DNA of 64,000 nt from Collinsella aerofaciens (GTDB taxonomy: Bacteria > Actinomycetota > Coriobacteriia > Coriobacteriales > Coriobacteriaceae), in assembly GCF_002736145.1 (NCBI RefSeq), contig NZ_CP024160.1:1-64000 (forward strand). Direction: 5' to 3'. The translations under genes were made by a program, and so were the position numbers. The notes under the pieces were generated by a model. It was not told the DNA's origin, did not search any database, and saw nothing but the letters and a program-made list of their open reading frames with translations. This document shows, piece by piece, positions 1-64,000 of this stretch. Position 1 is the first letter of the stretch; each line of letters starts with the position of its first letter.

Positions 1-1
1 T

Positions 2-82
2 TTTGTCCCCGAAGCCGACGAAACGCGACATCGCGTCATTCGGCGGCACGCGTTCCGTGTCGATGCCGAAAACTGGGTGTAA
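2..82 (+). CDS. possible 3' end of a gene cut by the window edge
   Basis: Frame 2 is open from the window edge and ends at TAA 80-82, giving 26 residues rich in Arg, His, Glu and Asp that end in AENWV. The composition looks like coding sequence, but the piece is too short to assign and could be chance. No start is visible because it would lie outside the window. Confidence 0.25.
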   Translation, partial: FVPEADETRHRVIRRHAFRVDAENWV

Positions 83-140
83 CTGGAGTGACGGGACGGC
101 AGAACCGACGCCATCGAGTGGGAGTAGAAAATTTCTTAGT

Positions 141-183
141 TATGGGGGTATAAATTTGATTCTCTTTAGGATACACCCCCATA
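141..183. other. 9-bp perfect inverted repeat (hairpin), AT-rich loop
   Basis: TATGGGGGT at 141-149 pairs exactly with ACCCCCATA at 175-183 around an AT-rich 25-base loop. It lies about 280 bases before the AbiQ-like toxin gene. It could be a terminator of whatever ends at 82, a protein-binding site, or part of a structured antitoxin RNA. No long T-run follows it. Confidence 0.5.
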
Positions 184-188
184 AATAC

Positions 189-214
189 ATGAATTGATCT
201 ATATGAATTGATCT
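189..214 (+). repeat. short tandem direct repeat, 12-mer twice
   Basis: ATGAATTGATCT occurs at 189-200 and again at 203-214, separated by two bases. Only two copies are present. Type III antitoxin repeats are usually about 34-40 bases, so this is too short to be a typical antitoxin array. Confidence 0.6.
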
Positions 215-327
215 GCTGGCTCCAATGAAGATCAGAGGGTAACGGTCAGGGATGACGGCCTAGCGAGTGTTATTTTGAGAGCTACGCGCATCGAAGGCGA
301 CGTTTCGTGGTATAAACTACTTGCCGG

Positions 328-441
328 AAGCCGCGGCTTTCAGAGTACGGCTTACGTGTACGTTTAACCTCCGTGGGCGACGGGGTGCCGCAAGGCGTAG
401 AGTATCGCCCACCTGTAGGGGCCTGCAGCGATGCGGGCCCC
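328..441 (+). promoter_or_regulatory. structured leader upstream of the AbiQ-like toxin; candidate antitoxin RNA or attenuator
   Basis: Three self-complementary elements lie in the 140 bases before the toxin start: a perfect 12-base palindrome AAGCCGCGGCTT (328-339), GTGGGCGA (373-380) pairing with TCGCCCAC (405-412), and GGGGCC (418-423) pairing with GGCCCC (436-441). Type III toxin-antitoxin loci place an antitoxin RNA and an attenuating hairpin at this position. That this leader plays that role is inference; no tandem repeat of the expected length is visible. Confidence 0.35.
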
Positions 442-465
442 GCTTCGTATGAAGGAGCGCAACCG

Positions 466-915
466 GTGAAGATCGTATCTATCTCCCAGGACTTCTTCGA
501 CCTCGTCGATGGCGACCGCGAACTTATGCTCAAGCACAATCGCCCCTGCATCGTGGTGGTGAGGCTGCGCTTCCGCGGAAAGCGCAGGGACTTCGCCGTG
601 CCGCTGCGCTCCAACATCGCTCCCAACGTGCCCAAGGACCAGTACTTTGCGCTGCCGCCCCGCCCCACGACGCGTCCCGGCTGCCGCCACGGCATCCACT
701 ACATCAAGATGTTCCCCATAACCAAGGCCTACCAGCGTCGCTTCAGGATTGAGGGCTCGGCTTACTACGAGACGCTCCAACGCATCATCGACGGCAATAC
801 CAAGCGCATTGTCTCCGAGTGCCAGGCGTACCTCGACCGCTATGAGCGCGAGGGAAGGCCCCGCTTCGCCGTCGACATTGACCGCATCGTGGGCCTGCTG
901 GAGGGCGAGAAGTAG
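466..915 (+). CDS. AbiQ/ToxN-like type III toxin endoribonuclease
   Basis: This 149-residue protein starts at GTG 466, chosen because GAAGGAG at 451-457 sits 8 bases upstream; a longer frame back to 373 has no such site. The layout fits the AbiQ/ToxN fold: an N-terminal KIVSISQDFF strand, NRPCIVVV, FAVPLRSNI, an HGIHYIKMFPI core, and a C-terminal helix in which Y..TLQRIIDGN is followed by IVSECQAYLDRYE. Family members are RNA-cleaving toxins neutralised by a small RNA encoded just upstream and can act as phage-abortive systems. The gene follows a structured leader and ends at a strong terminator, so it looks like a self-contained unit. Assignment is from remembered motif resemblance; the missing tandem repeats are the main doubt. 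Confidence 0.68.
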   Translation: MKIVSISQDFFDLVDGDRELMLKHNRPCIVVVRLRFRGKRRDFAVPLRSNIAPNVPKDQYFALPPRPTTRPGCRHGIHYIKMFPITKAYQRRFRIEGSAYYETLQRIIDGNTKRIVSECQAYLDRYEREGRPRFAVDIDRIVGLLEGEK

Positions 916-939
916 GGCGCCTCGGCTCAGCCTCGAGCC

Positions 940-963
940 ATGCGGAGACGCTCCGCATTTTTG
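940..963 (+). terminator. rho-independent terminator of the AbiQ-like gene
   Basis: ATGCGGAG (940-947) and CTCCGCAT (951-958) form a perfect 8-bp stem with an ACG loop, followed by a T-run. It lies 25 bases after the toxin stop codon. Confidence 0.85.
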
Positions 964-1446
964 AATGCCGCGCGTGCGCCCCAAATACTTGAAAAACAAG
1001 CTGTGAAGTGCGGCGCGCCCGTACCCGTGTACAGCCATCGCCATCAGCGTCTGCGGTGCGCTACGACATCAGGTTGATTTTCAATCTCAACGCAACAGTC
1101 TGAGCGTACCCCGAGTTTCCGCAGCTAGCGCAACGCGGAAATAGCTCACGGCGCCTGGCGACCGCCCCGTTTCCGCAGGTGGAGAGGCTATGGAGGCCGG
1201 TGCCCCCATGCCGCCTCCGCATGCTCCGCCAGCCCGCCGCGCAGCCGTTCCGGACTCAGCGCAACGGGCCCTCCGACCCATGTCCCGGCCCGACGCCTAC
1301 CCCGTCAGCGGCCCCTCGCCCCTCGCGGCCCTGGCCCTGTCGATGCAGCCGGGCGTGAGGTCGAGCTCGCCGGGCGCCAGCTCCTCTATCCCGAACACCC
1401 CATAGTCTTTCTGGGATAATGGCGTTATCGAGAAAGTGGGTGGGAA
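964..1446. other. gene-free stretch, possibly decayed sequence
   Basis: No frame with a credible start and ribosome site was found. Read on the minus strand, about 1310-1410 gives a short coding-like run (FGIEELAPGELDLTPG...) ending at a stop, which could be a gene tail. The rest is very GC-rich and gives only Ala/Arg/Pro-rich frames typical of non-coding reading. Confidence 0.4.
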
Positions 1447-3126
1447 ATGGATTGCCAGTCTCTGTACGACGAGTTCGCGGACAAGGCGTTGGCGGACATC
1501 AAGCTATCGAAGAAGTTCGCAGGCGTCAATGAGTTCAACAGCGGATTCCTTTTTGGAACCGATGATTGCAATTGCGCAAGCATGAAGCAGATGCAGCGAA
1601 ACTGGGCTGCAGCGGCGCCTGGCCTATTCGCTGACTTTGCAAGGAAGCTGGCATCTAGGCATTCCATCGAAACCTTCGACCTGCCATCCACGTCAAGATG
1701 GAAGAACGCCGGCTTCGGTTACATTGCGGACGGGGGGAAGCATGCATGCGTCATGCTGTGGCCAAGCATCGACCATAGCCCGCTTAACCACACTAAGAGC
1801 AACTCCATGTTCTGGGCGTTCGAGTTGGTGGAGAACGGGGAGGTTGACGACGTCTACCTTGTATGGCTTGCGGATGAGGCCAACGTCAAGCTCCGCGAGA
1901 GTCTCGGCTACTGGTACGAGTCTTTCTCTCCGCGCGGCGTCAAGCACGTCTCTGCAACAGATTGGTTCGAGAGGACTTTCGGAAAGGAAGAGGCCGACCT
2001 TTTGGCCGACGTGGCTGGCAGGGTGAGAACGGAGGGTCGACTTGTCCAGGGGTTCACGGTTGTTGCCCTGCCCACCGAGCATGAGCTCGGCTCCTTCAGA
2101 CGAGAGCTCCTTCACGACTACGAGGCGATCGAGCTTCCTCTTATCAGGTACCGTCTGATGGGAAGAGGGATGTCGGAGCGCGACATCGATATCTTGGCGC
2201 GCAACATTCAGCGCAAAGATCTGTTCGAAATACTCTTCGGGCAAGCCAGCTTCGCCGTCAGCTTTCTGTCGTCAGAGTGGCGCTACAGGCTCAACACCCT
2301 CTCCGAGAATGTCGAGCAGACCGGGACGGTCGCTGGCTACATCAAGGCGATAGAGCAGATGATGTTCGACCTTCTTCCGCTTTGGGCGAACAGGGACTAC
2401 AAGGTGGCGTTTGGCGCCGTAAAGGCCTGGAACCCTGCCGTCCCGCTCACCTCAGCCCTCCTGGCGGAGAAGGACAAAGAGGCAACGTTGGGCCCGCTTG
2501 CCTATCTATTTGCAAGCTACCAGCACAAATACTTCAACGTGCGCATCTACGATCCTGAGATTGATTACAAGTCCTTTCGCGAGCTCCTGTTCGGGCGGCT
2601 GCGGTCGTTCATGGACGACACCCGCAATGGGAAGCTCCATAAGTCCAACTTCTACGACCTGGGCAAGGTTAGGGAAATCAGGGACGAGGTTCTTGACATC
2701 ATGTTCATGCTGCTCGGCGGCCTACGGCTCGACGAAGAACAGCTCAAGTATCTTGACGGCATGAGAGCCCAGGGCGAATCGAGCCCCGACGACCTCGCGG
2801 AGATGGCAAAGGTCCTCAATGAAGGACTCGATGGTTTAACCGTCAGCTCAATCGAGAGCGCGCATCTCATCGCTATAGAGCATCATGACGACACCCACCT
2901 CTGGTCCATCGCCCTGTCGATAATGGGTGACGGGATCGACATCCATAACTCCTACTACTACTCTCCGCTGCGCGGGCTGTCGCAGGATGAAGAGCTGGAA
3001 AACATTGATCGCCTATTCAGAAGGTACCGCTCGGAAAGGTGCGCCTCTGATGCCCTTGCAGAGGTTCTGACCGAGTACGTCGTCTTTAGCGTTAAATCCA
3101 AGCCGTTTCATGTCCCTTTGCAATAG
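1447..3126 (+). CDS. 559-residue protein of unknown function beside a WYL regulator
   Basis: I do not recognise this protein. It is soluble-looking, without signal peptide or clear membrane helices, rich in Trp, Tyr, Phe and acidic residues. The first 130 residues contain paired cysteines (DDCNCAS) and a mixed alpha/beta pattern; the remainder is mostly helical. The start ATG 1447 has only a weak G-rich ribosome site (GTGGGTGGG). Its last 35 bases overlap the 3' end of the convergent WYL-domain gene, so the two genes are tightly packed. Large unknown proteins next to WYL regulators are common in phage-defence loci, and the AbiQ-like toxin lies just upstream; a defence role is therefore a hypothesis only. 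Confidence 0.8.
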   Translation: MDCQSLYDEFADKALADIKLSKKFAGVNEFNSGFLFGTDDCNCASMKQMQRNWAAAAPGLFADFARKLASRHSIETFDLPSTSRWKNAGFGYIADGGKHACVMLWPSIDHSPLNHTKSNSMFWAFELVENGEVDDVYLVWLADEANVKLRESLGYWYESFSPRGVKHVSATDWFERTFGKEEADLLADVAGRVRTEGRLVQGFTVVALPTEHELGSFRRELLHDYEAIELPLIRYRLMGRGMSERDIDILARNIQRKDLFEILFGQASFAVSFLSSEWRYRLNTLSENVEQTGTVAGYIKAIEQMMFDLLPLWANRDYKVAFGAVKAWNPAVPLTSALLAEKDKEATLGPLAYLFASYQHKYFNVRIYDPEIDYKSFRELLFGRLRSFMDDTRNGKLHKSNFYDLGKVREIRDEVLDIMFMLLGGLRLDEEQLKYLDGMRAQGESSPDDLAEMAKVLNEGLDGLTVSSIESAHLIAIEHHDDTHLWSIALSIMGDGIDIHNSYYYSPLRGLSQDEELENIDRLFRRYRSERCASDALAEVLTEYVVFSVKSKPFHVPLQ

Positions 3127-4291
3127 CATCTCGCTCGGCTCCCAGAGCGCTTTCAAGCATGGAGATATAGCCCTCGTGCGCCGCCTCGTAATCTTCGACG
3201 AACTGCCGAAGCGTATCGGCGCTGCATGACGAAAGGCCTCGAAAGGTCCTGGCCCAGGTGAGGCCTTTCGGCTTTGCAAGGAAAACGCCTCCTCCCATAC
3301 CGAAAAGCCAACGGTAGAGGGTTGGAGACAGCTGCGTCCTCACGCAGGCGTAGCCATGGGGATTGCCGGCATCGTCCTCGGAGACGTGCGAAAAAACCAA
3401 GTCGTGGCCGAACCTGTCGTAGGCATATTGGGCGCAACGCCCCTCGACTTTGAGGAAAAGCGTCCTGCTGGTCCCGTCGCCGTACATGTCAATCCGCTCT
3501 CGGACGTCGGCGGCCACCCTTCTCCTAAGCTCGTCAACCCTGCCGGGGTTGCGGAGCTTCTTCCCCGATACCATCGCGTTCGTCATATGGTCCAGCCTGC
3601 GGAAAAAGGGTTCGCCCTCGGGAACCTTGTCAGTTGTCACGCAGGTCTCAAGATAGTAGTGTCCGAAGCTGTAGACGAGGCAAACGGGGTCTTCGGACGA
3701 GATCTGGCGGTCAATCAGCTCATCCCCGTTCATCAAGTGGCGGCGATAACGGAAGCAGAGCTGTTCGTTGTTGCGAATCGCGGAGGAGGCGGCGACCATC
3801 GCCGCAAGTGCGTTCATGCCCTCATGGGTTTCGCGCTCATCGACAAAGATCGATTCGACCATCTCTTCCAGCTCGCGGTCGGACATGATTTCCTCGAGCT
3901 TCGCGCAAAGGCGAGCGCGCTGCTCCTCATTGACGAACTTGCTCGTTCTCACCATGCCCATCAGGAGCGAAGAGTCATGCGATGAAAAGGGCTTTGCCGC
4001 GCAGCGGTACCCGGTTTTCTCGCCCCGCCCGGGCTTTATGACTTCGGCTCCGAAGGGGCTGCATGATGCCAAAGCGTCGAGATCGGCGCGGACGGAGTTT
4101 TCGGCCACATTGCTCCCCGACAGTCGCGAGAGAACCCGAGCTATTTCCTGCGAGGTGAGTCCCTCGTTCTCGTCGGTGAAATCGCATAGCAGGCGCGCGA
4201 CTGCCAGCAAGCGCTGTCGCGTTCCGCTCTCAATCGTGCCGCATCTCTCGAGAAAAGCCGCTATCTCAATGTCCGTCAGCTTCCTCGACAT
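3092..4291 (-). CDS. WYL-domain transcriptional regulator
   Basis: A 399-residue regulator. The start ATG at 4291 (MSRKLTD...) is preferred over an upstream ATG at 4318 because GAGGA lies just before it. The N-terminal ~90 residues form a winged helix (SQEIARVLSRL...ENSVRADLDAL), followed by a helical segment and a WYL-type sensor region around residues 170-260 (LCFRYRRH..., PVCLVYSFGHYYLETC) and a C-terminal extension. WYL regulators often repress defence genes and respond to nucleic-acid or nucleotide ligands. The gene is convergent and overlapping with the unknown 559-residue gene and divergent from two small membrane proteins. A palindrome overlaps its own predicted -10, suggesting autoregulation. 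Confidence 0.85.
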   Translation of the reverse strand: MSRKLTDIEIAAFLERCGTIESGTRQRLLAVARLLCDFTDENEGLTSQEIARVLSRLSGSNVAENSVRADLDALASCSPFGAEVIKPGRGEKTGYRCAAKPFSSHDSSLLMGMVRTSKFVNEEQRARLCAKLEEIMSDRELEEMVESIFVDERETHEGMNALAAMVAASSAIRNNEQLCFRYRRHLMNGDELIDRQISSEDPVCLVYSFGHYYLETCVTTDKVPEGEPFFRRLDHMTNAMVSGKKLRNPGRVDELRRRVAADVRERIDMYGDGTSRTLFLKVEGRCAQYAYDRFGHDLVFSHVSEDDAGNPHGYACVRTQLSPTLYRWLFGMGGGVFLAKPKGLTWARTFRGLSSCSADTLRQFVEDYEAAHEGYISMLESALGAERDAIAKGHETAWI

Positions 4292-4310
4292 GGTTTCCTC
4301 GTTTCTATTG

Positions 4311-4336
4311 AATGACATTAAATATTGTAGGTCATT
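4311..4336. promoter_or_regulatory. candidate WYL-regulator operator overlapping its -10
   Basis: AATGAC (4311-4316) and GTCATT (4331-4336) are a perfect inverted repeat with centres 20 bases apart, about two helical turns. Between them, on the minus strand, lies TACAAT (4329-4324), a good -10 for the WYL gene. The position between divergent genes suits autorepression. Confidence 0.5.
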
Positions 4337-4413
4337 AGAGCGTCTGCATTCGAACGGCAGGGCTCTTATTCGAGAAACTGTCCTCAGTAAAACCCGTAGA
4401 GGAGGAGGAACTG

Positions 4414-4584
4414 ATGACCGACAAGAGCCGTTTGGAAGATAAGCACTTCGAAAAGGCGGGAAGTGGCCGCGACATGGACACGTGGTTCTTCAGGTTGATG
4501 GCCGCCGCCGTGACGTGCATGACCGTGGCGCTCCTCGCTGGAATGGCATGCCACATCGCCCTCACGCTCAAGCTGCTCGCCTAG
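4414..4584 (+). CDS. small single-pass membrane protein
   Basis: A 56-residue protein with a very strong ribosome site (GGAGGAGGAA) before ATG 4414. The first 25 residues are charged and the rest is one hydrophobic helix (LMAAAVTCMTVALLAGMACHIALTLKLLA). It is followed 24 bases later by another small protein with a hydrophobic segment, and both probably form a bicistron ending at the terminator near 4865. Function is unknown; membrane toxin, holin-like peptide or accessory membrane subunit are all possible. Confidence 0.6.
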   Translation: MTDKSRLEDKHFEKAGSGRDMDTWFFRLMAAAVTCMTVALLAGMACHIALTLKLLA

Positions 4585-4608
4585 ACTAACCCCACGAAAG
4601 GAACGACC

Positions 4609-4839
4609 ATGGACAGCAAGAACATCGCAAAGGCCGCCACCGAGCTCGTCGACTCGCCCGAGGGTGCGCTGAAGACCGTCAGGGAAGCCATCGGGTACGC
4701 GCTCGAGGCCAACCCAACGAAGGAGCAGGCCGCCATTGCGGTCGCCGCGCTGATGGCGTCGGTCGCCTTCTATGCGATCAAGAAGAACTACAGTTTCGCA
4801 TACGACAAGCTGTCGTTCACCGCGCCGTCGGCCGGGTAG
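4609..4839 (+). CDS. small protein with a hydrophobic helix, unknown function
   Basis: A 76-residue protein starting at ATG 4609 with GAAAGGA upstream. The N-terminal half is a charged amphipathic helix (ATELVDSPEGALKTVREAIGYAL); a hydrophobic stretch follows (AAIAVAALMASVAFYAI), then a short polar tail. It is second in an apparent bicistron with the 56-residue membrane protein and ends 25 bases before a strong terminator. Not recognised; context links it to the accessory island at the left of the window. Confidence 0.6.
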   Translation: MDSKNIAKAATELVDSPEGALKTVREAIGYALEANPTKEQAAIAVAALMASVAFYAIKKNYSFAYDKLSFTAPSAG

Positions 4840-4863
4840 TGCGAGCGAGGGAAACGCCCAGAA

Positions 4864-4900
4864 GGAGGGCCGGAGCCATAGGCCCCGGCCCTCTCTCGTT
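4864..4900 (+). terminator. terminator after the two small membrane-protein genes
   Basis: GAGGGCCGG (4865-4873) pairs perfectly with CCGGCCCTC (4885-4893), followed by TCTCGTTT. Confidence 0.75.
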
Positions 4901-4956
4901 TGCACTCCTACCCCGAACAGGACTCCTCGCCGAAGCCCCTTGAGCATCGGGCGCCA

Positions 4957-5397
4957 CTATCGAGCGTGCGCGTTTTCGTAGGCCTCTTTGATTTCTTCTG
5001 GCAAGCCATCGGGAATCAGTGCCTTAAGCCTGTCCTCGCCGCCATCTTGCATCGCCTGTTCGTAGTACCAGCATTTGAACTTCAGCATGTCCAGCGCACG
5101 GTTCATGTTCGCGATCTCCGATTCCATGTGGGCCTTCCGCTCTTCGAACATAGCCTTGCGCTGGGGGTATGTAGATGGGCCCTCCGCGCACCATTCCATG
5201 AACAGCCGGATGTCCTTGATCTCCATCCCTGCCTTCTTTAGGCATTCGATGACTCGAAGCGCCTCGAGTTCCTTATCGCCAAATCGGCGAATGCCGGATG
5301 TTCGCTCCAATCCAGGGAACAATCCCTGCTTGTCGTAATAGCGCAGCGTGGAAACGGGCAAGCCGAACATCTCCGCCACCTGTCCGATTGTGTACAT
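4957..5397 (-). CDS. MerR-family transcriptional regulator
   Basis: A 146-residue protein. Residues 1-70 are a classic MerR winged helix (MYTIGQVAEMFGLPVSTLRYYDKQGLFPG, then RRFGDKELEALRVIECLKKAGM). The rest is a long dimerising coiled coil (RKAMFEERKAHMESEIANMNRALDMLKFKCWYYEQA). It has no metal-site cysteine pair, so it resembles the TipA/BltR-like or aldehyde/organic-responsive branch. It is divergent from a carboxymuconolactone decarboxylase-cupin gene, and a MerR-type promoter palindrome lies between them. Confidence 0.92.
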   Translation of the reverse strand: MYTIGQVAEMFGLPVSTLRYYDKQGLFPGLERTSGIRRFGDKELEALRVIECLKKAGMEIKDIRLFMEWCAEGPSTYPQRKAMFEERKAHMESEIANMNRALDMLKFKCWYYEQAMQDGGEDRLKALIPDGLPEEIKEAYENAHAR

Positions 5398-5428
5398 GGC
5401 GCCTCCGAATTAATCCTGAATTCATCCC

Positions 5429-5459
5429 TTGACCTAAAGTGAGGTTTAGGTATTACCTT
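5429..5459 (+). promoter_or_regulatory. MerR-type promoter with operator in a long spacer
   Basis: TTGACC at 5429-5434 is a -35. CCTAAA (5433-5438) and TTTAGG (5445-5450) form an inverted repeat between it and a weak TACCTT -10 at 5454-5459, which gives a 19-base spacer. MerR regulators act by twisting promoters with 19-20 base spacers, so this is the likely control point for the CMD-cupin gene on the right. Confidence 0.65.
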
Positions 5460-5618
5460 CATTTTCGTCAATAGAACAAGAAACGCAAGGGGTGTCCGTA
5501 ATCGCCGGACATCCCGCTCTGGAGCAGGCGTGGCGAATGGGCATGGGAATCGAGCCGGGCTGTTTGGCCGCGCGGAAGCAGATTTGTGCCTAATACCATC
5601 GACAGGAGGAAATAAATT

Positions 5619-6383
5619 ATGGCAATTAAGCAGACGGCGGGCAGAGATGCCCTGGGGGAGTTCGCTCCCAAATTCGCACAGCTCAATGACGACGTGCTGT
5701 TCGGCGAGGTATGGAGCCGGGAGGGCGAGCTTTCCCTGCGCGACCGCAGCGTGGTGACGGTGGTTGCCCTGATGTCGCAGGGGCTGACGGACTCTTCGTT
5801 CAAATATCACCTGACGTCTGCAAAGAACAACGGCGTGACCAAGGCGGAGATAGCGGAGATCCTTACGCATGCAGCGTTTTATGCGGGTTGGCCCAAGGCG
5901 TGGGCTGCCTCCCGCATGGCGAAGGAGGTCTGGGCGGATGACGATGCCGCCGACGCAAAGGCGCAGCACCAAAACGAGATGGCGTTTCCCATCGGTGCCC
6001 CCAACGACGCATTCGCGAAGTACTTTATCGGTCAAAGCTACCTCGCGCCCCTTTCCACCGAGCAGGTCGGCGTCTACAACGTGACGTTTGAGCCTGGCTG
6101 CCGCAACAACTGGCATATCCATCACGCCAAAAGCGGTGGCGGACAAATTCTCGTCTGCGTGGCTGGTCGAGGGTTTTACCAGGAGTGGGGCAAGCCGGCA
6201 CAGGAGCTGCGCCCCGGCGACGTGGTCAACATCGCCCCGGGAGTGAAGCACTGGCACGGCGCCGCGCCCGACAGCTGGTTCTCACATCTCGCGTTGGAGG
6301 TTCCGGGCGAGGAGGCTTCCAACGAGTGGTTGGAGCCTGTGAACGACGAGGAATATCTCAAAACGACTAACAAGGAGGCTTAA
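5619..6383 (+). CDS. carboxymuconolactone decarboxylase-like / cupin fusion protein
   Basis: A 254-residue two-domain protein. Residues about 10-115 are an AhpD/carboxymuconolactone-decarboxylase-like helical domain (LRDRSVVTVVALMSQGL, HLTSAKNNGVTKAEIAEILTHAAFYAGWPKAW), without the CxxC of true AhpD. Residues about 140-230 are a cupin with metal ligands (NNWHIHHAKSGGGQILVCVAGRGFYQEWG, PGDVVNIAPGVKHWHGA). ATG 5619 follows AGGAGG. Such fusions are usually linked to quinone or aldehyde stress and to MerR regulators; the divergent MerR gene with its operator supports inducible expression. The substrate is not predictable from sequence. Confidence 0.92.
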   Translation: MAIKQTAGRDALGEFAPKFAQLNDDVLFGEVWSREGELSLRDRSVVTVVALMSQGLTDSSFKYHLTSAKNNGVTKAEIAEILTHAAFYAGWPKAWAASRMAKEVWADDDAADAKAQHQNEMAFPIGAPNDAFAKYFIGQSYLAPLSTEQVGVYNVTFEPGCRNNWHIHHAKSGGGQILVCVAGRGFYQEWGKPAQELRPGDVVNIAPGVKHWHGAAPDSWFSHLALEVPGEEASNEWLEPVNDEEYLKTTNKEA

Positions 6384-6646
6384 GCACCGTCGCCCGTCCG
6401 CGTCACCGAGAGCAGGGCGCCCAAATCGGCCTGGATCGCCTCTGCCTTGCTTCCAAGCTGCAATGGGGCGGAGTCGCCCGTGACATTGACGCTCAGCAGG
6501 TGCGCATCCAGCAGCTTCGTGGTCATGCTCCAAAACGGGAGCGTGATGATGCCAGGGGTTATTTCGCCCACGCCGAGCTCCAACAACAGCACGCGGCCAT
6601 TGCCGCGCTCGCTCACAAAGCGCTCGTGTCGCTCGAGGTTCTCGTG
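6380..6646 (-). pseudogene. remnant of a sirtuin (SIR2-family deacetylase), C-terminal part, copy 2
   Basis: The minus strand reads LLLELGVGEITPGIITLPFWSMT and then ...LLSVNVTG..., which matches the C-terminal Rossmann region of the SIR2 family usually paired with macrodomain proteins. Nothing upstream supplies the NAD-binding N-terminus or zinc ribbon. It joins in a different frame to a second remnant of the same type (6647-7001), so neither can make a working enzyme. Confidence 0.7.
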
Positions 6647-7001
6647 CGAAGGCCGGGGCCATATCGCCATCAACGAGAATCGTCTCACATGAAGTATCGG
6701 GCGCCATGGCCTGGCTGTAGTTGAACACGGTGAACGTGGTGTGTTCGCAGGCGTTTGCGATCTGAGCGAGCATGTGCTTTATGACGCCGTTGCGCAATCC
6801 CACGCCCAGTTCAAGGAAAAGAATCTTCTGATGCGCGTGCGCATCGAACCAGTCGGATACCTTGCGGTACTGCTCTTTGTCCACAGCGTTCAGGGAAATC
6901 TCGCGGTCAACCGCCTGCTCGGTTGGAGGCGGGGACCCGAGTTCGCCCACGCCCAGGAGCTGCTCAGCGCCTATTCCGAAGGGGGCATGCGAGCGGTATC
7001 G
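6647..7001 (-). pseudogene. remnant of a sirtuin (SIR2-family), C-terminal part, copy 1
   Basis: The minus strand reads EQYRKVSDWFDAHAHQ, then ILFLELGVGLRNGVIK, then ...ETILVDGDMA, a second copy of the sirtuin C-terminal motif (LELGVG occurs in both pieces). The two pieces are in different frames, so two tandem sirtuin genes, or a duplicated gene, have collapsed into each other. Upstream of about 7001 the frame loses protein-like character. Confidence 0.68.
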
Positions 7002-7316
7002 GCTCGTCACGATTTCCGTAGTTGAACTTGGCTGTGGACTCCTTACAAGTCTTGCTCGAGGTCGAGCGGAGGCTGGGCTCTGCCGAATCGGAGCAATGGC
7101 GACCAAAAATGTTGCCAGAAGACGCCGTCGACGCTGTTTGCGATGGGGCAGAGCTCGATGGCGGTTCGGCACAGTCTGTTTCGTCGGTTTCACGGGGCGT
7201 TGATGGCGTGAAGGCGACTGTTGGAAAAAGCTCATTTCCGTGGGGAAGAAACTTCTCGGTGAGTAAAGCTCATCGGAGCGGGGATAGAGCTTTGTCTGCG
7301 GGGTACGAAATGCTGG

Positions 7317-8234
7317 CTAGCGGTTGCGACGCCTTGTTGCAGAAATGCCAACTGCCGCAACTGCAGCACCGGCAACACTCGGGGCGACAGCCATCGCACC
7401 GTTGTCGCCCGTCGCGGGTAGGGTGGTCCCGGCTGGTTTAACCGCCGCTACTGCCTTAGTGGAAACGGGATTTGCCGCGGGCTTTTCTGCCTTGGGTTGC
7501 GGTGTGGGCTCGGGCTTGGTTTCCGGTTCGGGTTTGACCTCTGGGCTCGGTTTAACACTTGGATCGGGTTTGGAACCGCTCGTATCGGTTGCAAACAAGT
7601 GCACGTCACTGTCGAAGACGTAACGGATGTAGTAATCGTGCCGCGTCTCGTGCATAATCCCCTGCCCGCTGTCGAAGTCACGGTCAACGTGTGTGCCAAG
7701 GTAGGTTGAGCTGTTGAGGTCCAGCCTGTAAGGGATTTGGTCGTCGGCGTAACTGCCTGTAAAGACTACGGTTGCTCTAACGTGATTGTCGATCATGGTC
7801 AGGGCGATAGAGACGCTGGCCTCTTTGGGGTTCTCGGTTTTTATAAGGCTTTCGGCATCGGTGTCGATCTTGAAGAGATGGACGGTGTCGTTAAGCCCGT
7901 AGATGAAGTCCTCGGGTTTGTCGGGAAAATCGTATACAAGAGCCTCGTTCTGGACCAACTCGAAAGCAGGGGGTAGCTCCAAATCGTAGTAATGACCGAC
8001 GGTGGCTGCTGTGAGGCTGCCTTCCGCGTTGACTTCGTCGCAGGTGATGGGTGCTGCGACATCGGGTTCGGGCGTTTCGGTCGCCAGTGCTGCGCAGGGT
8101 AGCAAAAGCTGCCCTGCCATAAGAATGCTTACTCCGAAGGCAACGACTCTGGCGCCTGCATGAAGCTTGACGTTGCGGATAGACAGGCCAGTGCGTTTGT
8201 AATGGGTTTGCGGTGCAACATGCTGTCCATACAT
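7317..8234 (-). CDS. LPATG-anchored cell-wall surface protein
   Basis: A 305-residue secreted protein. ATG 8234 follows AAGGAG. Residues about 28-52 form a signal peptide (VVAFGVSILMAGQLLLPCAALA). The middle carries a domain of about 150 residues (YYDLELPPAFELVQNEALVYDFPD..., YRLDLNSSTYLGTHVDRDFDSGQG). A Pro/Glu/Lys spacer with KPEPE-like repeats follows, then LPATGDNG, a hydrophobic helix and RRRNR, the full sortase sorting signal. It is probably displayed on the wall by a sortase encoded elsewhere. The ligand is unknown. It stands alone with opposite-strand neighbours. Confidence 0.85.
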   Translation of the reverse strand: MYGQHVAPQTHYKRTGLSIRNVKLHAGARVVAFGVSILMAGQLLLPCAALATETPEPDVAAPITCDEVNAEGSLTAATVGHYYDLELPPAFELVQNEALVYDFPDKPEDFIYGLNDTVHLFKIDTDAESLIKTENPKEASVSIALTMIDNHVRATVVFTGSYADDQIPYRLDLNSSTYLGTHVDRDFDSGQGIMHETRHDYYIRYVFDSDVHLFATDTSGSKPDPSVKPSPEVKPEPETKPEPTPQPKAEKPAANPVSTKAVAAVKPAGTTLPATGDNGAMAVAPSVAGAAVAAVGISATRRRNR

Positions 8235-8554
8235 AAGGCGCTCCTTGTTCGTAGGCCGGTTTCCGTGGATCTATATTGCGCCTGCCCGATTCGGCCAGGC
8301 TCATACACGCGAACGCTCACGCGAGTAGGAGAAAGCTCTAGTTAATTTTCCCACAGTCGACACTTTGCGGCCAACGATTTGCTGTTCAATTCTCGGAGAG
8401 AGAATCAAGACAGTTGAGGAGTTGTCAGGCAATGAGATTGTGCCTAGAGAGCACGAACAAGAGATGTGGTCTACAGACGACTGAATAGCTTCATCCGTTT
8501 TGGTTACAACGAAATGTGTGCCGCGCGCCTGCGGCATGAAAGAGAGGGAATCCT
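8235..8554. other. intergenic region, no supported gene
   Basis: This 320-base gap lies between a leftward surface-protein gene and a rightward reductase gene and must hold both promoters. A start-less plus-strand frame ending at TGA 8482-8484 reads like a protein tail (ILGERIKTVEELSGNEIVPREHE), which may be a degraded gene end. No RNA gene was recognised. Confidence 0.4.
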
Positions 8555-9085
8555 ATGAATATCATTGTGTTGAGCGGCAGCCCGCGTAAGGGCGCCAATA
8601 CCGATACCATGGTCGAGGCGTTTGCCGAGACCGCGCGCGAGGCCGGCCATACGGTCGAGGTCATCCGCGTTGCCGGCAAGAAGATCGCCGGCTGCTTGGG
8701 ATGCCAGTACTGCTTCGCCCATGAGGGCGTCTGCGTGCAGAAGGATGACATGGCCGACGTGATCGAGTCGCTGAAAGACGCAGATATGGTCGTCTTCGCC
8801 TCGCCTATCTACTGGTTTGATATCACCGCGCAGGAGAAGGCCGCCATCGACCGCCTGTACGCCTTCGGTGCCACGGGATTCCCGTTCACCAAGACGGCCC
8901 TTTTGCTCGATAGTCACAGCGAGGGTGTCTATGATGCGGCGATCGCTATGTACAAGTCGGCCTGCGCGTACTGCAAGTGGGAGGACCAGGGCATTGTCGC
9001 CATCAGCGGTATGACCGAGCGCGACAGCATGGCATCCTCGCCCAAGTTGAAAGAGGTGCGAGAGCTCGCCCGCAAGCTTGCCTAG
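8555..9085 (+). CDS. flavodoxin-like NAD(P)H-dependent FMN reductase
   Basis: A 176-residue flavodoxin-fold protein starting at ATG 8555. It opens with the FMN-phosphate loop IIVLSGSPRKGANTDTM, then has an iron-sulfur-flavoprotein-like cysteine cluster (GCLGCQYCFAHEGVCVQKDDM) and the flavin-side loop VFASPIYWFDITAQEKAAIDR. Such proteins reduce quinones, nitro or azo compounds, or pass electrons in anaerobes. It is monocistronic, ending at a strong bidirectional terminator shared with the convergent topoisomerase genes. Confidence 0.92.
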   Translation: MNIIVLSGSPRKGANTDTMVEAFAETAREAGHTVEVIRVAGKKIAGCLGCQYCFAHEGVCVQKDDMADVIESLKDADMVVFASPIYWFDITAQEKAAIDRLYAFGATGFPFTKTALLLDSHSEGVYDAAIAMYKSACAYCKWEDQGIVAISGMTERDSMASSPKLKEVRELARKLA

Positions 9086-9106
9086 CGCGCATTTCCAATA
9101 ACGAAC

Positions 9107-9142
9107 AAGGCCCGAAAGGTTCATTTGAACCATTCGGGCCTT
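9107..9142. terminator. bidirectional terminator between reductase and topoisomerase genes
   Basis: AAGGCCCGAA (9107-9116) pairs with TTCGGGCCTT (9133-9142), extended inside by GGTTCA/TGAACC. It lies between convergent genes. Confidence 0.85.
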
Positions 9143-9187
9143 GCTGCGTTTCAAGGGGCTGGGCTGTCGGAACCGGCCAGACGGCTG

Positions 9188-11428
9188 TTAATCAAACAGA
9201 CTCGGCATGTCGTTTTCTTTCATGAGGGCACCGGCAGAGGGGAGGCTCTGCGCGGTGAACTTCTCGGCCGAGACGCCGGCGCCAAGAATCTCCTCGGTCG
9301 TGCCGACGGTGGTGACCGAGCGGCCCTTCTTGGCCGTGAAAGCTTGGACGCCCTGCGTGTTGGTGGTCGTCTTGGTCTTGAGCAGCGACGTGTTGAAGTT
9401 CATCAAACGATAATCGCTCGAGACCAGCGCGAGGTCGCGGTCTTCCTTGAGCACCTGCGCATGCAGCAGCTTACTGCCGCCGTAGATGGCGTTCTTCAGG
9501 CGCTTGCGGTTGGTCTTGGTGACGTATCCGGAAAGTGCGACGCGCACCACGCGGCCGTTCTCAAAGACAAACAGCACGTCGGCCTTGTAATCCTCGGGGT
9601 CGATGACCCAGATGACGCTCTCGTCGGGTTCCATCTCAAGATCGGTCGGCAGGTACGAGCCCAGCTGGGCCGACTTGGTGTCCTCAAACGCTGCAACCTT
9701 GCACTTGTACACCTGGCTCTTGTTGGTAAAGACCAGCAGCTCGTGGGTGTTGGAGGACGGGAACTCGATAAAGGGTTTGTCGCCGTCCTTGTACTTGAGC
9801 GTGGTCGCCTTCTTGAGCACGCGGTCCGTCATCTTCTTAAGGTAGCCATCGCGCGAGAGCATGATGGTGACCGGGTACTCCTCGACCTCGGGCTCCAGGC
9901 TCACCTCGATGACCTCATGGGGCTCGATCCTGCCCGTGCGGCGCGGCATCACGTACTTCTTGTTGACCGCGGCCAGCTCGTCGCTGATGACTTTCTTGAT
10001 GTTCTCCTCGCTGGAGAGGATCTCCTCAAGTTCGGCAATCTCGCCCTCAAGCTTGGCAATGTCCTTGGTGCGGTTGAGGATGTACTCCTCGTTGATGTTG
10101 CGGAGCTTGAGCTCGGCAACAAACTCGGCCTGGGTCTCGTCGATGTCGAAACCCTTCATAAGGTTGGGCACGACCTCGGCCTCGAGCTTGGTGCCGCGGA
10201 TGATGGCGATCGCCTTGTCGATATCGAGCAAGATTGCCTCAAGGCCGTGCAGCAGGTGCAGGCGCTCGGACTTTTTGCCCAGGTCAAAGTTAATGCGGCG
10301 GCGCGTGGACTCAATACGCCACTTGACCCACTCGTGCAGGATCTGGCGCACGCCCATAACGCGGGGATAGCCGTCGACGAGCACGTTGAAGTTGCACGAG
10401 AACGAATCCTGCAGCGTGGTCGAGCGATAGAGCTTCGCCATGAGCTTGTCGGGGTCGACGCCGCGCTTAAGGTCGATAGCGATGCGCAGGCCCGAAAGGT
10501 CGGTCTCGTCGCGAATGTCTGCGATCTCCTTGACCTTGCCCTCTTTGGAGAGCTTGACGATGCGCTCGATAATGACATCGGTCTTGGTGGTGTAGGGGAT
10601 CTCGTAGACCTCGATGATGCGCTCTTCGGGAATCCAGCGCCAGCGGGAGCGGATCTGGAAGCTGCCCAGACCGGTCTCGACGATCTTTTCCATCTCCTCG
10701 CGGCGGTAGATAATTTCGCCGCCGGTCGAGAAGTCAGGCATGGGCATATACTCAAGCAGGTCGCAGTCGGGATCCTGCAGGTAATGCATTGTGGCGGTAC
10801 AGACCTCGTTGAGGTTGAAACCGCAGATATCGGATGCCATGGCGACGCCGATGCCCTTGTTGGCCGAGACGAGGATGTTGGGGAACGTGGTGGGCAGCAG
10901 GCGCGGCTCCTTCATGGCGCCGTCGTAGCTGTCGATGAAGTCGACCGGGTCCTTGTCGATGTCCTTGAAGATCTCGGCGCTGATGGGGGAGAGCTTGGCC
11001 TCGGTATAACGCGAGGCGGCGTAGCTCAGGTCGCCCGAATAGTATTTGCCAAAGTTGCCCTTCGACTCCACGAAGGGGGCGAGCAGTGCCTCGTTGCCGG
11101 TTGCCAGGCGCACCATCGTCTCGTAGATTGCGGCATCGCCGTGCGGGTTGAGCTTCATGGTCTGGCCCACGATGTTGGCGCTCTTCTGGCGCTCGCCCTT
11201 GAGCAGACCCATCTTGTACATGGTGTAGAGCAGCTTGCGGTGCGAGGGCTTAAAGCCGTCAATCTCGGGGAATGCGCGCGAGACGTTGACGCTCATAGCG
11301 TAGGGCATGTAGTTGACCTCGAGCGTCTGCGTGATCGGCTGGTCGGTGACCTCGGAGTGCAGGCCGATGACGTTCTCGGCGTTGACCTGCTTTTTCTTTG
11401 GCTGGTTCTTTGTCTTCTTCTTTGCCAC
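9188..11428 (-). CDS. parC: type IIA DNA topoisomerase subunit A (topoisomerase IV ParC-like)
   Basis: A 746-residue DNA-cleaving subunit. A Lys-rich N-terminus is followed by the breakage-reunion domain: PSHRKLLYTMYKMGL, NPHGDAAIYETMVRLA, and the catalytic tyrosine Y141 in AASRYTEAKLS. A coiled-coil gate (EILSSEENIKKVISDELAAVNKKY) and a shortened beta-pinwheel C-terminus follow. No canonical GyrA box is seen, which favours a topoisomerase IV-like role (decatenation) over gyrase. It lies 45 bases downstream of its partner subunit, in one operon. A short diverged copy of its very 3' end occurs at 25083-25130. Confidence 0.93.
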   Translation of the reverse strand: MAKKKTKNQPKKKQVNAENVIGLHSEVTDQPITQTLEVNYMPYAMSVNVSRAFPEIDGFKPSHRKLLYTMYKMGLLKGERQKSANIVGQTMKLNPHGDAAIYETMVRLATGNEALLAPFVESKGNFGKYYSGDLSYAASRYTEAKLSPISAEIFKDIDKDPVDFIDSYDGAMKEPRLLPTTFPNILVSANKGIGVAMASDICGFNLNEVCTATMHYLQDPDCDLLEYMPMPDFSTGGEIIYRREEMEKIVETGLGSFQIRSRWRWIPEERIIEVYEIPYTTKTDVIIERIVKLSKEGKVKEIADIRDETDLSGLRIAIDLKRGVDPDKLMAKLYRSTTLQDSFSCNFNVLVDGYPRVMGVRQILHEWVKWRIESTRRRINFDLGKKSERLHLLHGLEAILLDIDKAIAIIRGTKLEAEVVPNLMKGFDIDETQAEFVAELKLRNINEEYILNRTKDIAKLEGEIAELEEILSSEENIKKVISDELAAVNKKYVMPRRTGRIEPHEVIEVSLEPEVEEYPVTIMLSRDGYLKKMTDRVLKKATTLKYKDGDKPFIEFPSSNTHELLVFTNKSQVYKCKVAAFEDTKSAQLGSYLPTDLEMEPDESVIWVIDPEDYKADVLFVFENGRVVRVALSGYVTKTNRKRLKNAIYGGSKLLHAQVLKEDRDLALVSSDYRLMNFNTSLLKTKTTTNTQGVQAFTAKKGRSVTTVGTTEEILGAGVSAEKFTAQSLPSAGALMKENDMPSLFD

Positions 11429-11473
11429 GATTTCCTCTTGAACTTCTTGTGGGCCTTCGTTATCGATTTGCTG

Positions 11474-13471
11474 CTATTGCAGGTCCAGCTGGTCCAGGTA
11501 TTCCTTGCCATGCTCGGAGATGTGGCGCTTACGGCCCGCCTCGTCGTTGCCCAGCAACAGGTTGAACATGGTTTCCATCTTGGTGACGTCCTCGGGCTCC
11601 ACCTTGATCAGGCGGCGCGTCTCGGGGTTCATGGTGGTGAGCCACATCATGTCCGGATCGTTCTCACCAAGACCCTTGGAGCGGTTGATCGAGCACTTCT
11701 GTTCGCCAATCTCCTTGAGGATGCCGTTCTTTTCGAGCTCGGTGTAGGCAAAGTAGGTCTTCTCTTTGCAGTTGATCTCGTAGAGCGGCGACTCGGCGAT
11801 ATACACGTAGCCCTCGTCGATAAGCGTGGGCACCAGTCGATAGAGCATGGTGAGTACGAGCGTGCGGATGTGGTAACCGTCGACGTCGGCGTCCGTACAG
11901 ATGATGACCTTGTTCCAGTTGAGGTTGTCTAGGTCGAAGGCACCAAGGTTCTTGATGCGCTTGTCTTTGATCTCCACGCCGCAGCCCAGCACGCGCATGA
12001 GGTCCATGATGATGTCGGACTTAAAGATGCGCGGGTAGTCCTCTTTCAGGCAGTTGAGGATCTTGCCTCGGACGGGCATAACACCCTGGAACTCGGCATC
12101 GCGCGAGGTGCGGATGGCGCCTGCTGCCGAGTCGCCCTCTACGATGTAGATCTCGCGACGGTCCTTGTCCTTGGAGCGGCAGTCGATGAACTTCTGCACG
12201 CGGTTGGCCATGTCGGTCTTCTGCTGCAGGTTGGTTTTGATGCTCTGGCGCGTCTTCTCGGCGTTCTCGCGCGAGCGCTTGTTGATGAGCACCTGCTCCA
12301 TGATCTTGTTGGCAGCGTCTTTGTTCTCGATCAAGTAGGTCGAGAGGCGCTCCTTAAAGAAGGCAGTCATGGCCTGCTGGATAAAGCGGTTGTTGATGGC
12401 CTTCTTAGTCTGGTTTTCGTAGGACGTCTGGGTGGAGAAACAGTTGGTCACCAGCACCAGGCAGTCCTGGACGTCCTGCCATTTGATGCCGCTCTCGTTT
12501 TTGTTGTACTTGCCCTGTTGCTTGATGTAGGCGTCGATGGCGCTAGTCAGAGCACTGCGGGCTGCCTTCTCGGGCGAACCGCCGTTCTCGAGCCATGAGG
12601 AGTTGTGGTAGTACTCCTGCATCGTGAAGGTGCGCGAGAAGCACATGCACGCGGTGATCTTTACGTTGTAGTCGGGCAGGTCCTCGCGGTCGCGACCGCG
12701 GCGGTCGGCCTCGATAAAGAAGGGCTCGGTGAGGTAGTCGGTGCCGACCTTCTCGAGCACATAGTCCTCGATGCCCTTGGGATAGCAAAAGTCCTCTTCG
12801 GTAAACTCGCCATCGTCGCCCTCAATGCGCAGGCGGAAGGTCACGTTGGCGTTGACCACGGCCTGGCGGCGCATGGTCTCGCGATACCAATCGTGGGGGA
12901 TGCTGATGGAGGTAAAGACCTCAAGATCGGGGCGCCACTTGATGGTGGTGCCGGTACGGTCCTCATCGCTGGGCTCAATCTCGAGTGCCTTCTTTTTGGC
13001 GCCGACGACCTTACCCTTCTTAAAGTGCAGGGAGTACTTGTTGCCGTCGCGCCAAACCGTGACGTCCATGTACTCGGAGGCATACTGGGTCGCGCAGGAG
13101 CCCAGGCCGTTGGTGCCGAGCGAGAAGTCGTAGTCGCCGCCCTGGTTGTTGTTGTATTTGCCGCCGGCGTAGAGCTCGCAAAAGACGAGCTCCCAGTTAA
13201 AGCGCTTCTCGGAAGGGTTCCAGTCGAGCGGGCAGCCGCGGCCGTTGTCCTCTACCTGAATGGAACCATCGCGAAAGGCGGTAAGGGTGATGAGCTTGCC
13301 GTAGCCCTGGCGCGCCTCGTCAACGGCGTTGGACAGGATCTCGAAGGCGGCATGCGCGCAGCCATCGAGTCCGTCCGAGCCAAAGATGACGGCGGGGCGC
13401 AGGCGTACGCGCTCTTCGTCCTTGAGCTGACGAATACTGTCGTTACCATAGTTTGCGGTGTGTTTTGCCAT
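11474..13471 (-). CDS. parE: type IIA DNA topoisomerase subunit B (topoisomerase IV ParE-like, divergent)
   Basis: A 665-residue ATPase subunit. ATG 13471 (MAKHTANYG) is chosen; a frame extending to 13570 begins with a hydrophobic stretch unlike the family. GHKL ATPase motifs are present (EILSNAVDEARQG, VEDNGRGCP, TNGLGSCATQY), then the transducer, then the TOPRIM domain (YIVEGDSAAGAI, ICTDADVDGYHIRTL) and the C-terminal NRSKGLGENDPDMMW. The ATP-lid region is unusual (YAGGKYNNNQGGDYDFSLGTNG), marking a divergent subfamily. It pairs with the downstream A subunit to pass one duplex through another. Confidence 0.92.
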   Translation of the reverse strand: MAKHTANYGNDSIRQLKDEERVRLRPAVIFGSDGLDGCAHAAFEILSNAVDEARQGYGKLITLTAFRDGSIQVEDNGRGCPLDWNPSEKRFNWELVFCELYAGGKYNNNQGGDYDFSLGTNGLGSCATQYASEYMDVTVWRDGNKYSLHFKKGKVVGAKKKALEIEPSDEDRTGTTIKWRPDLEVFTSISIPHDWYRETMRRQAVVNANVTFRLRIEGDDGEFTEEDFCYPKGIEDYVLEKVGTDYLTEPFFIEADRRGRDREDLPDYNVKITACMCFSRTFTMQEYYHNSSWLENGGSPEKAARSALTSAIDAYIKQQGKYNKNESGIKWQDVQDCLVLVTNCFSTQTSYENQTKKAINNRFIQQAMTAFFKERLSTYLIENKDAANKIMEQVLINKRSRENAEKTRQSIKTNLQQKTDMANRVQKFIDCRSKDKDRREIYIVEGDSAAGAIRTSRDAEFQGVMPVRGKILNCLKEDYPRIFKSDIIMDLMRVLGCGVEIKDKRIKNLGAFDLDNLNWNKVIICTDADVDGYHIRTLVLTMLYRLVPTLIDEGYVYIAESPLYEINCKEKTYFAYTELEKNGILKEIGEQKCSINRSKGLGENDPDMMWLTTMNPETRRLIKVEPEDVTKMETMFNLLLGNDEAGRKRHISEHGKEYLDQLDLQ

Positions 13472-13902
13472 GCTCGCTCTCTCGATACTCCTTTGCTGCG
13501 TTTTAGTCATATAGATAGTCAAGGTAGCATAGCCCAGCCCACAGACGATTCCAACCAACACGAAATCCATCGAACAACCGTTCGGAATTTGATGGAACGG
13601 CGTTTACTTGGACAAGACCGAGTTGATTCTGCCCGAGTAAGTTTGAAGGCGGCTGGAGGCGCCCTGCCTTGTTTGCGGATGGATCGAATCGAACATTGGG
13701 ACAAGCGTCTCGTTTTATGGGCCACGGGCGTGCGTGTGCGAGTCCCTTTGGCCCATAAGGAACGCTGGCTGGTCGTTATTTGGGCCGTGGGTCACTTCGC
13801 CGGCGTCGCGTTTCGTCATACGCTCATAGTGGAAGCCGATGCCACGGAGTCGACTCGCGACTCGGGCAACGGATGAGCTACAAGCCGAAAGGAGCGGTGA
13901 GG
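13472..13902. other. intergenic region with one doubtful small frame
   Basis: This region lies between the divergent topoisomerase operon and a lipoprotein gene. A 65-codon plus-strand frame 13679-13876 (MDRIEHWDKRLVLWATG...) has no ribosome site and no recognised relatives, so I do not call it a gene. The lipoprotein's ribosome site AAAGGAG lies at 13888-13894. Confidence 0.4.
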
Positions 13903-14919
13903 ATGATGAAGCCCATGACGAAGAAGCTGCTGTTAGGAATTCCCACTGTGACGCTTTCGGCCGTGCTGGCGTGTACGGTGGCAGGCTGCGGCGGTAATGC
14001 GCCGAGTGGCTCGGGCGGGAGCGCACCTGTGCAGGAGAAGTCCAAGAAGGCCAAGGCCTATGAGTCGCAGACGGTCGAGGTGGCAGGCATTACCTATGAG
14101 TCGGTGGCTCACGGTACGTTCTATCGCGGTGATGCCAAGAAGCAGGACGGCTTTTACCTGCACATCAAGATTACCAACAACAACACAAAGAACAGGACGT
14201 TCAGTTCCTTTAACGTGCATGCTGCCCAAGGCGATCTTGAGGCAGGCGACCCGTTGTTTACTTCCGGCAAGTCGGCCGTGCTCGACTACGTTGCAAGTGA
14301 GGCTCCCGATGAGCTTCACGAGGGCATCGATCTTTCCAAGAGGCCAGATATCGGCCCGGGCGAGACCGTTGAGTACGTGTATTTCTGGGCGCCCAAGACG
14401 GCGTACTACGGGCCCATCACTGTCGAGTTCGTAGACGCTTACGCCCCCGCCAAGAATCATGAGGCCATGCACTTTGACACCACGGGATGCGAGACTAAGG
14501 AGTTCAAGGCGGCCGGTGGCGTGGCCGATTCTGGCGAGAAGGCAGATTTAACGGGCATCGACTGCGCATCGTACAGCATCGAGGCCGCCGATGGGTACAC
14601 GCTGGATTCGTCCGACGAAGAGCGCGAAAAGGCAAACTTCTTCCACGACGAGACTGGAGGACGTCTGAACATCAGCATCTTCCCGCGCTCGCCGGAGGAA
14701 GAGGTTGCAAGCCTAGAGCAGGTCTACGAAGGCAAGGAGACAACAACCGACCAGGTCGAGTACAACGGCATAACGTGGCTGCGCTTTACCGGTCCCGACA
14801 ACGGTCATACGCTGTTTGCGACGGCTCCCGCAACGGGTGAAACCGTCCGCGTGTCGATTGGCTGGAAGATCGACTGGGATGCCGCTGTGCCCATGATGGA
14901 GGCACTGAAGCTCAAATAA
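13903..14919 (+). CDS. secreted lipoprotein with an Ig-like/DUF4352-style domain
   Basis: A 338-residue lipoprotein. ATG 13903 has AAAGGAG 8 bases upstream. The signal peptide (MTKKLLLGIPTVTLSAVLACT) ends in the lipobox VAGC, so the mature protein is anchored by a lipidated cysteine and followed by a Gly/Ser linker. Residues about 50-190 look like a telokin/DUF4352-type beta-sandwich (FYLHIKITNNNTKNRTFSSFNVHA, GETVEYVYFWAPK). The C-terminal ~110 residues are a second small domain (YSIEAADGYTL, FFHDETGGRLNISIFPRS). Function is unknown. It is monocistronic and followed by a strong terminator. Confidence 0.85.
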   Translation: MMKPMTKKLLLGIPTVTLSAVLACTVAGCGGNAPSGSGGSAPVQEKSKKAKAYESQTVEVAGITYESVAHGTFYRGDAKKQDGFYLHIKITNNNTKNRTFSSFNVHAAQGDLEAGDPLFTSGKSAVLDYVASEAPDELHEGIDLSKRPDIGPGETVEYVYFWAPKTAYYGPITVEFVDAYAPAKNHEAMHFDTTGCETKEFKAAGGVADSGEKADLTGIDCASYSIEAADGYTLDSSDEEREKANFFHDETGGRLNISIFPRSPEEEVASLEQVYEGKETTTDQVEYNGITWLRFTGPDNGHTLFATAPATGETVRVSIGWKIDWDAAVPMMEALKLK

Positions 14920-14946
14920 CGCCGCGATTCTTACGTCAGGCGACTC

Positions 14947-14983
14947 AGGGCTGGCTCCGAGTTATCGGGGCCAGCCCTTTTTG
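14947..14983 (+). terminator. terminator after the lipoprotein gene
   Basis: GGGCTGGC pairs with GCCAGCCC, followed by TTTTT. The same stem sequence, followed by GCTCGATGAGC, recurs in the terminator near 15988, so the two are related copies. Confidence 0.85.
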
Positions 14984-15080
14984 ACGCTCGATGAGCAGGG
15001 CCAGTGCCTCGCGCGGTTTCGGGTACAGTGGGGCACCGTGCGCGCAATGGCAGACATGATTTTCATAATGACGGATATAG

Positions 15081-15109
15081 TTGACATCTTTTGATTGATG
15101 CAATATATT
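15081..15109 (+). promoter_or_regulatory. near-consensus sigma-70-type promoter for the XRE regulator
   Basis: TTGACA (15081-15086) and TATATT (15104-15109) are separated by exactly 17 bases. The XRE regulator's start is 49 bases downstream. Confidence 0.8.
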
Positions 15110-15157
15110 TCTGTCATGTTGCAACGGATATTTGTCCATATTTACGAAAGGAACTCC

Positions 15158-15388
15158 ATGCCGGGCAAAAAGAACCTACGCATGAAGGCGGCACGCGCGG
15201 CGGCTGGCCTTTCGCAAGCCGACTTAGCCCAAGCCGTGGGCGTTACGCGCCAGACTATCGGCCTGATCGAGGCGGGCGGTTATAACCCCACGCTCAATTT
15301 ATGTGTAGCGATCTGCAAAGCGTTGCACGTGACGTTGAACGACTTGTTTTGGGAAGACGGGGTCGACGTCGACCCTAACGCTCTTTAG
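15158..15388 (+). CDS. XRE-family helix-turn-helix regulator
   Basis: A 76-residue protein that is essentially one Cro/CI-type helix-turn-helix (RMKAARAAAGLSQADLAQAVGVTRQTIGLIEAGGYNPTL, then CKALHVTLNDLFWED). ATG 15158 is selected by GAAAGGA just upstream; the frame is open further 5' but overlaps the promoter. This small subtype usually sits beside a gene for a multi-pass membrane protein, as it does here with a 9-base gap, and is thought to control that operon. Confidence 0.92.
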   Translation: MPGKKNLRMKAARAAAGLSQADLAQAVGVTRQTIGLIEAGGYNPTLNLCVAICKALHVTLNDLFWEDGVDVDPNAL

Positions 15389-15397
15389 GAGTTCACT

Positions 15398-15982
15398 ATG
15401 AAATTTGAAGATCTGAAAATCGTGCAAAAGTGGCGTGAATATGCCGGTCCAAAAGACGAGCGCCTGGAAGCCGAGAACGCGAAGATCTACAAGATTGGCT
15501 TTTATCTGCTTTCGTGGGGCATGTTGATGATTCTTTTCTACGAAATTTTGGTTCGTCAGGTTGCGTGGGTTCACAGCGATGCCAGCGAAATACCGCATCT
15601 CTTTGCAACGCCGTTTGAGGCCGCCATGTACGCATGGCTTGTTATCGTGATGTTTATTTGCGCTGTGCTGCAAACACGAAAGGGCTATGTCGATACCAAC
15701 CGTTTTGGGCAAACCGAGCATCTTCCTGTCGGATACTTCCTGCTCGTCTGTTGTATTAGCGGGGTGACGAGCACGCTTGTCATTGCGGCGATGCGCTGCA
15801 TTGCGGAGGTGCAGATCGTGCCATTCGAAGATGTCTTTTGGGCAGCGAACTTGGCGACGGGCGCGGCTTGCGGGGTAACGATTTTCATAGCCACATTCGC
15901 CGCTCTGTGTGCATCGTTCTTCACGGCGAAAAGACGCCGTGCCAAGCTCGAGGCAGAACTCGACTCATCTGACGACATTTAA
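15398..15982 (+). CDS. multi-pass membrane protein co-transcribed with the XRE regulator
   Basis: A 194-residue membrane protein. Four hydrophobic segments are visible (about residues 30-50, 70-93, 108-130 and 145-172), preceded by a charged N-terminus (EDLKIVQKWREYAGPKDERLEAENAKIYKIGF) and followed by a basic-then-acidic tail. It resembles the uncharacterised membrane partners of small XRE regulators (DUF3169/DUF6773-like), but I cannot place it in one family. It starts 9 bases after the regulator stop and ends at a terminator. Confidence 0.82.
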   Translation: MKFEDLKIVQKWREYAGPKDERLEAENAKIYKIGFYLLSWGMLMILFYEILVRQVAWVHSDASEIPHLFATPFEAAMYAWLVIVMFICAVLQTRKGYVDTNRFGQTEHLPVGYFLLVCCISGVTSTLVIAAMRCIAEVQIVPFEDVFWAANLATGAACGVTIFIATFAALCASFFTAKRRRAKLEAELDSSDDI

Positions 15983-15987
15983 TGCGT

Positions 15988-16026
15988 AATGGGCTGGCTC
16001 TGGGTATTCAGAACCAGCCCATTTTG
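15988..16026 (+). terminator. terminator after the XRE/membrane operon
   Basis: AATGGGCTGGCTCTG (15988-16002) pairs with CAGAACCAGCCCATT (16009-16023), followed by TTTT. It also faces the convergent surface-protein gene. Confidence 0.85.
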
Positions 16027-16072
16027 GTGCTCGATGAGCCGAGTCGGCGTCTCTCGCAAAGGTAACTGAGAG

Positions 16073-19000
16073 CTAGTGAGGCTTATCAGAATTGACCTCA
16101 TCGGCGGTGTCGTTTTCGAGCGCCGTGCGGCGGGCACTGTAGGCGACAAGGCCGGCACCAGCTGCGGCGAGTGCTGCTGCGGCTGCCGTAAGGGGAGCGT
16201 TGACATCGCCCGTGCCCGCAAGCGCGCCTGCTTTTCCGGAGCGCTTGTTAGTGCCGTGGTCCTTACCACTGCTGGAGCTGCTTCCGCCGGAGCCGCCGCC
16301 CTTGTCAGTACCGCCGCCACTCGAGCCGCCACCGCCGTCCGCCGTCATCGGTGCATCGTGAAGCCCTGTCGTATCCGCGCTGTCGCATACGCCGACCTGA
16401 ACTTCTGAGCGTTCGCATGCCGCGTCGGGCACATGAAGCTCGTGCAGTACGGCACCCAGCGTCGAGTTTGCGCCCGGTCGAATTTCCTCGAGCGTCACGG
16501 GATCGAGCGCCACCAGATTACGTGCCTTCGCATACAGCGTTACGCGTTTGCCCACTTCGTCGCTCCAACTCTCGGGGATGGCGAAGCTCAGGCGGAACTG
16601 TGCCGTGCAACCCGGTGCCAGCACGGCGTTGCCGTTGTCGGCTACCAGCGGGTGCGTTGCAAAACGCGCGCCCAGCGTCTCGAGCGCGTACTTTACGTGT
16701 GCCATGTCGTTGGCCGAAGTATCTTCGGCAAGCTCTGGATCGTAGATCGAAGCCATGCGTGCGTTCGCTCCGAATCCGATGGATGCGCTGGAGAACGGCT
16801 GGCTGGAGCCCTCTCGGTACAGATCGATCGTGCCGGCGGTCAGCAAAGTGTTGCCGTCATTTCGCACCGTGACCATGAAGGATTCGCCTGCTGCTCCGGG
16901 CACCACCGCGCCCGAGGTAGCGACCGCGCCCGTCGGAGTGGCACACGCCACCAAGGGCACTTCGATGCCGTGCAGCTCTGCCTCGCTCTTCTCTGCGCTC
17001 ACAATGTGCGTGGCGAGCGCGGAGAGCATGCCTCCCGACGTCAAAAATGTCGTTATCTGATCGACGGGATGGTCCAGCTCGCACATCACGAACGGCTCCG
17101 TGAACAGATCGCCTGCCAAGGTGCTGGCGAAGATGCGGAAGTGCTTGCCCATCACTGCTACCGGGTTGCCTTCTTCGTCGTAAGTTTGTCCCACCTTGCC
17201 ATCGGTGTTCTCTACATAGAGCACGCACCTGCCGTTGTTGCTTACGCTAAACGACGCCGGGCCACAGCCTGCGGCACCCACGGGCTGCGTTGCAAATGCC
17301 GATGCGCCTCGCGTCCAAGTAATATGCTGCAGCTGCTCGTTGACAGTGGCCAAAAAGCCCGAATGTTGTGGCCACGGCACCGCATGGGGCACCGTGGCGT
17401 CTGGTGGCATAACGCCCCAGCCCGCAATGGACTGGCCGATCACGGCGTACGATGCGCAGCCGCAACCGTCTGCGGTCTCGTACGCAACGGGCACCACCAT
17501 TTTGCCGTTGATATTCTCGGGCTCGCCCAGCTCGATGCTCGACGGTGCTTGCGGAAAGCGGAGAACTTGGCGGAACGTCAGGCTGTCGCCCGAGACGTCC
17601 GACCACAGGGTAAAGCACTCCAGCGCAACCTCAGCCTCGCTGCCGAGCGCCTTTTCTGCGGTGGCTCCGCGGCGGTGGAGGTAGGCACCCGACAGGCGCC
17701 CGTCGACCAGCGTCTTGCCCACCGTGATACGCGGGCACTGCAGGCAATGGTAGCCATCCTCCTGAAGGCGGCCGCGCGAGATGCTGCGCCACGACGTGTG
17801 CGATATCACGCGAACTCCGTCGTTGCTTATACGCAGGCGCACAACGGACAGTATGCCGGATGTGCTCGCCGTATCGAAAAGGGTGTTGTCGCCGTCGGGG
17901 CGCTCGCCCGAGACCAGCAGCACGTAGGCGTCCTGGTTTCCTCTTCCGTCCGTATATTCCACCACGTCGAAGTCGTAATCGTATATGCCGTCGCGCTCCA
18001 CGTCGTTCTCGCCAAACCCAAGGGGAAAGTCCACGGGCGTGGGAGCGGACCACGTGCCGTTTGTCTTTGTGTGCACCACCAGGCGCGAGCGGCCATTGTC
18101 GCCGTAGCGCACCGAGGCGATACGGAACAGGCATTCTACGCCGGCAATCATTGCCAGCTTCATGTGAGCTTCGCTGAGCACGCCAGCAAACAGCACGTTG
18201 TCGCTCGAGGTTTTTATGCCGCCACGCTCGTCCTCCGACACGCCGGCAGAATTGGCGTTCGGGTCAGCAACGGCGTTCGTTGCCTGACCGATGTAGGTGT
18301 ACTCATACATCGGCGCGGCGTTTTCGTCGTTCCCTATCAGTGCGTGGACGAAATGCTCAACCTGTTCCGTGTCGTCGCTCTCCGCGTCCGCCTCGAGCTC
18401 AATGCGCGTGACCGCTTGATCCCAATCGCGTACGGTGGGCGCGACGTTTCTCGCGGTGGCTGCAACCTCGGCGCGTGCGAGCAGCTCGGCGTTGGTGACG
18501 ATGGTGGCCGATGCGATAAATTGCGGCACGCCGCCCGCCTCGATGTTGCCGGGCGTGCCGAAGCAGGCATCCAGCGTGTAAGGCGTATCTCCACCCAATG
18601 CCAGCTCAGAGCGTTGGAGTACATACTGGTCGCCATTGTTCACCGACATATTCCACGAATCGATGAGTGTGGGCCACGACCCCGACCAAGCCTTGGTGGT
18701 CCACTTGAACATCACGAACTGGAGTATCACATCGACATCGACGTCTGCACCTACGCGCAGCCGCGGAAGCTGGTGTCCATCTGCCTTCTCGTACCCAATG
18801 AACAGCGTGAGGGATGCGGCGCCGCGCACGGCAGACGAAGCGACGCCTGCAACGCCGGCGCCAAAGGTGACGGCAAGCCCGATCTGGATGGTGAACGAGC
18901 CCGACGTGTTTGAATAGTCGAGCGAAATGTTTTTAAAAAACGCCGCGCCGCTGCCGTGCGTGTGGGCACCCACAGCGAGCGCCAGCTTCGCCAGCACCCA

Positions 19001-20440
19001 AGGGTTGATGTTTAGGAAAAATGGCACCGGTCCTAGGGTAAACTGCTCGGTCCAATTGAGGTCGGTTCTTACCTGGAAGAGGGCCTTAATATTGCCGTAT
19101 GCGGGGTCGTTGTTGTTACCCCAGGTTTTGCCCACCCAATCGTAGGCAAGCGAGCCGTACAGCTGTGTGGCGATATCCATCGTGAACAGCGGCGTGCAAT
19201 GGTGGCGAAGGAGCTTGGTGTTTCTTGGATCGGTGCCCGAACCGGCGCTCATACTCTTGTACTGATTCCACTTCCCCTCCATCTCGTCGAGGTAGCGGTT
19301 TGCCTGCTTGGCGCCCGACTCGCGCGGCGATTTCTTCCAGTATTCCGGATCAGGGTTGCCCGAATCGTTCATATAGCTGGCTGGTTTGTATCCTCCGCCA
19401 AACAGTACGTATCCAGCAAACGAGAAATCGAAAAGGATCGGAAATGTGGGCATCCAGCACGTGAACTTATTGCCGCCGATGCCGGGAAACGCCGCGGGGA
19501 AATCAAACGGAGTGATCTCTTGGTCCATAGTGGTGGGAATGATGGTGGTCGAGCCCGATTCCGCCTTTGCGGCCGGCGCGGTGACAACGGCCATGGGGGA
19601 GGAGAGTGTATAGGTCTTGCCCTGGTAGTCGAGGACAAAGCGCAACTTGCATCCTTCTTCCAGAAGGCTCGACGCTGCATCGAGGAACTTGTCTTCGAGT
19701 GTGAACGTCGCCAGATTATCCGCGCCCGATGCGCTGGCCTTGACTTGGCCAATCTGCGTGACGGTTTCGGATGAGCCGTCCGCAGCGGGCATCACTTTAT
19801 TGATATGCAATGTTGCCTGCCCGCCCTGCGGCAGATGAGCCTGCACGGTAAAAGCGTGCGTGTCGGGCTGGTCGTTTGCTGCTTCGTCCGCTGGCATTGC
19901 CATAAACGTGGCGTCGGCGTACTGGATGTCCCATTCGTCGAATGTGAGCTGGCGGAAGTACGGCTCGCCGTCGGAAAGCGGACGCGTGGGCGCGGTTATG
20001 GCGGTGCCGCCCTGGATACGCGCAAGAGGAATCTCGACATCACGGTAGCCCGCCATGCTAATGGAGATGCCGCCGTTAAAGTCGTACGCGTCAAGGAGCG
20101 TTGCCTCGTCCACGTAGCCTTCCGAAAGAGGGGCGACCTCAAAGATGGCCGTGCCTTCGTCATCGGTCGTGGCGGCGAGCTGCTTGCCTGCGGCGTAGCG
20201 CGACGTGAGCGTGACCTTGGCGCCTGCGATAGGCGTATTCTTGTTGGCGACGTCGACCACCACCACGCCGAACATGGTGCGCGAGAGAACGAGCACCCTG
20301 AAGGGGTCTTTTTCGTCGGCATAGGCTTCGGTGGGCGCGAACGGCAGCAGGAAGGCATTTTCGCTTCCCGGCACGCGAGGCAACATAATGCTCGCTAACG
20401 AGGACGCTCCGGCGACAAGTAACGAACGGCGATCAAGCAT
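16073..20440 (-). CDS. very large secreted surface protein with LAGTG wall-anchor-like C-terminus
   Basis: About 1,455 residues from ATG 20440 (MLDRRSLLVAGASS), which has GGGAG upstream; the frame extends to 20536 without a good site. The N-terminus has two arginines before a hydrophobic stretch, compatible with a Tat or Sec signal. Residues about 45-150 look like a carboxypeptidase-regulatory/B-type Ig fold (VVVVDVANKNTPIAGAKVTLTSR). The long middle has several beta-rich and WD/propeller-like stretches (SRLVVHTKTNGTWSAP, AYVLLVSGERPDGDN). The C-terminus has a Gly/Ser linker, LAGTGD, a hydrophobic helix and RR, a sorting signal with A for the usual P. Probably wall- or membrane-displayed; the ligand is unknown. 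Confidence 0.82.
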   Translation of the reverse strand: MLDRRSLLVAGASSLASIMLPRVPGSENAFLLPFAPTEAYADEKDPFRVLVLSRTMFGVVVVDVANKNTPIAGAKVTLTSRYAAGKQLAATTDDEGTAIFEVAPLSEGYVDEATLLDAYDFNGGISISMAGYRDVEIPLARIQGGTAITAPTRPLSDGEPYFRQLTFDEWDIQYADATFMAMPADEAANDQPDTHAFTVQAHLPQGGQATLHINKVMPAADGSSETVTQIGQVKASASGADNLATFTLEDKFLDAASSLLEEGCKLRFVLDYQGKTYTLSSPMAVVTAPAAKAESGSTTIIPTTMDQEITPFDFPAAFPGIGGNKFTCWMPTFPILFDFSFAGYVLFGGGYKPASYMNDSGNPDPEYWKKSPRESGAKQANRYLDEMEGKWNQYKSMSAGSGTDPRNTKLLRHHCTPLFTMDIATQLYGSLAYDWVGKTWGNNNDPAYGNIKALFQVRTDLNWTEQFTLGPVPFFLNINPWVLAKLALAVGAHTHGSGAAFFKNISLDYSNTSGSFTIQIGLAVTFGAGVAGVASSAVRGAASLTLFIGYEKADGHQLPRLRVGADVDVDVILQFVMFKWTTKAWSGSWPTLIDSWNMSVNNGDQYVLQRSELALGGDTPYTLDACFGTPGNIEAGGVPQFIASATIVTNAELLARAEVAATARNVAPTVRDWDQAVTRIELEADAESDDTEQVEHFVHALIGNDENAAPMYEYTYIGQATNAVADPNANSAGVSEDERGGIKTSSDNVLFAGVLSEAHMKLAMIAGVECLFRIASVRYGDNGRSRLVVHTKTNGTWSAPTPVDFPLGFGENDVERDGIYDYDFDVVEYTDGRGNQDAYVLLVSGERPDGDNTLFDTASTSGILSVVRLRISNDGVRVISHTSWRSISRGRLQEDGYHCLQCPRITVGKTLVDGRLSGAYLHRRGATAEKALGSEAEVALECFTLWSDVSGDSLTFRQVLRFPQAPSSIELGEPENINGKMVVPVAYETADGCGCASYAVIGQSIAGWGVMPPDATVPHAVPWPQHSGFLATVNEQLQHITWTRGASAFATQPVGAAGCGPASFSVSNNGRCVLYVENTDGKVGQTYDEEGNPVAVMGKHFRIFASTLAGDLFTEPFVMCELDHPVDQITTFLTSGGMLSALATHIVSAEKSEAELHGIEVPLVACATPTGAVATSGAVVPGAAGESFMVTVRNDGNTLLTAGTIDLYREGSSQPFSSASIGFGANARMASIYDPELAEDTSANDMAHVKYALETLGARFATHPLVADNGNAVLAPGCTAQFRLSFAIPESWSDEVGKRVTLYAKARNLVALDPVTLEEIRPGANSTLGAVLHELHVPDAACERSEVQVGVCDSADTTGLHDAPMTADGGGGSSGGGTDKGGGSGGSSSSSGKDHGTNKRSGKAGALAGTGDVNAPLTAAAAALAAAGAGLVAYSARRTALENDTADEVNSDKPH

Positions 20441-20596
20441 CTTGGGCTCCCATCCCGCAAATATCGGTGGAAATAATCCAATTGTGCGAGAAGGTGCCCC
20501 GTGGCGGTAGTGCCGTCCGAGGGCCAAAATGTCCAATTTGAGCGAGTGAAGCGCCGGGGCTCCGGAGCGCTTTCGATATGCCGGTCAGTCTGGCCG

Positions 20597-21601
20597 CTAG
20601 CGCAACATGTGGGTAACCAGCTCGGCGCGAGTTCCGATGCCAAGCTTTGCATATACGCCGGATAGGCGGTTTTTAACGGTGCCCGGCGATACTCCCATAT
20701 GGTGTGCGATTTCGGCGTTGGTCCATCCGCGGCAGGCGAGCATGGCCATGGTGAATTCCGTGGTCGTCAGGTCGTCGGCCACGTCCTCGCCCGAATCGGG
20801 GTTGTGGATGCGCCGCCAGCCGTAGCTGAAGCGGTACGTGATCTCGATGATGCGCGCGAAATCGTCAGGGTATTGCGTTTTTAGGCACGCCTCGATGAGC
20901 CCCTGTAAAAGGCCGTGGTGCTCGCCGATAAGCTCGATGAGGCCGTCGGGGCGCGCAATGTTCCAAGCAGCTCCGAAGTGCGTTTTTGCGGCGTCGATGT
21001 CCTTGAGGCTCATGCATGCCATGGAAGCTGCCAGGTGCAGGAACAGTTCCGAGATGGGATAACTTCCCTGTTTCATGATCAGGGCGTTTTCCGCCATGCC
21101 CAGGCTGCGGCCGTATTCGCCGTGCAGATATAAGGCGTGCGCCATCACGTAGCTGGCGAACAGGCGCAGGCCTTCGGGCAGATGCGCCGCAAGTGGATAA
21201 AACTCTTCGGCGGAATACGGGGAAGGCAAGTGCAGCAGGACGCTCGCGGCCGAGGCGAACAGGATATGCATGGCGTGGACGGCGAGCGATTCTTCGTCGG
21301 TGGGCGCATCGAGAATGCCCGCAAGGCACCGGCGGGCGTCGGCGATACGGTTGAGCGACAGACTGGCGTATCCGCAGATAAAGCATGCGGAATAGCGCAG
21401 CGCGGGATTGGTGGCGTCAAGATAGGGGCGCGCCGTCTTGGCAGCGAGGGTGGCCTGTCCGCGAAAGTACAGCGCTTCTGCCGTGGCGATGGTGCGCGAA
21501 TCGGGGTCGGAAATGCCTGCAACCGCAGCGTCAATCTGCCCCGGCACAAAGGCGGTGCACATCAACGGCATGGGAACGCGTGGGTAGCCATCGCAGTCCA
21601 T
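20597..21601 (-). CDS. LuxR-type transcriptional regulator with TPR-like sensor region
   Basis: A 334-residue protein. ATG 21601 is supported by GGGAG 8 bases upstream. Residues 1-250 are helical and repeat-like (ATAEALYFRGQATLAAKTARPYL, AHALYLHGEYGRSLGMAENALIM), like the tetratricopeptide region of MalT-type regulators but without their ATPase. The last 65 residues are a LuxR DNA-binding domain (LTTTEFTMAMLACRGWTNAEIAHHMGVSPGTVKNRLSGVYAKLGI). It lies directly upstream of, and in the same direction as, the giant surface-protein gene, so it may control it. Confidence 0.88.
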   Translation of the reverse strand: MDCDGYPRVPMPLMCTAFVPGQIDAAVAGISDPDSRTIATAEALYFRGQATLAAKTARPYLDATNPALRYSACFICGYASLSLNRIADARRCLAGILDAPTDEESLAVHAMHILFASAASVLLHLPSPYSAEEFYPLAAHLPEGLRLFASYVMAHALYLHGEYGRSLGMAENALIMKQGSYPISELFLHLAASMACMSLKDIDAAKTHFGAAWNIARPDGLIELIGEHHGLLQGLIEACLKTQYPDDFARIIEITYRFSYGWRRIHNPDSGEDVADDLTTTEFTMAMLACRGWTNAEIAHHMGVSPGTVKNRLSGVYAKLGIGTRAELVTHMLR

Positions 21602-21744
21602 CTTCCATCTCCCAACAGCTGGCAACAATAGCAGCAATTGTACTCCTGTTGCTCAGGACTGGAATTTGTGGGTATCGCCTACGATTGTGCCAAACGTATA
21701 AAGGAAGAGTCTATTGTCGATGCTCCCAAGGTGGCCACCGAAGC

Positions 21745-22125
21745 CTAGCTGACCTCGACATTCGGAAAAATTGCCACCCCTGTAAAAAGCTCTGCCGCAG
21801 CGATGGGAAACGCATCTTCTGGGCATTCCGTCGTCTCCAGCCAGCGCTGGACTGCTGCTGTCGCCTGCGCGTTGGCGAGCGGGGCGTGGGGACCGTCCGG
21901 CGACCAGCGGTGACGGGCGAGCCCTGCCGCGTGCGTGGGCCTCCATCGGCGTAGACCCATGACCCGCATGGCATCGGAGAAGTCCACCATGGCATCCAGG
22001 ACCTTACCGTCCGGCACGTCCAGCCTAGTGGCTCTCTTGAACCCGAGGTCGAAGAGGGCGTTGTACAAGGCATATGGGACCGAGCGGAAGTGGATCAAAA
22101 GAGCGTTACTTGACGTTTCATGCAT
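21745..22125 (-). CDS. hypothetical protein, 126 residues
   Basis: A continuous frame from ATG 22125 with a weak ribosome site. The product is soluble-looking and contains YALYNALFDLGFKRATRLDVPDG and TTECPEDAFPIAAAELFTGVAIFPN. I do not recognise it. It is divergent from the PadR operon across about 130 bases. The middle is Arg/His/Pro-rich and less convincing, so it could be a frame-worn remnant. Confidence 0.45.
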   Translation of the reverse strand: MHETSSNALLIHFRSVPYALYNALFDLGFKRATRLDVPDGKVLDAMVDFSDAMRVMGLRRWRPTHAAGLARHRWSPDGPHAPLANAQATAAVQRWLETTECPEDAFPIAAAELFTGVAIFPNVEVS

Positions 22126-22191
22126 AATGCCAACCGCCCCGCGACATCACGTTTGCAGCGCGCAGGGGCCGGAGAATCTTCGCGATGAGAG

Positions 22192-22237
22192 TTGACGCCT
22201 AATACCATGCATCGTATAGTGTGTATAGCACAGTATA
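22192..22237 (+). promoter_or_regulatory. promoter with overlapping palindromic operator for the PadR operon
   Basis: TTGACG (22192-22197) and TATAGT (22215-22220) are 17 bases apart. TATAGTGTG (22215-22223) and CACAGTATA (22229-22237) form an inverted repeat with one mismatch that covers the -10 and the transcription start. PadR regulators usually repress their own operon from such a site. Confidence 0.72.
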
Positions 22238-22257
22238 TGACGAGAGGAGGTGTGCGG

Positions 22258-22578
22258 ATGGAGGCCCAGATGAAGCGCGGCTTCCTGGAGGCCTGCGTGC
22301 TCGCGGCCATTTCCGGCGAGGAGTCCTACGGCTACCAGATCGTGAAGGACGTGCCGGCGAGCATGGGGCTCACGGAGTCGACGCTCTACCCGCTGCTCAA
22401 GCGCCTGGAGAAGGCCGGGTGCATCACGGCACGCTCCGCCGAGCACAACGGGCGGCTGCGCCGGTACTACCGCATCACGGACGATGGGCGTGCGCGCATC
22501 GAGGAGTTCCTGGCCGAGTGGCCGTCCGTACGGGAGATTTACGCATACGTTGAGGGGGCGCACCATGACGCGCGATGA
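22258..22578 (+). CDS. PadR-family transcriptional repressor
   Basis: A 106-residue winged-helix protein (MKRGFLEACVLAAISGEESYGYQIVKDV, LTESTLYPLLKRLEKAGCI, YYRITDDGRARIEEFLAEWP). ATG 22258 follows GAGGAGG by about 8 bases. Its stop overlaps the start of the DUF1700 gene by 14 bases, so translation is probably coupled. Members of this short PadR class repress membrane-stress or transporter operons; the operator at 22215-22237 suggests autorepression. Confidence 0.93.
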   Translation: MEAQMKRGFLEACVLAAISGEESYGYQIVKDVPASMGLTESTLYPLLKRLEKAGCITARSAEHNGRLRRYYRITDDGRARIEEFLAEWPSVREIYAYVEGAHHDAR

Positions 22579-23188
22579 GTTTCTGGGCCGGTTGGGCGAG
22601 CTACTCGCCTGCCTGCCGGCCGAGCAGGTGGAGGAGACCAAGGCGTTCTATGCGGAGGCCATCGCCGACCGCATAGAGGACGGCATGAGCGAGGAGGAGG
22701 CCGTGGCCGCCATGGGCGCCCCCGGCGAGGTTGCCGAGGCCACGCTCGACGACCTGCCCGCCGTGCCGCGCGCGATCGCGAGGACGCGCCGGCGCAGCAC
22801 CGCGCTGCTGTGGGTGCTGACCATCGTGGGCTCCCCAGTGTGGGTGCCGCTGCTCGCCGCCTTCGCCGCCGTGGCCGTCACGGTCTATATCTGCATCTGG
22901 GTGCTGGCGCTCTGCGTGTGGATCGTCGCGGCGGCACTCGGGGGCGCGGGCGTAGTTGGGCTCCTGTTTGCCGTAAGCGGCGTCACCATCGGCCACTTCC
23001 CGTACGCCCTCGCCTCGGCGGGCGTGGGGCTCGGCCTCGCCGGCGTGGCGCTCTTCGTTGGTGCTGGTGCTTGGGCCGCCTCAAAACAAATTGCACGCCT
23101 CTCGGCGCTCTGGGCGAGGAAGGTCGCCTCGCCTTTCTGGAAGGGTAAGGGCGAGAAGGGCGGCACTGCCGCGCATCTCGCAGCGTAG
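22565..23188 (+). CDS. DUF1700-family membrane protein
   Basis: A 207-residue protein. Residues 1-65 match the soluble DUF1700 N-terminus (MTRDEFLGRLGELLACLPAEQVEETKAFYAEAIADRIEDGMSEEEAV, split here by family convention), followed by at least three hydrophobic segments around residues 80-170 and a basic tail. The start ATG 22565 lies inside the end of padR. The PadR-DUF1700 pair is widespread in Gram-positive bacteria and is linked to envelope stress, usually with a DUF4097-type adhesin-like protein downstream; here a much shorter protein follows. Confidence 0.9.
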   Translation: MTRDEFLGRLGELLACLPAEQVEETKAFYAEAIADRIEDGMSEEEAVAAMGAPGEVAEATLDDLPAVPRAIARTRRRSTALLWVLTIVGSPVWVPLLAAFAAVAVTVYICIWVLALCVWIVAAALGGAGVVGLLFAVSGVTIGHFPYALASAGVGLGLAGVALFVGAGAWAASKQIARLSALWARKVASPFWKGKGEKGGTAAHLAA

Positions 23189-23203
23189 AAAGGAGTGAGT
23201 ACC

Positions 23204-23458
23204 ATGACCAGCGCGAAGAAGATCTACCTCGCTGTGGCGGGCGGGCTCGTTGCCGCGGGTGTTGTCCTCGCGGGCATTGGCTATATCGCCTCGGGCTTCG
23301 ACCCGGCCGTGTTCACAACCCAAATCGATACGCGCGACAGCACCATCGTGCTCGGCGGCGTCGAGGTGGACGAACACGAGAGTATCCCGTTCATCAGCCA
23401 GCTCGCCAATCTGGGCGAGATCGACACCTCCGACGTCGCGGACCCCGCCGCGCCCTAG
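23204..23458 (+). CDS. short secreted/membrane protein in the PadR operon
   Basis: An 84-residue protein from ATG 23204 with AAAGGAG 8 bases upstream. One N-terminal hydrophobic helix (IYLAVAGGLVAAGVVLAGIGYIASGF) is followed by a short extracytoplasmic segment (VFTTQIDTRDSTIVLGGVEVDEHESIPF). The position and N-terminus match the start of DUF4097-like proteins normally found third in this operon, so it is either a minimal version or a truncated one. It ends in DPAAP before an apparently empty stretch. Confidence 0.7.
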   Translation: MTSAKKIYLAVAGGLVAAGVVLAGIGYIASGFDPAVFTTQIDTRDSTIVLGGVEVDEHESIPFISQLANLGEIDTSDVADPAAP

Positions 23459-23619
23459 GGGCGGCGAGTCCGGGCGCTCCGTCCGCCAAGCTGCGTAAGC
23501 CGGCGAAACCCGAACCTCGGCTCCAGCGCAACTGGTCTCAAGCCTGCGCCGATTCGCTCTCAGCGCCGCGCGGGGGCCCGTGACGCATGCCCAAAAAAGT
23601 ACGAGGAGAAAGGAACGCG

Positions 23620-23715
23620 ATGACGAAAGTCACGCCCCTCCGCCTTTACGGGGTCACGCAGGACCGGGAGCGACTGGGCCGGGCGGTGGGGCTGTGCTTG
23701 GATTGGCTACACTGA
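23620..23715 (+). CDS. 31-residue mini-frame with good ribosome site, possibly a truncated gene start
   Basis: ATG 23620 follows GGAGAAAGGA. The peptide reads MTKVTPLRLYGVTQDRERLG... and ends at TGA 23713-23715. It has no recognised family. It may be the surviving start of a deleted gene or a short leader. Confidence 0.3.
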   Translation: MTKVTPLRLYGVTQDRERLGRAVGLCLDWLH

Positions 23716-23929
23716 TACGGACAGTTCCGTGAGGGGCGCGAGAGACGGGACTCCGGGGAGATCTCCGAGGAGGAGTACCCCGACTGGAAGCGTGGGTTCA
23801 GTGGAGCATGAACCTAATCCCTGTCTCTCTTGCTTTTTCTGATTTGTTGAGAAGCCGGCATTTGGGGGCATTTTGGATAGCGAACAGTTCAAACAAGAAG
23901 CTGAGAAAATAGAATAAAGCCTGAGTGCC

Positions 23930-24556
23930 TTGAGAGTCGCCGAGCGCAATGCAGTGATTCCCTTCATGAACGGCGACTTTACCCAATGGGATCTATATCT
24001 GGCATCCTCCTCTGAATATGCGATGAGATTGATAGACGGACTCATCTCCATGCTCGAGTCGAGGAATCTTGTTTGCGTCGCCCAGCTTCTCCGCGCACAG
24101 GTTGGAGTCTGCCTGCGGACATTCGCGTTATTCGCCGCCGAAGACCAGGATGACTTTCTCAAGCAGGTGTTTCAAGGTGTGCCTGTGAACAAGCTGAAAG
24201 ATTTCTCGGGTGAGAAGATGTCCGATGGAAGACTTCAAGACTTACTCGAGAAGTCCGATCCAAAGGTAAAAGATGTATACAAGGTGACGTCTGGATTCGT
24301 CCACTTCTCCACTGATATTCTGCCGAGCATGGGTGTGCCTGGGGAGGGCTATGAGGTCGAGTTTAATTTTGGAGCCGAGCCCAACGAGAGAAACAATGCG
24401 CCTCTCGTGGAATGCGGCAAGGCGTTCTGCCACTATGTCGACCTGCATCTCCAGATGCTCCATAAGGTGATTGCTTCGGATGAATGGTATGCCGATCGAT
24501 TCCGTATCGATTCCGATGGTCCTGCAGACGAAGCCTCGAAAAGCGAGAAGTTGTAG
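23930..24556 (+). CDS. hypothetical protein, probably interrupted near its N-terminus
   Basis: A frame of about 208 residues beginning at a possible TTG 23930 with no ribosome site. The product is soluble and mostly helical (YAMRLIDGLISMLESRNLVCVAQLLRAQVGVCLRTF..., HYVDLHLQMLHKVIAS). In the same frame just upstream, TTG 23873 (preceded by a G-run) opens a coding-like helix LDSEQFKQEAEKIE that is cut by TAA 23915-23917 before continuing as SLSALRVAERN. The simplest reading is a gene of about 227 codons inactivated by one nonsense codon. I do not recognise the family; the helical bundle resembles unknown proteins found with abortive-infection genes. Confidence 0.55.
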   Translation: MRVAERNAVIPFMNGDFTQWDLYLASSSEYAMRLIDGLISMLESRNLVCVAQLLRAQVGVCLRTFALFAAEDQDDFLKQVFQGVPVNKLKDFSGEKMSDGRLQDLLEKSDPKVKDVYKVTSGFVHFSTDILPSMGVPGEGYEVEFNFGAEPNERNNAPLVECGKAFCHYVDLHLQMLHKVIASDEWYADRFRIDSDGPADEASKSEKL

Positions 24557-24835
24557 GTCGAACGCATTGACGCCGCCTTGACAGCATCCCGATATGATAA
24601 CGAATGGGAGGTTCCCTACGAAATGTGCGCCTCTGTATATTCTCGCTAGGAAGCCCTCGACCGATAAGGCATCGTTGAGTTCAATTTGAGTTCAGCTCGG
24701 GTGCCCGAAAATCGCCCAACTCTAATAAAAGGGGAGACGACGGTACACCACGTAGACGAGAGACTATGGAAGTGCACGATTTGATTATATTGGCGCGCTA
24801 AACCGCCCCCGCCGCCCAACTTGAACTCCGCTCAC

Positions 24836-25056
24836 GCGTGTATGGGGCTGCGAGAGGTAACGGCCTGCGGTCTCCTTTGTGTGCTCGATGATATCTTCGA
24901 GCATGCCGGGCATGGCGGAGACATTCGCTGCAATCCAGCCGTGTTCAAGCGCCGTTTCGGATAGGAGCGAGAGGGGGCCGTCTTGCCCGTTCCCCTTGCA
25001 CCCGTAAAGATGGTTGACAGCTTGGGGTCTCCCGGGTCTTTAGCTTTTACCGCACT
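24836..25056 (-). pseudogene. N-terminal fragment of an AAA-type ATPase (frameshifted)
   Basis: The minus strand reads DPKLSTIFTGARGTGKTA, a P-loop, and then after a one-base slip SLLSETALEHGWIAANVSAMPGMLEDIIEHTKETAG. These match the start of ATP-binding proteins of the archaeal-ATPase/ORC-like type. The frame slips just after the Walker A lysine-threonine and the gene is cut by 24832, so it cannot function. Confidence 0.65.
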
Positions 25057-25082
25057 AGGTGCCTCATGGAAACTGTTGGACT

Positions 25083-25130
25083 TTAACCAGACAGACCCAG
25101 CATGTCGTTTTCCTCCATGAGGACATCGGC
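25083..25130 (-). pseudogene. fragment of a topoisomerase A subunit 3' end
   Basis: About 46 bases match the 3' end of the intact parC-like gene (9185-9230) with roughly eight substitutions. On the minus strand it ends ADVLMEENDMLGLSG-stop, versus ALMKENDMPSLFD-stop in the intact gene. It sits between arginase and ATPase fragments. Confidence 0.6.
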
Positions 25131-25143
25131 TAAAACCGCAACA

Positions 25144-25554
25144 CCTATGCTTGTTTAAGCAAACTTCCTGATAGTCGTGGAGCTGCTGTATCCCGACATG
25201 CAGGACGTCGTTCGGCTTAAACACCGGGTGCCGCATCCGCGAAACGAGTTGCGGTGCACCCTGTCCCAAAAGGCTGCCAAGTACCATGGCGTGAGCGTTG
25301 GGGTAGCCATCATTCAGCGTGGATACATCCGGATGCGCATAGATCCAGACGATTCCAACGTTCTCGTATTTCCCGTGCAGGTAATCGAAGAGGGCAAGCG
25401 ACACCATACAGTTGCCGCCGACGGTCACGACTCTGTCGGGGTTTTCTGCCGTAAGCTTCCTCTGCGCATCCTGAATCCCCGCCAGGACTTCGTCCTCGGC
25501 ATAGATGCGAACTGCCTCCCATTTCTCATGTTCAAGTTTTGGGACGCGTTTCAC
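25144..25554 (-). pseudogene. truncated arginase/agmatinase-family gene with mutated metal site
   Basis: The first 137 codons read as the N-terminal half of a ureohydrolase: VTVGGNCMVSLALFDYLHGKYE, WIYAHPDVSTLNDGYPNAHAMVLGSLLG, HVGIQQLHDYQE. The family's metal-binding GGDx and DAHxD motifs here read GGNC and YAHPD, so two aspartate ligands are lost. The C-terminal half is missing and the frame runs into unrelated fragments. Both the changes and the truncation point to a dead gene. Confidence 0.75.
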
Positions 25555-25584
25555 AATGCCGAGTGGGACCCCTGGACAGTCGGA

Positions 25585-26724
25585 TCACGTGGTGGCCCCC
25601 TTTGAGAGGGTCACGAGCATCACGGTTCCGTTCTCGGAACTTGCTTCGACCTCTACCGTGCCACCGTGAAGCGCTGCAATCTCCCAAACGAGTGCTAGTC
25701 CGAGTCCTGCGCCGCCGTATGCCCTGCTGCGGGATTTATCCAGGCGAAAGAACGGTTGGAAGATGCTCTCACGGTACTGCTTGGGTATTCCCGGGCCCTG
25801 GTCCTCGACTCGCAGGAACACGCGGCTGTTGTTGTCGCAGATGGAGACGTTGACAGTCGAGCCGGGGCGGCTGTAACGGATGGCATTTTCGACCAGGTTA
25901 AACACCAGCCGATAGAGGAGCGTGTCGCTCCCGATTACTAAAGCGTCTCCAGCACAATTGAGGGCTATGCCCTTATTTTCGGCAAGTGGCGCAAGGTCGG
26001 TGAGAACCTCTTCGGACAAGGGACCAAGTTCAACATCATCCTCGCAAGGAGCGCTGCGGAGCTCACTCATCTCGAGCAACACCTTGGTCATCCGCGACAT
26101 CCGCTCAGTTTGTTCTTGTAGCAGGCCGAGCAGCTCGGCTGTTTCGGGTTGCAAGCCGGAGTGCTCGGAGATGAATAGTTCAATCTGTGCCTGCATAAGG
26201 GCGAGCGGGGTGCGCAGCTCGTGTGCGGCGTTGCCGGTAAACTGACGCTGTGCAGAGAACCCTTCGCCAAGACGGGCGATCATGTCGTTGAATGAGGCGC
26301 TGCATCGCTGTAGCTCGGTGGGTACATCTTTGCTGAGCTTAATTTCGCTTAGGTTGTCAGGCTGCACGCGCTCAACCTGGGCTGCAAAAGCCCGTAGCGG
26401 TTTAAGTGCACGGCCGCTCACAAAGTATGCCAGCGCGCCGCCAAGGAGTGTGACTCCAGCCGTGATGTACCAGGCTGTCATGCCAAAAGACTCTTGTGCG
26501 TCGTTTACGACGATCGTGACCTTTTCATCGAGGGTCGCTTTCGTTGGGTCGAACGCCTGGGGCGAATCTTCGCCGGTTGCGTTAAAGGCCGAGATGTCAC
26601 TGCCGATGGCATCCATGTAGCGCATGCCCGTATAGCCGACCAGGCAGTTCGTTAGCACGCATGCCGCACACGTCAGCAGTGCCGTCATGATCGTTATGCG
26701 CCATTGCAGCGAAAGCCCTTTCAT
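25585..26724 (-). CDS. HAMP-type sensor histidine kinase
   Basis: A 379-residue membrane kinase. Two membrane helices (about 10-32 and 84-104) flank a short extracytoplasmic loop (about 33-80). A HAMP-like linker follows, then HisKA with the phosphorylated His168 in AAHELRTPL, and a HATPase domain (NLVENAIRYSRPG, DQGPGIP, GGAGLGLALVWEIAALHGG). Its ATG overlaps the response-regulator stop by four bases (ATGA), so the two are translated together. The pair is divergent from a redox operon (CXXC peptide, 4Fe-4S protein, thioredoxin lipoprotein), which is the likeliest target. Confidence 0.95.
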   Translation of the reverse strand: MKGLSLQWRITIMTALLTCAACVLTNCLVGYTGMRYMDAIGSDISAFNATGEDSPQAFDPTKATLDEKVTIVVNDAQESFGMTAWYITAGVTLLGGALAYFVSGRALKPLRAFAAQVERVQPDNLSEIKLSKDVPTELQRCSASFNDMIARLGEGFSAQRQFTGNAAHELRTPLALMQAQIELFISEHSGLQPETAELLGLLQEQTERMSRMTKVLLEMSELRSAPCEDDVELGPLSEEVLTDLAPLAENKGIALNCAGDALVIGSDTLLYRLVFNLVENAIRYSRPGSTVNVSICDNNSRVFLRVEDQGPGIPKQYRESIFQPFFRLDKSRSRAYGGAGLGLALVWEIAALHGGTVEVEASSENGTVMLVTLSKGATT

Positions 26725-27395
26725 TCGCCATCCTCCATAATGTAGCCCTCTCCAATCCGATTGCGAATCGGGTCGTGTCCCAATGCGCCGCGCAGTTTTT
26801 TGCGCAGCGACGAGATATGAACGCGAGTTGCGTTGCTAAAGCTGTTCACGGTGCTATCCCAAACGTGCTCTATAAGCTCCTCTTGGCTTACCGGTCGCCC
26901 CTGATTAAGCATCAGGTATTCCAAGATTCCCGTTTCCTTGCGTGTAAGAGATAGAGCCTCACTGTCCACGGAAGCGATGCGCGCCTTGGTGTCAAAGTTG
27001 AGCTTTCCGCAGGTTAATACTATGTCGCTTTGTGCGAAGCGCCTGAGGGTAAGGCTGCGGATCCTTGCCGCAAGTTCGTCCAGATGAAACGGCTTGGTAA
27101 GGTAATCGTTGGCGCCGGCATCGAGTCCGGCGACTTTATCGGATACTTCGCCACGTGCGGACAGAATCAGTACCTTGGTCTCGCAGTCGGTTTTCCTAAG
27201 TTCCTTGAGTACGGTCATGCCGTCGATACGGGGAAGGTTGAGGTCGAGTACCACGAGGTCGAAGGCCTCAACGTCCAGTAGGTCGAGCGCCTCCTGTCCG
27301 TCGTGACAGCAGTCGACGCTGTACGCCAAGTTTCGCAAACTGCGCGCGATTGCATCGCACAGTGCTCGCTCGTCCTCGACGATCAAAATACGCAT
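26721..27395 (-). CDS. OmpR-family response regulator
   Basis: A 224-residue regulator. ATG 27395 is preferred (AAGGAG six bases upstream) over ATG 27413. Residues 1-115 form the receiver domain (MRILIVEDE; phospho-acceptor Asp51 in VVLDLNLPRIDG; Lys in YLTKPFH). Residues about 130-222 form an OmpR winged helix (LTRKETGILEYLMLNQGRPVSQEELIEHVWD, VHISSLRKKL). It is the partner of the overlapping histidine kinase gene. Confidence 0.96.
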   Translation of the reverse strand: MRILIVEDERALCDAIARSLRNLAYSVDCCHDGQEALDLLDVEAFDLVVLDLNLPRIDGMTVLKELRKTDCETKVLILSARGEVSDKVAGLDAGANDYLTKPFHLDELAARIRSLTLRRFAQSDIVLTCGKLNFDTKARIASVDSEALSLTRKETGILEYLMLNQGRPVSQEELIEHVWDSTVNSFSNATRVHISSLRKKLRGALGHDPIRNRIGEGYIMEDGE

Positions 27396-27485
27396 AGCAG
27401 TCTCCTTGCACATTCCAAATCGCGCTTAACACGGATTTTATAGTCGATATGGTCCAATGGTCGCGTAACGAAAGGAGTGGTCAGG

Positions 27486-27632
27486 TTGTTCAAAGCGGTA
27501 AAACCCGTGATACAGGTCGCTTTGTTGATCGTCGGAATTGCCATGGTGTGCTTTGGCGTTATGCGTGGCGAGGCGGATGCCGTGCTGGCCAAAGCGATTA
27601 GGCTGTGCTTGGAGTGTATCGGAATTGGATAA
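27486..27632 (+). CDS. CD1871A-family CXXC mini-protein
   Basis: A 48-residue membrane peptide starting at TTG 27486, with AAAGGAG 8 bases upstream. It is one hydrophobic helix (VIQVALLIVGIAMVCFGVMRGEADAVL) ending in CLECIGIG, the CXXC signature of the CD1871A family of clostridial and coriobacterial mini-proteins. The family almost always precedes a 4Fe-4S membrane protein and a TlpA-like lipoprotein, exactly as here. Its stop overlaps the next start by 8 bases. Its role is unproven; a redox or metal relay is likely. Confidence 0.85.
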   Translation: MFKAVKPVIQVALLIVGIAMVCFGVMRGEADAVLAKAIRLCLECIGIG

Positions 27633-28527
27633 AAGAGAAAACACTGCGTCGCATGTTTTGGCCCGATTTCGCGGATTCATTCAGGCGGCGGCGACGCTCA
27701 TCACCAACATTCACTTGCCAAACTTTGCCAAAGGCGGCATCTATCAGGGCGCGGGAAAAACAGTCTGCGTACCTGGACTTAATTGCTATTCGTGCCCCGC
27801 GGCATCGGGTGCGTGCCCCATCGGGTCGTTCCAGTCGGTGGTAGGTTCATCCAAGTTTAACTTTTCCTACTACGTCACCGGTACGCTCATTTTGCTCGGC
27901 GTGCTGCTGGGTCGCTTTGTATGCGGCTTTCTGTGCCCGTTTGGCTGGCTGCAGGAGCTGCTTCACAAGATTCCCAGCAAAAAGCTTTCGACAAAAAGGC
28001 TCAAGGCGCTTACGTATGTCAAATACGTTGTGCTGCTATTTGCCGTGGTATTGCTGCCTGTGCTGTTGGTCAACGATCTGGGGATGGGCGACCCGTTCTT
28101 TTGCAAGTACATCTGTCCACAGGGTGTGCTCGAGGGCGCCATTCCGCTGGCCATTGCCAATGCCGGCATTCGATCTGCGTTGGGACATCTCTTTACTTGG
28201 AAACTTGCCGTTCTCGTTGCCGTGGTAGTGCTGAGCATTTTGTTCTACCGCCCTTTCTGCAAATGGATTTGTCCACTCGGCGCATTCTATGCGCTCATGA
28301 ATAGGGTGTCCTTGTTGGGGATTCAGGTTGACGCGTGCAAATGCGTCTCGTGCGGCAAGTGCTCAAAGGTTTGTCAGATGGACGTTGATGTGGTCCGCGC
28401 GCCCAATCATGCCGAGTGTATCCGGTGCGGAAAGTGCATCGGGGCCTGTCCTGTCGATGCCATCAGCTATCGCTATGGCCTGGATGTGTCGGCGGAAAAG
28501 CTTCCCTTGACCGCCGATAAAAAGTAA
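27625..28527 (+). CDS. NapH/MauN-like 4Fe-4S polyferredoxin membrane protein
   Basis: A 300-residue protein starting at TTG 27625, overlapping the mini-protein gene. Several membrane helices are interleaved with conserved cysteine motifs (CYSCPAASGACPIGS, FLCPFGWLQ, CKYICPQGVLEG, CKWICPLGAFY). Two bacterial ferredoxin 4Fe-4S clusters follow near the C-terminus (CVSCGKCSKVCQMD and CIRCGKCIGACPVDA). Such proteins pass electrons across the membrane; the downstream thioredoxin-like lipoprotein suggests they end in disulfide reduction outside the cell. Confidence 0.94.
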   Translation: MDKRENTASHVLARFRGFIQAAATLITNIHLPNFAKGGIYQGAGKTVCVPGLNCYSCPAASGACPIGSFQSVVGSSKFNFSYYVTGTLILLGVLLGRFVCGFLCPFGWLQELLHKIPSKKLSTKRLKALTYVKYVVLLFAVVLLPVLLVNDLGMGDPFFCKYICPQGVLEGAIPLAIANAGIRSALGHLFTWKLAVLVAVVVLSILFYRPFCKWICPLGAFYALMNRVSLLGIQVDACKCVSCGKCSKVCQMDVDVVRAPNHAECIRCGKCIGACPVDAISYRYGLDVSAEKLPLTADKK

Positions 28528-28556
28528 ACAAGCTTCGACAAAACGGAGGAATGACT

Positions 28557-29528
28557 ATGAAGCTTTCTAAGATTGCGGCCCTGTTTATGGTGCCGGTATT
28601 GGCCTTGTGCCTTGTGGCATGTTCGGCGCCCGGTGGCAATGCGAGCGAATCTGCGAGTTCCGATCCTAAGATCGCAGAACTCACTGCGCAGAAGCCGGCC
28701 AATGCCGACGAGGCCGCCGAGCTGTATGCGAAGCTCATGCAGAAGGAGAACGAGATCTTTTCGAGTGATAACGCGCTGTGGGAAAAGGTATTCAATGCGG
28801 CAAATAAAGACTCGGCAATGATTGAGGATGGCAGCAATTACGGCGATTTTCTGCTCAAGACCATCGACGGCGCCAAGGATGAGTTCACGGCGGATGAGCT
28901 TAAGACACTCAAGGCCGGTGCACAGCAGATCAAGGAGATCGAGGACAAGCTCGAGAGCCTGGAGAAGGAGTTCCCCGGCTGTGGAAGCACGCCGAGTGCA
29001 GGCGAGAGCGTCGACGCTTCGACCGCTGGCATGACGGCTGGTGCCAATGCTTCGAGCGAGGCGACGAAGTTCCCCAGCTTTACGGGCAAGGACCTGGATG
29101 GCAACGACGTGAACAGTGACGAGCTGTTCTCTAAGAACAAGGTCACCGTCATGAACTTCTGGTTCACCACGTGCAAGCCGTGCGTGGGCGAGCTGGGCGA
29201 TCTTGAGAAACTGAATAAGGAGCTTGCCGAGAAGGGCGGCCAGGTCGTGGGCGTCAACTCCTTTACGCTCGATGGCAACAAGGGCGAGATTGCAGATGCC
29301 AAGGACGTGCTGAGCAAGAAGGGCGTGACATATAAGAACATCTGGTTCAAGTCGGATAGCGAGGCCGGTAAGTTTACGTCAAATCTGTTCTCGTTCCCGA
29401 CAACGTATGTCATAGATCAGAATGGCAACATCGTAGGGGATCCAATCGTGGGAGCCATCAGCTCCGCCGAGCAGCGCGCGGCACTCGACAAACTTATCGA
29501 CCAAGCGATTGCGAATAGCGAGCAGTAA
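28557..29528 (+). CDS. TlpA/ResA-like thioredoxin-fold lipoprotein
   Basis: A 323-residue lipoprotein. ATG 28557 is favoured by the GGAGG spacing. The signal peptide ends in the lipobox LVACSAP. Residues about 30-135 are a helical spacer; residues about 168-320 are a redoxin domain with the active site WFTTCKPCVGELG and the cis-proline region SFPTTYVIDQNGNIVG. It probably reduces or resolves disulfides outside the membrane with electrons from the upstream 4Fe-4S protein. It is the last gene of the operon and is followed by a terminator. Confidence 0.93.
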   Translation: MKLSKIAALFMVPVLALCLVACSAPGGNASESASSDPKIAELTAQKPANADEAAELYAKLMQKENEIFSSDNALWEKVFNAANKDSAMIEDGSNYGDFLLKTIDGAKDEFTADELKTLKAGAQQIKEIEDKLESLEKEFPGCGSTPSAGESVDASTAGMTAGANASSEATKFPSFTGKDLDGNDVNSDELFSKNKVTVMNFWFTTCKPCVGELGDLEKLNKELAEKGGQVVGVNSFTLDGNKGEIADAKDVLSKKGVTYKNIWFKSDSEAGKFTSNLFSFPTTYVIDQNGNIVGDPIVGAISSAEQRAALDKLIDQAIANSEQ

Positions 29529-29607
29529 ACAACGCGTAAAGCATAGCGAGGATCGTGCGCCGCTGTGCGAAGTAGTCCGCTACCTTTCAAGATAAGCTCC
29601 ACCATAT

Positions 29608-29636
29608 AGAGGTCCCGCTCGGGACCTCTTCTTTTG
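29608..29636 (+). terminator. terminator after the TlpA-like lipoprotein gene
   Basis: AGAGGTCCC (29608-29616) pairs with GGGACCTCT (29621-29629), followed by TCTTTT. Confidence 0.85.
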
Positions 29637-29781
29637 GGCGCCGTCCCGTTCATTTTTTGGCACGCTTCGTTACATTCCTCACTGGCGCTGGTAAAAAATG
29701 GGGATAGAGTAGGACAAACGCGTCGAATACGAACGGCGGGGGAGAGCGGGCAGAGTGCCCGCGCGGGAGAGGTTGCCGTCC

Positions 29782-32700
29782 ATGCTGGAGCTCAAAGGTA
29801 TTTGCAAAAGGTACGTCACGCAGTCGTTTACGCAGGTGGCGCTCGATAACGTGAGCCTGGCTTTTCGCGATAACGAGTTCGTGGCCATTCTGGGACCTTC
29901 GGGGTCGGGTAAAACTACGATGCTCAACGTTATCGGTGGGCTCGATCATTTCGATTCTGGCGACCTGCTGATCGACGGTATTTCGACCAAAGACTTTCAC
30001 GATCGCGATTGGGATGCCTACCGCAACAACCGCATCGGCTTTGTGTTCCAGAGCTATAACCTCATTCCGCATCAGACCATTTTGGAAAACGTGGAGCTGG
30101 CGCTGACGCTCACGGGCGTGGGGCATGTCGAGCGCCGCCAGCGTGCGCGCGAGGCGTTGGAGAAAGTCGGCCTGGGCGAGCACGTTAACAAGCGTCCGAG
30201 TCAGCTGTCGGGTGGGCAGATGCAGCGCGTGGCCATTGCCCGTGCCCTGATCAACGATCCCGAGATCGTGCTGGCCGACGAGCCGACCGGCGCCTTAGAC
30301 TCAACGACATCCGTGCAGGTCATGGATCTGCTCAAGGACGTGGCGCGCGACCGCCTGGTCATCATGGTCACGCACAATCCCGAGCTGGCGTACAAGTACG
30401 CTACGCGCATCGTCAACCTAGCGGACGGCAAGATCACTGACGATTCCGATCCTTTTGATGTTGCCAAGGCCACGCGCCGCGAGGCCAAGCCTACGCGCAA
30501 AACCTCGATGAGCTTTGTGACAGCGCTGGGGCTTTCTGCCCGAAACCTCATGACCAAGAAGGGCCGTACGGCCATGACGGCCTTTGCGGGGTCGATTGGC
30601 ATTATCGGCATCGCGGCGATCCTGGCGCTTTCCAATGGCGTGAACAATTACATCAAAAAGGTCGAGGAGGATACGCTCTCGAGTTACCCGCTTACGATCT
30701 CCAAGCAGGATTACGACCTGTCGTCCATGATGGGCGGACAGGGGGCTGTGGATGATGGCTCGCCTGAAAACGCGGATTCGTCCGACGACAGTGCCGGCGG
30801 CAAGGCTCGGGGGACCGATAAGATTCCCGTGGTCACGGCCGTAAAGGATATGTTTGCAAGTGTTAAGTCCAACGACATGACGAGCTTCAAGGCATGGCTC
30901 GATGCCGGTGGCGATGGCATCGATAAAGAAGTCAACGCCATTCAGTACGGCTATGGTGTGACGCCGGTTGTCTATCGTGCCGGCAAGGGCGATGAGAAGC
31001 CTGTCCGGCTGGTGCCTAACGCTATGACTGAGGCCATGAGCGGCGGCGCGAGTTCGGCGGCGACGGTGAGCATGGAGTCCATGGGAACCTCGGTCTTTAA
31101 CGAGATGATTGACGACCAGAGCCTGCTCGACAGCCAGTACGATGTCGTGGCGGGGCATTGGCCTACGTCTGCTAACGAAGCCGTGATGGTGCTTTCGAGC
31201 CGCGGCACGGTGGGCGATTACACGCTCTACAGCATCGGTGCGCTGGATATCGATGAGCTCAACGACCTGGTTAACAGCGCCATGGCGGCCGACGGTGGGG
31301 TCGAAACGCCCGAGACCGGCACCGACTTTACCTACGACGATGCGCTGTCCACGACGTTTAAGGTGCTGTCGCCGGCCGATGCCTATCGTAAAAACGAAGA
31401 GACCGGCATGTGGACCGACATGTCTGGTGACGCCGACTTTATGGCCGCCAAGGTTGCCGACGGTATTGACGTGCGCATTGTGGGCGTGGTGCGACCTAAC
31501 GAGACGGCCAATGCGAGTGCATTGTCTCCGGGCATTGCCTATACGCATGCACTAACTCGCCAGCTTATGGAGCGCGCCACCGATTCGCAGATTGTTCAGG
31601 AGCAACTTGCCCACCCCGAGACGGATGTCTTTACGGGCAAAACTTTCGACGAACTGCAAGGCGAGGCCAAACAAGGAGTGGATCTGGGCAGCATGTTCAG
31701 TGTGGACGAGGCGGCGCTCAAGAGCGCGTTCTCGTTCGATACGTCTGCGCTCTCGGGCGCTGCCGGCGGTATGGACCTTTCTGGTATCGACTTGTCCGGG
31801 CTGGACATTGACCTTTCGGGCGTTGGAAGGGGCATCGACTTCAGCGACATCATGGCAAAAGCACCGGCCCCAGATTTCTCGGGCATCTTTGACGGTCTGG
31901 AACTCACACCCGAGCAAATGCAGCAGGCGGGAACGCTTGCCAACCAGCTGTTTGAGGGCTTTTTGCAGTCTGATCAGTTTAAGGCGCTGTCGCCCGAAGA
32001 TCTTAACGACGCGTCGAAGCTCGCCGCCGCGTTCTCGACGTATCTTGAGAATGATGCCGCGGCCCAGCAAATCCTGGTCCAGCTCAAAGCGCTCGGCGGC
32101 GATGCCCTGGCAGAGCGCCTGCAGTACGCGATGACCGACTATGTGCAAAAGCAGCTGGCTCCGTATCTGCAGCAGGCTATGGATCAGGTGATGAAGACAA
32201 TTAGCGAGCAGATTGCGACGACGGTATCGTCCCAGCTCAAGGCGGGTGCAGCGGGACTTATGGACCAGATGGCGACGCAGATGTCTTCGAGTTTTGCCAA
32301 CCTGGCGAGCGCTATGCGTGTGGATGCGAGTGCCTTTGCTCGTGCCATCCATTTCAACATGGACGCCGAGGACCTGAGTTCGCTCATGATGAGCTATGCC
32401 AAGGCTTCGAAGCTCACCTACGACAACAATCTGACCACGTTGGGCTATGCGGATGAGGCAGACCCCATCTCGGTTAAGATTTTCCCGCGCGACTTTGAGG
32501 CCAAAGAGCGCGTGCTCGATCACATCGATGCGTACAACAAGCAGGTCAAAGCCGCTGGTCACGATGAACAGGCAATCTCGTACACCGACTACATGGGCAT
32601 CATCATGGGCTCGGTGACCGACATCGTGAACACCATCAGCTTGGTGCTCATCGCATTCGTGAGTATCAGCCTGGTGGTGAGCTCCATCATGATCGGCATC

Positions 32701-33036
32701 ATCACCTACATCAGCGTGCTGGAGCGCAAAAAGGAGATTGGCATCCTGCGCGCGATCGGCGCGTCAAAGCGCAACGTGGCCAACGTATTCAATGCCGAGA
32801 CCTTTATCGAGGGCCTCATTGCCGGCGTCTTTGCTATTGTCGTCGTAGTGGCCGTGAGCTTCCCGGTCAATGCTTGGGCGCTTGCGGCCAAACAGGTCCC
32901 CAACCTGATGAGCCTGCCCGTGCAGGATGCGCTGGTGCTCATCGCGATTTCGGTGCTGCTGACGGTCGTCGCCGGTCTGCTGCCGGCCCGCAGTGCATCC
33001 AAAAAGGACCCCGTGGAAGCCCTGCGCTCCGAATAA
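29782..33036 (+). CDS. MacB-type ABC transporter, ATPase and permease fused, with a very large outer domain
   Basis: A 1,084-residue protein from ATG 29782. Residues 1-225 are an ABC ATPase (Walker A GPSGSGKTT at 38-46, signature LSGGQMQRVAIARAL near 142, Walker B VLADEPTGALD near 163). A first membrane helix lies near 265-285; an unusually long extracytoplasmic segment of about 650 residues follows, including helical stretches and a Gly/Asp/Ser-rich low-complexity run near 670-700 (SGIDLSGLDIDLSGVG). Three further membrane helices with FtsX/MacB motifs lie in the last 150 residues (LERKKEIGILRAIGASKRNV). Such proteins couple ATP use to mechanical work or peptide/lipid export. The outer domain far exceeds MacB's usual ~220 residues. 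Confidence 0.93.
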   Translation: MLELKGICKRYVTQSFTQVALDNVSLAFRDNEFVAILGPSGSGKTTMLNVIGGLDHFDSGDLLIDGISTKDFHDRDWDAYRNNRIGFVFQSYNLIPHQTILENVELALTLTGVGHVERRQRAREALEKVGLGEHVNKRPSQLSGGQMQRVAIARALINDPEIVLADEPTGALDSTTSVQVMDLLKDVARDRLVIMVTHNPELAYKYATRIVNLADGKITDDSDPFDVAKATRREAKPTRKTSMSFVTALGLSARNLMTKKGRTAMTAFAGSIGIIGIAAILALSNGVNNYIKKVEEDTLSSYPLTISKQDYDLSSMMGGQGAVDDGSPENADSSDDSAGGKARGTDKIPVVTAVKDMFASVKSNDMTSFKAWLDAGGDGIDKEVNAIQYGYGVTPVVYRAGKGDEKPVRLVPNAMTEAMSGGASSAATVSMESMGTSVFNEMIDDQSLLDSQYDVVAGHWPTSANEAVMVLSSRGTVGDYTLYSIGALDIDELNDLVNSAMAADGGVETPETGTDFTYDDALSTTFKVLSPADAYRKNEETGMWTDMSGDADFMAAKVADGIDVRIVGVVRPNETANASALSPGIAYTHALTRQLMERATDSQIVQEQLAHPETDVFTGKTFDELQGEAKQGVDLGSMFSVDEAALKSAFSFDTSALSGAAGGMDLSGIDLSGLDIDLSGVGRGIDFSDIMAKAPAPDFSGIFDGLELTPEQMQQAGTLANQLFEGFLQSDQFKALSPEDLNDASKLAAAFSTYLENDAAAQQILVQLKALGGDALAERLQYAMTDYVQKQLAPYLQQAMDQVMKTISEQIATTVSSQLKAGAAGLMDQMATQMSSSFANLASAMRVDASAFARAIHFNMDAEDLSSLMMSYAKASKLTYDNNLTTLGYADEADPISVKIFPRDFEAKERVLDHIDAYNKQVKAAGHDEQAISYTDYMGIIMGSVTDIVNTISLVLIAFVSISLVVSSIMIGIITYISVLERKKEIGILRAIGASKRNVANVFNAETFIEGLIAGVFAIVVVVAVSFPVNAWALAAKQVPNLMSLPVQDALVLIAISVLLTVVAGLLPARSASKKDPVEALRSE

Positions 33037-33037
33037 T

Positions 33038-33064
33038 GTGACAAAGGGACAGTCCCTTTGTCAC
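33038..33064. repeat. perfect 27-base palindrome, GGGACAGTCCC-core repeat family
   Basis: GTGACAAAGGGAC (33038-33050) and GTCCCTTTGTCAC (33052-33064) pair perfectly around one base. It is the tightest member of a group of intergenic palindromes in this window that share a GGGAC..TCC..TTT core. It may also serve as a terminator for the ABC gene. Confidence 0.8.
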
Positions 33065-33089
33065 GTCCGTTGATATGAGAGAAGAGTAG

Positions 33090-34043
33090 ATGATCCTTTC
33101 GCTGGCCCCTATGGAGGGGATTACCGGGCATGTGTTCCGCCGCGTGCATGCGGAGTGCTTTGGTGCGCTCGACTGCTATTACACGCCGTTTTTGCCGCCG
33201 CCGCGGGTTGGCAATCGTTTTGGTGGCAAGGCGTTTAAGGAGATCGATCCTGCCAACAACCAGGGGCTCAACGTGGTGCCTCAGCTGATGTCCAAGAACG
33301 CGGACGAGTTTGTGTGGGCGGCGCAGGTGCTTGCCGACATGGGCTATCGCGAGGTCAACCTCAACTTGGGTTGCCCTTCGGGAACGGTTGTCGCCAAGGG
33401 CAAGGGCTCGGGTTTCTTGCGCAATCTCGACGAGCTCGAGGTGTTCTTGAGCGATGTGTGCGAGCGGTCGCCGTTGCCGGTATCGGTCAAGACCAGGCTG
33501 GGGCTGGAGAGCGACGACGAATACGAGCGCGTGCTCGATCTGTATTGCCGCATGCCGCTGGCAGAGCTGATTGTGCACCCGCGCGTGCAAAAGGACCGCT
33601 ATACGGGCTCGCCGCGCAAGGAGTTCTATGGCGAAACGCTGGAGCGTGCGCCGTTTCCGGTCGCCTATAACGGTGACATTTTTGATCTTGAGGATATGGA
33701 TGCGCTGGTAGAGGCCTATCCCGACACGCGCCATGTGATGTTGGGGCGTGGCCTGCTCGCGAACCCCGCTCTGGCTCGTATAGTCAACGGCGGTTCTGCT
33801 GCCACGGCAGCCGAGCTGCAGCGCTTCCACGACACGCTGTTCGCAGCCTATGCGGATGAGATTGGCGGCAATGCGGTCTTTCGTATGAAGGAGTGGTGGT
33901 TCTACGCCAAGTGCGCTTTCGCTGACCCCGCTACCGTTCACAAGCTCGTACGTAAGACCAAAAAGGTCGACGAATACCGCGCCGCCGTCGAGCGCGTCTT
34001 TCGCGAGCAGCCACTTGCACCCATAGCCCGCTTCCACGGCTAG
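33090..34043 (+). CDS. dus: tRNA-dihydrouridine synthase family protein
   Basis: A 317-residue FMN-dependent enzyme that reduces uridine to dihydrouridine in tRNA D-loops. The TIM-barrel motifs are APMEGITGHVFRR, the catalytic Cys95 in NLNLGCPSGTVVAKGKGSGFL, VSVKTRLGL, HPRVQKDRYTG, YNGDIFD and MLGRGLLANP. ATG 33090 is used; its ribosome site (GAGAAGAG) is modest. It stands alone between two palindromic repeats, downstream of the large ABC gene. The exact position specificity (DusA, B or C type) is not assigned. Confidence 0.93.
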   Translation: MILSLAPMEGITGHVFRRVHAECFGALDCYYTPFLPPPRVGNRFGGKAFKEIDPANNQGLNVVPQLMSKNADEFVWAAQVLADMGYREVNLNLGCPSGTVVAKGKGSGFLRNLDELEVFLSDVCERSPLPVSVKTRLGLESDDEYERVLDLYCRMPLAELIVHPRVQKDRYTGSPRKEFYGETLERAPFPVAYNGDIFDLEDMDALVEAYPDTRHVMLGRGLLANPALARIVNGGSAATAAELQRFHDTLFAAYADEIGGNAVFRMKEWWFYAKCAFADPATVHKLVRKTKKVDEYRAAVERVFREQPLAPIARFHG

Positions 34044-34044
34044 T

Positions 34045-34098
34045 TAGTCGTTGGACGTTCTTTAACGACTAGTCATTTAAGAACGTCCCCAATGACTA
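34045..34098. repeat. two head-to-head hairpins of the GGGAC-core repeat family
   Basis: TAGTCGTT (34045-34052) pairs with AACGACTA (34064-34071); TAGTCATT (34070-34077) pairs with AATGACTA (34091-34098). The inner sequences are reverse complements of each other (ACGTTCTTT versus AAGAACGTCCCC), so two inverted copies abut. A related copy lies at 35673-35699. Confidence 0.75.
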
Positions 34099-34113
34099 TG
34101 TTGCAAAAAGCAG

Positions 34114-34164
34114 TACGCCAGCATCCAAAGATGTCAAAAAATGTCGACTTTGGATGCTGGCGTA
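34114..34164. repeat. 51-base hairpin element, left copy
   Basis: TACGCCAGCATCCAAAG (34114-34130) pairs perfectly with CTTTGGATGCTGGCGTA (34148-34164). A nearly identical element is at 35728-35778. Each follows a GGGAC-core hairpin, so the two form a cassette present twice, one on each side of the genes between them. Confidence 0.85.
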
Positions 34165-34192
34165 TATGTTTGGGTCGGCGGGGGAGTTGAGT

Positions 34193-34459
34193 CTAGGCAA
34201 TCATTGCATCGAGCGTGATGAGCTCTCTGAGTCGCTCCGTGCGTGTTTGCCCATGGCGCTTTGCCTTCTCGTCAAACGCATCAAGAACCGACTCACCCAC
34301 ACGTGCCGATAAAACAACGCTTGGCTCATCGGAAATCGACGGCCTTCCCAGCTTGATGGTGCGGCCCTTCGGCCACTCATCTTTTTCGTATGCCTCCGCG
34401 GCTTTCTCCAACTCTCCGGGGGCAAACCCCATCATCTTCTCGAGCTGCTTAGCGTCCAT
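34193..34459 (-). CDS. ribbon-helix-helix (CopG-like) protein, possible antitoxin
   Basis: An 88-residue protein. ATG 34459 has GGAGG just upstream; a longer frame to 34534 has none. The N-terminus (ME-like MDAKQLEKMMGFAPGELEKAAEAYEKDEWP) resembles antitoxin dimer arms, and the C-terminus (VVLSARVGESVLDAFDEKAKRHGQTRTERLRELI) is a ribbon-helix-helix DNA-binding motif. No toxin gene is adjacent, so it may be an orphan antitoxin or a small autonomous regulator. It is the first gene inside the repeat-bracketed module. Confidence 0.75.
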   Translation of the reverse strand: MDAKQLEKMMGFAPGELEKAAEAYEKDEWPKGRTIKLGRPSISDEPSVVLSARVGESVLDAFDEKAKRHGQTRTERLRELITLDAMIA

Positions 34460-34573
34460 AGTGCCTCCAATCGATCGACATAATGGCGAGTGTTGGTTCT
34501 CGGAATCTCTTTTTGTATACAGTTTTGTAGACAAAAATACAAGCAGTTAATAGGGCTAAGCAGACTGTTTTGG

Positions 34574-35086
34574 TTAGCTAGCCAATGGGGATTTCAGATT
34601 GGGGTCAGGTGGGTTGATGAATTCTTCTGGAAGCTGAATGGGGTGTTCGCCTCGCATGACACGGGTATAGCTTTGGTTCAGGCTTCTTCTCATGAATATT
34701 TCTGCCTTTTTTGCTTCGTCTGGATGGATGATTGCCTCTTGCCGTGGGACATCAAGCGGAAAGTCTTCCATGAGCTTCTCGTATCCTGGATCGGAGATTC
34801 CTGCGATGCAGTCGATCCAGAGAAAAGGTTGATACAGTCTTGCACCCGCGACGACGGCAAATAGGTCCCCAGCCCTTATAATCGGTTCCTCGTTGGGTTT
34901 GATGTCGCTAAGAGGTCGAGACGCCGTGAAGGTGTTGTCGCGGTAAAGGTCGACTTTGGCTTTGGCTCCACAAACACATACGAGATACTCTAGGGTTTGG
35001 ACTTCTTCGGATTCGGCAATGGCCTTCTCTATACCGGCGATTTCTGCCAAGCTGCTTACTCGAATCAGTGATTCTTGGTATCCCAT
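34574..35086 (-). CDS. hypothetical protein, 170 residues
   Basis: ATG 35086 follows GAGAGGA by 8 bases. The protein is acidic and soluble, with a start SLIRVSSLAEIAGIEKAIAESEE, a cysteine pair (VCVCGAKAKVDLY), a central RAGDLFAVVAGARLYQPFLWID and a C-terminal PEEFINPPDPNL. I do not recognise it. It lies between the two hairpin cassettes with the ribbon-helix-helix gene downstream. Confidence 0.7.
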   Translation of the reverse strand: MGYQESLIRVSSLAEIAGIEKAIAESEEVQTLEYLVCVCGAKAKVDLYRDNTFTASRPLSDIKPNEEPIIRAGDLFAVVAGARLYQPFLWIDCIAGISDPGYEKLMEDFPLDVPRQEAIIHPDEAKKAEIFMRRSLNQSYTRVMRGEHPIQLPEEFINPPDPNLKSPLAS

Positions 35087-35243
35087 GTCTAATTCCTCTC
35101 GTCTTGCTCTAAATAAAGGGGTCGACTGTCTTTTCCACTGCTGCCTCGCGCGTGGCTCTAGGGGTCGGTGGACTCGTCTTCATCAGTCTTCGATGGCGAG
35201 ACCAACTCAATTCATGACATAGTGTGTTTCGAATTAGGGACAC

Positions 35244-35414
35244 CTAATAGAAAAGGGCCGTATTGTCCTTATATGCCTCGACCATCGTCGAGTTGATGAC
35301 ACGTTCAACGTGGGAACGAGCGTGCTCGAGGGTTTTTCTGACAGACGTGTAGACATATTCTTCATCTGGCAGTGCAGGCTCGATGATATTTTGGGTTGAT
35401 AATTGTTTTGCCAT
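35244..35414 (-). pseudogene. truncated DUF1016/PDDEXK-nuclease-like gene start
   Basis: A 56-codon frame from ATG 35414 with AGGAG 8 bases upstream. The segment VYTSVRKTLEHARSHVERVINSTMVEAY resembles the N-terminal helices of DUF1016 (YhcG-like) nucleases, which usually continue for over 300 residues. Here it ends at TAG 35244-35246 with no continuation in any frame, so it is a truncated start. Assignment rests on a short stretch. Confidence 0.5.
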
Positions 35415-35672
35415 AACGATGCACTCCTGTGTGACTCACGGATAACGGAAACGTTTGGTTGTGAGTGCCGTTCTTTGATGGCGACGGCGAACAGGAGCGC
35501 AGCCTGTCTGAGATGGACGAGTGCAGTAACCACCGATCTTACTTACTGAGCTCGCTCCAGCGTGTCATTGGGGACCTCCACAGGAGCTCTCGACCAGTCT
35601 CATGCCTTGGGATGAGTATAACACAGAGAGCAAACATATGTTCTATAAATTTGAGAAACTGAATCCCTACCT

Positions 35673-35699
35673 ACTCATTTAAGTGCGTCCCCAATGAGT
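35673..35699. repeat. GGGAC-core hairpin with compensated arm
   Basis: ACTCATT (35673-35679) pairs with AATGAGT (35693-35699). Compared with TAGTCATT/AATGACTA at 34070-34098, one G-C pair is flipped to C-G in the arms while the inner sequence (TTAAG..CGTCCCC) is conserved. Confidence 0.75.
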
Positions 35700-35727
35700 G
35701 GCTGTGAGGGGCCCACGCAAAAAGCTG

Positions 35728-35778
35728 TACGGCAGCATCCAAAGATGTCGGAAAATGTCGACTTTGGATGCTGACGTA
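35728..35778. repeat. 51-base hairpin element, right copy
   Basis: TACGGCAGCATCCAAAG (35728-35744) pairs with CTTTGGATGCTGACGTA (35762-35778) with one mismatch. It is about 90% identical to the element at 34114-34164 and in the same orientation. Confidence 0.85.
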
Positions 35779-35832
35779 CATGTTTGTGCCGTATGGGTTT
35801 GTGCGTTGGGGCGGGCCGACCGCAATAACACG

Positions 35833-36078
35833 CTAGAGCAGGTTCTTCTGTGCCCAGGTGATGATGTCACTCGATTCGTAGAGTGGTTTGCCGTCGATGA
35901 ACAGGCAGGGAACCTGGCGTTTTCCGCCGACGGCGATGAGCGTCTGCTCGGCATCGGGGTCGGTCGAGATGTTGCGCTCAGGGATGGCCACGCCGTTATC
36001 GGCCAAAAAGCGCTTGACCTTTATGCAATACGGGCAGCCGGTCATAACGTAGAGCGCGAGTTCATGATCAGTAGCCAT
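35833..36078 (-). CDS. glutaredoxin
   Basis: An 81-residue thioredoxin-fold protein with the glutaredoxin active site CPYC (LYVMTGCPYCIKVKRFL), the cis-proline segment QVPCLFIDGKPLYESSDII and a typical length. It reduces glutathione- or thiol-mixed disulfides, or delivers electrons to small reductases. The gene starts near an XRE/zinc-ribbon gene upstream in the same direction (52 bases apart) and lies next to the right hairpin cassette. Confidence 0.93.
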   Translation of the reverse strand: MATDHELALYVMTGCPYCIKVKRFLADNGVAIPERNISTDPDAEQTLIAVGGKRQVPCLFIDGKPLYESSDIITWAQKNLL

Positions 36079-36130
36079 GGTGTCTCCAATCGGTTGAGGT
36101 TTCGGTTGAGATACCCAAAGCCGCCGTGGT

Positions 36131-36958
36131 CTATGCGCGCGTCAACGACGACTCGATCGCCTGAACCAGAAGCGCCGTGGCGCCGGCGCCGCAGGGCTTG
36201 TCGTAGTAGTCGATAAAGCGCTGATCGGCGAGGTAGCCGTGGGCGAGCCCCAGATATGCCTCGTCTTGGGGCTCGCTGCCCCAGTTGAGAGCTATCCATC
36301 GACGGTGCATTGCGACAAGCTTGCGCGCCTCGCTTCCATCCGGTTCGCCGTCGCCCATGGCGATCGAGAGCTGGCCCAGAATAGCGCGTTCAAGTTCCTT
36401 CATGTCGTTCCATGTCTCGGGGTCCATGTCCAGCAGTGCCTCGTTTGCTGCATCGACGGCCTCGTCGCCATAGCGCGCCCGCGCCTCGGTACCGTAGCGC
36501 TCCTCGTTTTCCTGCACGGTACGCCAGCGCTCCAGTTGCGGCAGGACAGCGCCCATAAGCGAGACGGCTTCGTCGAGCGACATGCCGGTGTTTTGTGCCA
36601 GGCGCGGGGCACAATCCTCAATCATCGTCTCCATCGTGGTCTCGTAGGTGTACTTGCCGTGGTCGTAGCACCACTTGCAGTAATGGTCGGTCGTGGCGCC
36701 GTGGGCATCGGTGCCGCAGTCGTCGGGCGTGAGTATCATGCCGCAGCTCTGGCAATAGTGCTCGGGCATTTCGAGCAGATGGGACAGAGGCTCGCCGGTC
36801 ACGGCGGCGATGAGCTTCATCATGTCGATGCCAGGGGTGACTTCGCCGCGCTCCCAACGGCTGACGGCTTGGCGTGTGACGAAGAGTTTGGCGGCGAGCT
36901 GCTCCTGGGTAAGGCGATGGGCGCGACGGACAGCAATGAGCTTTTCTGCGAAGGCCAT
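36131..36958 (-). CDS. XRE regulator fused to a zinc ribbon and a TipAS-like ligand domain
   Basis: A 275-residue three-part protein. Residues 1-62 are an XRE helix-turn-helix (RRAHRLTQEQLAAKLFVTRQAVSRWERGEVTP). Residues about 67-100 are a putative zinc ribbon (YCQSCGMILTPDDCG, HYCKWCYDHGKYTYE). The C-terminal ~110 residues resemble the TipAS thiopeptide-binding helical domain (YGDEAVDAANEALLDMDPETWNDM, ARKLVAMHRRWIALNW, GLAHGYLADQRFIDYYD). TipAS domains normally follow MerR headers, so this is an unusual arrangement and suggests a drug- or ligand-sensing regulator. Confidence 0.85.
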   Translation of the reverse strand: MAFAEKLIAVRRAHRLTQEQLAAKLFVTRQAVSRWERGEVTPGIDMMKLIAAVTGEPLSHLLEMPEHYCQSCGMILTPDDCGTDAHGATTDHYCKWCYDHGKYTYETTMETMIEDCAPRLAQNTGMSLDEAVSLMGAVLPQLERWRTVQENEERYGTEARARYGDEAVDAANEALLDMDPETWNDMKELERAILGQLSIAMGDGEPDGSEARKLVAMHRRWIALNWGSEPQDEAYLGLAHGYLADQRFIDYYDKPCGAGATALLVQAIESSLTRA

Positions 36959-37098
36959 AACGGCTCCTTTCTGCTGGTTGATGGCTTAAGCATACGCGGC
37001 AGCCGGCACCCTTCCAAGCAACCGTTGGTTGCACGACGGGGACCGCGGCGAAGAATTGCGCGCAACGCCCCACACCTTCATGCCGTACAATGACCGGC

Positions 37099-37836
37099 AT
37101 GGAACCTATTGCACACATACATACCGACCTGCCGCAGAAGTTCGGCATCCCGCGCAACAGCTTTTTGGCGCCTCACCTGCAGGGGCGCATCATCTTTGAG
37201 CCGGAATTTGCCTCCAATGCAGCGGTTGAGGGCCTGGACTCTTTCTCTCATCTATGGCTGCTGTGGCGTTTTGAAAACGGAACGCCCGGCGGCACGGCGG
37301 AAGACATCGCCGTCGATGCCAAAACGCAGGACAGGTCCGGTACCAACGCCAAGTGGTCGAAGACCGTGCGTCCGCCGCGTCTGGGCGGAGCCGAGCGCGT
37401 GGGCGTGTTTGCCACGCGCAGTCCGTTTCGCCCCAATCCCATCGGGCTCACCTGCGTCAAGCTCAATCGTGTCGAACTCACCGACGATGGTCCGATCATC
37501 CATGTGTTGGGAGCCGACCTGCGCGACGGCACGCCCATCTACGACATTAAGCCCTACATTCCGTTTGCGGATTGCCACCCGGATGCGACCGGCGGCTGGA
37601 TTGAGGATGCGCCGTGGCAAGAGCTCGACGTCGAGTTTCCGCAAGCGCTGCAGGATATGGTTCCGCCTACAAAGCTTCCTGGCTTGGTTGAGGTTCTTCG
37701 CCAAGATCCGCGCCGCGCAGGTAGCAAGCACGAGCCAAACCGCATTTATCACTTGGCATACGCCGGACTCGACGTGTCTTTTACCGTCGACGGAGCCAGG
37801 TTGACGGTAGCCGCCATCAGCGACGCGCGGGACTAA
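37099..37836 (+). CDS. trmO: tRNA m6t6A37 methyltransferase (TrmO/TsaA family)
   Basis: A 245-residue protein that methylates threonylcarbamoyl-A37 of tRNA. Motifs: GRIIFEPEFASNAAVEGLDSFSHLWLLW, VGVFATRSPFRPNPIGLTCVKL, DLRDGTPIYDIKPYIPFAD, and a C-terminal segment ending RIYHLAYAGLDVSFTVDG. The ATG at 37099 is preferred over the ATG at 37090 because TACAAT (37086-37091) lies 7 bases before it, which would put the transcript start at or very near the ATG with no ribosome site: a leaderless gene. Confidence 0.9.
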   Translation: MEPIAHIHTDLPQKFGIPRNSFLAPHLQGRIIFEPEFASNAAVEGLDSFSHLWLLWRFENGTPGGTAEDIAVDAKTQDRSGTNAKWSKTVRPPRLGGAERVGVFATRSPFRPNPIGLTCVKLNRVELTDDGPIIHVLGADLRDGTPIYDIKPYIPFADCHPDATGGWIEDAPWQELDVEFPQALQDMVPPTKLPGLVEVLRQDPRRAGSKHEPNRIYHLAYAGLDVSFTVDGARLTVAAISDARD

Positions 37837-37948
37837 CCGGCCATCCGTCCGTATCCGTCAAAAACAACGCCAAACCCCATGCCAAAACCGCCCATGCTGG
37901 TGGACAATAACGCCTACCAAAACAATCCGCTTTGCACGGGAGCTCAGC

Positions 37949-39163
37949 ATGAAATACGACTTCACTTCAATCATCGACCGCCACGGCATGGACGCCATCG
38001 CCGTTGACTCCTGGGGTGAGATCCCCGGCATGGCTCCGAACGCACCTGACGAGGGCTTCGACCGCATCCCCATGTGGGTGGCGGACATGAACTTCGCCAC
38101 GGTGCCCACGGTCCAGGAGTACATCATTCAGCGTGCCCAGCACCCCATGTTTGGCTATTTCAATCCGCGCCCCGAGTATTTCGGCCGCATCATCGAATGG
38201 CAGAGTCGCCGCAATGGCGTCGAGGGCCTGCGCCCTGAGCACATCGGCTACGAAAACGGCGTGCTGGGCGGTGTCGTGTCGACGCTGCGCGCGTATGTCC
38301 AGCCGGGCGATGCGGTACTGGTCCACAGCCCCACCTACATTGGCTTTACCAAGTCTATCGAAGCCGCGGGCTATCGCATTGTCCACAGCCCGCTTAAGCT
38401 CGACGATCGGGGCGTGTGGCGCATGGACTTTGAGGACATGGAGCGAAAGCTCGCCCAAAACCACATCCACGCCGCGGTGTTCTGCTCGCCGCACAATCCC
38501 TGCGGCCGCGTATGGGAGCGCGACGAGATCGAGCGCGCCATGGACATCTATCGCCAGCACGATTGCGTGGTGATCTCGGATGAGATTTGGTCCGATATCA
38601 TCCTGCCGGATCACAAGCATATCCCGACGCAGTCGGTGAGCGAGGATGCCCGCATGCGCACGGTTGCCCTCTATGCGCCCAGCAAGACGTTTAACCTGGC
38701 GGGCCTGGTCGGCAGCTACCACATCATCTATAACGAGACGCTGCGCGACCGCGTGTGCGCCGTGTCCAACAAGACCCACTACAACGAGATGAATGTCCTC
38801 TCCATGCATGCGCTTATCGGTGCCTACCAGCCGCAAGGCTACGAGTGGCTCGATGAGCTCAATGAGGTCATCGAGGGCAACGTCGACTACTTCTGCAATT
38901 ACGTGGACAAGCATTTTGAGGGCGTGTCCTATTCGCGTCCGCAGGGCACCTACATGGTGTTTCTGGACTGCACCGAGTGGTGCCGCGAGCATGGCCGCGA
39001 TATTCAGTGGCTGCTCGACGAGGGGGCGCGCGTGGGCGTGGGGTATCAGGACGGCCGCCCGTTCCACGGACCCTGCCACATTCGCGTGAATCTGGCGCTG
39101 CCGCTTTCGCGCGTTAGGGAGGCGTGCGACCGCCTGGACCGCTACGTTTTTAATGCACGGTAA
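37949..39163 (+). CDS. PatB/MalY-type pyridoxal-phosphate C-S lyase
   Basis: A 404-residue aminotransferase-fold enzyme. The PLP lysine is K246 in YAPSKTFNLAG; other family motifs are DSWGEIPGMAPNAP, PMWVADMNFATVPTVQE, HSPTYIGF, CSPHNPCGRVW, ISDEIWSDI and PFHGPCHIRVNLALP. Family members cleave cystathionine or cysteine conjugates (cystathionine beta-lyase, PatB) and can repress maltose genes in MalY. ATG 37949 has GGGAG nearby. It is monocistronic and followed by a strong hairpin. Confidence 0.95.
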   Translation: MKYDFTSIIDRHGMDAIAVDSWGEIPGMAPNAPDEGFDRIPMWVADMNFATVPTVQEYIIQRAQHPMFGYFNPRPEYFGRIIEWQSRRNGVEGLRPEHIGYENGVLGGVVSTLRAYVQPGDAVLVHSPTYIGFTKSIEAAGYRIVHSPLKLDDRGVWRMDFEDMERKLAQNHIHAAVFCSPHNPCGRVWERDEIERAMDIYRQHDCVVISDEIWSDIILPDHKHIPTQSVSEDARMRTVALYAPSKTFNLAGLVGSYHIIYNETLRDRVCAVSNKTHYNEMNVLSMHALIGAYQPQGYEWLDELNEVIEGNVDYFCNYVDKHFEGVSYSRPQGTYMVFLDCTEWCREHGRDIQWLLDEGARVGVGYQDGRPFHGPCHIRVNLALPLSRVREACDRLDRYVFNAR

Positions 39164-39173
39164 GCGGGCGATG

Positions 39174-39216
39174 CATACGGGGCCTTCTGCCGCGTCGGCT
39201 GGAAGGCCCCGTATGG
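39174..39216 (+). terminator. hairpin after the PatB/MalY gene
   Basis: ATACGGGGCCTTC (39175-39187) pairs with GAAGGCCCCGTAT (39202-39214), a 13-bp stem. No T-run follows, so termination efficiency is uncertain. Confidence 0.65.
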
Positions 39217-39307
39217 TAAGGCGTCTGTAACCATTGGGCGCTCGAGTGGTTTCATTTGCTATTATTTTTAACCATTTCAGTCTGTAAGCAGGATCGTCTG
39301 GAGCTCG

Positions 39308-40177
39308 ATGAAAAGACCTCGCCGCTCGGTTGCCATATCGTTGTTTGTTGCGCTTGCGGTAGCGTGTGCCTTTGTCGTAGCGATAGCCGGCTGTTCCGGG
39401 TCGAATGACGGAGCCTCGACGTCTGCATTAGGAGAACTGGACGCCTCGCAAGTCAAAGACGACGACCTTAAGACGCTCAACGTCGGCAGCGACCTCTATC
39501 CACCGTTTGTGTATACCGACGAGTATGGCGATATCGTTGGCCTGGATGTCGAGATATTGACCGAGGCGTTGGCCCGCATTGGTTACAAGCCAAAATACCA
39601 GCTGATCGACTGGGAAAAGAAGAAAGAGCTGCTGGCGAGCGGCGAGCTCGATTGCGTCATGGGCAGCTTTAGCATGACGGGTCGCGAAAGCGAATATCGT
39701 TGGGCCGGCCCGTACCTTGCGAGCCGCCAGGTGGTCGCGGTCAATCCCGAAAGCGACATCTACACGCTCGCCGATCTTGAGGGCAGGGTCGTGGGGGTGC
39801 AGTCCACCACCAAGCCCGAGGGCATTTTGCTCAACCGTACCAATGAAAATGTTCCGCAAATCAAGGAGCTCTACAGCTTCTCGGACCGCTCATACCTGAA
39901 CCCGGCGCTCGTCGAGGGCCTGGTCGACGCTATCGCCGCACATGAGTCCTCGCTGCTCACCTATGAAAAAGACTATGGCGTGACGTATCGCATTCTGAAC
40001 GAGCCGCTGCTGGAGGTTGGTTTGGGCACCGCTTTCGATATCAACGATACGCGCGGCATCGACGTTAAGCTCACCCATGCCTACCAAGAAATGCTTGCCG
40101 ATGGCACCATGGAACGCCTGGTATCAAAGTACTTTGATGACCCTACACCATTTTTGAATATGGAGGGCCTGTCATGA
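39308..40177 (+). CDS. solute-binding lipoprotein acting as sensor input for the adjacent kinase
   Basis: A 289-residue family-3 solute-binding protein. Signal peptide plus lipobox (AIAGCSG) at the N-terminus; then LNVGSDLYPPFVYTDEYGDIVGLDVEILTEAL, CVMGSFSMTGRESEYRWAGPYLASRQVVAV and LADLEGRVVGVQ. It lacks neighbouring permease and ATPase genes; instead its stop overlaps the start of a hybrid sensor kinase (ATGA), so it probably reports an amino-acid-like ligand to that kinase. A related system at 42958-45768 carries the same fold fused to the kinase. Confidence 0.92.
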   Translation: MKRPRRSVAISLFVALAVACAFVVAIAGCSGSNDGASTSALGELDASQVKDDDLKTLNVGSDLYPPFVYTDEYGDIVGLDVEILTEALARIGYKPKYQLIDWEKKKELLASGELDCVMGSFSMTGRESEYRWAGPYLASRQVVAVNPESDIYTLADLEGRVVGVQSTTKPEGILLNRTNENVPQIKELYSFSDRSYLNPALVEGLVDAIAAHESSLLTYEKDYGVTYRILNEPLLEVGLGTAFDINDTRGIDVKLTHAYQEMLADGTMERLVSKYFDDPTPFLNMEGLS

Positions 40178-42366
40178 TCGATGCGCCCGACTACACCGCT
40201 CAGGAGCGGGGCGATCGTTCGGCATGGGTATGGCTCATTGCCGCCCTGTTGGGGATAGCGCTCTCGGTTGTTGCCGGCATGATGAGCTACGGTTACACGA
40301 CAGCCCAGGCCGAGCAGCGATTTGCCGACGTTGTCGATTACGTGGCGACGCAGAGCCTTTCCTACGATGCATTCAATAGCGCCTATACGACCAAAAACCT
40401 GATTCGCGTGATGGAGATCGCCGGAGAGGTGGCGCGCGATATGGAGCGCGACGGCTCGGTGGATAACGCCGCGCTGGAGCAATATGCTGACCAGTTCAAC
40501 GTGAGTGCGCTGATCGTGACGGACGCATCGGGCAACTTGGTGTCCGAGTCCTCGACGGATAACGTGGGTTATGAGTCGCTTGCTATGTATCTCAAAGAAG
40601 CGCCCGTGTTGGAGGTGGCAACCCATCCGCTTAAGTCTTATACCGATCGTATTACGCTTGCGGATGACTCGGTTGCAGACATTGGTTGCGTGACCCGGCA
40701 GGATGGCGAGGGTATCGTTATCGCGGTAAGGCATCAGAGCGCGAAGGCGGTTGCAAGCAATACGCTCAAACTGCAGAGTCTGCTCGAAGGTTATGAAACT
40801 ATCGATAGCGGCAATATCGTGATCGAAAACGATGGCAAGGTCGTTGCGACCAATGCCGTCGAACCCACCGTATTGGGCGTGTTCGACCTGCCCGCGACGG
40901 ACGCCATCATTGTCGACGAAATTAAGGATCGATGCCTGCCCAGTAAAGTCCGACTGGTCAACGTCAACGGCGAGTGGTATTTGGGCACATACGGCAAAGC
41001 GCAAAAATTCTACGTGTACACCTATGCCTCGGCGCAGCGCTACTTTGAGGTCGTCGCGGTTGTTGCTGCCGGCGTGCTGGTGCTCTACAGCGGTGTTGTA
41101 GCCACTGTTGTGATGGTGCGTCGCCGCGCTGATCGTCGACGTTTGACGGACTTGCTGCAGCAGGAGCGCGACTATGGCGACAAGCTGGCAAAGGCGGCGC
41201 GTGAGGCCTCGTCTGCCAACTCGGCAAAGACGGAGTTCCTGCGTCGCATGAGCCACGATCTGCGCACGCCCATCAACGGCATCCGCGGTATGGTTGAGGT
41301 CGGCGATGCCAATGCGGACGATCTGCAAAAGCAGACCGAGTGCCGCTCAAAGATCTGGACGGCATCGGGACTGCTGCTCGACCTTGCGAATGAGGCCCTG
41401 GATATGAGTCGCCTGGAGAGCGGGCAGGTCGACCTGGAGCTTGTTCCCACAAATTTGGTGACCCTCAACCACGAGGTGCGCGATATTCTGGAGCGCCAGG
41501 CCGAGGAACGCCTGGTGACAATTATCTGCGATCAGCAGACGCTTAATCATCCCTATGCGCGGGTGAGCGTGACGCACCTCAAGCGCTTGTTGCTCAATAT
41601 TGCCGGCAATGCCGTCAAGTACAACCGCCGGGGCGGCTATGTTCGCCTGGTGTGCCGCGAGGTGGAGCCAGCGGATGGCGTTCCTGTCTATGAATACACG
41701 ATCGCCGATAACGGTATTGGCATGAGCGAGGAGTTCCAACAGCACCTCTACGAGCCGTTTTGTCGCGAGGAGCAGCAGGTGGAAGGCGCTTCATCGGGAA
41801 CTGGCCTGGGTGCGCCTATTGCTAAACAGTTGGTCGAGCTTATGGGCGGAACCATGAGTTTTACGAGCGTCTTGGGGCAGGGGACGACGTTTACCATCCG
41901 TCTGCCGTTTGAGAAGTGCAAGCGCTCCGAGATTCCTCAGGCTGTGCGCGTGGACGCGGGCGACGGCGATGCGCTCCAGGGCTTGCGTGTTTTGCTCGTA
42001 GAGGATAACGACCTGAATGCCGAGATTGCACAGTTTACGCTCGCCCGTGCCGGTGCCGTCGTGACGCATGCTAAGGATGGTGAGTCTGCCGTCGAGATGT
42101 TTGCCGCGAGCGCGCCTCACGAGTACGACGTGGTGTTGATGGACATCATGATGCCCGGTATCGATGGCCTTGAGGCCACGCGTCGGATTCGAGCACTCGA
42201 TCGCGATGATGCCGCGACCACGCCGATCATCGCCGTGAGCGCCAACGCCTTTGCCGACGATCGCAGGCTTTCGCGTGAGGCGGGCATGAACGCGCACCTG
42301 AGTAAACCAGTGAGTTCGCAGGAGCTCGTTGAGGCGCTTGCGCACATAGCCGCCGACGCTTCATAA
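40174..42366 (+). CDS. hybrid sensor histidine kinase / response regulator
   Basis: A 730-residue membrane protein. Helix 1 (about 17-40) and helix 2 (about 293-317) flank an extracytoplasmic sensor domain. HisKA carries H361 in RMSHDLRTPINGIRGM; HATPase motifs follow (NIAGNAVKYNRRGG, DNGIGMSEEF, GTGLGAPIAKQLVELMGGT); a receiver domain ends the protein (VLLVEDNDLNAEIAQ, D657 in MDIMMPGIDG, NAHLSKPV). No output domain or phosphotransfer domain is fused, so the signal goes to a partner elsewhere. It is co-translated with the upstream solute-binding lipoprotein. Confidence 0.95.
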   Translation: MIDAPDYTAQERGDRSAWVWLIAALLGIALSVVAGMMSYGYTTAQAEQRFADVVDYVATQSLSYDAFNSAYTTKNLIRVMEIAGEVARDMERDGSVDNAALEQYADQFNVSALIVTDASGNLVSESSTDNVGYESLAMYLKEAPVLEVATHPLKSYTDRITLADDSVADIGCVTRQDGEGIVIAVRHQSAKAVASNTLKLQSLLEGYETIDSGNIVIENDGKVVATNAVEPTVLGVFDLPATDAIIVDEIKDRCLPSKVRLVNVNGEWYLGTYGKAQKFYVYTYASAQRYFEVVAVVAAGVLVLYSGVVATVVMVRRRADRRRLTDLLQQERDYGDKLAKAAREASSANSAKTEFLRRMSHDLRTPINGIRGMVEVGDANADDLQKQTECRSKIWTASGLLLDLANEALDMSRLESGQVDLELVPTNLVTLNHEVRDILERQAEERLVTIICDQQTLNHPYARVSVTHLKRLLLNIAGNAVKYNRRGGYVRLVCREVEPADGVPVYEYTIADNGIGMSEEFQQHLYEPFCREEQQVEGASSGTGLGAPIAKQLVELMGGTMSFTSVLGQGTTFTIRLPFEKCKRSEIPQAVRVDAGDGDALQGLRVLLVEDNDLNAEIAQFTLARAGAVVTHAKDGESAVEMFAASAPHEYDVVLMDIMMPGIDGLEATRRIRALDRDDAATTPIIAVSANAFADDRRLSREAGMNAHLSKPVSSQELVEALAHIAADAS

Positions 42367-42368
42367 GC

Positions 42369-42408
42369 ATATGGCCCGGTTTCAAGGTGGGTTGGAACCG
42401 GGCCATAT
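42369..42408. terminator. bidirectional terminator between convergent genes
   Basis: ATATGGCCCGGTT (42369-42381) pairs perfectly with AACCGGGCCATAT (42396-42408). It separates the kinase gene from the leftward pyridoxamine-oxidase-like gene. Confidence 0.85.
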
Positions 42409-42435
42409 TGCTATTGATGAGGCTTGCTGAGGGGC

Positions 42436-42915
42436 TTACTTTTCGTGAATCTGCTTACCGCAGAGATGCTCAATCGTAATCTCGTAAAGCTGGACGCCCT
42501 TGATGTCTTTGGCGATCTCCTCCTCGACTTCTTCGGCAGAAGGGTAGTACCTAAGCGCGAGCTGACGGACTTTGTCCTCGATAAACGCAGGCGCCTCATC
42601 TACCAGGCGACAACGACCAAAGACAACGGTACTCATAACGTAGGGAGCCCAGTCGCCGTCCTGGTACCACTCGTTTCCGTAAACGGTAAAGCAGACCTTG
42701 TCATCGCGCTTGAGTGCGTCGACCTTGTGGCCGGCTTTGGCGCCATGGAAATAAATCTTGTCGTGCTCGGCATCGAAGAAGTAGTTGACGGGAATGGCGT
42801 ACGGGTAGCCATCGTCGCCGTTGACGGCAAAGACGCCGCGCTTGCAGGTAGCGAGCAGTTCGCGCGCTTCCTCGTCAGTGATGGCGCGTTTCTTTCGACG
42901 TAAGGGCCTAAACAT
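42436..42915 (-). CDS. pyridoxamine 5'-phosphate oxidase-family (flavin/split-barrel) protein
   Basis: A 159-residue split-barrel protein. ATG 42915 is chosen (AAAGGA upstream); an in-frame ATG at 42954 lacks a site. Motifs: ITDEEARELLATCKRGVFAVNGDDGYPYAIPVNYFF, KIYFHGAKAGHKVDAL, YVMSTVVFGRCRLVD and a C-terminal EIAKDIKGVQLYEITIEHLCGKQ. This is the NimA/FMN-binding subgroup, thought to bind flavin and reduce small compounds. It starts 43 bases downstream of the large fused sensor kinase gene stop. Confidence 0.9.
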   Translation of the reverse strand: MFRPLRRKKRAITDEEARELLATCKRGVFAVNGDDGYPYAIPVNYFFDAEHDKIYFHGAKAGHKVDALKRDDKVCFTVYGNEWYQDGDWAPYVMSTVVFGRCRLVDEAPAFIEDKVRQLALRYYPSAEEVEEEIAKDIKGVQLYEITIEHLCGKQIHEK

Positions 42916-42957
42916 CGTTGGCTTCCTTTCTGGTCGTGCGTGGTGGTTGAGCACAAA

Positions 42958-45768
42958 CTATAGCGAAACGGATCCGTTTTTCTTGATGCGGGCGAGTATG
43001 TTTTTGAGCTTGTTAAAGTCGAGCGGTTTGGACAGATGGGCGTTCATGCCGGCGTCGTGTGCCGCCTTGGCGTCCTCGGCAAAGGCATTGGCGGTGAGCG
43101 CGATGATGGGGATATCGGCTGCATCGACCTTCTCGCTCAGGCGAATCGCGCGGGTTGCCTCGTAACCGTCCATGTCCGGCATCATAATGTCCATCAGGAT
43201 CGCATCGAAGCTGCCGGCGGGATGAGACAGGTACAGATCGACGACTTCGTTGCCGTTGACGGCGCGGGTGACCACGACGCCCTCGGATTCTAGCAGCGTC
43301 TGGGCAATCTCGGCATTCAATTCGTTGTCTTCGGCGAGCAGCACGTTCATGTCGGCGAGCGAGCAGTCGAGCGCCCTCTCGACCGTATTCGCCCGCGCCC
43401 GGGGGTTCTTGTCGATATCGAGCGGAATTTCCACGTAGAACGTGGTGCCCACATGGAGTTCGCTGCTGACTTCGATGGTGCCGCCCATCAGTTCAATAAG
43501 CGACTTGACGATTGGCATGCCCATGCCGGTTCCCTGGAACTTGCTGCGCGCATCGTCACCTTCTTGGGCAAACGGCTCATAGATATGCTTTAAAAACTCG
43601 GGAGCCATGCCAATGCCGGTATCCGAAACGCTAAAGCAAAAGAGCGCGCGTCCATCATCGAGTGGCTTGGTCTTTGAACTAAAGGTGACGGAGCCGCCGT
43701 GCTTGTTGTACTTAATGCTGTTGTCTAACAGGTTGATCATGATCTGTCGGATATGGGTGGGACTGCCGATCATGTATGGCCCCGTGGCGTACGGCAGACT
43801 ATTGTCCTGCATTGTGATGCCGTTACTGGACGCGCGGAGCTTGCACAGCACCAGCGTATCGTCACAGAGCTCTTTGAGGTTAAAAGGCGCATGTTCCAGT
43901 GTTAGCTTGCGGTCTTCGATTTTTCCCATCTCGAGGATGTCGTTGATCAGCGAGAGCAGGTGATTGGCGGCAACGCGCGCCTTGGCACGGCTCTCGCGGG
44001 CGACTTGCATATCGCCTTCCTTCAATTCCTCGATCTCGATAAGGCCCAGGATGCCGTTGAGCGGCGTGCGGATGTCGTGGCTCATGCGCGTGAGGAATGC
44101 CGTCTTAGCGGCGTTGGCAGCATCGGCTTTTTTGCGCTCGGTTCGAGCGCGCACGAGCGCCCAGATGAGCAGGACGACGCCGACCGACAACATACCGATG
44201 AGGGCAGCTGCAATGGCGGTGCGGTTGCGATAAAGGAATTGAAGCGTGTTGGATTCCTGGGCCGTGTACGACGTGGAGGAGAAATTGCTTGCGGAGAGCG
44301 ATTCTCCGGCATTGATGATGCCCTTGTTGATGATTCCCAACAGCTCGGGTTTTCCGCGCGAAATCCAGCATGAGAGCTCACAGGTGTCAGGGAGCTCGGT
44401 CGTCTCGCAGTCCTCGAGATCGTAACGGTCACCGATGGTTTTTACGCGTGAACTGGGAGCGACGATGCAGCGCGCCGTTCCCTTCCTGAGGGCATCGAAC
44501 GCTTCATCGTCGGATTGGTATTCGGTTACGGTCGCTGTGGGGAACAGACTTTCAAGTGCATTTTTGTTGACAAACGATGATTTGGTACAGGCGATGTTCT
44601 GAAGGTCTTTGTTCAGGTTGCTGCCGGTGTGGATGGCGGTGAGGGATATGGTCCCCAACGATATCGACTGCACAACGCCTGTTTGCTCGGCAAACCAGTA
44701 ATCTCGGTATACCGGCAGCGCAACGTCTATACTTCCCTTTGACAGAGCCTTTGACATCATCTTGTAGCTATCAAAGGCGACGGTTTTGACCGTAATGCCA
44801 AATTTATCGTGTAGCGTCGTCGCAAGCGATGCGAGCGATCCTTCCATTTCGCCGTCTTCGTCCTCGTTGCAGTAGGGGAGTTTGCCCGTAATGTAGCCGA
44901 GCGTGATGGTGTTGTTGTTTGCTTTGAGCCAAGAACATTCGGGGCCGTTGAGCGATGATGAACCGCTGTTTTGGGTCGAGTAGCTAGATTTGACTTCGTC
45001 GTTATAGCGTGGGTTGACGCGAGCGATTGCCGTCATGGCAGCATTGATGTCGTTCATCAGGTCGGGGCGGCTTTTGGGAACGGCAAAGTAGTAGTCGCTC
45101 GAACCAATGTAGAACATGGGGGAGGCGTTGGGCGACGAGGTCGTGTCATTCATGACGATGGCGTCGACCTCGCCGTTTGCCAGCGCATCGAAAAGGTCGC
45201 CGTTACTGCTGATTTCCTTATAGGTACAGGTAATGCCCTCGTTGGCGAGCCATTGCTGGCCAACGATGGTTTGCATGACGCCGGGGTTGAAACCGATAGT
45301 GAGACCTTGGAGTGCTTGAGGGTCACCCTTTGCGAGGTCGTCACGGTCGGGCCTAGCGTAGATGTAGTAGCGTTCGGTGCCCTCGGGGTTCGACGAGAAG
45401 AGCAGTTTTTGGGCGCGTTCTTCGGAGTAGGAGATGTTTGGCATGAGGTCAATCTCGCCGGCTTCGAGCTTCTCCATAAGCTCGGTGAAGGTGCCGGAGA
45501 CGTATTCGTACTGCCAGCCGGGTGTGTAGTACGAGAGGGTCTGGAGGTACTCGTAACCCCATCCCGAGAGACGCTCGCCGGGGGTGCCGTCCTGGAAGCC
45601 CTCATTGTTGACGAGCCAACCAACGCGGACCGTTTTGACTGGCTGACTAGAGTCATCGGCAAAAGCCTGGGCAGGCGCGATAGAACTCAGCACGGCAAGC
45701 GCGGCAAGCACAATGGCCAGGGCGCGATATATAACTGAACGAAGGACAGCGGAAGCTCTCACATGCAA
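42958..45768 (-). CDS. hybrid sensor kinase with two fused solute-binding domains
   Basis: A 936-residue protein. A signal peptide (about 1-37) is followed by two tandem family-3 solute-binding domains (RVGWLVNNEGFQDGTPGERLSGWGYEYLQTLSYYTPGW...; then ITLGYITGKLPYCNEDEDGEMEGSLASLATTLHD...). A membrane helix lies near 517-537. HisKA has H564 in RMSHDIRTPLNGI; HATPase motifs (NLLDNSIKYNKHGG, SDTGIGMAPEF, GTGMGMPIVKSLIELMGGT) and a receiver (AEDNELNAEIAQTLL, D860 in MDIMMPDMDG) follow. It resembles the 40174 kinase plus its lipoprotein, in one chain. Confidence 0.94.
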   Translation of the reverse strand: MHVRASAVLRSVIYRALAIVLAALAVLSSIAPAQAFADDSSQPVKTVRVGWLVNNEGFQDGTPGERLSGWGYEYLQTLSYYTPGWQYEYVSGTFTELMEKLEAGEIDLMPNISYSEERAQKLLFSSNPEGTERYYIYARPDRDDLAKGDPQALQGLTIGFNPGVMQTIVGQQWLANEGITCTYKEISSNGDLFDALANGEVDAIVMNDTTSSPNASPMFYIGSSDYYFAVPKSRPDLMNDINAAMTAIARVNPRYNDEVKSSYSTQNSGSSSLNGPECSWLKANNNTITLGYITGKLPYCNEDEDGEMEGSLASLATTLHDKFGITVKTVAFDSYKMMSKALSKGSIDVALPVYRDYWFAEQTGVVQSISLGTISLTAIHTGSNLNKDLQNIACTKSSFVNKNALESLFPTATVTEYQSDDEAFDALRKGTARCIVAPSSRVKTIGDRYDLEDCETTELPDTCELSCWISRGKPELLGIINKGIINAGESLSASNFSSTSYTAQESNTLQFLYRNRTAIAAALIGMLSVGVVLLIWALVRARTERKKADAANAAKTAFLTRMSHDIRTPLNGILGLIEIEELKEGDMQVARESRAKARVAANHLLSLINDILEMGKIEDRKLTLEHAPFNLKELCDDTLVLCKLRASSNGITMQDNSLPYATGPYMIGSPTHIRQIMINLLDNSIKYNKHGGSVTFSSKTKPLDDGRALFCFSVSDTGIGMAPEFLKHIYEPFAQEGDDARSKFQGTGMGMPIVKSLIELMGGTIEVSSELHVGTTFYVEIPLDIDKNPRARANTVERALDCSLADMNVLLAEDNELNAEIAQTLLESEGVVVTRAVNGNEVVDLYLSHPAGSFDAILMDIMMPDMDGYEATRAIRLSEKVDAADIPIIALTANAFAEDAKAAHDAGMNAHLSKPLDFNKLKNILARIKKNGSVSL

Positions 45769-45849
45769 TCCTAACGAATCGAGACATTACCGCATAAGGA
45801 TACCAGCTCAGCCTGCCCAGTCGGCAGCTGCACCGCTAAACGGTCCCGC

Positions 45850-45907
45850 CCGGCAGTTGGGGACAGTCCCTTTCTACCGGCACAAAAGGAACGTCCCTAA
45901 CTGCCGG
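45850..45907. repeat. 58-base imperfect palindrome of the GGGAC-core family
   Basis: CCGGCAGTT (45850-45858) pairs with AACTGCCGG (45899-45907). The interior carries GGGGACAGTCCCTTTCTACCGG and its imperfect reverse complement (AAAAGGAACGTCCC). It lies between divergent genes. Confidence 0.75.
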
Positions 45908-45959
45908 TTGTGGGACAATACCGAGCGAACGTGATTGGTTGTCCGTGGAAGGGGTCGCA

Positions 45960-46385
45960 ATGAACAGGTTGAGGACGCTTGCCGATGTGCTGCGACAGGC
46001 TGGCTTTGCACGCATCACGGGCCTGTTTCTTATCTTTTACCTGCTGTGCTCGACGGCTGTCTGGCTGTCCGAGCCTACGACCCTCACGTTTGGCGATGGC
46101 CTGTGGTTTAGCTTTGAGACGGTCTCGACCATCGGCTTTGGCGATATTCCGGCCGAGACGCCGGTTGCCCGCGCGATTACCGTCGTCCTGAGCGTCATCA
46201 GCATCTTCTACATCGCCATGCTCACGGGTGTGGCGGTGAACTACTGCAATACGCTCATCAAGCTGCGCCAAAAGGACACCATGGCGCGCTTTATGGACGA
46301 TCTTGAGCATTTGGAAGAGCTCGATCGTGACGAGCTCGCCGACCTGTCGCGCCGTGTGCGCGAATATCGCCGCCGCCAACGCTAG
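45960..46385 (+). CDS. two-helix potassium channel family protein
   Basis: A 141-residue protein. ATG 45960 has GGAAGGGG just upstream. Helix 1 (ITGLFLIFYLLCSTAVWL), a pore helix and a selectivity filter TIGFGDI, then helix 2 (ITVVLSVISIFYIAMLTGVAV), make a single-pore Kch/Kcv-like channel subunit; four would assemble. GFG with preceding TI is a variant of the TVGYG filter. A C-terminal charged coiled tail (MARFMDDLEHLEELDRDELADLSRRVREY) could promote tetramer contacts. It is co-directional with a LOG-family gene. Confidence 0.88.
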   Translation: MNRLRTLADVLRQAGFARITGLFLIFYLLCSTAVWLSEPTTLTFGDGLWFSFETVSTIGFGDIPAETPVARAITVVLSVISIFYIAMLTGVAVNYCNTLIKLRQKDTMARFMDDLEHLEELDRDELADLSRRVREYRRRQR

Positions 46386-46420
46386 AACGGGCGCCGCGCG
46401 TCACGATGAGGGGATTGAAT

Positions 46421-46954
46421 ATGAACATCACGGTATACCTGGGCGCCAGCGTTGGTAACGACCCAGCATTTTTGCCTGCGGTGCAAGAGCTGGGCAACTG
46501 GATTGGCTCTAACGGGCACGCGCTGGTATACGGCGGGTCCAAATCGGGCCTGATGGGTGCGCTCGCCGATAGCGTGCTCGATGCTGGCGGTCATGTGACG
46601 GGCGTGGAGCCGAGCTTTTTTATCGAGGCCGAGTTTCAGCACGATGGCATCGACGACCTCATCGTGACGAGTGATATGGCCGAGCGCAAGGCCAAGATGA
46701 TTGAGCTCGGTGACGCGTTCGTCGCCTTCCCGGGTGGCACGGGCACGCTCGAGGAGATTGCCGAGGTCATGTCGGCCGTGTCGCTGGGGCATCTGAGTGC
46801 GCCATGCATCCTGTATAACCTGGACGGTTACTACAACGACCTCAAGGCGCTGCTCGGGCACATGATTGATAAGGGGCTTTCGAGCTCGAGGCGCCAGCTC
46901 GGCATCTACTTTGCCGACGATTTGCGTGAGATTGCCTCGATTATCAACGGATAA
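46421..46954 (+). CDS. LOG-family protein (cytokinin-riboside phosphohydrolase-like)
   Basis: A 177-residue protein from ATG 46421. It has the LOG signatures: VYGGSKSGLMGALADSVLDAGGHVTGVEP, ERKAKMIELGDAFVAFPGGTGTLEEIAEVMS. Family enzymes cut ribose 5-phosphate from nucleoside 5'-monophosphates; in bacteria the natural substrates are usually purine nucleotides. It lies 35 bases downstream of the K+ channel gene, probably in the same transcript. Confidence 0.94.
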   Translation: MNITVYLGASVGNDPAFLPAVQELGNWIGSNGHALVYGGSKSGLMGALADSVLDAGGHVTGVEPSFFIEAEFQHDGIDDLIVTSDMAERKAKMIELGDAFVAFPGGTGTLEEIAEVMSAVSLGHLSAPCILYNLDGYYNDLKALLGHMIDKGLSSSRRQLGIYFADDLREIASIING

Positions 46955-47079
46955 GTCTTGAGCCTGCCCCACTATGACTCCCAATGGTGCCGTTTGCGGC
47001 GCAGGTGGTTGGCTCGTTCGGGCAACGCGCGCTCTACAATAAAATGTATCTATGTCGACTTTGACCGCGGGAGGACCCG

Positions 47080-48384
47080 ATGGATAACCTTGCCAAACCC
47101 ACAAACCGTGCGCTGTTTTTGGTCAGCGTTGCCGTGACCGGTGCACTCGCGGGTGCTGCAGTCTGGCTATTCTTCTTTGCGATGGAGCACGGTATCGACT
47201 ATCTATGGACCGAGATTCCACACGCGCTGGGCGTCGCTTCGCCCGAGCTTGCCAGCGGCCCGTTTGGCTTTCTGCCGTACCCGTTTTTTGTCTGCTTGCT
47301 GGGCGGCCTGCTGATCGGTCTGTACGAAAAGCTTACGGGCACCAAGACCGATGACCTCAACCAGGTGATGGCTAAGGTTAAGCAAGACGGATGCTACCCG
47401 TATGACAGCCTGGGCAAGCTTTCGCTCGCGGCATTGCTGCCGCTGCTGTTTGGCGGAAGCATTGGACCGGAGGCCGGCCTGACCGGCGTTATCGCGGGTC
47501 TGTGCAGCTGGGTCGGCGATCGCATGCGTCGCTTTGGCGCCGAGTTTAGGGAGCTCACGCTGCTGGGCACCCAGGCCGCGCTGACGGCGCTCTTTACCGC
47601 GCCCGTCTTTGGCTTTGTGGCGCCGCTCGCCGGTAGCGCCGACGGCCAGGGCGAAGGCGCCGACGATGAGTCCGCATCCGGCGAGATCACCATCAAGCTG
47701 CCCAAGGCGCAAAAGACGGTGGTCTACGGCATTGCGATTGCCGGCGGTCTGGGCACCTACCTGCTGCTCGGCCAGCTCATGGGCGGCGGCATGGGTATGC
47801 CGAGGTTCGAGGCTGCCGTGGTGGGCAACCTGGAGTTTACCTGGCTCGTTCCGCTGGCGCTCATCGGCACCGTTTGCGGTTGGCTGTACTTTGTCTCGGA
47901 GCACGCGAGCGAGGCGCTGTCCCATGCCATAGGGGAGCGCCCTGTCGTCAAGGCCATGCTAGCCGGTCTGGCGCTCGCCATCTGTGGCACGGTCCTGCCC
48001 TACACCATGTTTGCCGGCGAGACCCAGGCCGACGTGCTCATGGAAACCTATCTGACCATTCCCGCCGGCGTGCTTATCGCGACCGGTCTTGTTAAGGCCA
48101 TGCTGACGCCCGCCCTCATCAACCTTGGTTGGCGTGGCGGCCACTTCTTCCCGGTTATCTTCTCGGGCGTAAGCCTGGGCTATGGCCTTGCCATCCTCAC
48201 CGGCGCCGATCCGGTCTTTTGCGTCGCCGTCTGTACGGCCTCGACGATGGGCGCCGTTATGCGTCAGCCCGTCATGGTCGTGGGCCTGCTGCTTATGTGC
48301 TTCCCGCTCAAGGGCATTGTCTGCATGATCATCGCCGCAGCCATCGCCGCCGGCATTCCGCTGCCCAAGCCGCTGCGCAAGTAG
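47080..48384 (+). CDS. ClC-family chloride/fluoride channel or transporter
   Basis: A 434-residue membrane protein with about 10-12 hydrophobic segments. The conserved ClC filter stretch reads FGGSIGPEAGLTGVIAG, followed by later ClC motifs (APVFGFVAP, WRGGHFFPVIFSGVSLG, TASTMGAVMRQP). An acidic insertion near residues 200-215 (GEGADDESASGE) replaces a loop. GPEAG carries the external gating Glu typical of transporters (E1), so it may be an anion/proton exchanger. It is monocistronic. Confidence 0.9.
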   Translation: MDNLAKPTNRALFLVSVAVTGALAGAAVWLFFFAMEHGIDYLWTEIPHALGVASPELASGPFGFLPYPFFVCLLGGLLIGLYEKLTGTKTDDLNQVMAKVKQDGCYPYDSLGKLSLAALLPLLFGGSIGPEAGLTGVIAGLCSWVGDRMRRFGAEFRELTLLGTQAALTALFTAPVFGFVAPLAGSADGQGEGADDESASGEITIKLPKAQKTVVYGIAIAGGLGTYLLLGQLMGGGMGMPRFEAAVVGNLEFTWLVPLALIGTVCGWLYFVSEHASEALSHAIGERPVVKAMLAGLALAICGTVLPYTMFAGETQADVLMETYLTIPAGVLIATGLVKAMLTPALINLGWRGGHFFPVIFSGVSLGYGLAILTGADPVFCVAVCTASTMGAVMRQPVMVVGLLLMCFPLKGIVCMIIAAAIAAGIPLPKPLRK

Positions 48385-48424
48385 CGTATTGCGCTTTACG
48401 GTTGTTCAGAACTTGTTTTAAAGA

Positions 48425-48463
48425 AGCCGCGCGAGGCCGTTTGTTTACGGCTCGCGCGGCTAT
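48425..48463. terminator. bidirectional terminator between ClC and methyltransferase genes
   Basis: AGCCGCGCGAG (48425-48435) pairs with CTCGCGCGGCT (48451-48461). It lies between convergent genes. Confidence 0.85.
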
Positions 48464-48466
48464 TGT

Positions 48467-49204
48467 TTAGAACTTTCTCAGCACGATGGCGATGGTGTTG
48501 AGGTATTCGAGCGCGCCGGCTTCAACGGCAGCGCGGTCGCCTGCTGCGTACTCGTTGTCGCAGGCGAGCCAGTCTTCCCACGCTTCGTCCGTGCAGAGCA
48601 TAGGCTGCATCGAGACAATCTCGACGCCGGGGGTCGGCTCGATCATGGCGCGCCACCAGGCTATGTCGTGCATATAGTCGAGCTGCTCGGGTGCCCAGGA
48701 TTTGAGCAGGCAGGCGGGCAGGTTGCCGTGGCAGTCGCGAACCATGCCGGGGATGCTTAAGTAGAGCATCCCGCCTTGCTTTACGTAGGGGAGCAGGAAC
48801 TCGCCCAGATAGCGTGGGTCGCGGCCGTAGTAGTTGTACGAGTCGATGCTCACGACCGCATCAAAAAAGTCGTGCTCAAACGGCAGTCCCTGTGAGGCGT
48901 CCGCCTTAACAGGGTGAATCGTGTCGCGGGGAATGTCGAGCGAATCAAAGAACGCGCGGTTCTCGACGGGGTCGCTCCACAGATCGACGGCGTAGGTGTC
49001 AAATCCGTATTCGCGGGCAAGCAGGGCGCTGGTAATGCCGGTGCCCGACCCAAGGTCGCAGACGCGGGCGCCGCGTGGGATATTCGCACCGCAAAGGAGC
49101 TCTTCGCAGAGCTTGAGGGGGTTCGGCCCCATAATCTTAGAGCGTACGAGTGCCGCGTCGAAGCTGGTGGCTTTTGGGAAGGATTGAGATTTTGCAGAGT
49201 TCAT
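48467..49204 (-). CDS. SAM-dependent methyltransferase (UbiE/MenG-like type)
   Basis: A 245-residue class I methyltransferase. The SAM loop is ARVCDLGSGTGITSALLARE, followed by YAVDLWSD (acidic binder at the end of beta 2), ADASQGLPFEHDFFDAVVSIDSYNYYG and GGMLYLSIPG. The N-terminus (SFDAALVRSKIMGPNPLKLCEELL) resembles small-molecule or rRNA-associated enzymes; the substrate is not predictable. It is a single gene convergent with the ClC gene. Confidence 0.88.
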   Translation of the reverse strand: MNSAKSQSFPKATSFDAALVRSKIMGPNPLKLCEELLCGANIPRGARVCDLGSGTGITSALLAREYGFDTYAVDLWSDPVENRAFFDSLDIPRDTIHPVKADASQGLPFEHDFFDAVVSIDSYNYYGRDPRYLGEFLLPYVKQGGMLYLSIPGMVRDCHGNLPACLLKSWAPEQLDYMHDIAWWRAMIEPTPGVEIVSMQPMLCTDEAWEDWLACDNEYAAGDRAAVEAGALEYLNTIAIVLRKF

Positions 49205-49264
49205 TGTTCTTTCCTATCAGGTGCATATGTGGCAGATGACGGAGGCGGAACGGCGCAACAAACC

Positions 49265-49287
49265 ACGGCCGCAAGACGGCCGTTTTC
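49265..49287. terminator. hairpin downstream of the ABC permease gene
   Basis: ACGGCC (49265-49270) pairs with GGCCGT (49278-49283) followed by TTTT on the plus strand. It lies between the leftward permease gene and the methyltransferase gene and is a weak terminator candidate. Confidence 0.45.
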
Positions 49288-49482
49288 AATTTGTATGCGA
49301 TTGACCGTTCCCTAAAGAACAATGACCAAAAAGACATCCCCTTGGATGATCGAAATTGGGCCGAGGCCCGTGACGTTTTGATTATAGAACGTTGCGCACG
49401 GGCCGGGGATATGCCATTTGTCACGGATTTGAGGGGCGCGATTGTGGCCGATTGCGACCTGCGTGGGTCGAGATTCGCCCGC

Positions 49483-50181
49483 CTACAGGTCGCGTGCCCG
49501 GTAGACCTTGGTGCTGACGATGCAGCTAAGTGCACATAGCACGAGGGCCAATACCGCGATGCCCGCACACAGGCAGCCGAGGACGGCAGGATCGGGATTC
49601 GCTCCGGCAATCGACATGAGCCAGTTGCTGATGGGGTTGGAGGAGCTCAGCGTGGCCATGGCAAGGCATCCGAGCAGGGCGAACAGGCCGACGGAAAAGC
49701 GCAGCGCCTCCATGTGTCCAAATCGAAAGAACAGCGGCTGTGCCAGAAACACCATCATGAGGGAGATGAGCATCGATGCGGCGGAGGCTATTGTGGTCTC
49801 AAAGACGGTTTGTCCCGTCGAGGGCATGCCCGCGCTGTTGAAGAGCGGGATAGAGACGATGCCCAGAAGCGCGGCGGCGCACGCCATGACGGCCGAGAAG
49901 ACAATGATGCTCAGGTAGCGTGCACAGATGATGTCTATGCGCGAGATGGGCAGCGTTGCCCGATAGCGCTCCCATCCGTTTTGATTGTCGTAGCCGGCCA
50001 GCGAGTTCATGACCACGATGGGCGACATGGCACTGACCGCGCAGGCGCCGGCGCTCATACCAGAATCGCCATCTGATGCGTTGGCGAGGGTCAGCACGAC
50101 GAAGATGAACAGGCCGACTCCCGCAATGCTCGGGACAAGCGTGCGGACGATGGCGAGCTCAGACATAAAGGCGCGTTTCAT
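49483..50181 (-). CDS. ABC-2 transporter permease
   Basis: A 232-residue membrane protein with six hydrophobic segments. Hallmarks of the ABC-2 type are the N-terminal MKRAFMSELAIVRTLVP, the intracellular LAGYDNQNGWERYRATLPISRIDIICARYLSI and paired helices. It is the third gene of a GntR-ATPase-permease operon: its ATG overlaps the ATPase stop by four bases. Such operons (YtrA/YtrB-like) react to wall-active drugs. There is no second permease in this operon, so it may work as a homodimer. Confidence 0.92.
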   Translation of the reverse strand: MKRAFMSELAIVRTLVPSIAGVGLFIFVVLTLANASDGDSGMSAGACAVSAMSPIVVMNSLAGYDNQNGWERYRATLPISRIDIICARYLSIIVFSAVMACAAALLGIVSIPLFNSAGMPSTGQTVFETTIASAASMLISLMMVFLAQPLFFRFGHMEALRFSVGLFALLGCLAMATLSSSNPISNWLMSIAGANPDPAVLGCLCAGIAVLALVLCALSCIVSTKVYRARDL

Positions 50182-51059
50182 TTCGAAGCCCCTTTCAGCA
50201 TGAGGCGAAGATAGTCATCAATGGTTGCCCGGTCGCAGGGAATCTCGGGGAAGGCCTCGAGCACATCGCGACGGTTGGGCACGAGCACGTCCATGCTATA
50301 GGCGTGGTGGGCGGCACGGGCGCCTTCGACGCAAGCCATGAGCTCGGACGCCTGTGCTTGGGTGCAGTGGGCGATGCCGGCTCGGTCGGTAATGTCCTCG
50401 CGTGGTAGGTCAAAAACAATCGAGCCGTTATCGATGCAGATGACGCGGTCGGCAGTGCGATCGAGGTCGGATGTAATGTGGCTCGAGAGCAGCACGCTGT
50501 GCTGGCTGTCGGCGACAAAGGCAAGCAACTCGTCGAGCAGTTCCTCGCGCGCCATGGGATCAAGGCCTGCGGTGGCTTCGTCCAAAACGAGCAGCTTGGC
50601 ATTGTGGCTGAGCGCACAGGCGAGCTGCAGCTTCATGCCCATGCCGCGGGAGAGGTCCTTGACCTTCGTTTTGGGATCGAGGCCAAATCGGTCGATGAAT
50701 CCGGCGAACGTTTCGCAGCTCCATGTGGGATATGCCGGGCCTACGAGCCTCTCGACCTGGCCCACCTTGAGCGTGGAGGGGAAGGGACACGTGTCCAGGA
50801 CAAGGCCGATGCGGGAGCGCAGGTGGCGCTGAGTCTCGTCGGGCGCGTCGGCGCCATAGCGCTGCCCAAACAGGTGCACCTCGCCGGCATCGAGCTTTAT
50901 AAGCCCGAGCGCGGCGCGAATGGTCGTTGTCTTGCCGGCGCCGTTTGCGCCCACAAAGCCGACGATTTGGCCGGGCTCTACGGCAAGCGTGACATCGCGT
51001 AGCGAAAAGCGGTCGCTCACGCGGCGCGATACACCTTTGAGTTCTAGCAAGGTTTGCAT
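50178..51059 (-). CDS. ABC transporter ATP-binding protein of the GntR-ABC operon
   Basis: A 293-residue ATPase. ATG 51059 (MQTLLELKG) with AAAGG upstream is the start, 24 bases after the GntR stop codon. Walker A is GANGAGKTTT, the signature is LSRGMGMKLQLACAL, and Walker B is KLLVLDEATAGLD. The last ~60 residues form a small regulatory tail. It partners the downstream ABC-2 permease; the substrate is unknown. Its context with a GntR regulator suggests export of a peptide or cell-wall-active drug. Confidence 0.95.
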   Translation of the reverse strand: MQTLLELKGVSRRVSDRFSLRDVTLAVEPGQIVGFVGANGAGKTTTIRAALGLIKLDAGEVHLFGQRYGADAPDETQRHLRSRIGLVLDTCPFPSTLKVGQVERLVGPAYPTWSCETFAGFIDRFGLDPKTKVKDLSRGMGMKLQLACALSHNAKLLVLDEATAGLDPMAREELLDELLAFVADSQHSVLLSSHITSDLDRTADRVICIDNGSIVFDLPREDITDRAGIAHCTQAQASELMACVEGARAAHHAYSMDVLVPNRRDVLEAFPEIPCDRATIDDYLRLMLKGASK

Positions 51060-51082
51060 GGCATAGCCTTTCTTGCAGATGG

Positions 51083-51463
51083 TTACTGCATGGTTTCGGG
51101 GGCTATAAGGTCGAGCATCTCGTGTAGTTTGCCGCGCGTGACGCCCAGAGCTTCGGCTTGGCTCGCCGCTTTCGCAAGTAGCTCTTCGATATGGCAGAGC
51201 TGGTTTTCGCGCAAGAGTTCTTGGTTGCCCTCGGCGACAAAGCAGCCTTTGCCCTGCACGGTGCAGATAAAGCCGAGTTGCTCCAGGTCGGCGTAAGCGC
51301 GCTTGGTGGTGATGACGCTCACGCCAAGATCGCTCGCGAGTGCACGGATGCTGGGGAGTTTGGCCCCCGCCGTGAGCGTGCCCGAAAGGATCTGAGCTTT
51401 GACTTGCGAGGCTATTTGCTCGTAGATGGGCTTGTCGCTCGAATTGGATAGGATGATGTCCAC
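51083..51463 (-). CDS. GntR-family (YtrA-like) transcriptional regulator
   Basis: A 126-residue protein. Residues 1-70 are a GntR winged helix (KPIYEQIASQVKAQILSGTLTAGAKLPSIRALASDLGVSVITTKRAYADLEQLGF), followed by a short dimerising tail typical of the YtrA subfamily. It is the first gene of the operon and probably represses it. Inverted AT-rich sequence (GTATATATAC, 51513-51522) just upstream may be its operator. Confidence 0.94.
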   Translation of the reverse strand: MDIILSNSSDKPIYEQIASQVKAQILSGTLTAGAKLPSIRALASDLGVSVITTKRAYADLEQLGFICTVQGKGCFVAEGNQELLRENQLCHIEELLAKAASQAEALGVTRGKLHEMLDLIAPETMQ

Positions 51464-51490
51464 AGCGGCTCCTTAGCTGTTGGGCTACAC

Positions 51491-51525
51491 GTGTATATAA
51501 CCGGTAAGCACAGTATATATACACT
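51491..51525. promoter_or_regulatory. AT-rich palindromic region upstream of the GntR-ABC operon
   Basis: GTATATATAC (51513-51522) is a perfect palindrome inside AGTATATATACACT, and a related GTGTATATAA lies at 51491-51500. Both are within 60 bases of the GntR start and are good operator or -10 candidates. Confidence 0.5.
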
Positions 51526-51678
51526 ATGCACAGTTACGCAAGAGACAAATTCGGATTGGGCCGGCTGCCCGGGCCCTGACTGATGAATTTGTCCTGATAG
51601 GCGCCCTAGATCGGGATTTCGCGGCTACAATAATGCGGTTACATCGACGTAATGCACTCAATGCAAGAAAGGATCCGC

Positions 51679-53292
<1,614 letters not shown>

Positions 53293-53298
53293 CGCATC

Positions 53299-53330
53299 GG
53301 CGCGGTGGCCCTGTGGGGCTGCCGCGCCGC
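53299..53330 (+). terminator. hairpin after prfC
   Basis: GGCGCGG (53299-53305) pairs with CCGCGCC (53322-53328). The T-run is poor (GCTTGCTT). Confidence 0.6.
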
Positions 53331-53448
53331 TTGCTTGCCTGATGCCGTGTGAGCGGCTATCATACCCACCGTCGTCTCAAGACCGGGGCGTCCGAGCAGT
53401 TCGGGTCCGATATCCTGCTCGTTAAACCTAAAACCAAAGGAGTACATA

Positions 53449-54171
53449 ATGATCAAGAAGGTCATGGAGGACTATAAGGTCCTGTTGCGGAGCATTCCCG
53501 CGGCAACGGTTTCGCTGTTTTTCGTGAGCGTCATCATGATGAACCTGCTGGCCAACAAAGAACTTATCAGCCTGCCGTATCTGGCGCTCGACTGCGGCTT
53601 TGTGGTGAGCTGGGTTTCGTTTTTGTGCCAGGACATGATCTGTAAGCGCTTTGGCGCCAAGGCATCCATCAAAATCTCTATCCTCGCGTTGCTGGTCAAC
53701 CTGGCCGTGAGCCTGTGCTTTTGGGCGTGCTCGCTCACGCCCGGCATGTGGGGCGCTTACTACGACACGGGCATGATCGAGGTCAACACTGCCCTTAACG
53801 CCACCATCGGCGGCACCTGGTACGTGGTGCTGGGCTCTTCGTTGGCAATGCTCGTTTCTGCCGTGGTTAACTCCACGCTCAACCAGTCGCTCGGCCGTAT
53901 GCTCAAAAAGAATAACTTTGCGAGCTTTGCCTTCCGCTCCTATGTGTCCACGGGCGTTGGCCAGTTTATCGACAACCTGGTCTTTGCCATTGTGGTGAGC
54001 CATACGTTCTTTGGTTGGACCTGGGTGCAGGTCCTTATGTGCTCGCTGACCGGCGCTGTTGCCGAGCTGCTGTGCGAGGTCTTCCTGAGCCCCGTGGGCT
54101 ACAAGGTCGTGCGCGGCTGGGAGCGCGAGAATGTGGGCGCCGAGTACCTCGAGCGCCACGCAACCGCCTAA
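53449..54171 (+). CDS. VUT-family (queuosine-precursor-type) membrane transporter
   Basis: A 240-residue membrane protein with about six helices and the VUT/YhhQ pattern: VIMMNLLANKELI, LDCGFVVSWVSFLCQDMICKRFGAKASIK, FIDNLVFAIVVSHTFFGW, LLCEVFLSPVGYKVVRG. Homologues import queuosine precursors, but this is a more distant VUT member, so the substrate is uncertain. ATG 53449 follows AAAGGAG. The ~120-base leader contains a GAGCAG/CTGCTC stem (53394-53420) that could be a regulatory element; no preQ1 riboswitch consensus was recognised. A short-chain dehydrogenase gene follows 9 bases later. Confidence 0.85.
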   Translation: MIKKVMEDYKVLLRSIPAATVSLFFVSVIMMNLLANKELISLPYLALDCGFVVSWVSFLCQDMICKRFGAKASIKISILALLVNLAVSLCFWACSLTPGMWGAYYDTGMIEVNTALNATIGGTWYVVLGSSLAMLVSAVVNSTLNQSLGRMLKKNNFASFAFRSYVSTGVGQFIDNLVFAIVVSHTFFGWTWVQVLMCSLTGAVAELLCEVFLSPVGYKVVRGWERENVGAEYLERHATA

Positions 54172-54180
54172 GGAGCAAGT

Positions 54181-54861
54181 ATGCGGGTTTTGATCACGGG
54201 CGCTTCGGGCGGTATCGGAGCCGCGTGCGTGCAGCGCTTTTTGGACGAGGGCCACGAGGTCGTGGGCTTTGACCTGCTGCCGGCGGCGGTCGAGCACGAG
54301 CGCTACCGCCATCTGATCGTTGATGTACGCGAGCCTAACTCGTTTCCAGGCGACCTTGAGCCTCAGGTAATCGTGAACGTTGCCGGTACGCAGGATTCGG
54401 CCGACGATATCGCCGCCAACCTGTGTGGCACCATCAACGTGACCGAGCGCTACGCCTTTGTGGGAGAGGGGCTTGCCGCCAAGCCGGCGCCGACTATCAA
54501 ATCCGTGGTCAATGTGGGGTCCGCGAGCGGACATACGGGATCGGAGTTTCCCGCCTATGCCGCCAGCAAGGGCGGCGTTATCGCCTACACCAAGAACCTT
54601 GCAAACCGCCTGGCACCGCAGGCCATCGCCAACAGTGTGGACCCGGGCGGCGTTATCACGCCGCTCAACCGTTGCGTGATGGAAGACGAGCACCTGTGGA
54701 ACCAGATTATGGAGCTCACGCCGCTTAAGCGCTGGGCCACCGCCCAAGAGATCGCCGAGTGGATTTACTTTGTGGGCGTGACCAACCGGTTTATGACCGG
54801 GCAGAGCCTGCTGATCGATGGCGGCGAGGCCGGCCGCACACAATTTATTTGGCCCGAATAG
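54181..54861 (+). CDS. short-chain dehydrogenase/reductase
   Basis: A 226-residue Rossmann-fold enzyme: VLITGASGGIGAACVQRF (NAD(P) loop), NVAGTQDS, catalytic Tyr/Lys in YAASKGGVIAYTKNLA and the SDR C-terminal GQSLLIDGGEA. The D-R-L after beta 2 (GFDLLP) favours NADH. The substrate is unknown. It is co-transcribed with the upstream VUT transporter (9-base gap) and ends at a strong terminator. Confidence 0.93.
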   Translation: MRVLITGASGGIGAACVQRFLDEGHEVVGFDLLPAAVEHERYRHLIVDVREPNSFPGDLEPQVIVNVAGTQDSADDIAANLCGTINVTERYAFVGEGLAAKPAPTIKSVVNVGSASGHTGSEFPAYAASKGGVIAYTKNLANRLAPQAIANSVDPGGVITPLNRCVMEDEHLWNQIMELTPLKRWATAQEIAEWIYFVGVTNRFMTGQSLLIDGGEAGRTQFIWPE

Positions 54862-54864
54862 GAA

Positions 54865-54899
54865 ACGCGCCCGATGGGAAGCCGTCGGGCGCGTTTTTT
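54865..54899. terminator. bidirectional terminator between SDR and ung genes
   Basis: ACGCGCCCGA (54865-54874) pairs with TCGGGCGCGT (54885-54894), followed by TTTTT. Confidence 0.88.
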
Positions 54900-54912
54900 G
54901 ATGTGTCGATTT

Positions 54913-55638
54913 TTAGCCGAGGCAAGTCCAGTTGACGGGGGTCGAGCCGTGCTGTTCGAGTAGCCGATTGGCAGCGGAGAAGGGGCACGACCCCATAAAA
55001 GCGGGGAGTTCTGCCGTGGCACGGTTTGCCGAAAGCGGCGAGGGGTGCGTAGAGGCCAGACAGAACTTGCCGGTTGCCTTTCCCGCGCCGGTCGCGGCGA
55101 GCTTGCCTTCGACCATCTGCTGGGCAAAGCGGCCCCATGCCAAAAAGACGACCGGTTGGGGCAGCTGACAGCAGCGTTCGATAACGTAGTCGGTGAGCGT
55201 GCTCCAGCCCAGTTTGGCGTGCGAATTCGCGGCATGCTCACGCACGGTGAGCGTAGTGTTGAGGAGCAAGACGCCCTGCTGTGCCCATGGGGTTAGGTCT
55301 CCCGTGGCGGGAATGGGGCAGCCCAGGTCGGCATTGAGCTCCTTATAGATGTTGCGCAGGCTCGGCGGCAGTTTGGTTTGCGTCGCGGGGACCGAGAACG
55401 AAAGCCCCATGGCCTGGTTGGGTCCGTGATAGGGGTCTTGACCCAAGATGACAACTTTGGCTTGGTCTGCCGGCGTGTAGGCGAGGGCATTGAGGATGTC
55501 GTCTTGTGCCGGGTAGATAGTCTGCTCGGCACGTAAAAGGGCGATGCGCTCGAGCAGCTGGTTCGTAGTGTCACGTACCGGCTGCGGCGCATCGCCCAAC
55601 CAAGTTGCTATGTTGCGGTCGCGGGTTGCGGTGTCCAT
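54913..55638 (-). CDS. ung: uracil-DNA glycosylase
   Basis: A 241-residue enzyme that removes uracil from DNA. The catalytic Asp68 lies in GQDPYHGPNQAMGLSFSV; PPSLRNIYKEL, LLLNTTLTVRE and the DNA-minor-groove loop STHPSPLS with His198 follow. Length and motifs are those of family 1 UDG. It is monocistronic and convergent with the SDR gene. Confidence 0.97.
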   Translation of the reverse strand: MDTATRDRNIATWLGDAPQPVRDTTNQLLERIALLRAEQTIYPAQDDILNALAYTPADQAKVVILGQDPYHGPNQAMGLSFSVPATQTKLPPSLRNIYKELNADLGCPIPATGDLTPWAQQGVLLLNTTLTVREHAANSHAKLGWSTLTDYVIERCCQLPQPVVFLAWGRFAQQMVEGKLAATGAGKATGKFCLASTHPSPLSANRATAELPAFMGSCPFSAANRLLEQHGSTPVNWTCLG

Positions 55639-55726
55639 GGGGCTCCTTTATGGCAGATGCTCTGTTGACATCTATTGTAAAGGCGCACCGGTTGCCTTTA
55701 TGCCGCGGCTGCATAAGGAGTGGGGA

Positions 55727-56629
55727 CTACGAGACGCGCTCGGGCGCTCCTGCCATACGGGCCTGTCCATGTTCACGGAGGCGCGGAAGCTCGACGGTTG
55801 CCACCATGACACCGGTGAGGATGAGGGCGGCGCCAAAGAAGGCGATGGGGCTCAGGACCTCGCCGACCAGGAAGAACGAGAAGACGGCAGAGCAGACCGG
55901 CTCGAGCGAGAAGGCGAAGCCGGTGGTCTCGGCAGGCACGTGGGGCTGCACGAGTGTCTGGGTGATAAAGCCATAGGCAGAGCAGATGAGTGCGAGGGCA
56001 ACGACGACTACGACCTCGCCCGGCGTGCCGGGAAGCGTGAAACCGCCAAAGAGGAACGCGGCGATGCCCGAGAACAGGCCGCCAAAGCCCAGCTGCCAAA
56101 CGCCCAGAGCCAGTGGGTCGACATCTTCGACAAAGCGCTTGGCGACAATGATGTGTCCGGCATAGACAAAAGCGGAGAGCAGCATGATGAGCGCGCCCGG
56201 GTTCAGGCTGGTAAAGTCGGCGCCCGAGAGCGGCAACATACCGCAGGTGACGATGGCGGTGCCGACGAGCACCTTGCGCTCGGGGGCGCGACGCAGCAAG
56301 GCGGCGTTGGCAAACGGCACGATCACGACCGTCAGGCTCTGCAAAAAGCCGGCGGTGGAGGCGGAGGTGAGGCTAGAGCCCAGGCACATGCAGGTGAGCT
56401 CGGTTGCCATAATGGCGCCGATGATGGCGGCGCGAACCATCAGGTCGCGATTGATGCGGAAAGCGCGCCTGTGGAAGAGCAGCAGGCAGGCCACAAAGGC
56501 GATGATGCAGCGCAGCGCAACGATGCTCGTGGCGTTCATGCTGTCCATGCCGATCTTCATGAGGGGGTACGAAAAGCCCCATGCGACGGGAACGGAAAAT
56601 GAGAGCGCGATTGCTTTTTTGCGATCCAT
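55727..56629 (-). CDS. DMT-superfamily (EamA) transporter
   Basis: A 300-residue protein with ten membrane helices in two EamA repeats (GFSYPLMKIGMDSMNATSIVALRC..., then GFAFSLEPVCSAVFSFFLVGEVLSPIAFFGAALILTGVMV, the PVxSxxxxxxxGE-like signature). Family members export amino acids or other metabolites. It is divergent from a LysR regulator 158 bases away, which probably controls it. Confidence 0.93.
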   Translation of the reverse strand: MDRKKAIALSFSVPVAWGFSYPLMKIGMDSMNATSIVALRCIIAFVACLLLFHRRAFRINRDLMVRAAIIGAIMATELTCMCLGSSLTSASTAGFLQSLTVVIVPFANAALLRRAPERKVLVGTAIVTCGMLPLSGADFTSLNPGALIMLLSAFVYAGHIIVAKRFVEDVDPLALGVWQLGFGGLFSGIAAFLFGGFTLPGTPGEVVVVVALALICSAYGFITQTLVQPHVPAETTGFAFSLEPVCSAVFSFFLVGEVLSPIAFFGAALILTGVMVATVELPRLREHGQARMAGAPERVS

Positions 56630-56787
56630 GGGACTCCTTTTGTTACAGAACGGTTTCGCAAAAAGGATTCTGCTCCCAGATATGGATGTAGTAAAGCGAA
56701 TGTATCTTCAGTATGATTAAGAAATACTAATGCTAGTAGAAAAAGCCCTGGCAAAACGTTTTACGGCTGCATTGATGTGGAGGCACG

Positions 56788-57654
56788 ATGGCATCGCGGT
56801 ATCAGATTGTTTGTATGGTGGTCGATCGCGGCAGCCTGAAGGGCGCGGCCGACGAGCTGGGCTATACGCAAAGCGCGGTGAGCCAGGCCGTCAAGGCGCT
56901 CGAGCGCGAGCTGGGCACCACGCTTATCGAGCGCGGTAAGCAAGGTGTCTCGCTTACGCGCGACGGCAAGCAGTACCTGCCGTATCTGCGCCAAATCGTA
57001 ACTGCCGAGGCCGAGCTTGAGGGCAAGCGCCAGGAGCTGATGGGGCTTTCCTCGACTGATATTCGTATCGCGACGTTTACCAATGTGAGTCGTACCGTAC
57101 TGCCGCGTGTGATCCGCGACTTTGGGGCTCTGCATCCGGGCGTGCACTTTACCCTCAAGCAGGGCGATTACACGCGCAACGCCCAGTGGGTGCACGACGG
57201 CGTGGTTGACTTTTGCTTTACGGCGCGCGGATTTACCGCCGGGCTCGAGAAGCGCGTGGTCTATCACGACGAGTTGGTTGCGCTGTTGCCGGCCGCGCAT
57301 CCGCTGGCGGCAAAGGAAAAGGTAACGCTCGCCGACCTAGCGTCCGAGCCGTTTGTGCTGCTGGACGAGGGCGAGCAGAGCCTGGTGCTCGATGCATTCG
57401 CGGCGTACGGGCTGTCGCCGCACGTGACGAGTGAGGTTACCGACGACTACACCATCATGGCGATGGTGGAGGAGGGCCTAGGCGTGAGCATGCTGTATCG
57501 CCGTACCGTCGAGGGCATGCGGGCCGATATTCGCGTACGTCCCATCGTGCATGCTCCCTCGCGCGACGTGGTGGCAGCTTGGCGCAGCTGGGACACCATG
57601 CCTATCGCCACGAGGCGTTTTATCGACTATATGAGCTCGCATATTGTCAATTAA
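56788..57654 (+). CDS. LysR-family transcriptional regulator
   Basis: A 288-residue regulator: an N-terminal winged helix (GSLKGAADELGYTQSAVSQAVKALERELGTTLIERGKQGVSLT), a linker helix, and a periplasmic-binding-like ligand domain (ALHPGVHFTLKQGDYT, LDEGEQSLVLDAFAAYG, TIMAMVEEGLGVSMLYRRTV). It is divergent from the EamA transporter gene, the arrangement expected for a LysR regulator and its target. Confidence 0.95.
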   Translation: MASRYQIVCMVVDRGSLKGAADELGYTQSAVSQAVKALERELGTTLIERGKQGVSLTRDGKQYLPYLRQIVTAEAELEGKRQELMGLSSTDIRIATFTNVSRTVLPRVIRDFGALHPGVHFTLKQGDYTRNAQWVHDGVVDFCFTARGFTAGLEKRVVYHDELVALLPAAHPLAAKEKVTLADLASEPFVLLDEGEQSLVLDAFAAYGLSPHVTSEVTDDYTIMAMVEEGLGVSMLYRRTVEGMRADIRVRPIVHAPSRDVVAAWRSWDTMPIATRRFIDYMSSHIVN

Positions 57655-57681
57655 TGACTGGCGTGACATTGAGTGCGGTGT

Positions 57682-59064
57682 TTAGCGGGCTGTCGCTTTG
57701 GCTTGGGCGACGCGATAGGTGCGTGCCGGGTGGCAAAGTAGCACCGCCACGACCATAAAGAACGCCGTGGTGCCCAGGCTGATGGGGTAGACCATCATGA
57801 TGTTCGCAAAGGTGCGGAAGTGCGGGAACACGCAGAATACCCAATAGAAGCGAATGCCGCAGACGCAGATCATGGTGATGAGGGCGGGCATGAGCGAGAT
57901 GCCAAAGCCGCGCAGGTAGCCGGACATGTTTTCGTAGAACATGCTAAAGGCGTAGGCAGGGAAGATCGAGCACACGCGGATATAGCCGATCGAGACGATG
58001 TTGGGGTCGCTGTTGAACAGCGCCAGGATTTCGCGTCCCAAGCCTACGATGATGACGATGGTGGTGAGCGCGACGATACCGCCTTCGACCAGGCAGACCT
58101 TGAGCGTCTTGGTGCAGCGGTCGATTTGGCGGGCACCGTGGTTTTGTCCCACAAAGGTGGTGCAGGCCTGGCTAAAGCTGTTGAGCAGGTTGTAGCACAC
58201 GTACTCCAGGCTCATAGCAGCGCTCGATGCCGCCATGACCTCGGTGCCCAAGCTGTTGATGGCGGACTGGATGATGATGTTGGCGACGGCAAAGACAGCG
58301 CTTTGGATGCCGGCGGGCAGGCCGATCTTGACGATGCGCTTGAGGGCGACGGGGTCTAAGCCTAAGTCGCGTGGGGTGACGCGGACGACGGAGTCGGTCT
58401 TGAGCAGGTGGACAAAGAGTGTGGCGGCGCTGACGGTGTAGGCGATGGCGGTGGCGATGGCGACGCCCGCGACGCCCCAGTGGAGCACGGGGACAAAGAT
58501 GAGGTCCAGGCCAATGTTGAGGACGGTGGACACGGCAAGTGCCTGAAGCGGCATGCGGGTGATGCCGACGGAGCGGAAGATCGCGGCCTCAAAGTTGTAG
58601 AGCAAGATCGAGGGCATGCTGAGCAAAAAGACGCGAAGGTAGAGCGAAGCGAGCGGCATGGTCTCGGCAGGGACGTTGAGCGCAGCGAGCATGGGCTCGG
58701 CAAAGATCTCGCCCAGGGCGATGACGACAAAGCCCACAAGTGCCATTAAAATCGAGGTATGGACGGCGCGTTTGACCATGTTCTGATCGTTGCGGCCGAT
58801 AGCGTTGGCGATGACCACGTTGGAGCCAAGCGACATGCCGATAAACAGGTTGAGCATAAGACTGGTAAGCGGAACATTGGAGCCGACCGCCGCCATGGCG
58901 AGGGTTCCCTGGTCGCCCGAGAAGTTACCGATGATGACCGTGGCGATGAGGTTCGACAGCTGCTCCAAGATGCTCGTGGCGGCCACGGGGAAGGCGAACA
59001 GGGGAATATTGCGCCACAGCGAGCCGGTGGTCATGTCAATGTGCTTAGATGCGGTGTCTGCCAT
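57682..59064 (-). CDS. MATE-family multidrug/cation antiporter
   Basis: A 460-residue protein with twelve hydrophobic segments in two six-helix halves (FAFPVAATSILEQLSNLIATVIIGN, LFIGMSLGSNVVIANAIGRND, LEYVCYNLLNSFSQACTTFVGQNHGA). MATE proteins swap drugs for H+ or Na+. It is convergent with the LysR gene and divergent from rlmA. The substrate is not predictable. Confidence 0.95.
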   Translation of the reverse strand: MADTASKHIDMTTGSLWRNIPLFAFPVAATSILEQLSNLIATVIIGNFSGDQGTLAMAAVGSNVPLTSLMLNLFIGMSLGSNVVIANAIGRNDQNMVKRAVHTSILMALVGFVVIALGEIFAEPMLAALNVPAETMPLASLYLRVFLLSMPSILLYNFEAAIFRSVGITRMPLQALAVSTVLNIGLDLIFVPVLHWGVAGVAIATAIAYTVSAATLFVHLLKTDSVVRVTPRDLGLDPVALKRIVKIGLPAGIQSAVFAVANIIIQSAINSLGTEVMAASSAAMSLEYVCYNLLNSFSQACTTFVGQNHGARQIDRCTKTLKVCLVEGGIVALTTIVIIVGLGREILALFNSDPNIVSIGYIRVCSIFPAYAFSMFYENMSGYLRGFGISLMPALITMICVCGIRFYWVFCVFPHFRTFANIMMVYPISLGTTAFFMVVAVLLCHPARTYRVAQAKATAR

Positions 59065-59132
59065 ACGCTCTCAATCTCTAATATGCTCTTTCGCGCTTAT
59101 TTGCGCAGACGATGATACTCCTAATGCAGCCA

Positions 59133-59186
59133 GCCGGCACTTAGGGACGTTCCTTTTCTGCCGGCAGCTGGGGACACTCCTTGTCT
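59133..59186. repeat. GGGAC-core palindromic repeat upstream of rlmA
   Basis: GCCGGCACTTAGGGACGTTCCTTTTCTGCCGGC and a following GGGGACACTCC repeat the shared core of this repeat family. The flanking GCCGGCA/TGCCGGC arms are self-complementary. It lies between divergent genes. Confidence 0.65.
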
Positions 59187-59255
59187 CTTCTATGACTAGG
59201 TGGGGAAGGCGTGCGACAATGGTGGGCGTTGTGTTGTTCGCACTAAGGAGTTGCC

Positions 59256-60071
59256 ATGTTGTTGTGTCCCGTTTGCCATGAGCCGTTGGTGGACGACGAG
59301 CGCGGTGCTGCATGCGCGAGTGGACACCGATTTGACCGTGCGCGCGAGGGCTATCTGTATCTGCTGCGTTCGTCCAAGAGCGGTGACTCCATGGGCGATC
59401 CCAAGTCGCAGGCACGTAGCCGTCGTGACTTTCTGAACCGTGGATACTACGCGCCGTTGCGCGATGCGATGGTCGAGCTGGTGCGCGAGCGGGTGTCTGG
59501 GCGTGCTGCGTCTGCGAACGGCCCCATGACCTTGCTTGACATTTGCTGTGGCGAGGGCTACTACACCAGTGCCATGGGCGCGGTTTCGGGCGTGGATGCT
59601 TACGGTTTCGACCTGGGCAAGGAGATGGTGCGTCTTGCCGCCAAGCGCGGCGATGCGACGTACTTCGTGGCCAACATGAAAGATATCCCCGTGGCTGATG
59701 GCGCCTTTGATATGGTGACCGAGCTCTTCGCTCCTTTTAACGAGCGTGAGTTTGCCCGCGTGCTGGCGCCAGAGGGCTCGCTCTATACCGTGGTGCCGGG
59801 GGCCCGTCATCTCTTTGGGCTCAAGGAGGTGCTCTACGACACGCCATATCTCAATGACGAGAAGCTGCCGAAGACTACCGAGCTCGAGTTGGTCGGAACG
59901 CAGCGGGTGTCTGCGAACATTACGCTCCAGACCCAGGCCGACATCGAGGCAGTGTTCCAGATGACGCCGTACTACTACCGCACGCGCCCCGCCGACAAAG
60001 AGCGCCTGGCAAATTTGGACACCCTTCAAACCGACATCGACTTCATCATCGCCGAGTACCGCCACAGCTAA
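59256..60071 (+). CDS. rlmA: 23S rRNA guanine-N1 methyltransferase (RlmA family)
   Basis: A 271-residue enzyme. A zinc knuckle at the start (C4 and C7 in LLCPVCHEPL, C20 and H24 in CASGHRFD, then REGYLYLL) is diagnostic, followed by the SAM domain (LLDICCGEGYYTSAMG, VANMKDIPVADGAFDMVTELFAPF) and a C-terminal segment with MTPYYYRTRP. It methylates a guanine of 23S rRNA (position 745 or 748 type). Homologues at position 748 confer macrolide resistance; which type this is cannot be told here. Confidence 0.93.
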   Translation: MLLCPVCHEPLVDDERGAACASGHRFDRAREGYLYLLRSSKSGDSMGDPKSQARSRRDFLNRGYYAPLRDAMVELVRERVSGRAASANGPMTLLDICCGEGYYTSAMGAVSGVDAYGFDLGKEMVRLAAKRGDATYFVANMKDIPVADGAFDMVTELFAPFNEREFARVLAPEGSLYTVVPGARHLFGLKEVLYDTPYLNDEKLPKTTELELVGTQRVSANITLQTQADIEAVFQMTPYYYRTRPADKERLANLDTLQTDIDFIIAEYRHS

Positions 60072-60073
60072 CA

Positions 60074-60110
60074 ACCTGCCAAAAAGGGACAGGTTTATTT
60101 TGGCAGGTTT
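60074..60110. repeat. palindrome with GGGACAG core, possible terminator of rlmA
   Basis: AACCTGCCAAAA (60074-60085) pairs perfectly with TTTTGGCAGGTT (60099-60110) around AGGGACAGGTTTA. It resembles the other GGGAC-core repeats with yet another arm. Confidence 0.7.
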
Positions 60111-60126
60111 TATCTGGGCAAACGTA

Positions 60127-60165
60127 AAGGGCCGACCGCGGAGATGCGCGATCGGCCCTTTTTAG
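60127..60165 (+). terminator. terminator downstream of rlmA
   Basis: AAGGGCCGA (60127-60135) pairs with TCGGCCCTT (60152-60160), followed by TTT. It may act in both directions for the convergent membrane-protein gene. Confidence 0.75.
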
Positions 60166-60199
60166 TTGCTTGGCTTCAGAGGTTATGAGAAGCGAGCGC

Positions 60200-60601
60200 T
60201 TACAGGCGGTCCTTGTTCTCGGCCTTAACCTCATGTGCCTGCTGAACAAAGAACAGGTCGTACACCACGATGACAAAGGCGCCAAAGTTGATGGAGTCGC
60301 CGCCGAGTGCGGGAAGCGTGAGCACCGCCTGGGCAAGCGTGGCGACCGCGGCAACAATACCGAGCTTAAACGCGCCGCCTACCTGCGAAGGCTTGTTGGC
60401 GCCCTTGATGCCCGCAACGCCTGCGGCGAGATCGATGAGGCCCTTGACGATAATCACGGCCGCGGCGAGCATGGCGTTCGGCCCGTAGGTGGACTCGAAC
60501 TTGCCGGTCGCGATGCCGGCGATTCCAATGACGAGACTGGCGATGCCCAGAACAAAATAAATCAGGGCAAGGATTTTGAGAGTCTTGCGAGTGAAGCTCA
60601 T
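60200..60601 (-). CDS. small multi-pass membrane protein, unknown function
   Basis: A 133-residue protein from ATG 60601 (AAAGGA upstream). Four hydrophobic segments (LALIYFVLGIASLVIGIAGIA, AMLAAAVIIVKGLIDLAAGVAGI, FKLGIVAAVATLAQAVLTL, FVIVVYDLFFVQQ) match a Gly-rich DUF of small actinobacterial membrane proteins. Function is unknown. It is convergent with rlmA. Confidence 0.8.
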   Translation of the reverse strand: MSFTRKTLKILALIYFVLGIASLVIGIAGIATGKFESTYGPNAMLAAAVIIVKGLIDLAAGVAGIKGANKPSQVGGAFKLGIVAAVATLAQAVLTLPALGGDSINFGAFVIVVYDLFFVQQAHEVKAENKDRL

Positions 60602-60828
60602 GACTGGTCCTTTCGATACGAGTACGCCAACCTGGCGCACCCTATGTGCTGCACATATGGTGAAGCACATTGTAGTTCAACGCGGCGATGCATACGCCTG
60701 AAAGCGTCTCTTGCCTGCACGGTCCAACCTTTCAAAAAGGAAAGCTGGGCGTAAGCCAAATCGATGGCAGCGTATGCGCGGCGCTGCGATGATGGGGCCA
60801 TGGTAAGAGCTGGACCGAAGGAGGAGCC

Positions 60829-60972
60829 ATGATGTACGGAGTCAAGCAAGTGCGTGAGCCGCGGTCGTTGGGAAGGCGCATGGGTGATTCTGTGATCGCT
60901 GCCGTGTGCACGGGATTGATGGCGGTGCTTTGCATTGGGATGCTGTGGACCATGTCGCATGTGGGACAATAG
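60829..60972 (+). CDS. 47-residue single-pass membrane peptide
   Basis: ATG 60829 (or the next codon, 60832) follows GAAGGAGGA. A basic start is followed by one hydrophobic helix (VIAAVCTGLMAVLCIGMLW). It is followed 64 bases later by rsmJ. Unknown function; too short for homology by eye. Confidence 0.5.
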   Translation: MMYGVKQVREPRSLGRRMGDSVIAAVCTGLMAVLCIGMLWTMSHVGQ

Positions 60973-61035
60973 CGGACGGTTGGGTGCCGGTATAAACGGC
61001 GCTCACGTATTCGTTTTGCTTGTTAAGGAGTACCC

Positions 61036-61740
61036 ATGGGCGTCGTCGATCCCTTTTCTGTTGCTCGGGCCGCGGGGCTTGAGCTGACCGGGAAGTCCGA
61101 GGGCCTCACGCTCACCGACGGCACGATGGAGCTGTGCGCCGATTTTGGCCGCATGCTTCCGCGGCTCAAACGGGGCCGTTTGCAGCAAGAGCTACTGGTG
61201 AAGGCTGCGCGCACAAAAGGCATCGAGCAACCATGGGCGATTGATGCCACGGCAGGCTTTGGCGAGGATTCGCTACTGTTGGCGGCCGTGGGCTTTACCG
61301 TCGATCTGTATGAGCAGGATTGCGTGATCGCGGCGCTCCTCAAGGATGCCTTGGATCGCGCGGCAGATGATCCGGCGCTTGCGACAGCCGTGGCGCGCAT
61401 GCGCTTGCATGCGGGCGAGGACAGCATTGCCGGCCTTCGCCATACAGCTGAGCTGATCGAGCAGGGCGATCTCACCGCTCCCGACGTGGTGTATCTGGAT
61501 CCCATGTTTCCCGGGCGTACCAAGAGCGCGGCGGTTAAAAAGAAGTTCCAACTCTTGCACCATCTGGAACAGCCGTGCGCCGATGAGGAGTCGCTGGTCG
61601 AAGCCGCGCTTGCGGTGCACCCGCGCAAGGTCGTTATCAAGCGGCCGGTGAAGGGGGCATTGCTTGCTGGCGTTAAGCCGAGCTATCAACTTGCGGGCAA
61701 GGCCATTCGTTACGATGTGTTGGTGCCGCCGCGCCCGTAG
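61036..61740 (+). CDS. rsmJ: 16S rRNA guanine-N2 methyltransferase (RsmJ family)
   Basis: A 234-residue class I methyltransferase. Signature motifs: IDATAGFGEDSLLLAAVGF, VDLYEQDCVIAALLKDAL, the RsmJ catalytic stretch VVYLDPMFPGRTKSAAVKKKFQLL, and VVIKRPVKG. RsmJ methylates G1516 in small-subunit rRNA. It is monocistronic; its ATG 61036 has AAGGAG upstream. Confidence 0.93.
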   Translation: MGVVDPFSVARAAGLELTGKSEGLTLTDGTMELCADFGRMLPRLKRGRLQQELLVKAARTKGIEQPWAIDATAGFGEDSLLLAAVGFTVDLYEQDCVIAALLKDALDRAADDPALATAVARMRLHAGEDSIAGLRHTAELIEQGDLTAPDVVYLDPMFPGRTKSAAVKKKFQLLHHLEQPCADEESLVEAALAVHPRKVVIKRPVKGALLAGVKPSYQLAGKAIRYDVLVPPRP

Positions 61741-61788
61741 CTTGCGTGCGACGGTTGGCGCTCCGTCAGTGCCGTGCCGATGCGGGGT

Positions 61789-62085
61789 CTATTTCCAAGG
61801 GTGCGACGTCAGGTGCCATCCGCCGCAGTATTCGCATTTGTAGCAGGCAAGGCCGCGCCGTCCGCGGTTTTCGCAGTCGGCCATAACTGCCTCGGCCTCG
61901 GCGCGCGTGTCGTAACGGTTTTTGCGCTCGCACGACTTGTAGCGCCAGGCTTCATCGCGCTCGGCGTCTAATGCGTCGCGGCGCTCGTCTTCGCGTGCAA
62001 ACAGGTCGCTCATATCGCCGCCCGTGGCAGCGCCCAAAAACTCGCTTTTGGCTTTTGACCAGGCGGCTCGCTTTTTGCTCCCCAT
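61789..62085 (-). CDS. small zinc-ribbon-like protein
   Basis: A 98-residue basic protein. ATG 62085 is preferred over an upstream TTG 62106. The C-terminal part holds a C-x(n)-YDTRAEAEAVMADCENRG then CYKCEYCGGWHLTS, a zinc-finger layout seen in small proteins of unknown function in phages and Gram-positive bacteria. It is divergent from the GNAT gene across a palindromic operator. Confidence 0.7.
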   Translation of the reverse strand: MGSKKRAAWSKAKSEFLGAATGGDMSDLFAREDERRDALDAERDEAWRYKSCERKNRYDTRAEAEAVMADCENRGRRGLACYKCEYCGGWHLTSHPWK

Positions 62086-62109
62086 CTGCTTCGCGCCCCT
62101 CTCCAAACG

Positions 62110-62141
62110 TTGGTATCATTGCTCAATCAAAGTGATACCAA
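62110..62141. promoter_or_regulatory. palindromic operator between divergent genes
   Basis: TTGGTATCA (62110-62118) and TGATACCAA (62133-62141) are perfect inverted repeats with centres 23 bases apart, lying between the leftward zinc protein and the rightward acetyltransferase. No regulator gene is adjacent. Confidence 0.65.
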
Positions 62142-62159
62142 TAAACGTGAGGTCGCCGC

Positions 62160-62651
62160 GTGATGATCAGAAAAACCCTCGATACCGACATTCCCGCCGT
62201 CATGGCTATCTATGACGCGGCCCGCGCCTTTATGCGCGCGCATGGTAACACCACGCAGTGGCCCGAGGGCGCGCCTTCGGCCGAGCAGCTCAAAAGCGAT
62301 ATCGCCGCGGGCGGTAGCTATGTGTGCGAGGAAGACGGACGCGTGGTGGCGACGTTTGCCTTTCTGCCGGGGCCGGACAGTTCCTACGATGTGATCGAGG
62401 ACGGCCAGTGGCACAGCGACGCCCCGTACGCCGTGCTGCACCGCGTGGCATCCGACGGTACCACGCATGGCGTCGCGGCTGCGATGTTTGCCTTTGCCAA
62501 GGAACGCATCGACCATCTGCGTATCGACACACACCAAGACAACCTGCCTATGCAGGGCGCCATCGCCAAGGCCGGGTTTAAGCGCGCTGGTATCGTATAT
62601 GTGTCGGACGGTACGCCGCGTGTCGCGTTTGATTGGCTGCGCGAGGCGTAG
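62160..62651 (+). CDS. GNAT-family N-acetyltransferase
   Basis: A 163-residue acetyltransferase. It starts GTG/ATG at 62160-62163 with a weak site. Motifs: IRKTLDTDIPAVMAIYDAARAFMR at the start, ...GGSYVCEEDGRVVATFAFL..., HRVASDGTTHGVAAAMFAFAKE (acetyl-CoA region variant RxxxxGxA) and HQDNLPMQGAIAKAGFKRAG. The substrate is unknown. It is expressed divergently from a zinc-ribbon gene through a palindromic operator. Confidence 0.9.
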   Translation: MMIRKTLDTDIPAVMAIYDAARAFMRAHGNTTQWPEGAPSAEQLKSDIAAGGSYVCEEDGRVVATFAFLPGPDSSYDVIEDGQWHSDAPYAVLHRVASDGTTHGVAAAMFAFAKERIDHLRIDTHQDNLPMQGAIAKAGFKRAGIVYVSDGTPRVAFDWLREA

Positions 62652-62956
62652 GAGCCAAGGCACGTATCATCACCCAGCTCAAATAAAAAATGGCCCCGAG
62701 TGGGGACATTTTTGGTAAAACGCGTCGTTGTGGGACTCGCATTGTTACCGCCTCAGATGAGACCGGGCGGGCAAAAGGGGAGGTGCCGGCTTTCGCAAGG
62801 CGCGAACCTACGAAAATCGCTGCGCGGCAACGCGGGGCGATGAGCTCGGTCGGGGGATAGGGCCCGCTTCGCCCGCCGGCCCGTAAATTGTATCATCCAG
62901 TGTGGAACGAGGATGCCCGTTGCCGCGTGCGATGGGCTTGCAATAAGAGGAGAGCC
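62652..62956. other. 305-base intergenic region, no gene seen
   Basis: A short GC stem with a T-run near 62693-62712 (GGCCCCGAGTGGGGACATTTTT) may end the GNAT transcript. The rest has no plausible frame or RNA gene. The GTPase gene's ribosome site AGAGGAG lies just before 62957. Confidence 0.55.
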
Positions 62957-64000
62957 ATGTCGAAGCAAGCGGTCGTTGGAATCTTGGCGCATGTCGATGC
63001 CGGCAAGACCACGCTGGCCGAGGCCATGCTGTTCAACGCGGGTCGCATTCGCAAGCGCGGCCGCGTGGACGATGGCGATTCGCATCTGGATACGAACGCG
63101 ATCGAGCGCGAGCGCGGCATTACGATCTTCTCGTCGCAGGCCGTGCTCGACCACGGCGATACCCACGTCATGCTCGTGGATGCACCAGGGCATGTCGATT
63201 TTTCTGCCGAGGCAGAGCGCACGCTGCGCGCGCTCGACTATGCGATTTTGGTTGTGGGCGCCAACGATGGCGTGCAGGGGCACACCGAAACCCTGTGGCG
63301 CCTGCTTGCGCGCTATGACATCCCGACGTTCATCTTTATCAGCAAGATCGATTTGGAGAATCCCGGTCGCGATGTTTTGCTGGCACAGCTGGGGCAACGT
63401 CTTTCCGAAGGCTGCCTGGATGCCAACGAGCTGCTGACGGGCGGTGCCGTTCAGGAGGATGCTGCTGCGTTGGACGAGGCGGCACTCGAGGAGTTTCTTG
63501 AAGCGGGTGAGCTTTCTGTCGCAACGCTGTCGCGCATGGTTGCCGAGCGCAAGCTCTTTCCCTGCTTTGCCGGCTCGGCGCTCAAGGACCAAGGCGTGGA
63601 CGAGCTGCTGGATGGCATATGCGCGCTGATGCGTGAACAGGCGTGGCTCCCGGAGTTTGCCGCGCGCGTCTACCGCGTGAGCCGCGGGGATCGTGGCGAG
63701 CGCTTGGCTTGGGTTAAAGTGACCGGCGGCACGCTGCATGCCAAGCAGGTGATTGGCGGACGTTCCGGTGCCGAGGCATGGGAGCAGAAGGTCGATCAGG
63801 TACGCATCTATAACGGCGAGAAGTATGAGCTTGCCCAAGAAGTTGCTGCTGGCGGTATTTGTGCCGTGACGGGTCTTGCGCACGTTCGCCCGGGGGACGC
63901 CCTGGGCGCGGAGCCCGCGGGCGATGCGCCCGTCATTGCGCCGGTTCTCACCTATACGGTGCTTCCGGGCGAACACGATGTCCATGCGGTGTTCAAAGCA
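62957..64000 (+). CDS. Tet(M)-like translation-factor GTPase (3' end outside window)
   Basis: A frame of at least 348 codons, open at the right edge. ATG 62957 follows AGAGGAG. The G domain carries ILAHVDAGKTTLAEAM, the switch region with DTNAIERERGITIFSS, VDAPGHVDFSAEAERTLRAL and FISKIDLENPG, followed by a domain II beginning near residue 225 (VYRVSRGDRGERLAWVKVTGGTL). It belongs to the EF-G/Tet(M) branch of ribosome-rescue or ribosomal-protection factors. Whether it protects against tetracycline cannot be told without the C-terminal domain IV, which lies outside. Confidence 0.9.
   Translation, partial: MSKQAVVGILAHVDAGKTTLAEAMLFNAGRIRKRGRVDDGDSHLDTNAIERERGITIFSSQAVLDHGDTHVMLVDAPGHVDFSAEAERTLRALDYAILVVGANDGVQGHTETLWRLLARYDIPTFIFISKIDLENPGRDVLLAQLGQRLSEGCLDANELLTGGAVQEDAAALDEAALEEFLEAGELSVATLSRMVAERKLFPCFAGSALKDQGVDELLDGICALMREQAWLPEFAARVYRVSRGDRGERLAWVKVTGGTLHAKQVIGGRSGAEAWEQKVDQVRIYNGEKYELAQEVAAGGICAVTGLAHVRPGDALGAEPAGDAPVIAPVLTYTVLPGEHDVHAVFKA

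What the first reader, a model, noticed from the sequence alone, without database searches (positions are those of the whole stretch)
34045..35778. Two matching hairpin cassettes bracket a small module of regulators and a broken nuclease
A GGGAC-core hairpin followed by a near-identical 51-base hairpin occurs at both 34045-34164 and 35673-35778 in the same order and orientation. Between them lie a ribbon-helix-helix protein, a protein of unknown function and a truncated DUF1016-like nuclease. This looks like a composite mobile or rearranging unit with hairpin ends. No target-site duplication or transposase was seen.
Basis: partly seen in the sequence, partly recalled or inferred. Interest (0 to 1): 0.6.

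Follow-up and report, generated by a model that had tools for sequence, protein, structure and literature searches.

The report
Hairpin-bracketed swappable cassette in Collinsella
In a group of human-gut Collinsella species, one gap between two housekeeping genes is either empty, holds one special hairpin, or holds small toxin/defence-like genes bracketed by two copies of that hairpin, and the contents appear to be swapped between strains by ordinary DNA recombination rather than by a jumping gene.

Summary
The repeat pair is real. Hairpin B (core 34121-34157 and 35735-35771) occurs only twice in this 2.31-Mb Collinsella genome, in 19 of 45 genomes of the genus, and nearly always in the same dus-grx gap. 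The GGGAC hairpin A is different: a dispersed REP (38 genome hits) that also flanks a RAYT transposase gene. Its right-hand copy is a degenerate half. In relatives the gap is empty but for A (71-73 bp; G004, G010, G011, G033), holds one A-B (G027, G032), or holds A-B-cargo-A-B with different cargo. G002 carries two cassettes in tandem. In two near-isogenic pairs (G003/G004, G005/G027) substitutions cluster within about 300 bp of the gap, and G003's dus 3' end matches a different genome. One left hairpin (G008) is a recombinant inside B. Best reading: a hotspot whose cargo is exchanged by homologous recombination through dus, grx and the hairpin repeats; B is a conserved, covarying hairpin, perhaps a terminator. 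The cargo is a decayed toxin-antitoxin/DUF1016-type module: the RHH gene is a retained antitoxin-like gene under purifying selection, its partner is deleted, and the nuclease is a 43-aa remnant.

The parts
33090..34043 (+). dus gene (tRNA-dihydrouridine synthase), left conserved flank; its 3' 300 bp is part of recombination tracts in relatives
   Evidence: Pfam Dus 8.2e-35; close orthologue upstream of the gap in 24 close genomes; tracts
34045..34100 (.). Hairpin A, left: intact REP-like palindrome, present alone in the 'empty' genomes
   Evidence: z -6.0; empty sites; dispersed family
34103..34177 (.). Hairpin B, left copy (core 34121-34157)
   Evidence: covariation
34106..35832 (.). Interval absent from genomes G010, G011 and G033 (G004 nearly the same)
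34193..34459 (-). RHH (CopG-type) antitoxin-like gene, 88 aa; intact in all 15 genomes that carry it, purifying selection
   Evidence: RHH_1; pN/pS 0.09; close copies only at this locus in the genus
34479..34505 (.). Deletion scar where relatives G022, G002 and G007 carry an 88-aa toxin-like gene (about 264 bp missing here)
34510..34537 (.). TTTTTGTATACAGTTTTGTAGACAAAAA palindrome, probable RHH operator (inference)
   Evidence: sequence; conserved upstream of RHH in the toxin-lost genomes
34574..35086 (-). 170-aa protein of unknown function; unique to this genome in the genus, homologues in other Coriobacteriia genera
35244..35414 (-). DUF1016_N remnant (56 aa ORF, about 43 aa homologous), nuclease domain missing
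35393..35699 (-). Upstream/promoter region of the nuclease gene shared with G022, G002 and G007 (91-95%)
35671..35699 (.). Hairpin A, right: degenerate half REP
35717..35791 (.). Hairpin B, right copy (core 35735-35771)
35833..36078 (-). grx (glutaredoxin-like) gene, right conserved flank
   Evidence: Pfam Glutaredoxin 1.4e-17

Best explanation
The feature is one state of a polymorphic cassette locus fixed between the convergent genes dus and grx in the Collinsella aerofaciens complex. Each cargo is bracketed by direct A-B repeats: A is a common REP, B a locus-specific conserved hairpin. Cargo is gained, lost and replaced mainly by homologous recombination with DNA of other strains. Crossovers fall in the 3' end of dus, in grx, and in the repeats themselves, which act as portable homology at each cassette edge; recombination between two repeats can join cassettes or collapse them to one hairpin. 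B probably also acts as a bidirectional transcription terminator or insulator, which would explain why it is kept. The window's cargo descends from a toxin-like / RHH / DUF1016-like module: the 88-aa partner is deleted, the RHH antitoxin-like gene is kept under purifying selection, and the nuclease has been replaced by a fragment plus a 170-aa gene. Shown: locus states, B limited to this locus, conserved structure of B, recombination tracts, one recombinant B, REP identity of A. Inferred: terminator role, order of events, repeat-mediated collapse, function of the cargo.
For: B occurs 2x in the whole genome and in 19 of 45 Collinsella genomes; only Collinsella contigs in a GTDB-wide exact scan and none in viral contigs. 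States empty/single/pair/two cassettes with the same flanks. Near-isogenic pair G003 (cargo) and G004 (empty): 22 of 24 left and 22 of 25 right substitutions lie in the 300 bp next to the gap (p 4e-9 and 2e-19); G003's last 300 bp of dus is 0.3% from G012, while the next 600 bp is 0.3% from G004. G005 (cargo) and G027 (single): 13 of 13 left substitutions in 300 bp. G008's left hairpin has the 5' flank of G027 (0 of 40 differences) and the 3' flank of the window's left copy (1 of 40; next best 11), so a crossover fell inside B. G022's right junction is inside A. B covariation: 4 pairs changed on both sides, 98.7% of cells paired, above 500 shuffles (1 of 500 reached the pair count) and slid controls. 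RHH pN/pS 0.09; 88-aa gene next to RHH at most sampled loci, several in other genera.
Against: Only two near-isogenic cargo/no-cargo pairs are available, and none includes the window genome. General recombination is frequent across this region (distance correlations between adjacent blocks are low everywhere), so the gap is not shown to recombine more than its surroundings. B lacks a long T run after the stem and the terminator scan did not call it. How the direct repeat pair first arose is not explained.
Confidence: 0.72

Rival explanations
1. Site-specific cassette system: A-B (or B) is a recombination site used by an enzyme encoded elsewhere (for example the RAYT transposase acting on REP A), which excises and inserts cassettes, integron-like.
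For: Direct repeats on both sides of nearly every cargo; two cassettes in tandem in G002; a RAYT flanked by the same REP family in this genome; homologues of the 170-aa gene lie in REP-RAYT arrays at 2 of 7 loci; sequence and structure of B are conserved.
Against: B is never at another locus; presence/absence switches carry substitution tracts in the flanks; B crossovers leave mismatched stems, as homologous recombination would.
Confidence: 0.1
2. Plain intramolecular deletion/duplication: the pair is an old tandem duplication of a terminator, and the cargo is lost by recA-dependent recombination between the direct repeats, without exchange between strains.
For: Single-hairpin genomes have the left flank of the left copy and the right flank of the right copy (G027), as a collapse predicts.
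Against: Cargo of unrelated origin occupies the same gap (SirTM/macro block in G002 and G013), and near-isogenic pairs differ in the flanks too.
Confidence: 0.13
3. Autonomous composite mobile element with hairpin ends.
For: Bracketing hairpins; precise absence in relatives.
Against: No transposase in the window cargo; no copy at a second site in 45 genomes; REP A is dispersed without modules.
Confidence: 0.04

Closest known systems
[quoted passage not shown] 2017, PMC5635113)
   Same: Variable cargo between the same two core genes, no recombinase of its own in the window cargo, recombination tracts in the flanking genes.
   Different: Here nearly every cargo is bracketed by direct copies of a locus-specific, structurally conserved hairpin that is itself a crossover point.
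REP / RAYT (TnpA-REP) repeats (PMC2817692, PMC3116915)
   Same: Hairpin A is a dispersed intergenic palindrome and flanks a Y1_Tnp gene in this genome.
   Different: Here a REP forms part of the cassette boundary; hairpin B is not a REP (two copies, one locus).
Genomic islands in dusA (Farrugia et al. 2015, PMC4482086)
   Same: A dus gene borders the island site.
   Different: Those integrate within the 5' end of dusA with an integrase; here the site is past the 3' end and no integrase is present.
Integron gene cassettes with attC hairpins
   Same: Small cargo separated by direct hairpin repeats, tandem cassettes possible.
   Different: No integrase seen in the cargo, a single locus, repeats on both sides rather than one per cassette (comparison from general knowledge).

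Membership tests
Homologous-recombination hotspot | Different gene content between the same two core genes in relatives | tested here: met
Homologous-recombination hotspot | No recombinase in the cargo | tested here: met
   Window cargo has none; IS110 and IS3-like transposases in G007 look like later insertions
Homologous-recombination hotspot | Recombination tracts in the flanking core genes tied to presence or absence of cargo | tested here: met
   Two strain pairs
Homologous-recombination hotspot | Flanking genes recombine more than the average core gene | tested here: inconclusive
   Recombination is high across all blocks near the locus
REP of a RAYT (hairpin A) | Many palindromic intergenic copies | tested here: met
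   38 hits, reversed control 0
REP of a RAYT (hairpin A) | Same repeats flank a RAYT gene in the genome | tested here: met
   Y1_Tnp at 760 kb with matching repeats at 759.6 and 760.6 kb
REP of a RAYT (hairpin A) | Mobilised by the RAYT | not testable with these tools
   needs experiment
Composite transposon / transposable unit | Transposase in the element | tested here: not met
Composite transposon / transposable unit | Copies at more than one site | tested here: not met
Composite transposon / transposable unit | Target-site duplication | tested here: inconclusive
   Junction GTTGCA/GCA in some empty sites, no consistent duplication
Integron cassette array | Integron integrase acting on attC sites; cassettes usable at several integrons | tested here: not met
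   No integrase in the cargo or beside it; B at one locus only. A genome-wide integrase search was not made
Type II toxin-antitoxin pair (ancestral cargo) | Small toxin-like gene directly next to an RHH gene, conserved in other genomes | tested here: met
   the window copy lacks the partner
Type II toxin-antitoxin pair (ancestral cargo) | Toxicity of the partner, neutralised by RHH | not testable with these tools
   no Pfam match for the 88-aa protein

The most novel reading that the evidence does not exclude
The A-B hairpin pair is a true cassette boundary: a hairpin recombination site, perhaps nicked at REP A by a RAYT acting in trans, that lets this bacterium capture, stack and release defence or toxin-antitoxin genes at one chromosomal bay without a dedicated integrase.
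Probability: 0.1. Interest if true: 0.75.

Novelty: new variant of a known kind. Interest (0 to 1): 0.42.

Why it matters
Many bacterial hotspots lack integrases and how their contents turn over is inferred mostly statistically. Here near-isogenic full/empty pairs, a recombinant hairpin and a two-cassette array show individual exchange events, with conserved direct hairpin repeats as built-in homology. It also offers a clean case of an antitoxin-like regulator kept under selection after its partner was lost.

Tried and rejected
Rfam found no known RNA family at the locus. The terminator scan did not call either hairpin, so the terminator role stays inferred. BrnT or another known toxin family for the 88-aa partner was not supported by Pfam; a PDB sequence match was only E 0.11. 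No plasmid or phage source for the RHH gene, no plasmid source for the 170-aa gene, and no viral-contig source for the 170-aa and 88-aa genes. Block-to-block distance correlation could not single out the gap as a hotter recombination point than its neighbours. No paper on this locus in Collinsella was found in the held library.

Full report
Observation. Hairpin A (34045-34100) followed by hairpin B (34103-34177) recurs as a half A (35671-35699) and B (35717-35791) in the same order and orientation. B folds strongly at both places; A only on the left. Chance matches in the window are essentially zero.

Genome and genus. The window lies in a one-contig 2.31-Mb genome whose relatives are Collinsella. 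B occurs exactly twice, both here. In 45 genomes of the genus it occurs in 19, usually two copies about 1.1 to 5 kb apart. An exact scan of about 85,000 species genomes found it only in Collinsella, and viral contigs gave none. A, in contrast, is a dispersed REP: 38 matches in this genome against 0 for the reversed control, including copies on both sides of a Y1_Tnp (RAYT) gene at 760 kb.

Locus states. With dus and grx as anchors, the gap is 71-73 bp (70-73 as cut) and holds only A in G004, G010, G011 and G033. It holds one A-B in G027 and G032. It holds A-B-cargo-A-B in G000, G001, G003, G005-G008, G013, G019, G020, G025, G034 and G036 (in G019 an insertion has removed part of the right copy), and apparently in G035 and G012, where contigs break at the hairpin. 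It is A-B-cargo-A in G022. G002 has a SirTM/macro-domain block and then the RHH block, each ending at A-B; G013 has the SirTM/macro block alone between two A-B copies. The window interval 34106-35832 is missing in the empty genomes. G009 is unresolved: its contig ends in an insertion within A.

Cargo. G022 and G002 share the fullest module: RHH, an 88-aa partner and a 428-aa protein weakly like DUF1016 (PADLOC PDC-S02). The window has lost about 264 bp covering the 88-aa gene, and most of the large gene is replaced by 817 bp containing a DUF1016_N remnant and the 170-aa gene. RHH is 88 aa and intact in all 15 carriers, with pN/pS 0.09 overall and 0.12 in those without the partner. The 88-aa gene sits directly before an RHH gene at most of the 16 sampled loci, several in other genera, so the pair looks like a toxin-antitoxin operon; toxicity is inference. 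In one other genus the 170-aa gene follows an intact DUF1016_N+YhcG_C gene.

Mechanism. G003 (cargo) and G004 (empty) are almost identical from 0.3 to about 3 kb on the right and 0.3 to 0.9 kb on the left, yet differ at 22 sites on each side within 300 bp of the gap. G003's last 300 bp of dus matches G012 instead. G005 (cargo) and G027 (single) show the same on the left (13 of 13). This is the mark of homologous replacement by donor DNA. G008's left B joins the upstream flank of G027 to the downstream flank of the window's left copy, so a crossover fell inside B, which also explains stems whose arms do not match. G022's right junction is inside A. Recombination is common throughout the region, so extra heat at this gap is not proven.

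Hairpin B. Across 27 distinct copies 98.7% of pair cells are standard pairs and 4 pairs changed on both sides, more than in nearly all shuffles and all slid controls. Exact 8-nt arm matches are 18 of 31 against 9 expected on shuffling. Something therefore keeps the hairpin. A bidirectional terminator between convergent genes is the simplest guess: A-tract before and T-tract after the stem, but short. It was not called by the scan.

Comparison. The behaviour matches hotspots that turn over by recombination at flanking core genes (PMC5635113). The bracketing conserved hairpins and the stacked cassettes are the new part. It is not a transposon by the tests made, and an integron-like or RAYT-driven system is not excluded but unsupported.

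Noticed in passing
L153 1438-2398; L159 1120-2902: Homologues of the window's 170-aa gene in two other genera lie between REP repeats next to a RAYT transposase gene (2 of 7 loci), a possible REP-bounded passenger gene.
   Followed up: partly
window 33038-33064: A perfect 13-bp inverted repeat (GTGACAAAGGGAC/GTCCCTTTGTCAC) sits exactly where synteny upstream of dus breaks in several relatives, hinting at a second variable bay on the other side of dus.
   Followed up: no
G007 (L036), G009 (L082): In G007 an IS110-family element (Pfam) is inserted in both A hairpins, in the left copy right after GAACGTCC; the G009 contig ends in the same sequence at the same point of A.
   Followed up: partly
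window 39151-42437: Another stretch right of the locus that is missing or replaced in many relatives.
   Followed up: no
window 45861-45910 and 59131-59180: 50-nt inverted repeat pair with GGGAC/GTCCC cores, probably further REP-family members.
   Followed up: no
G039:C1:1329449-1338502: Two dus copies (79% identical to the window's) about 8 kb apart in one genome.
   Followed up: no
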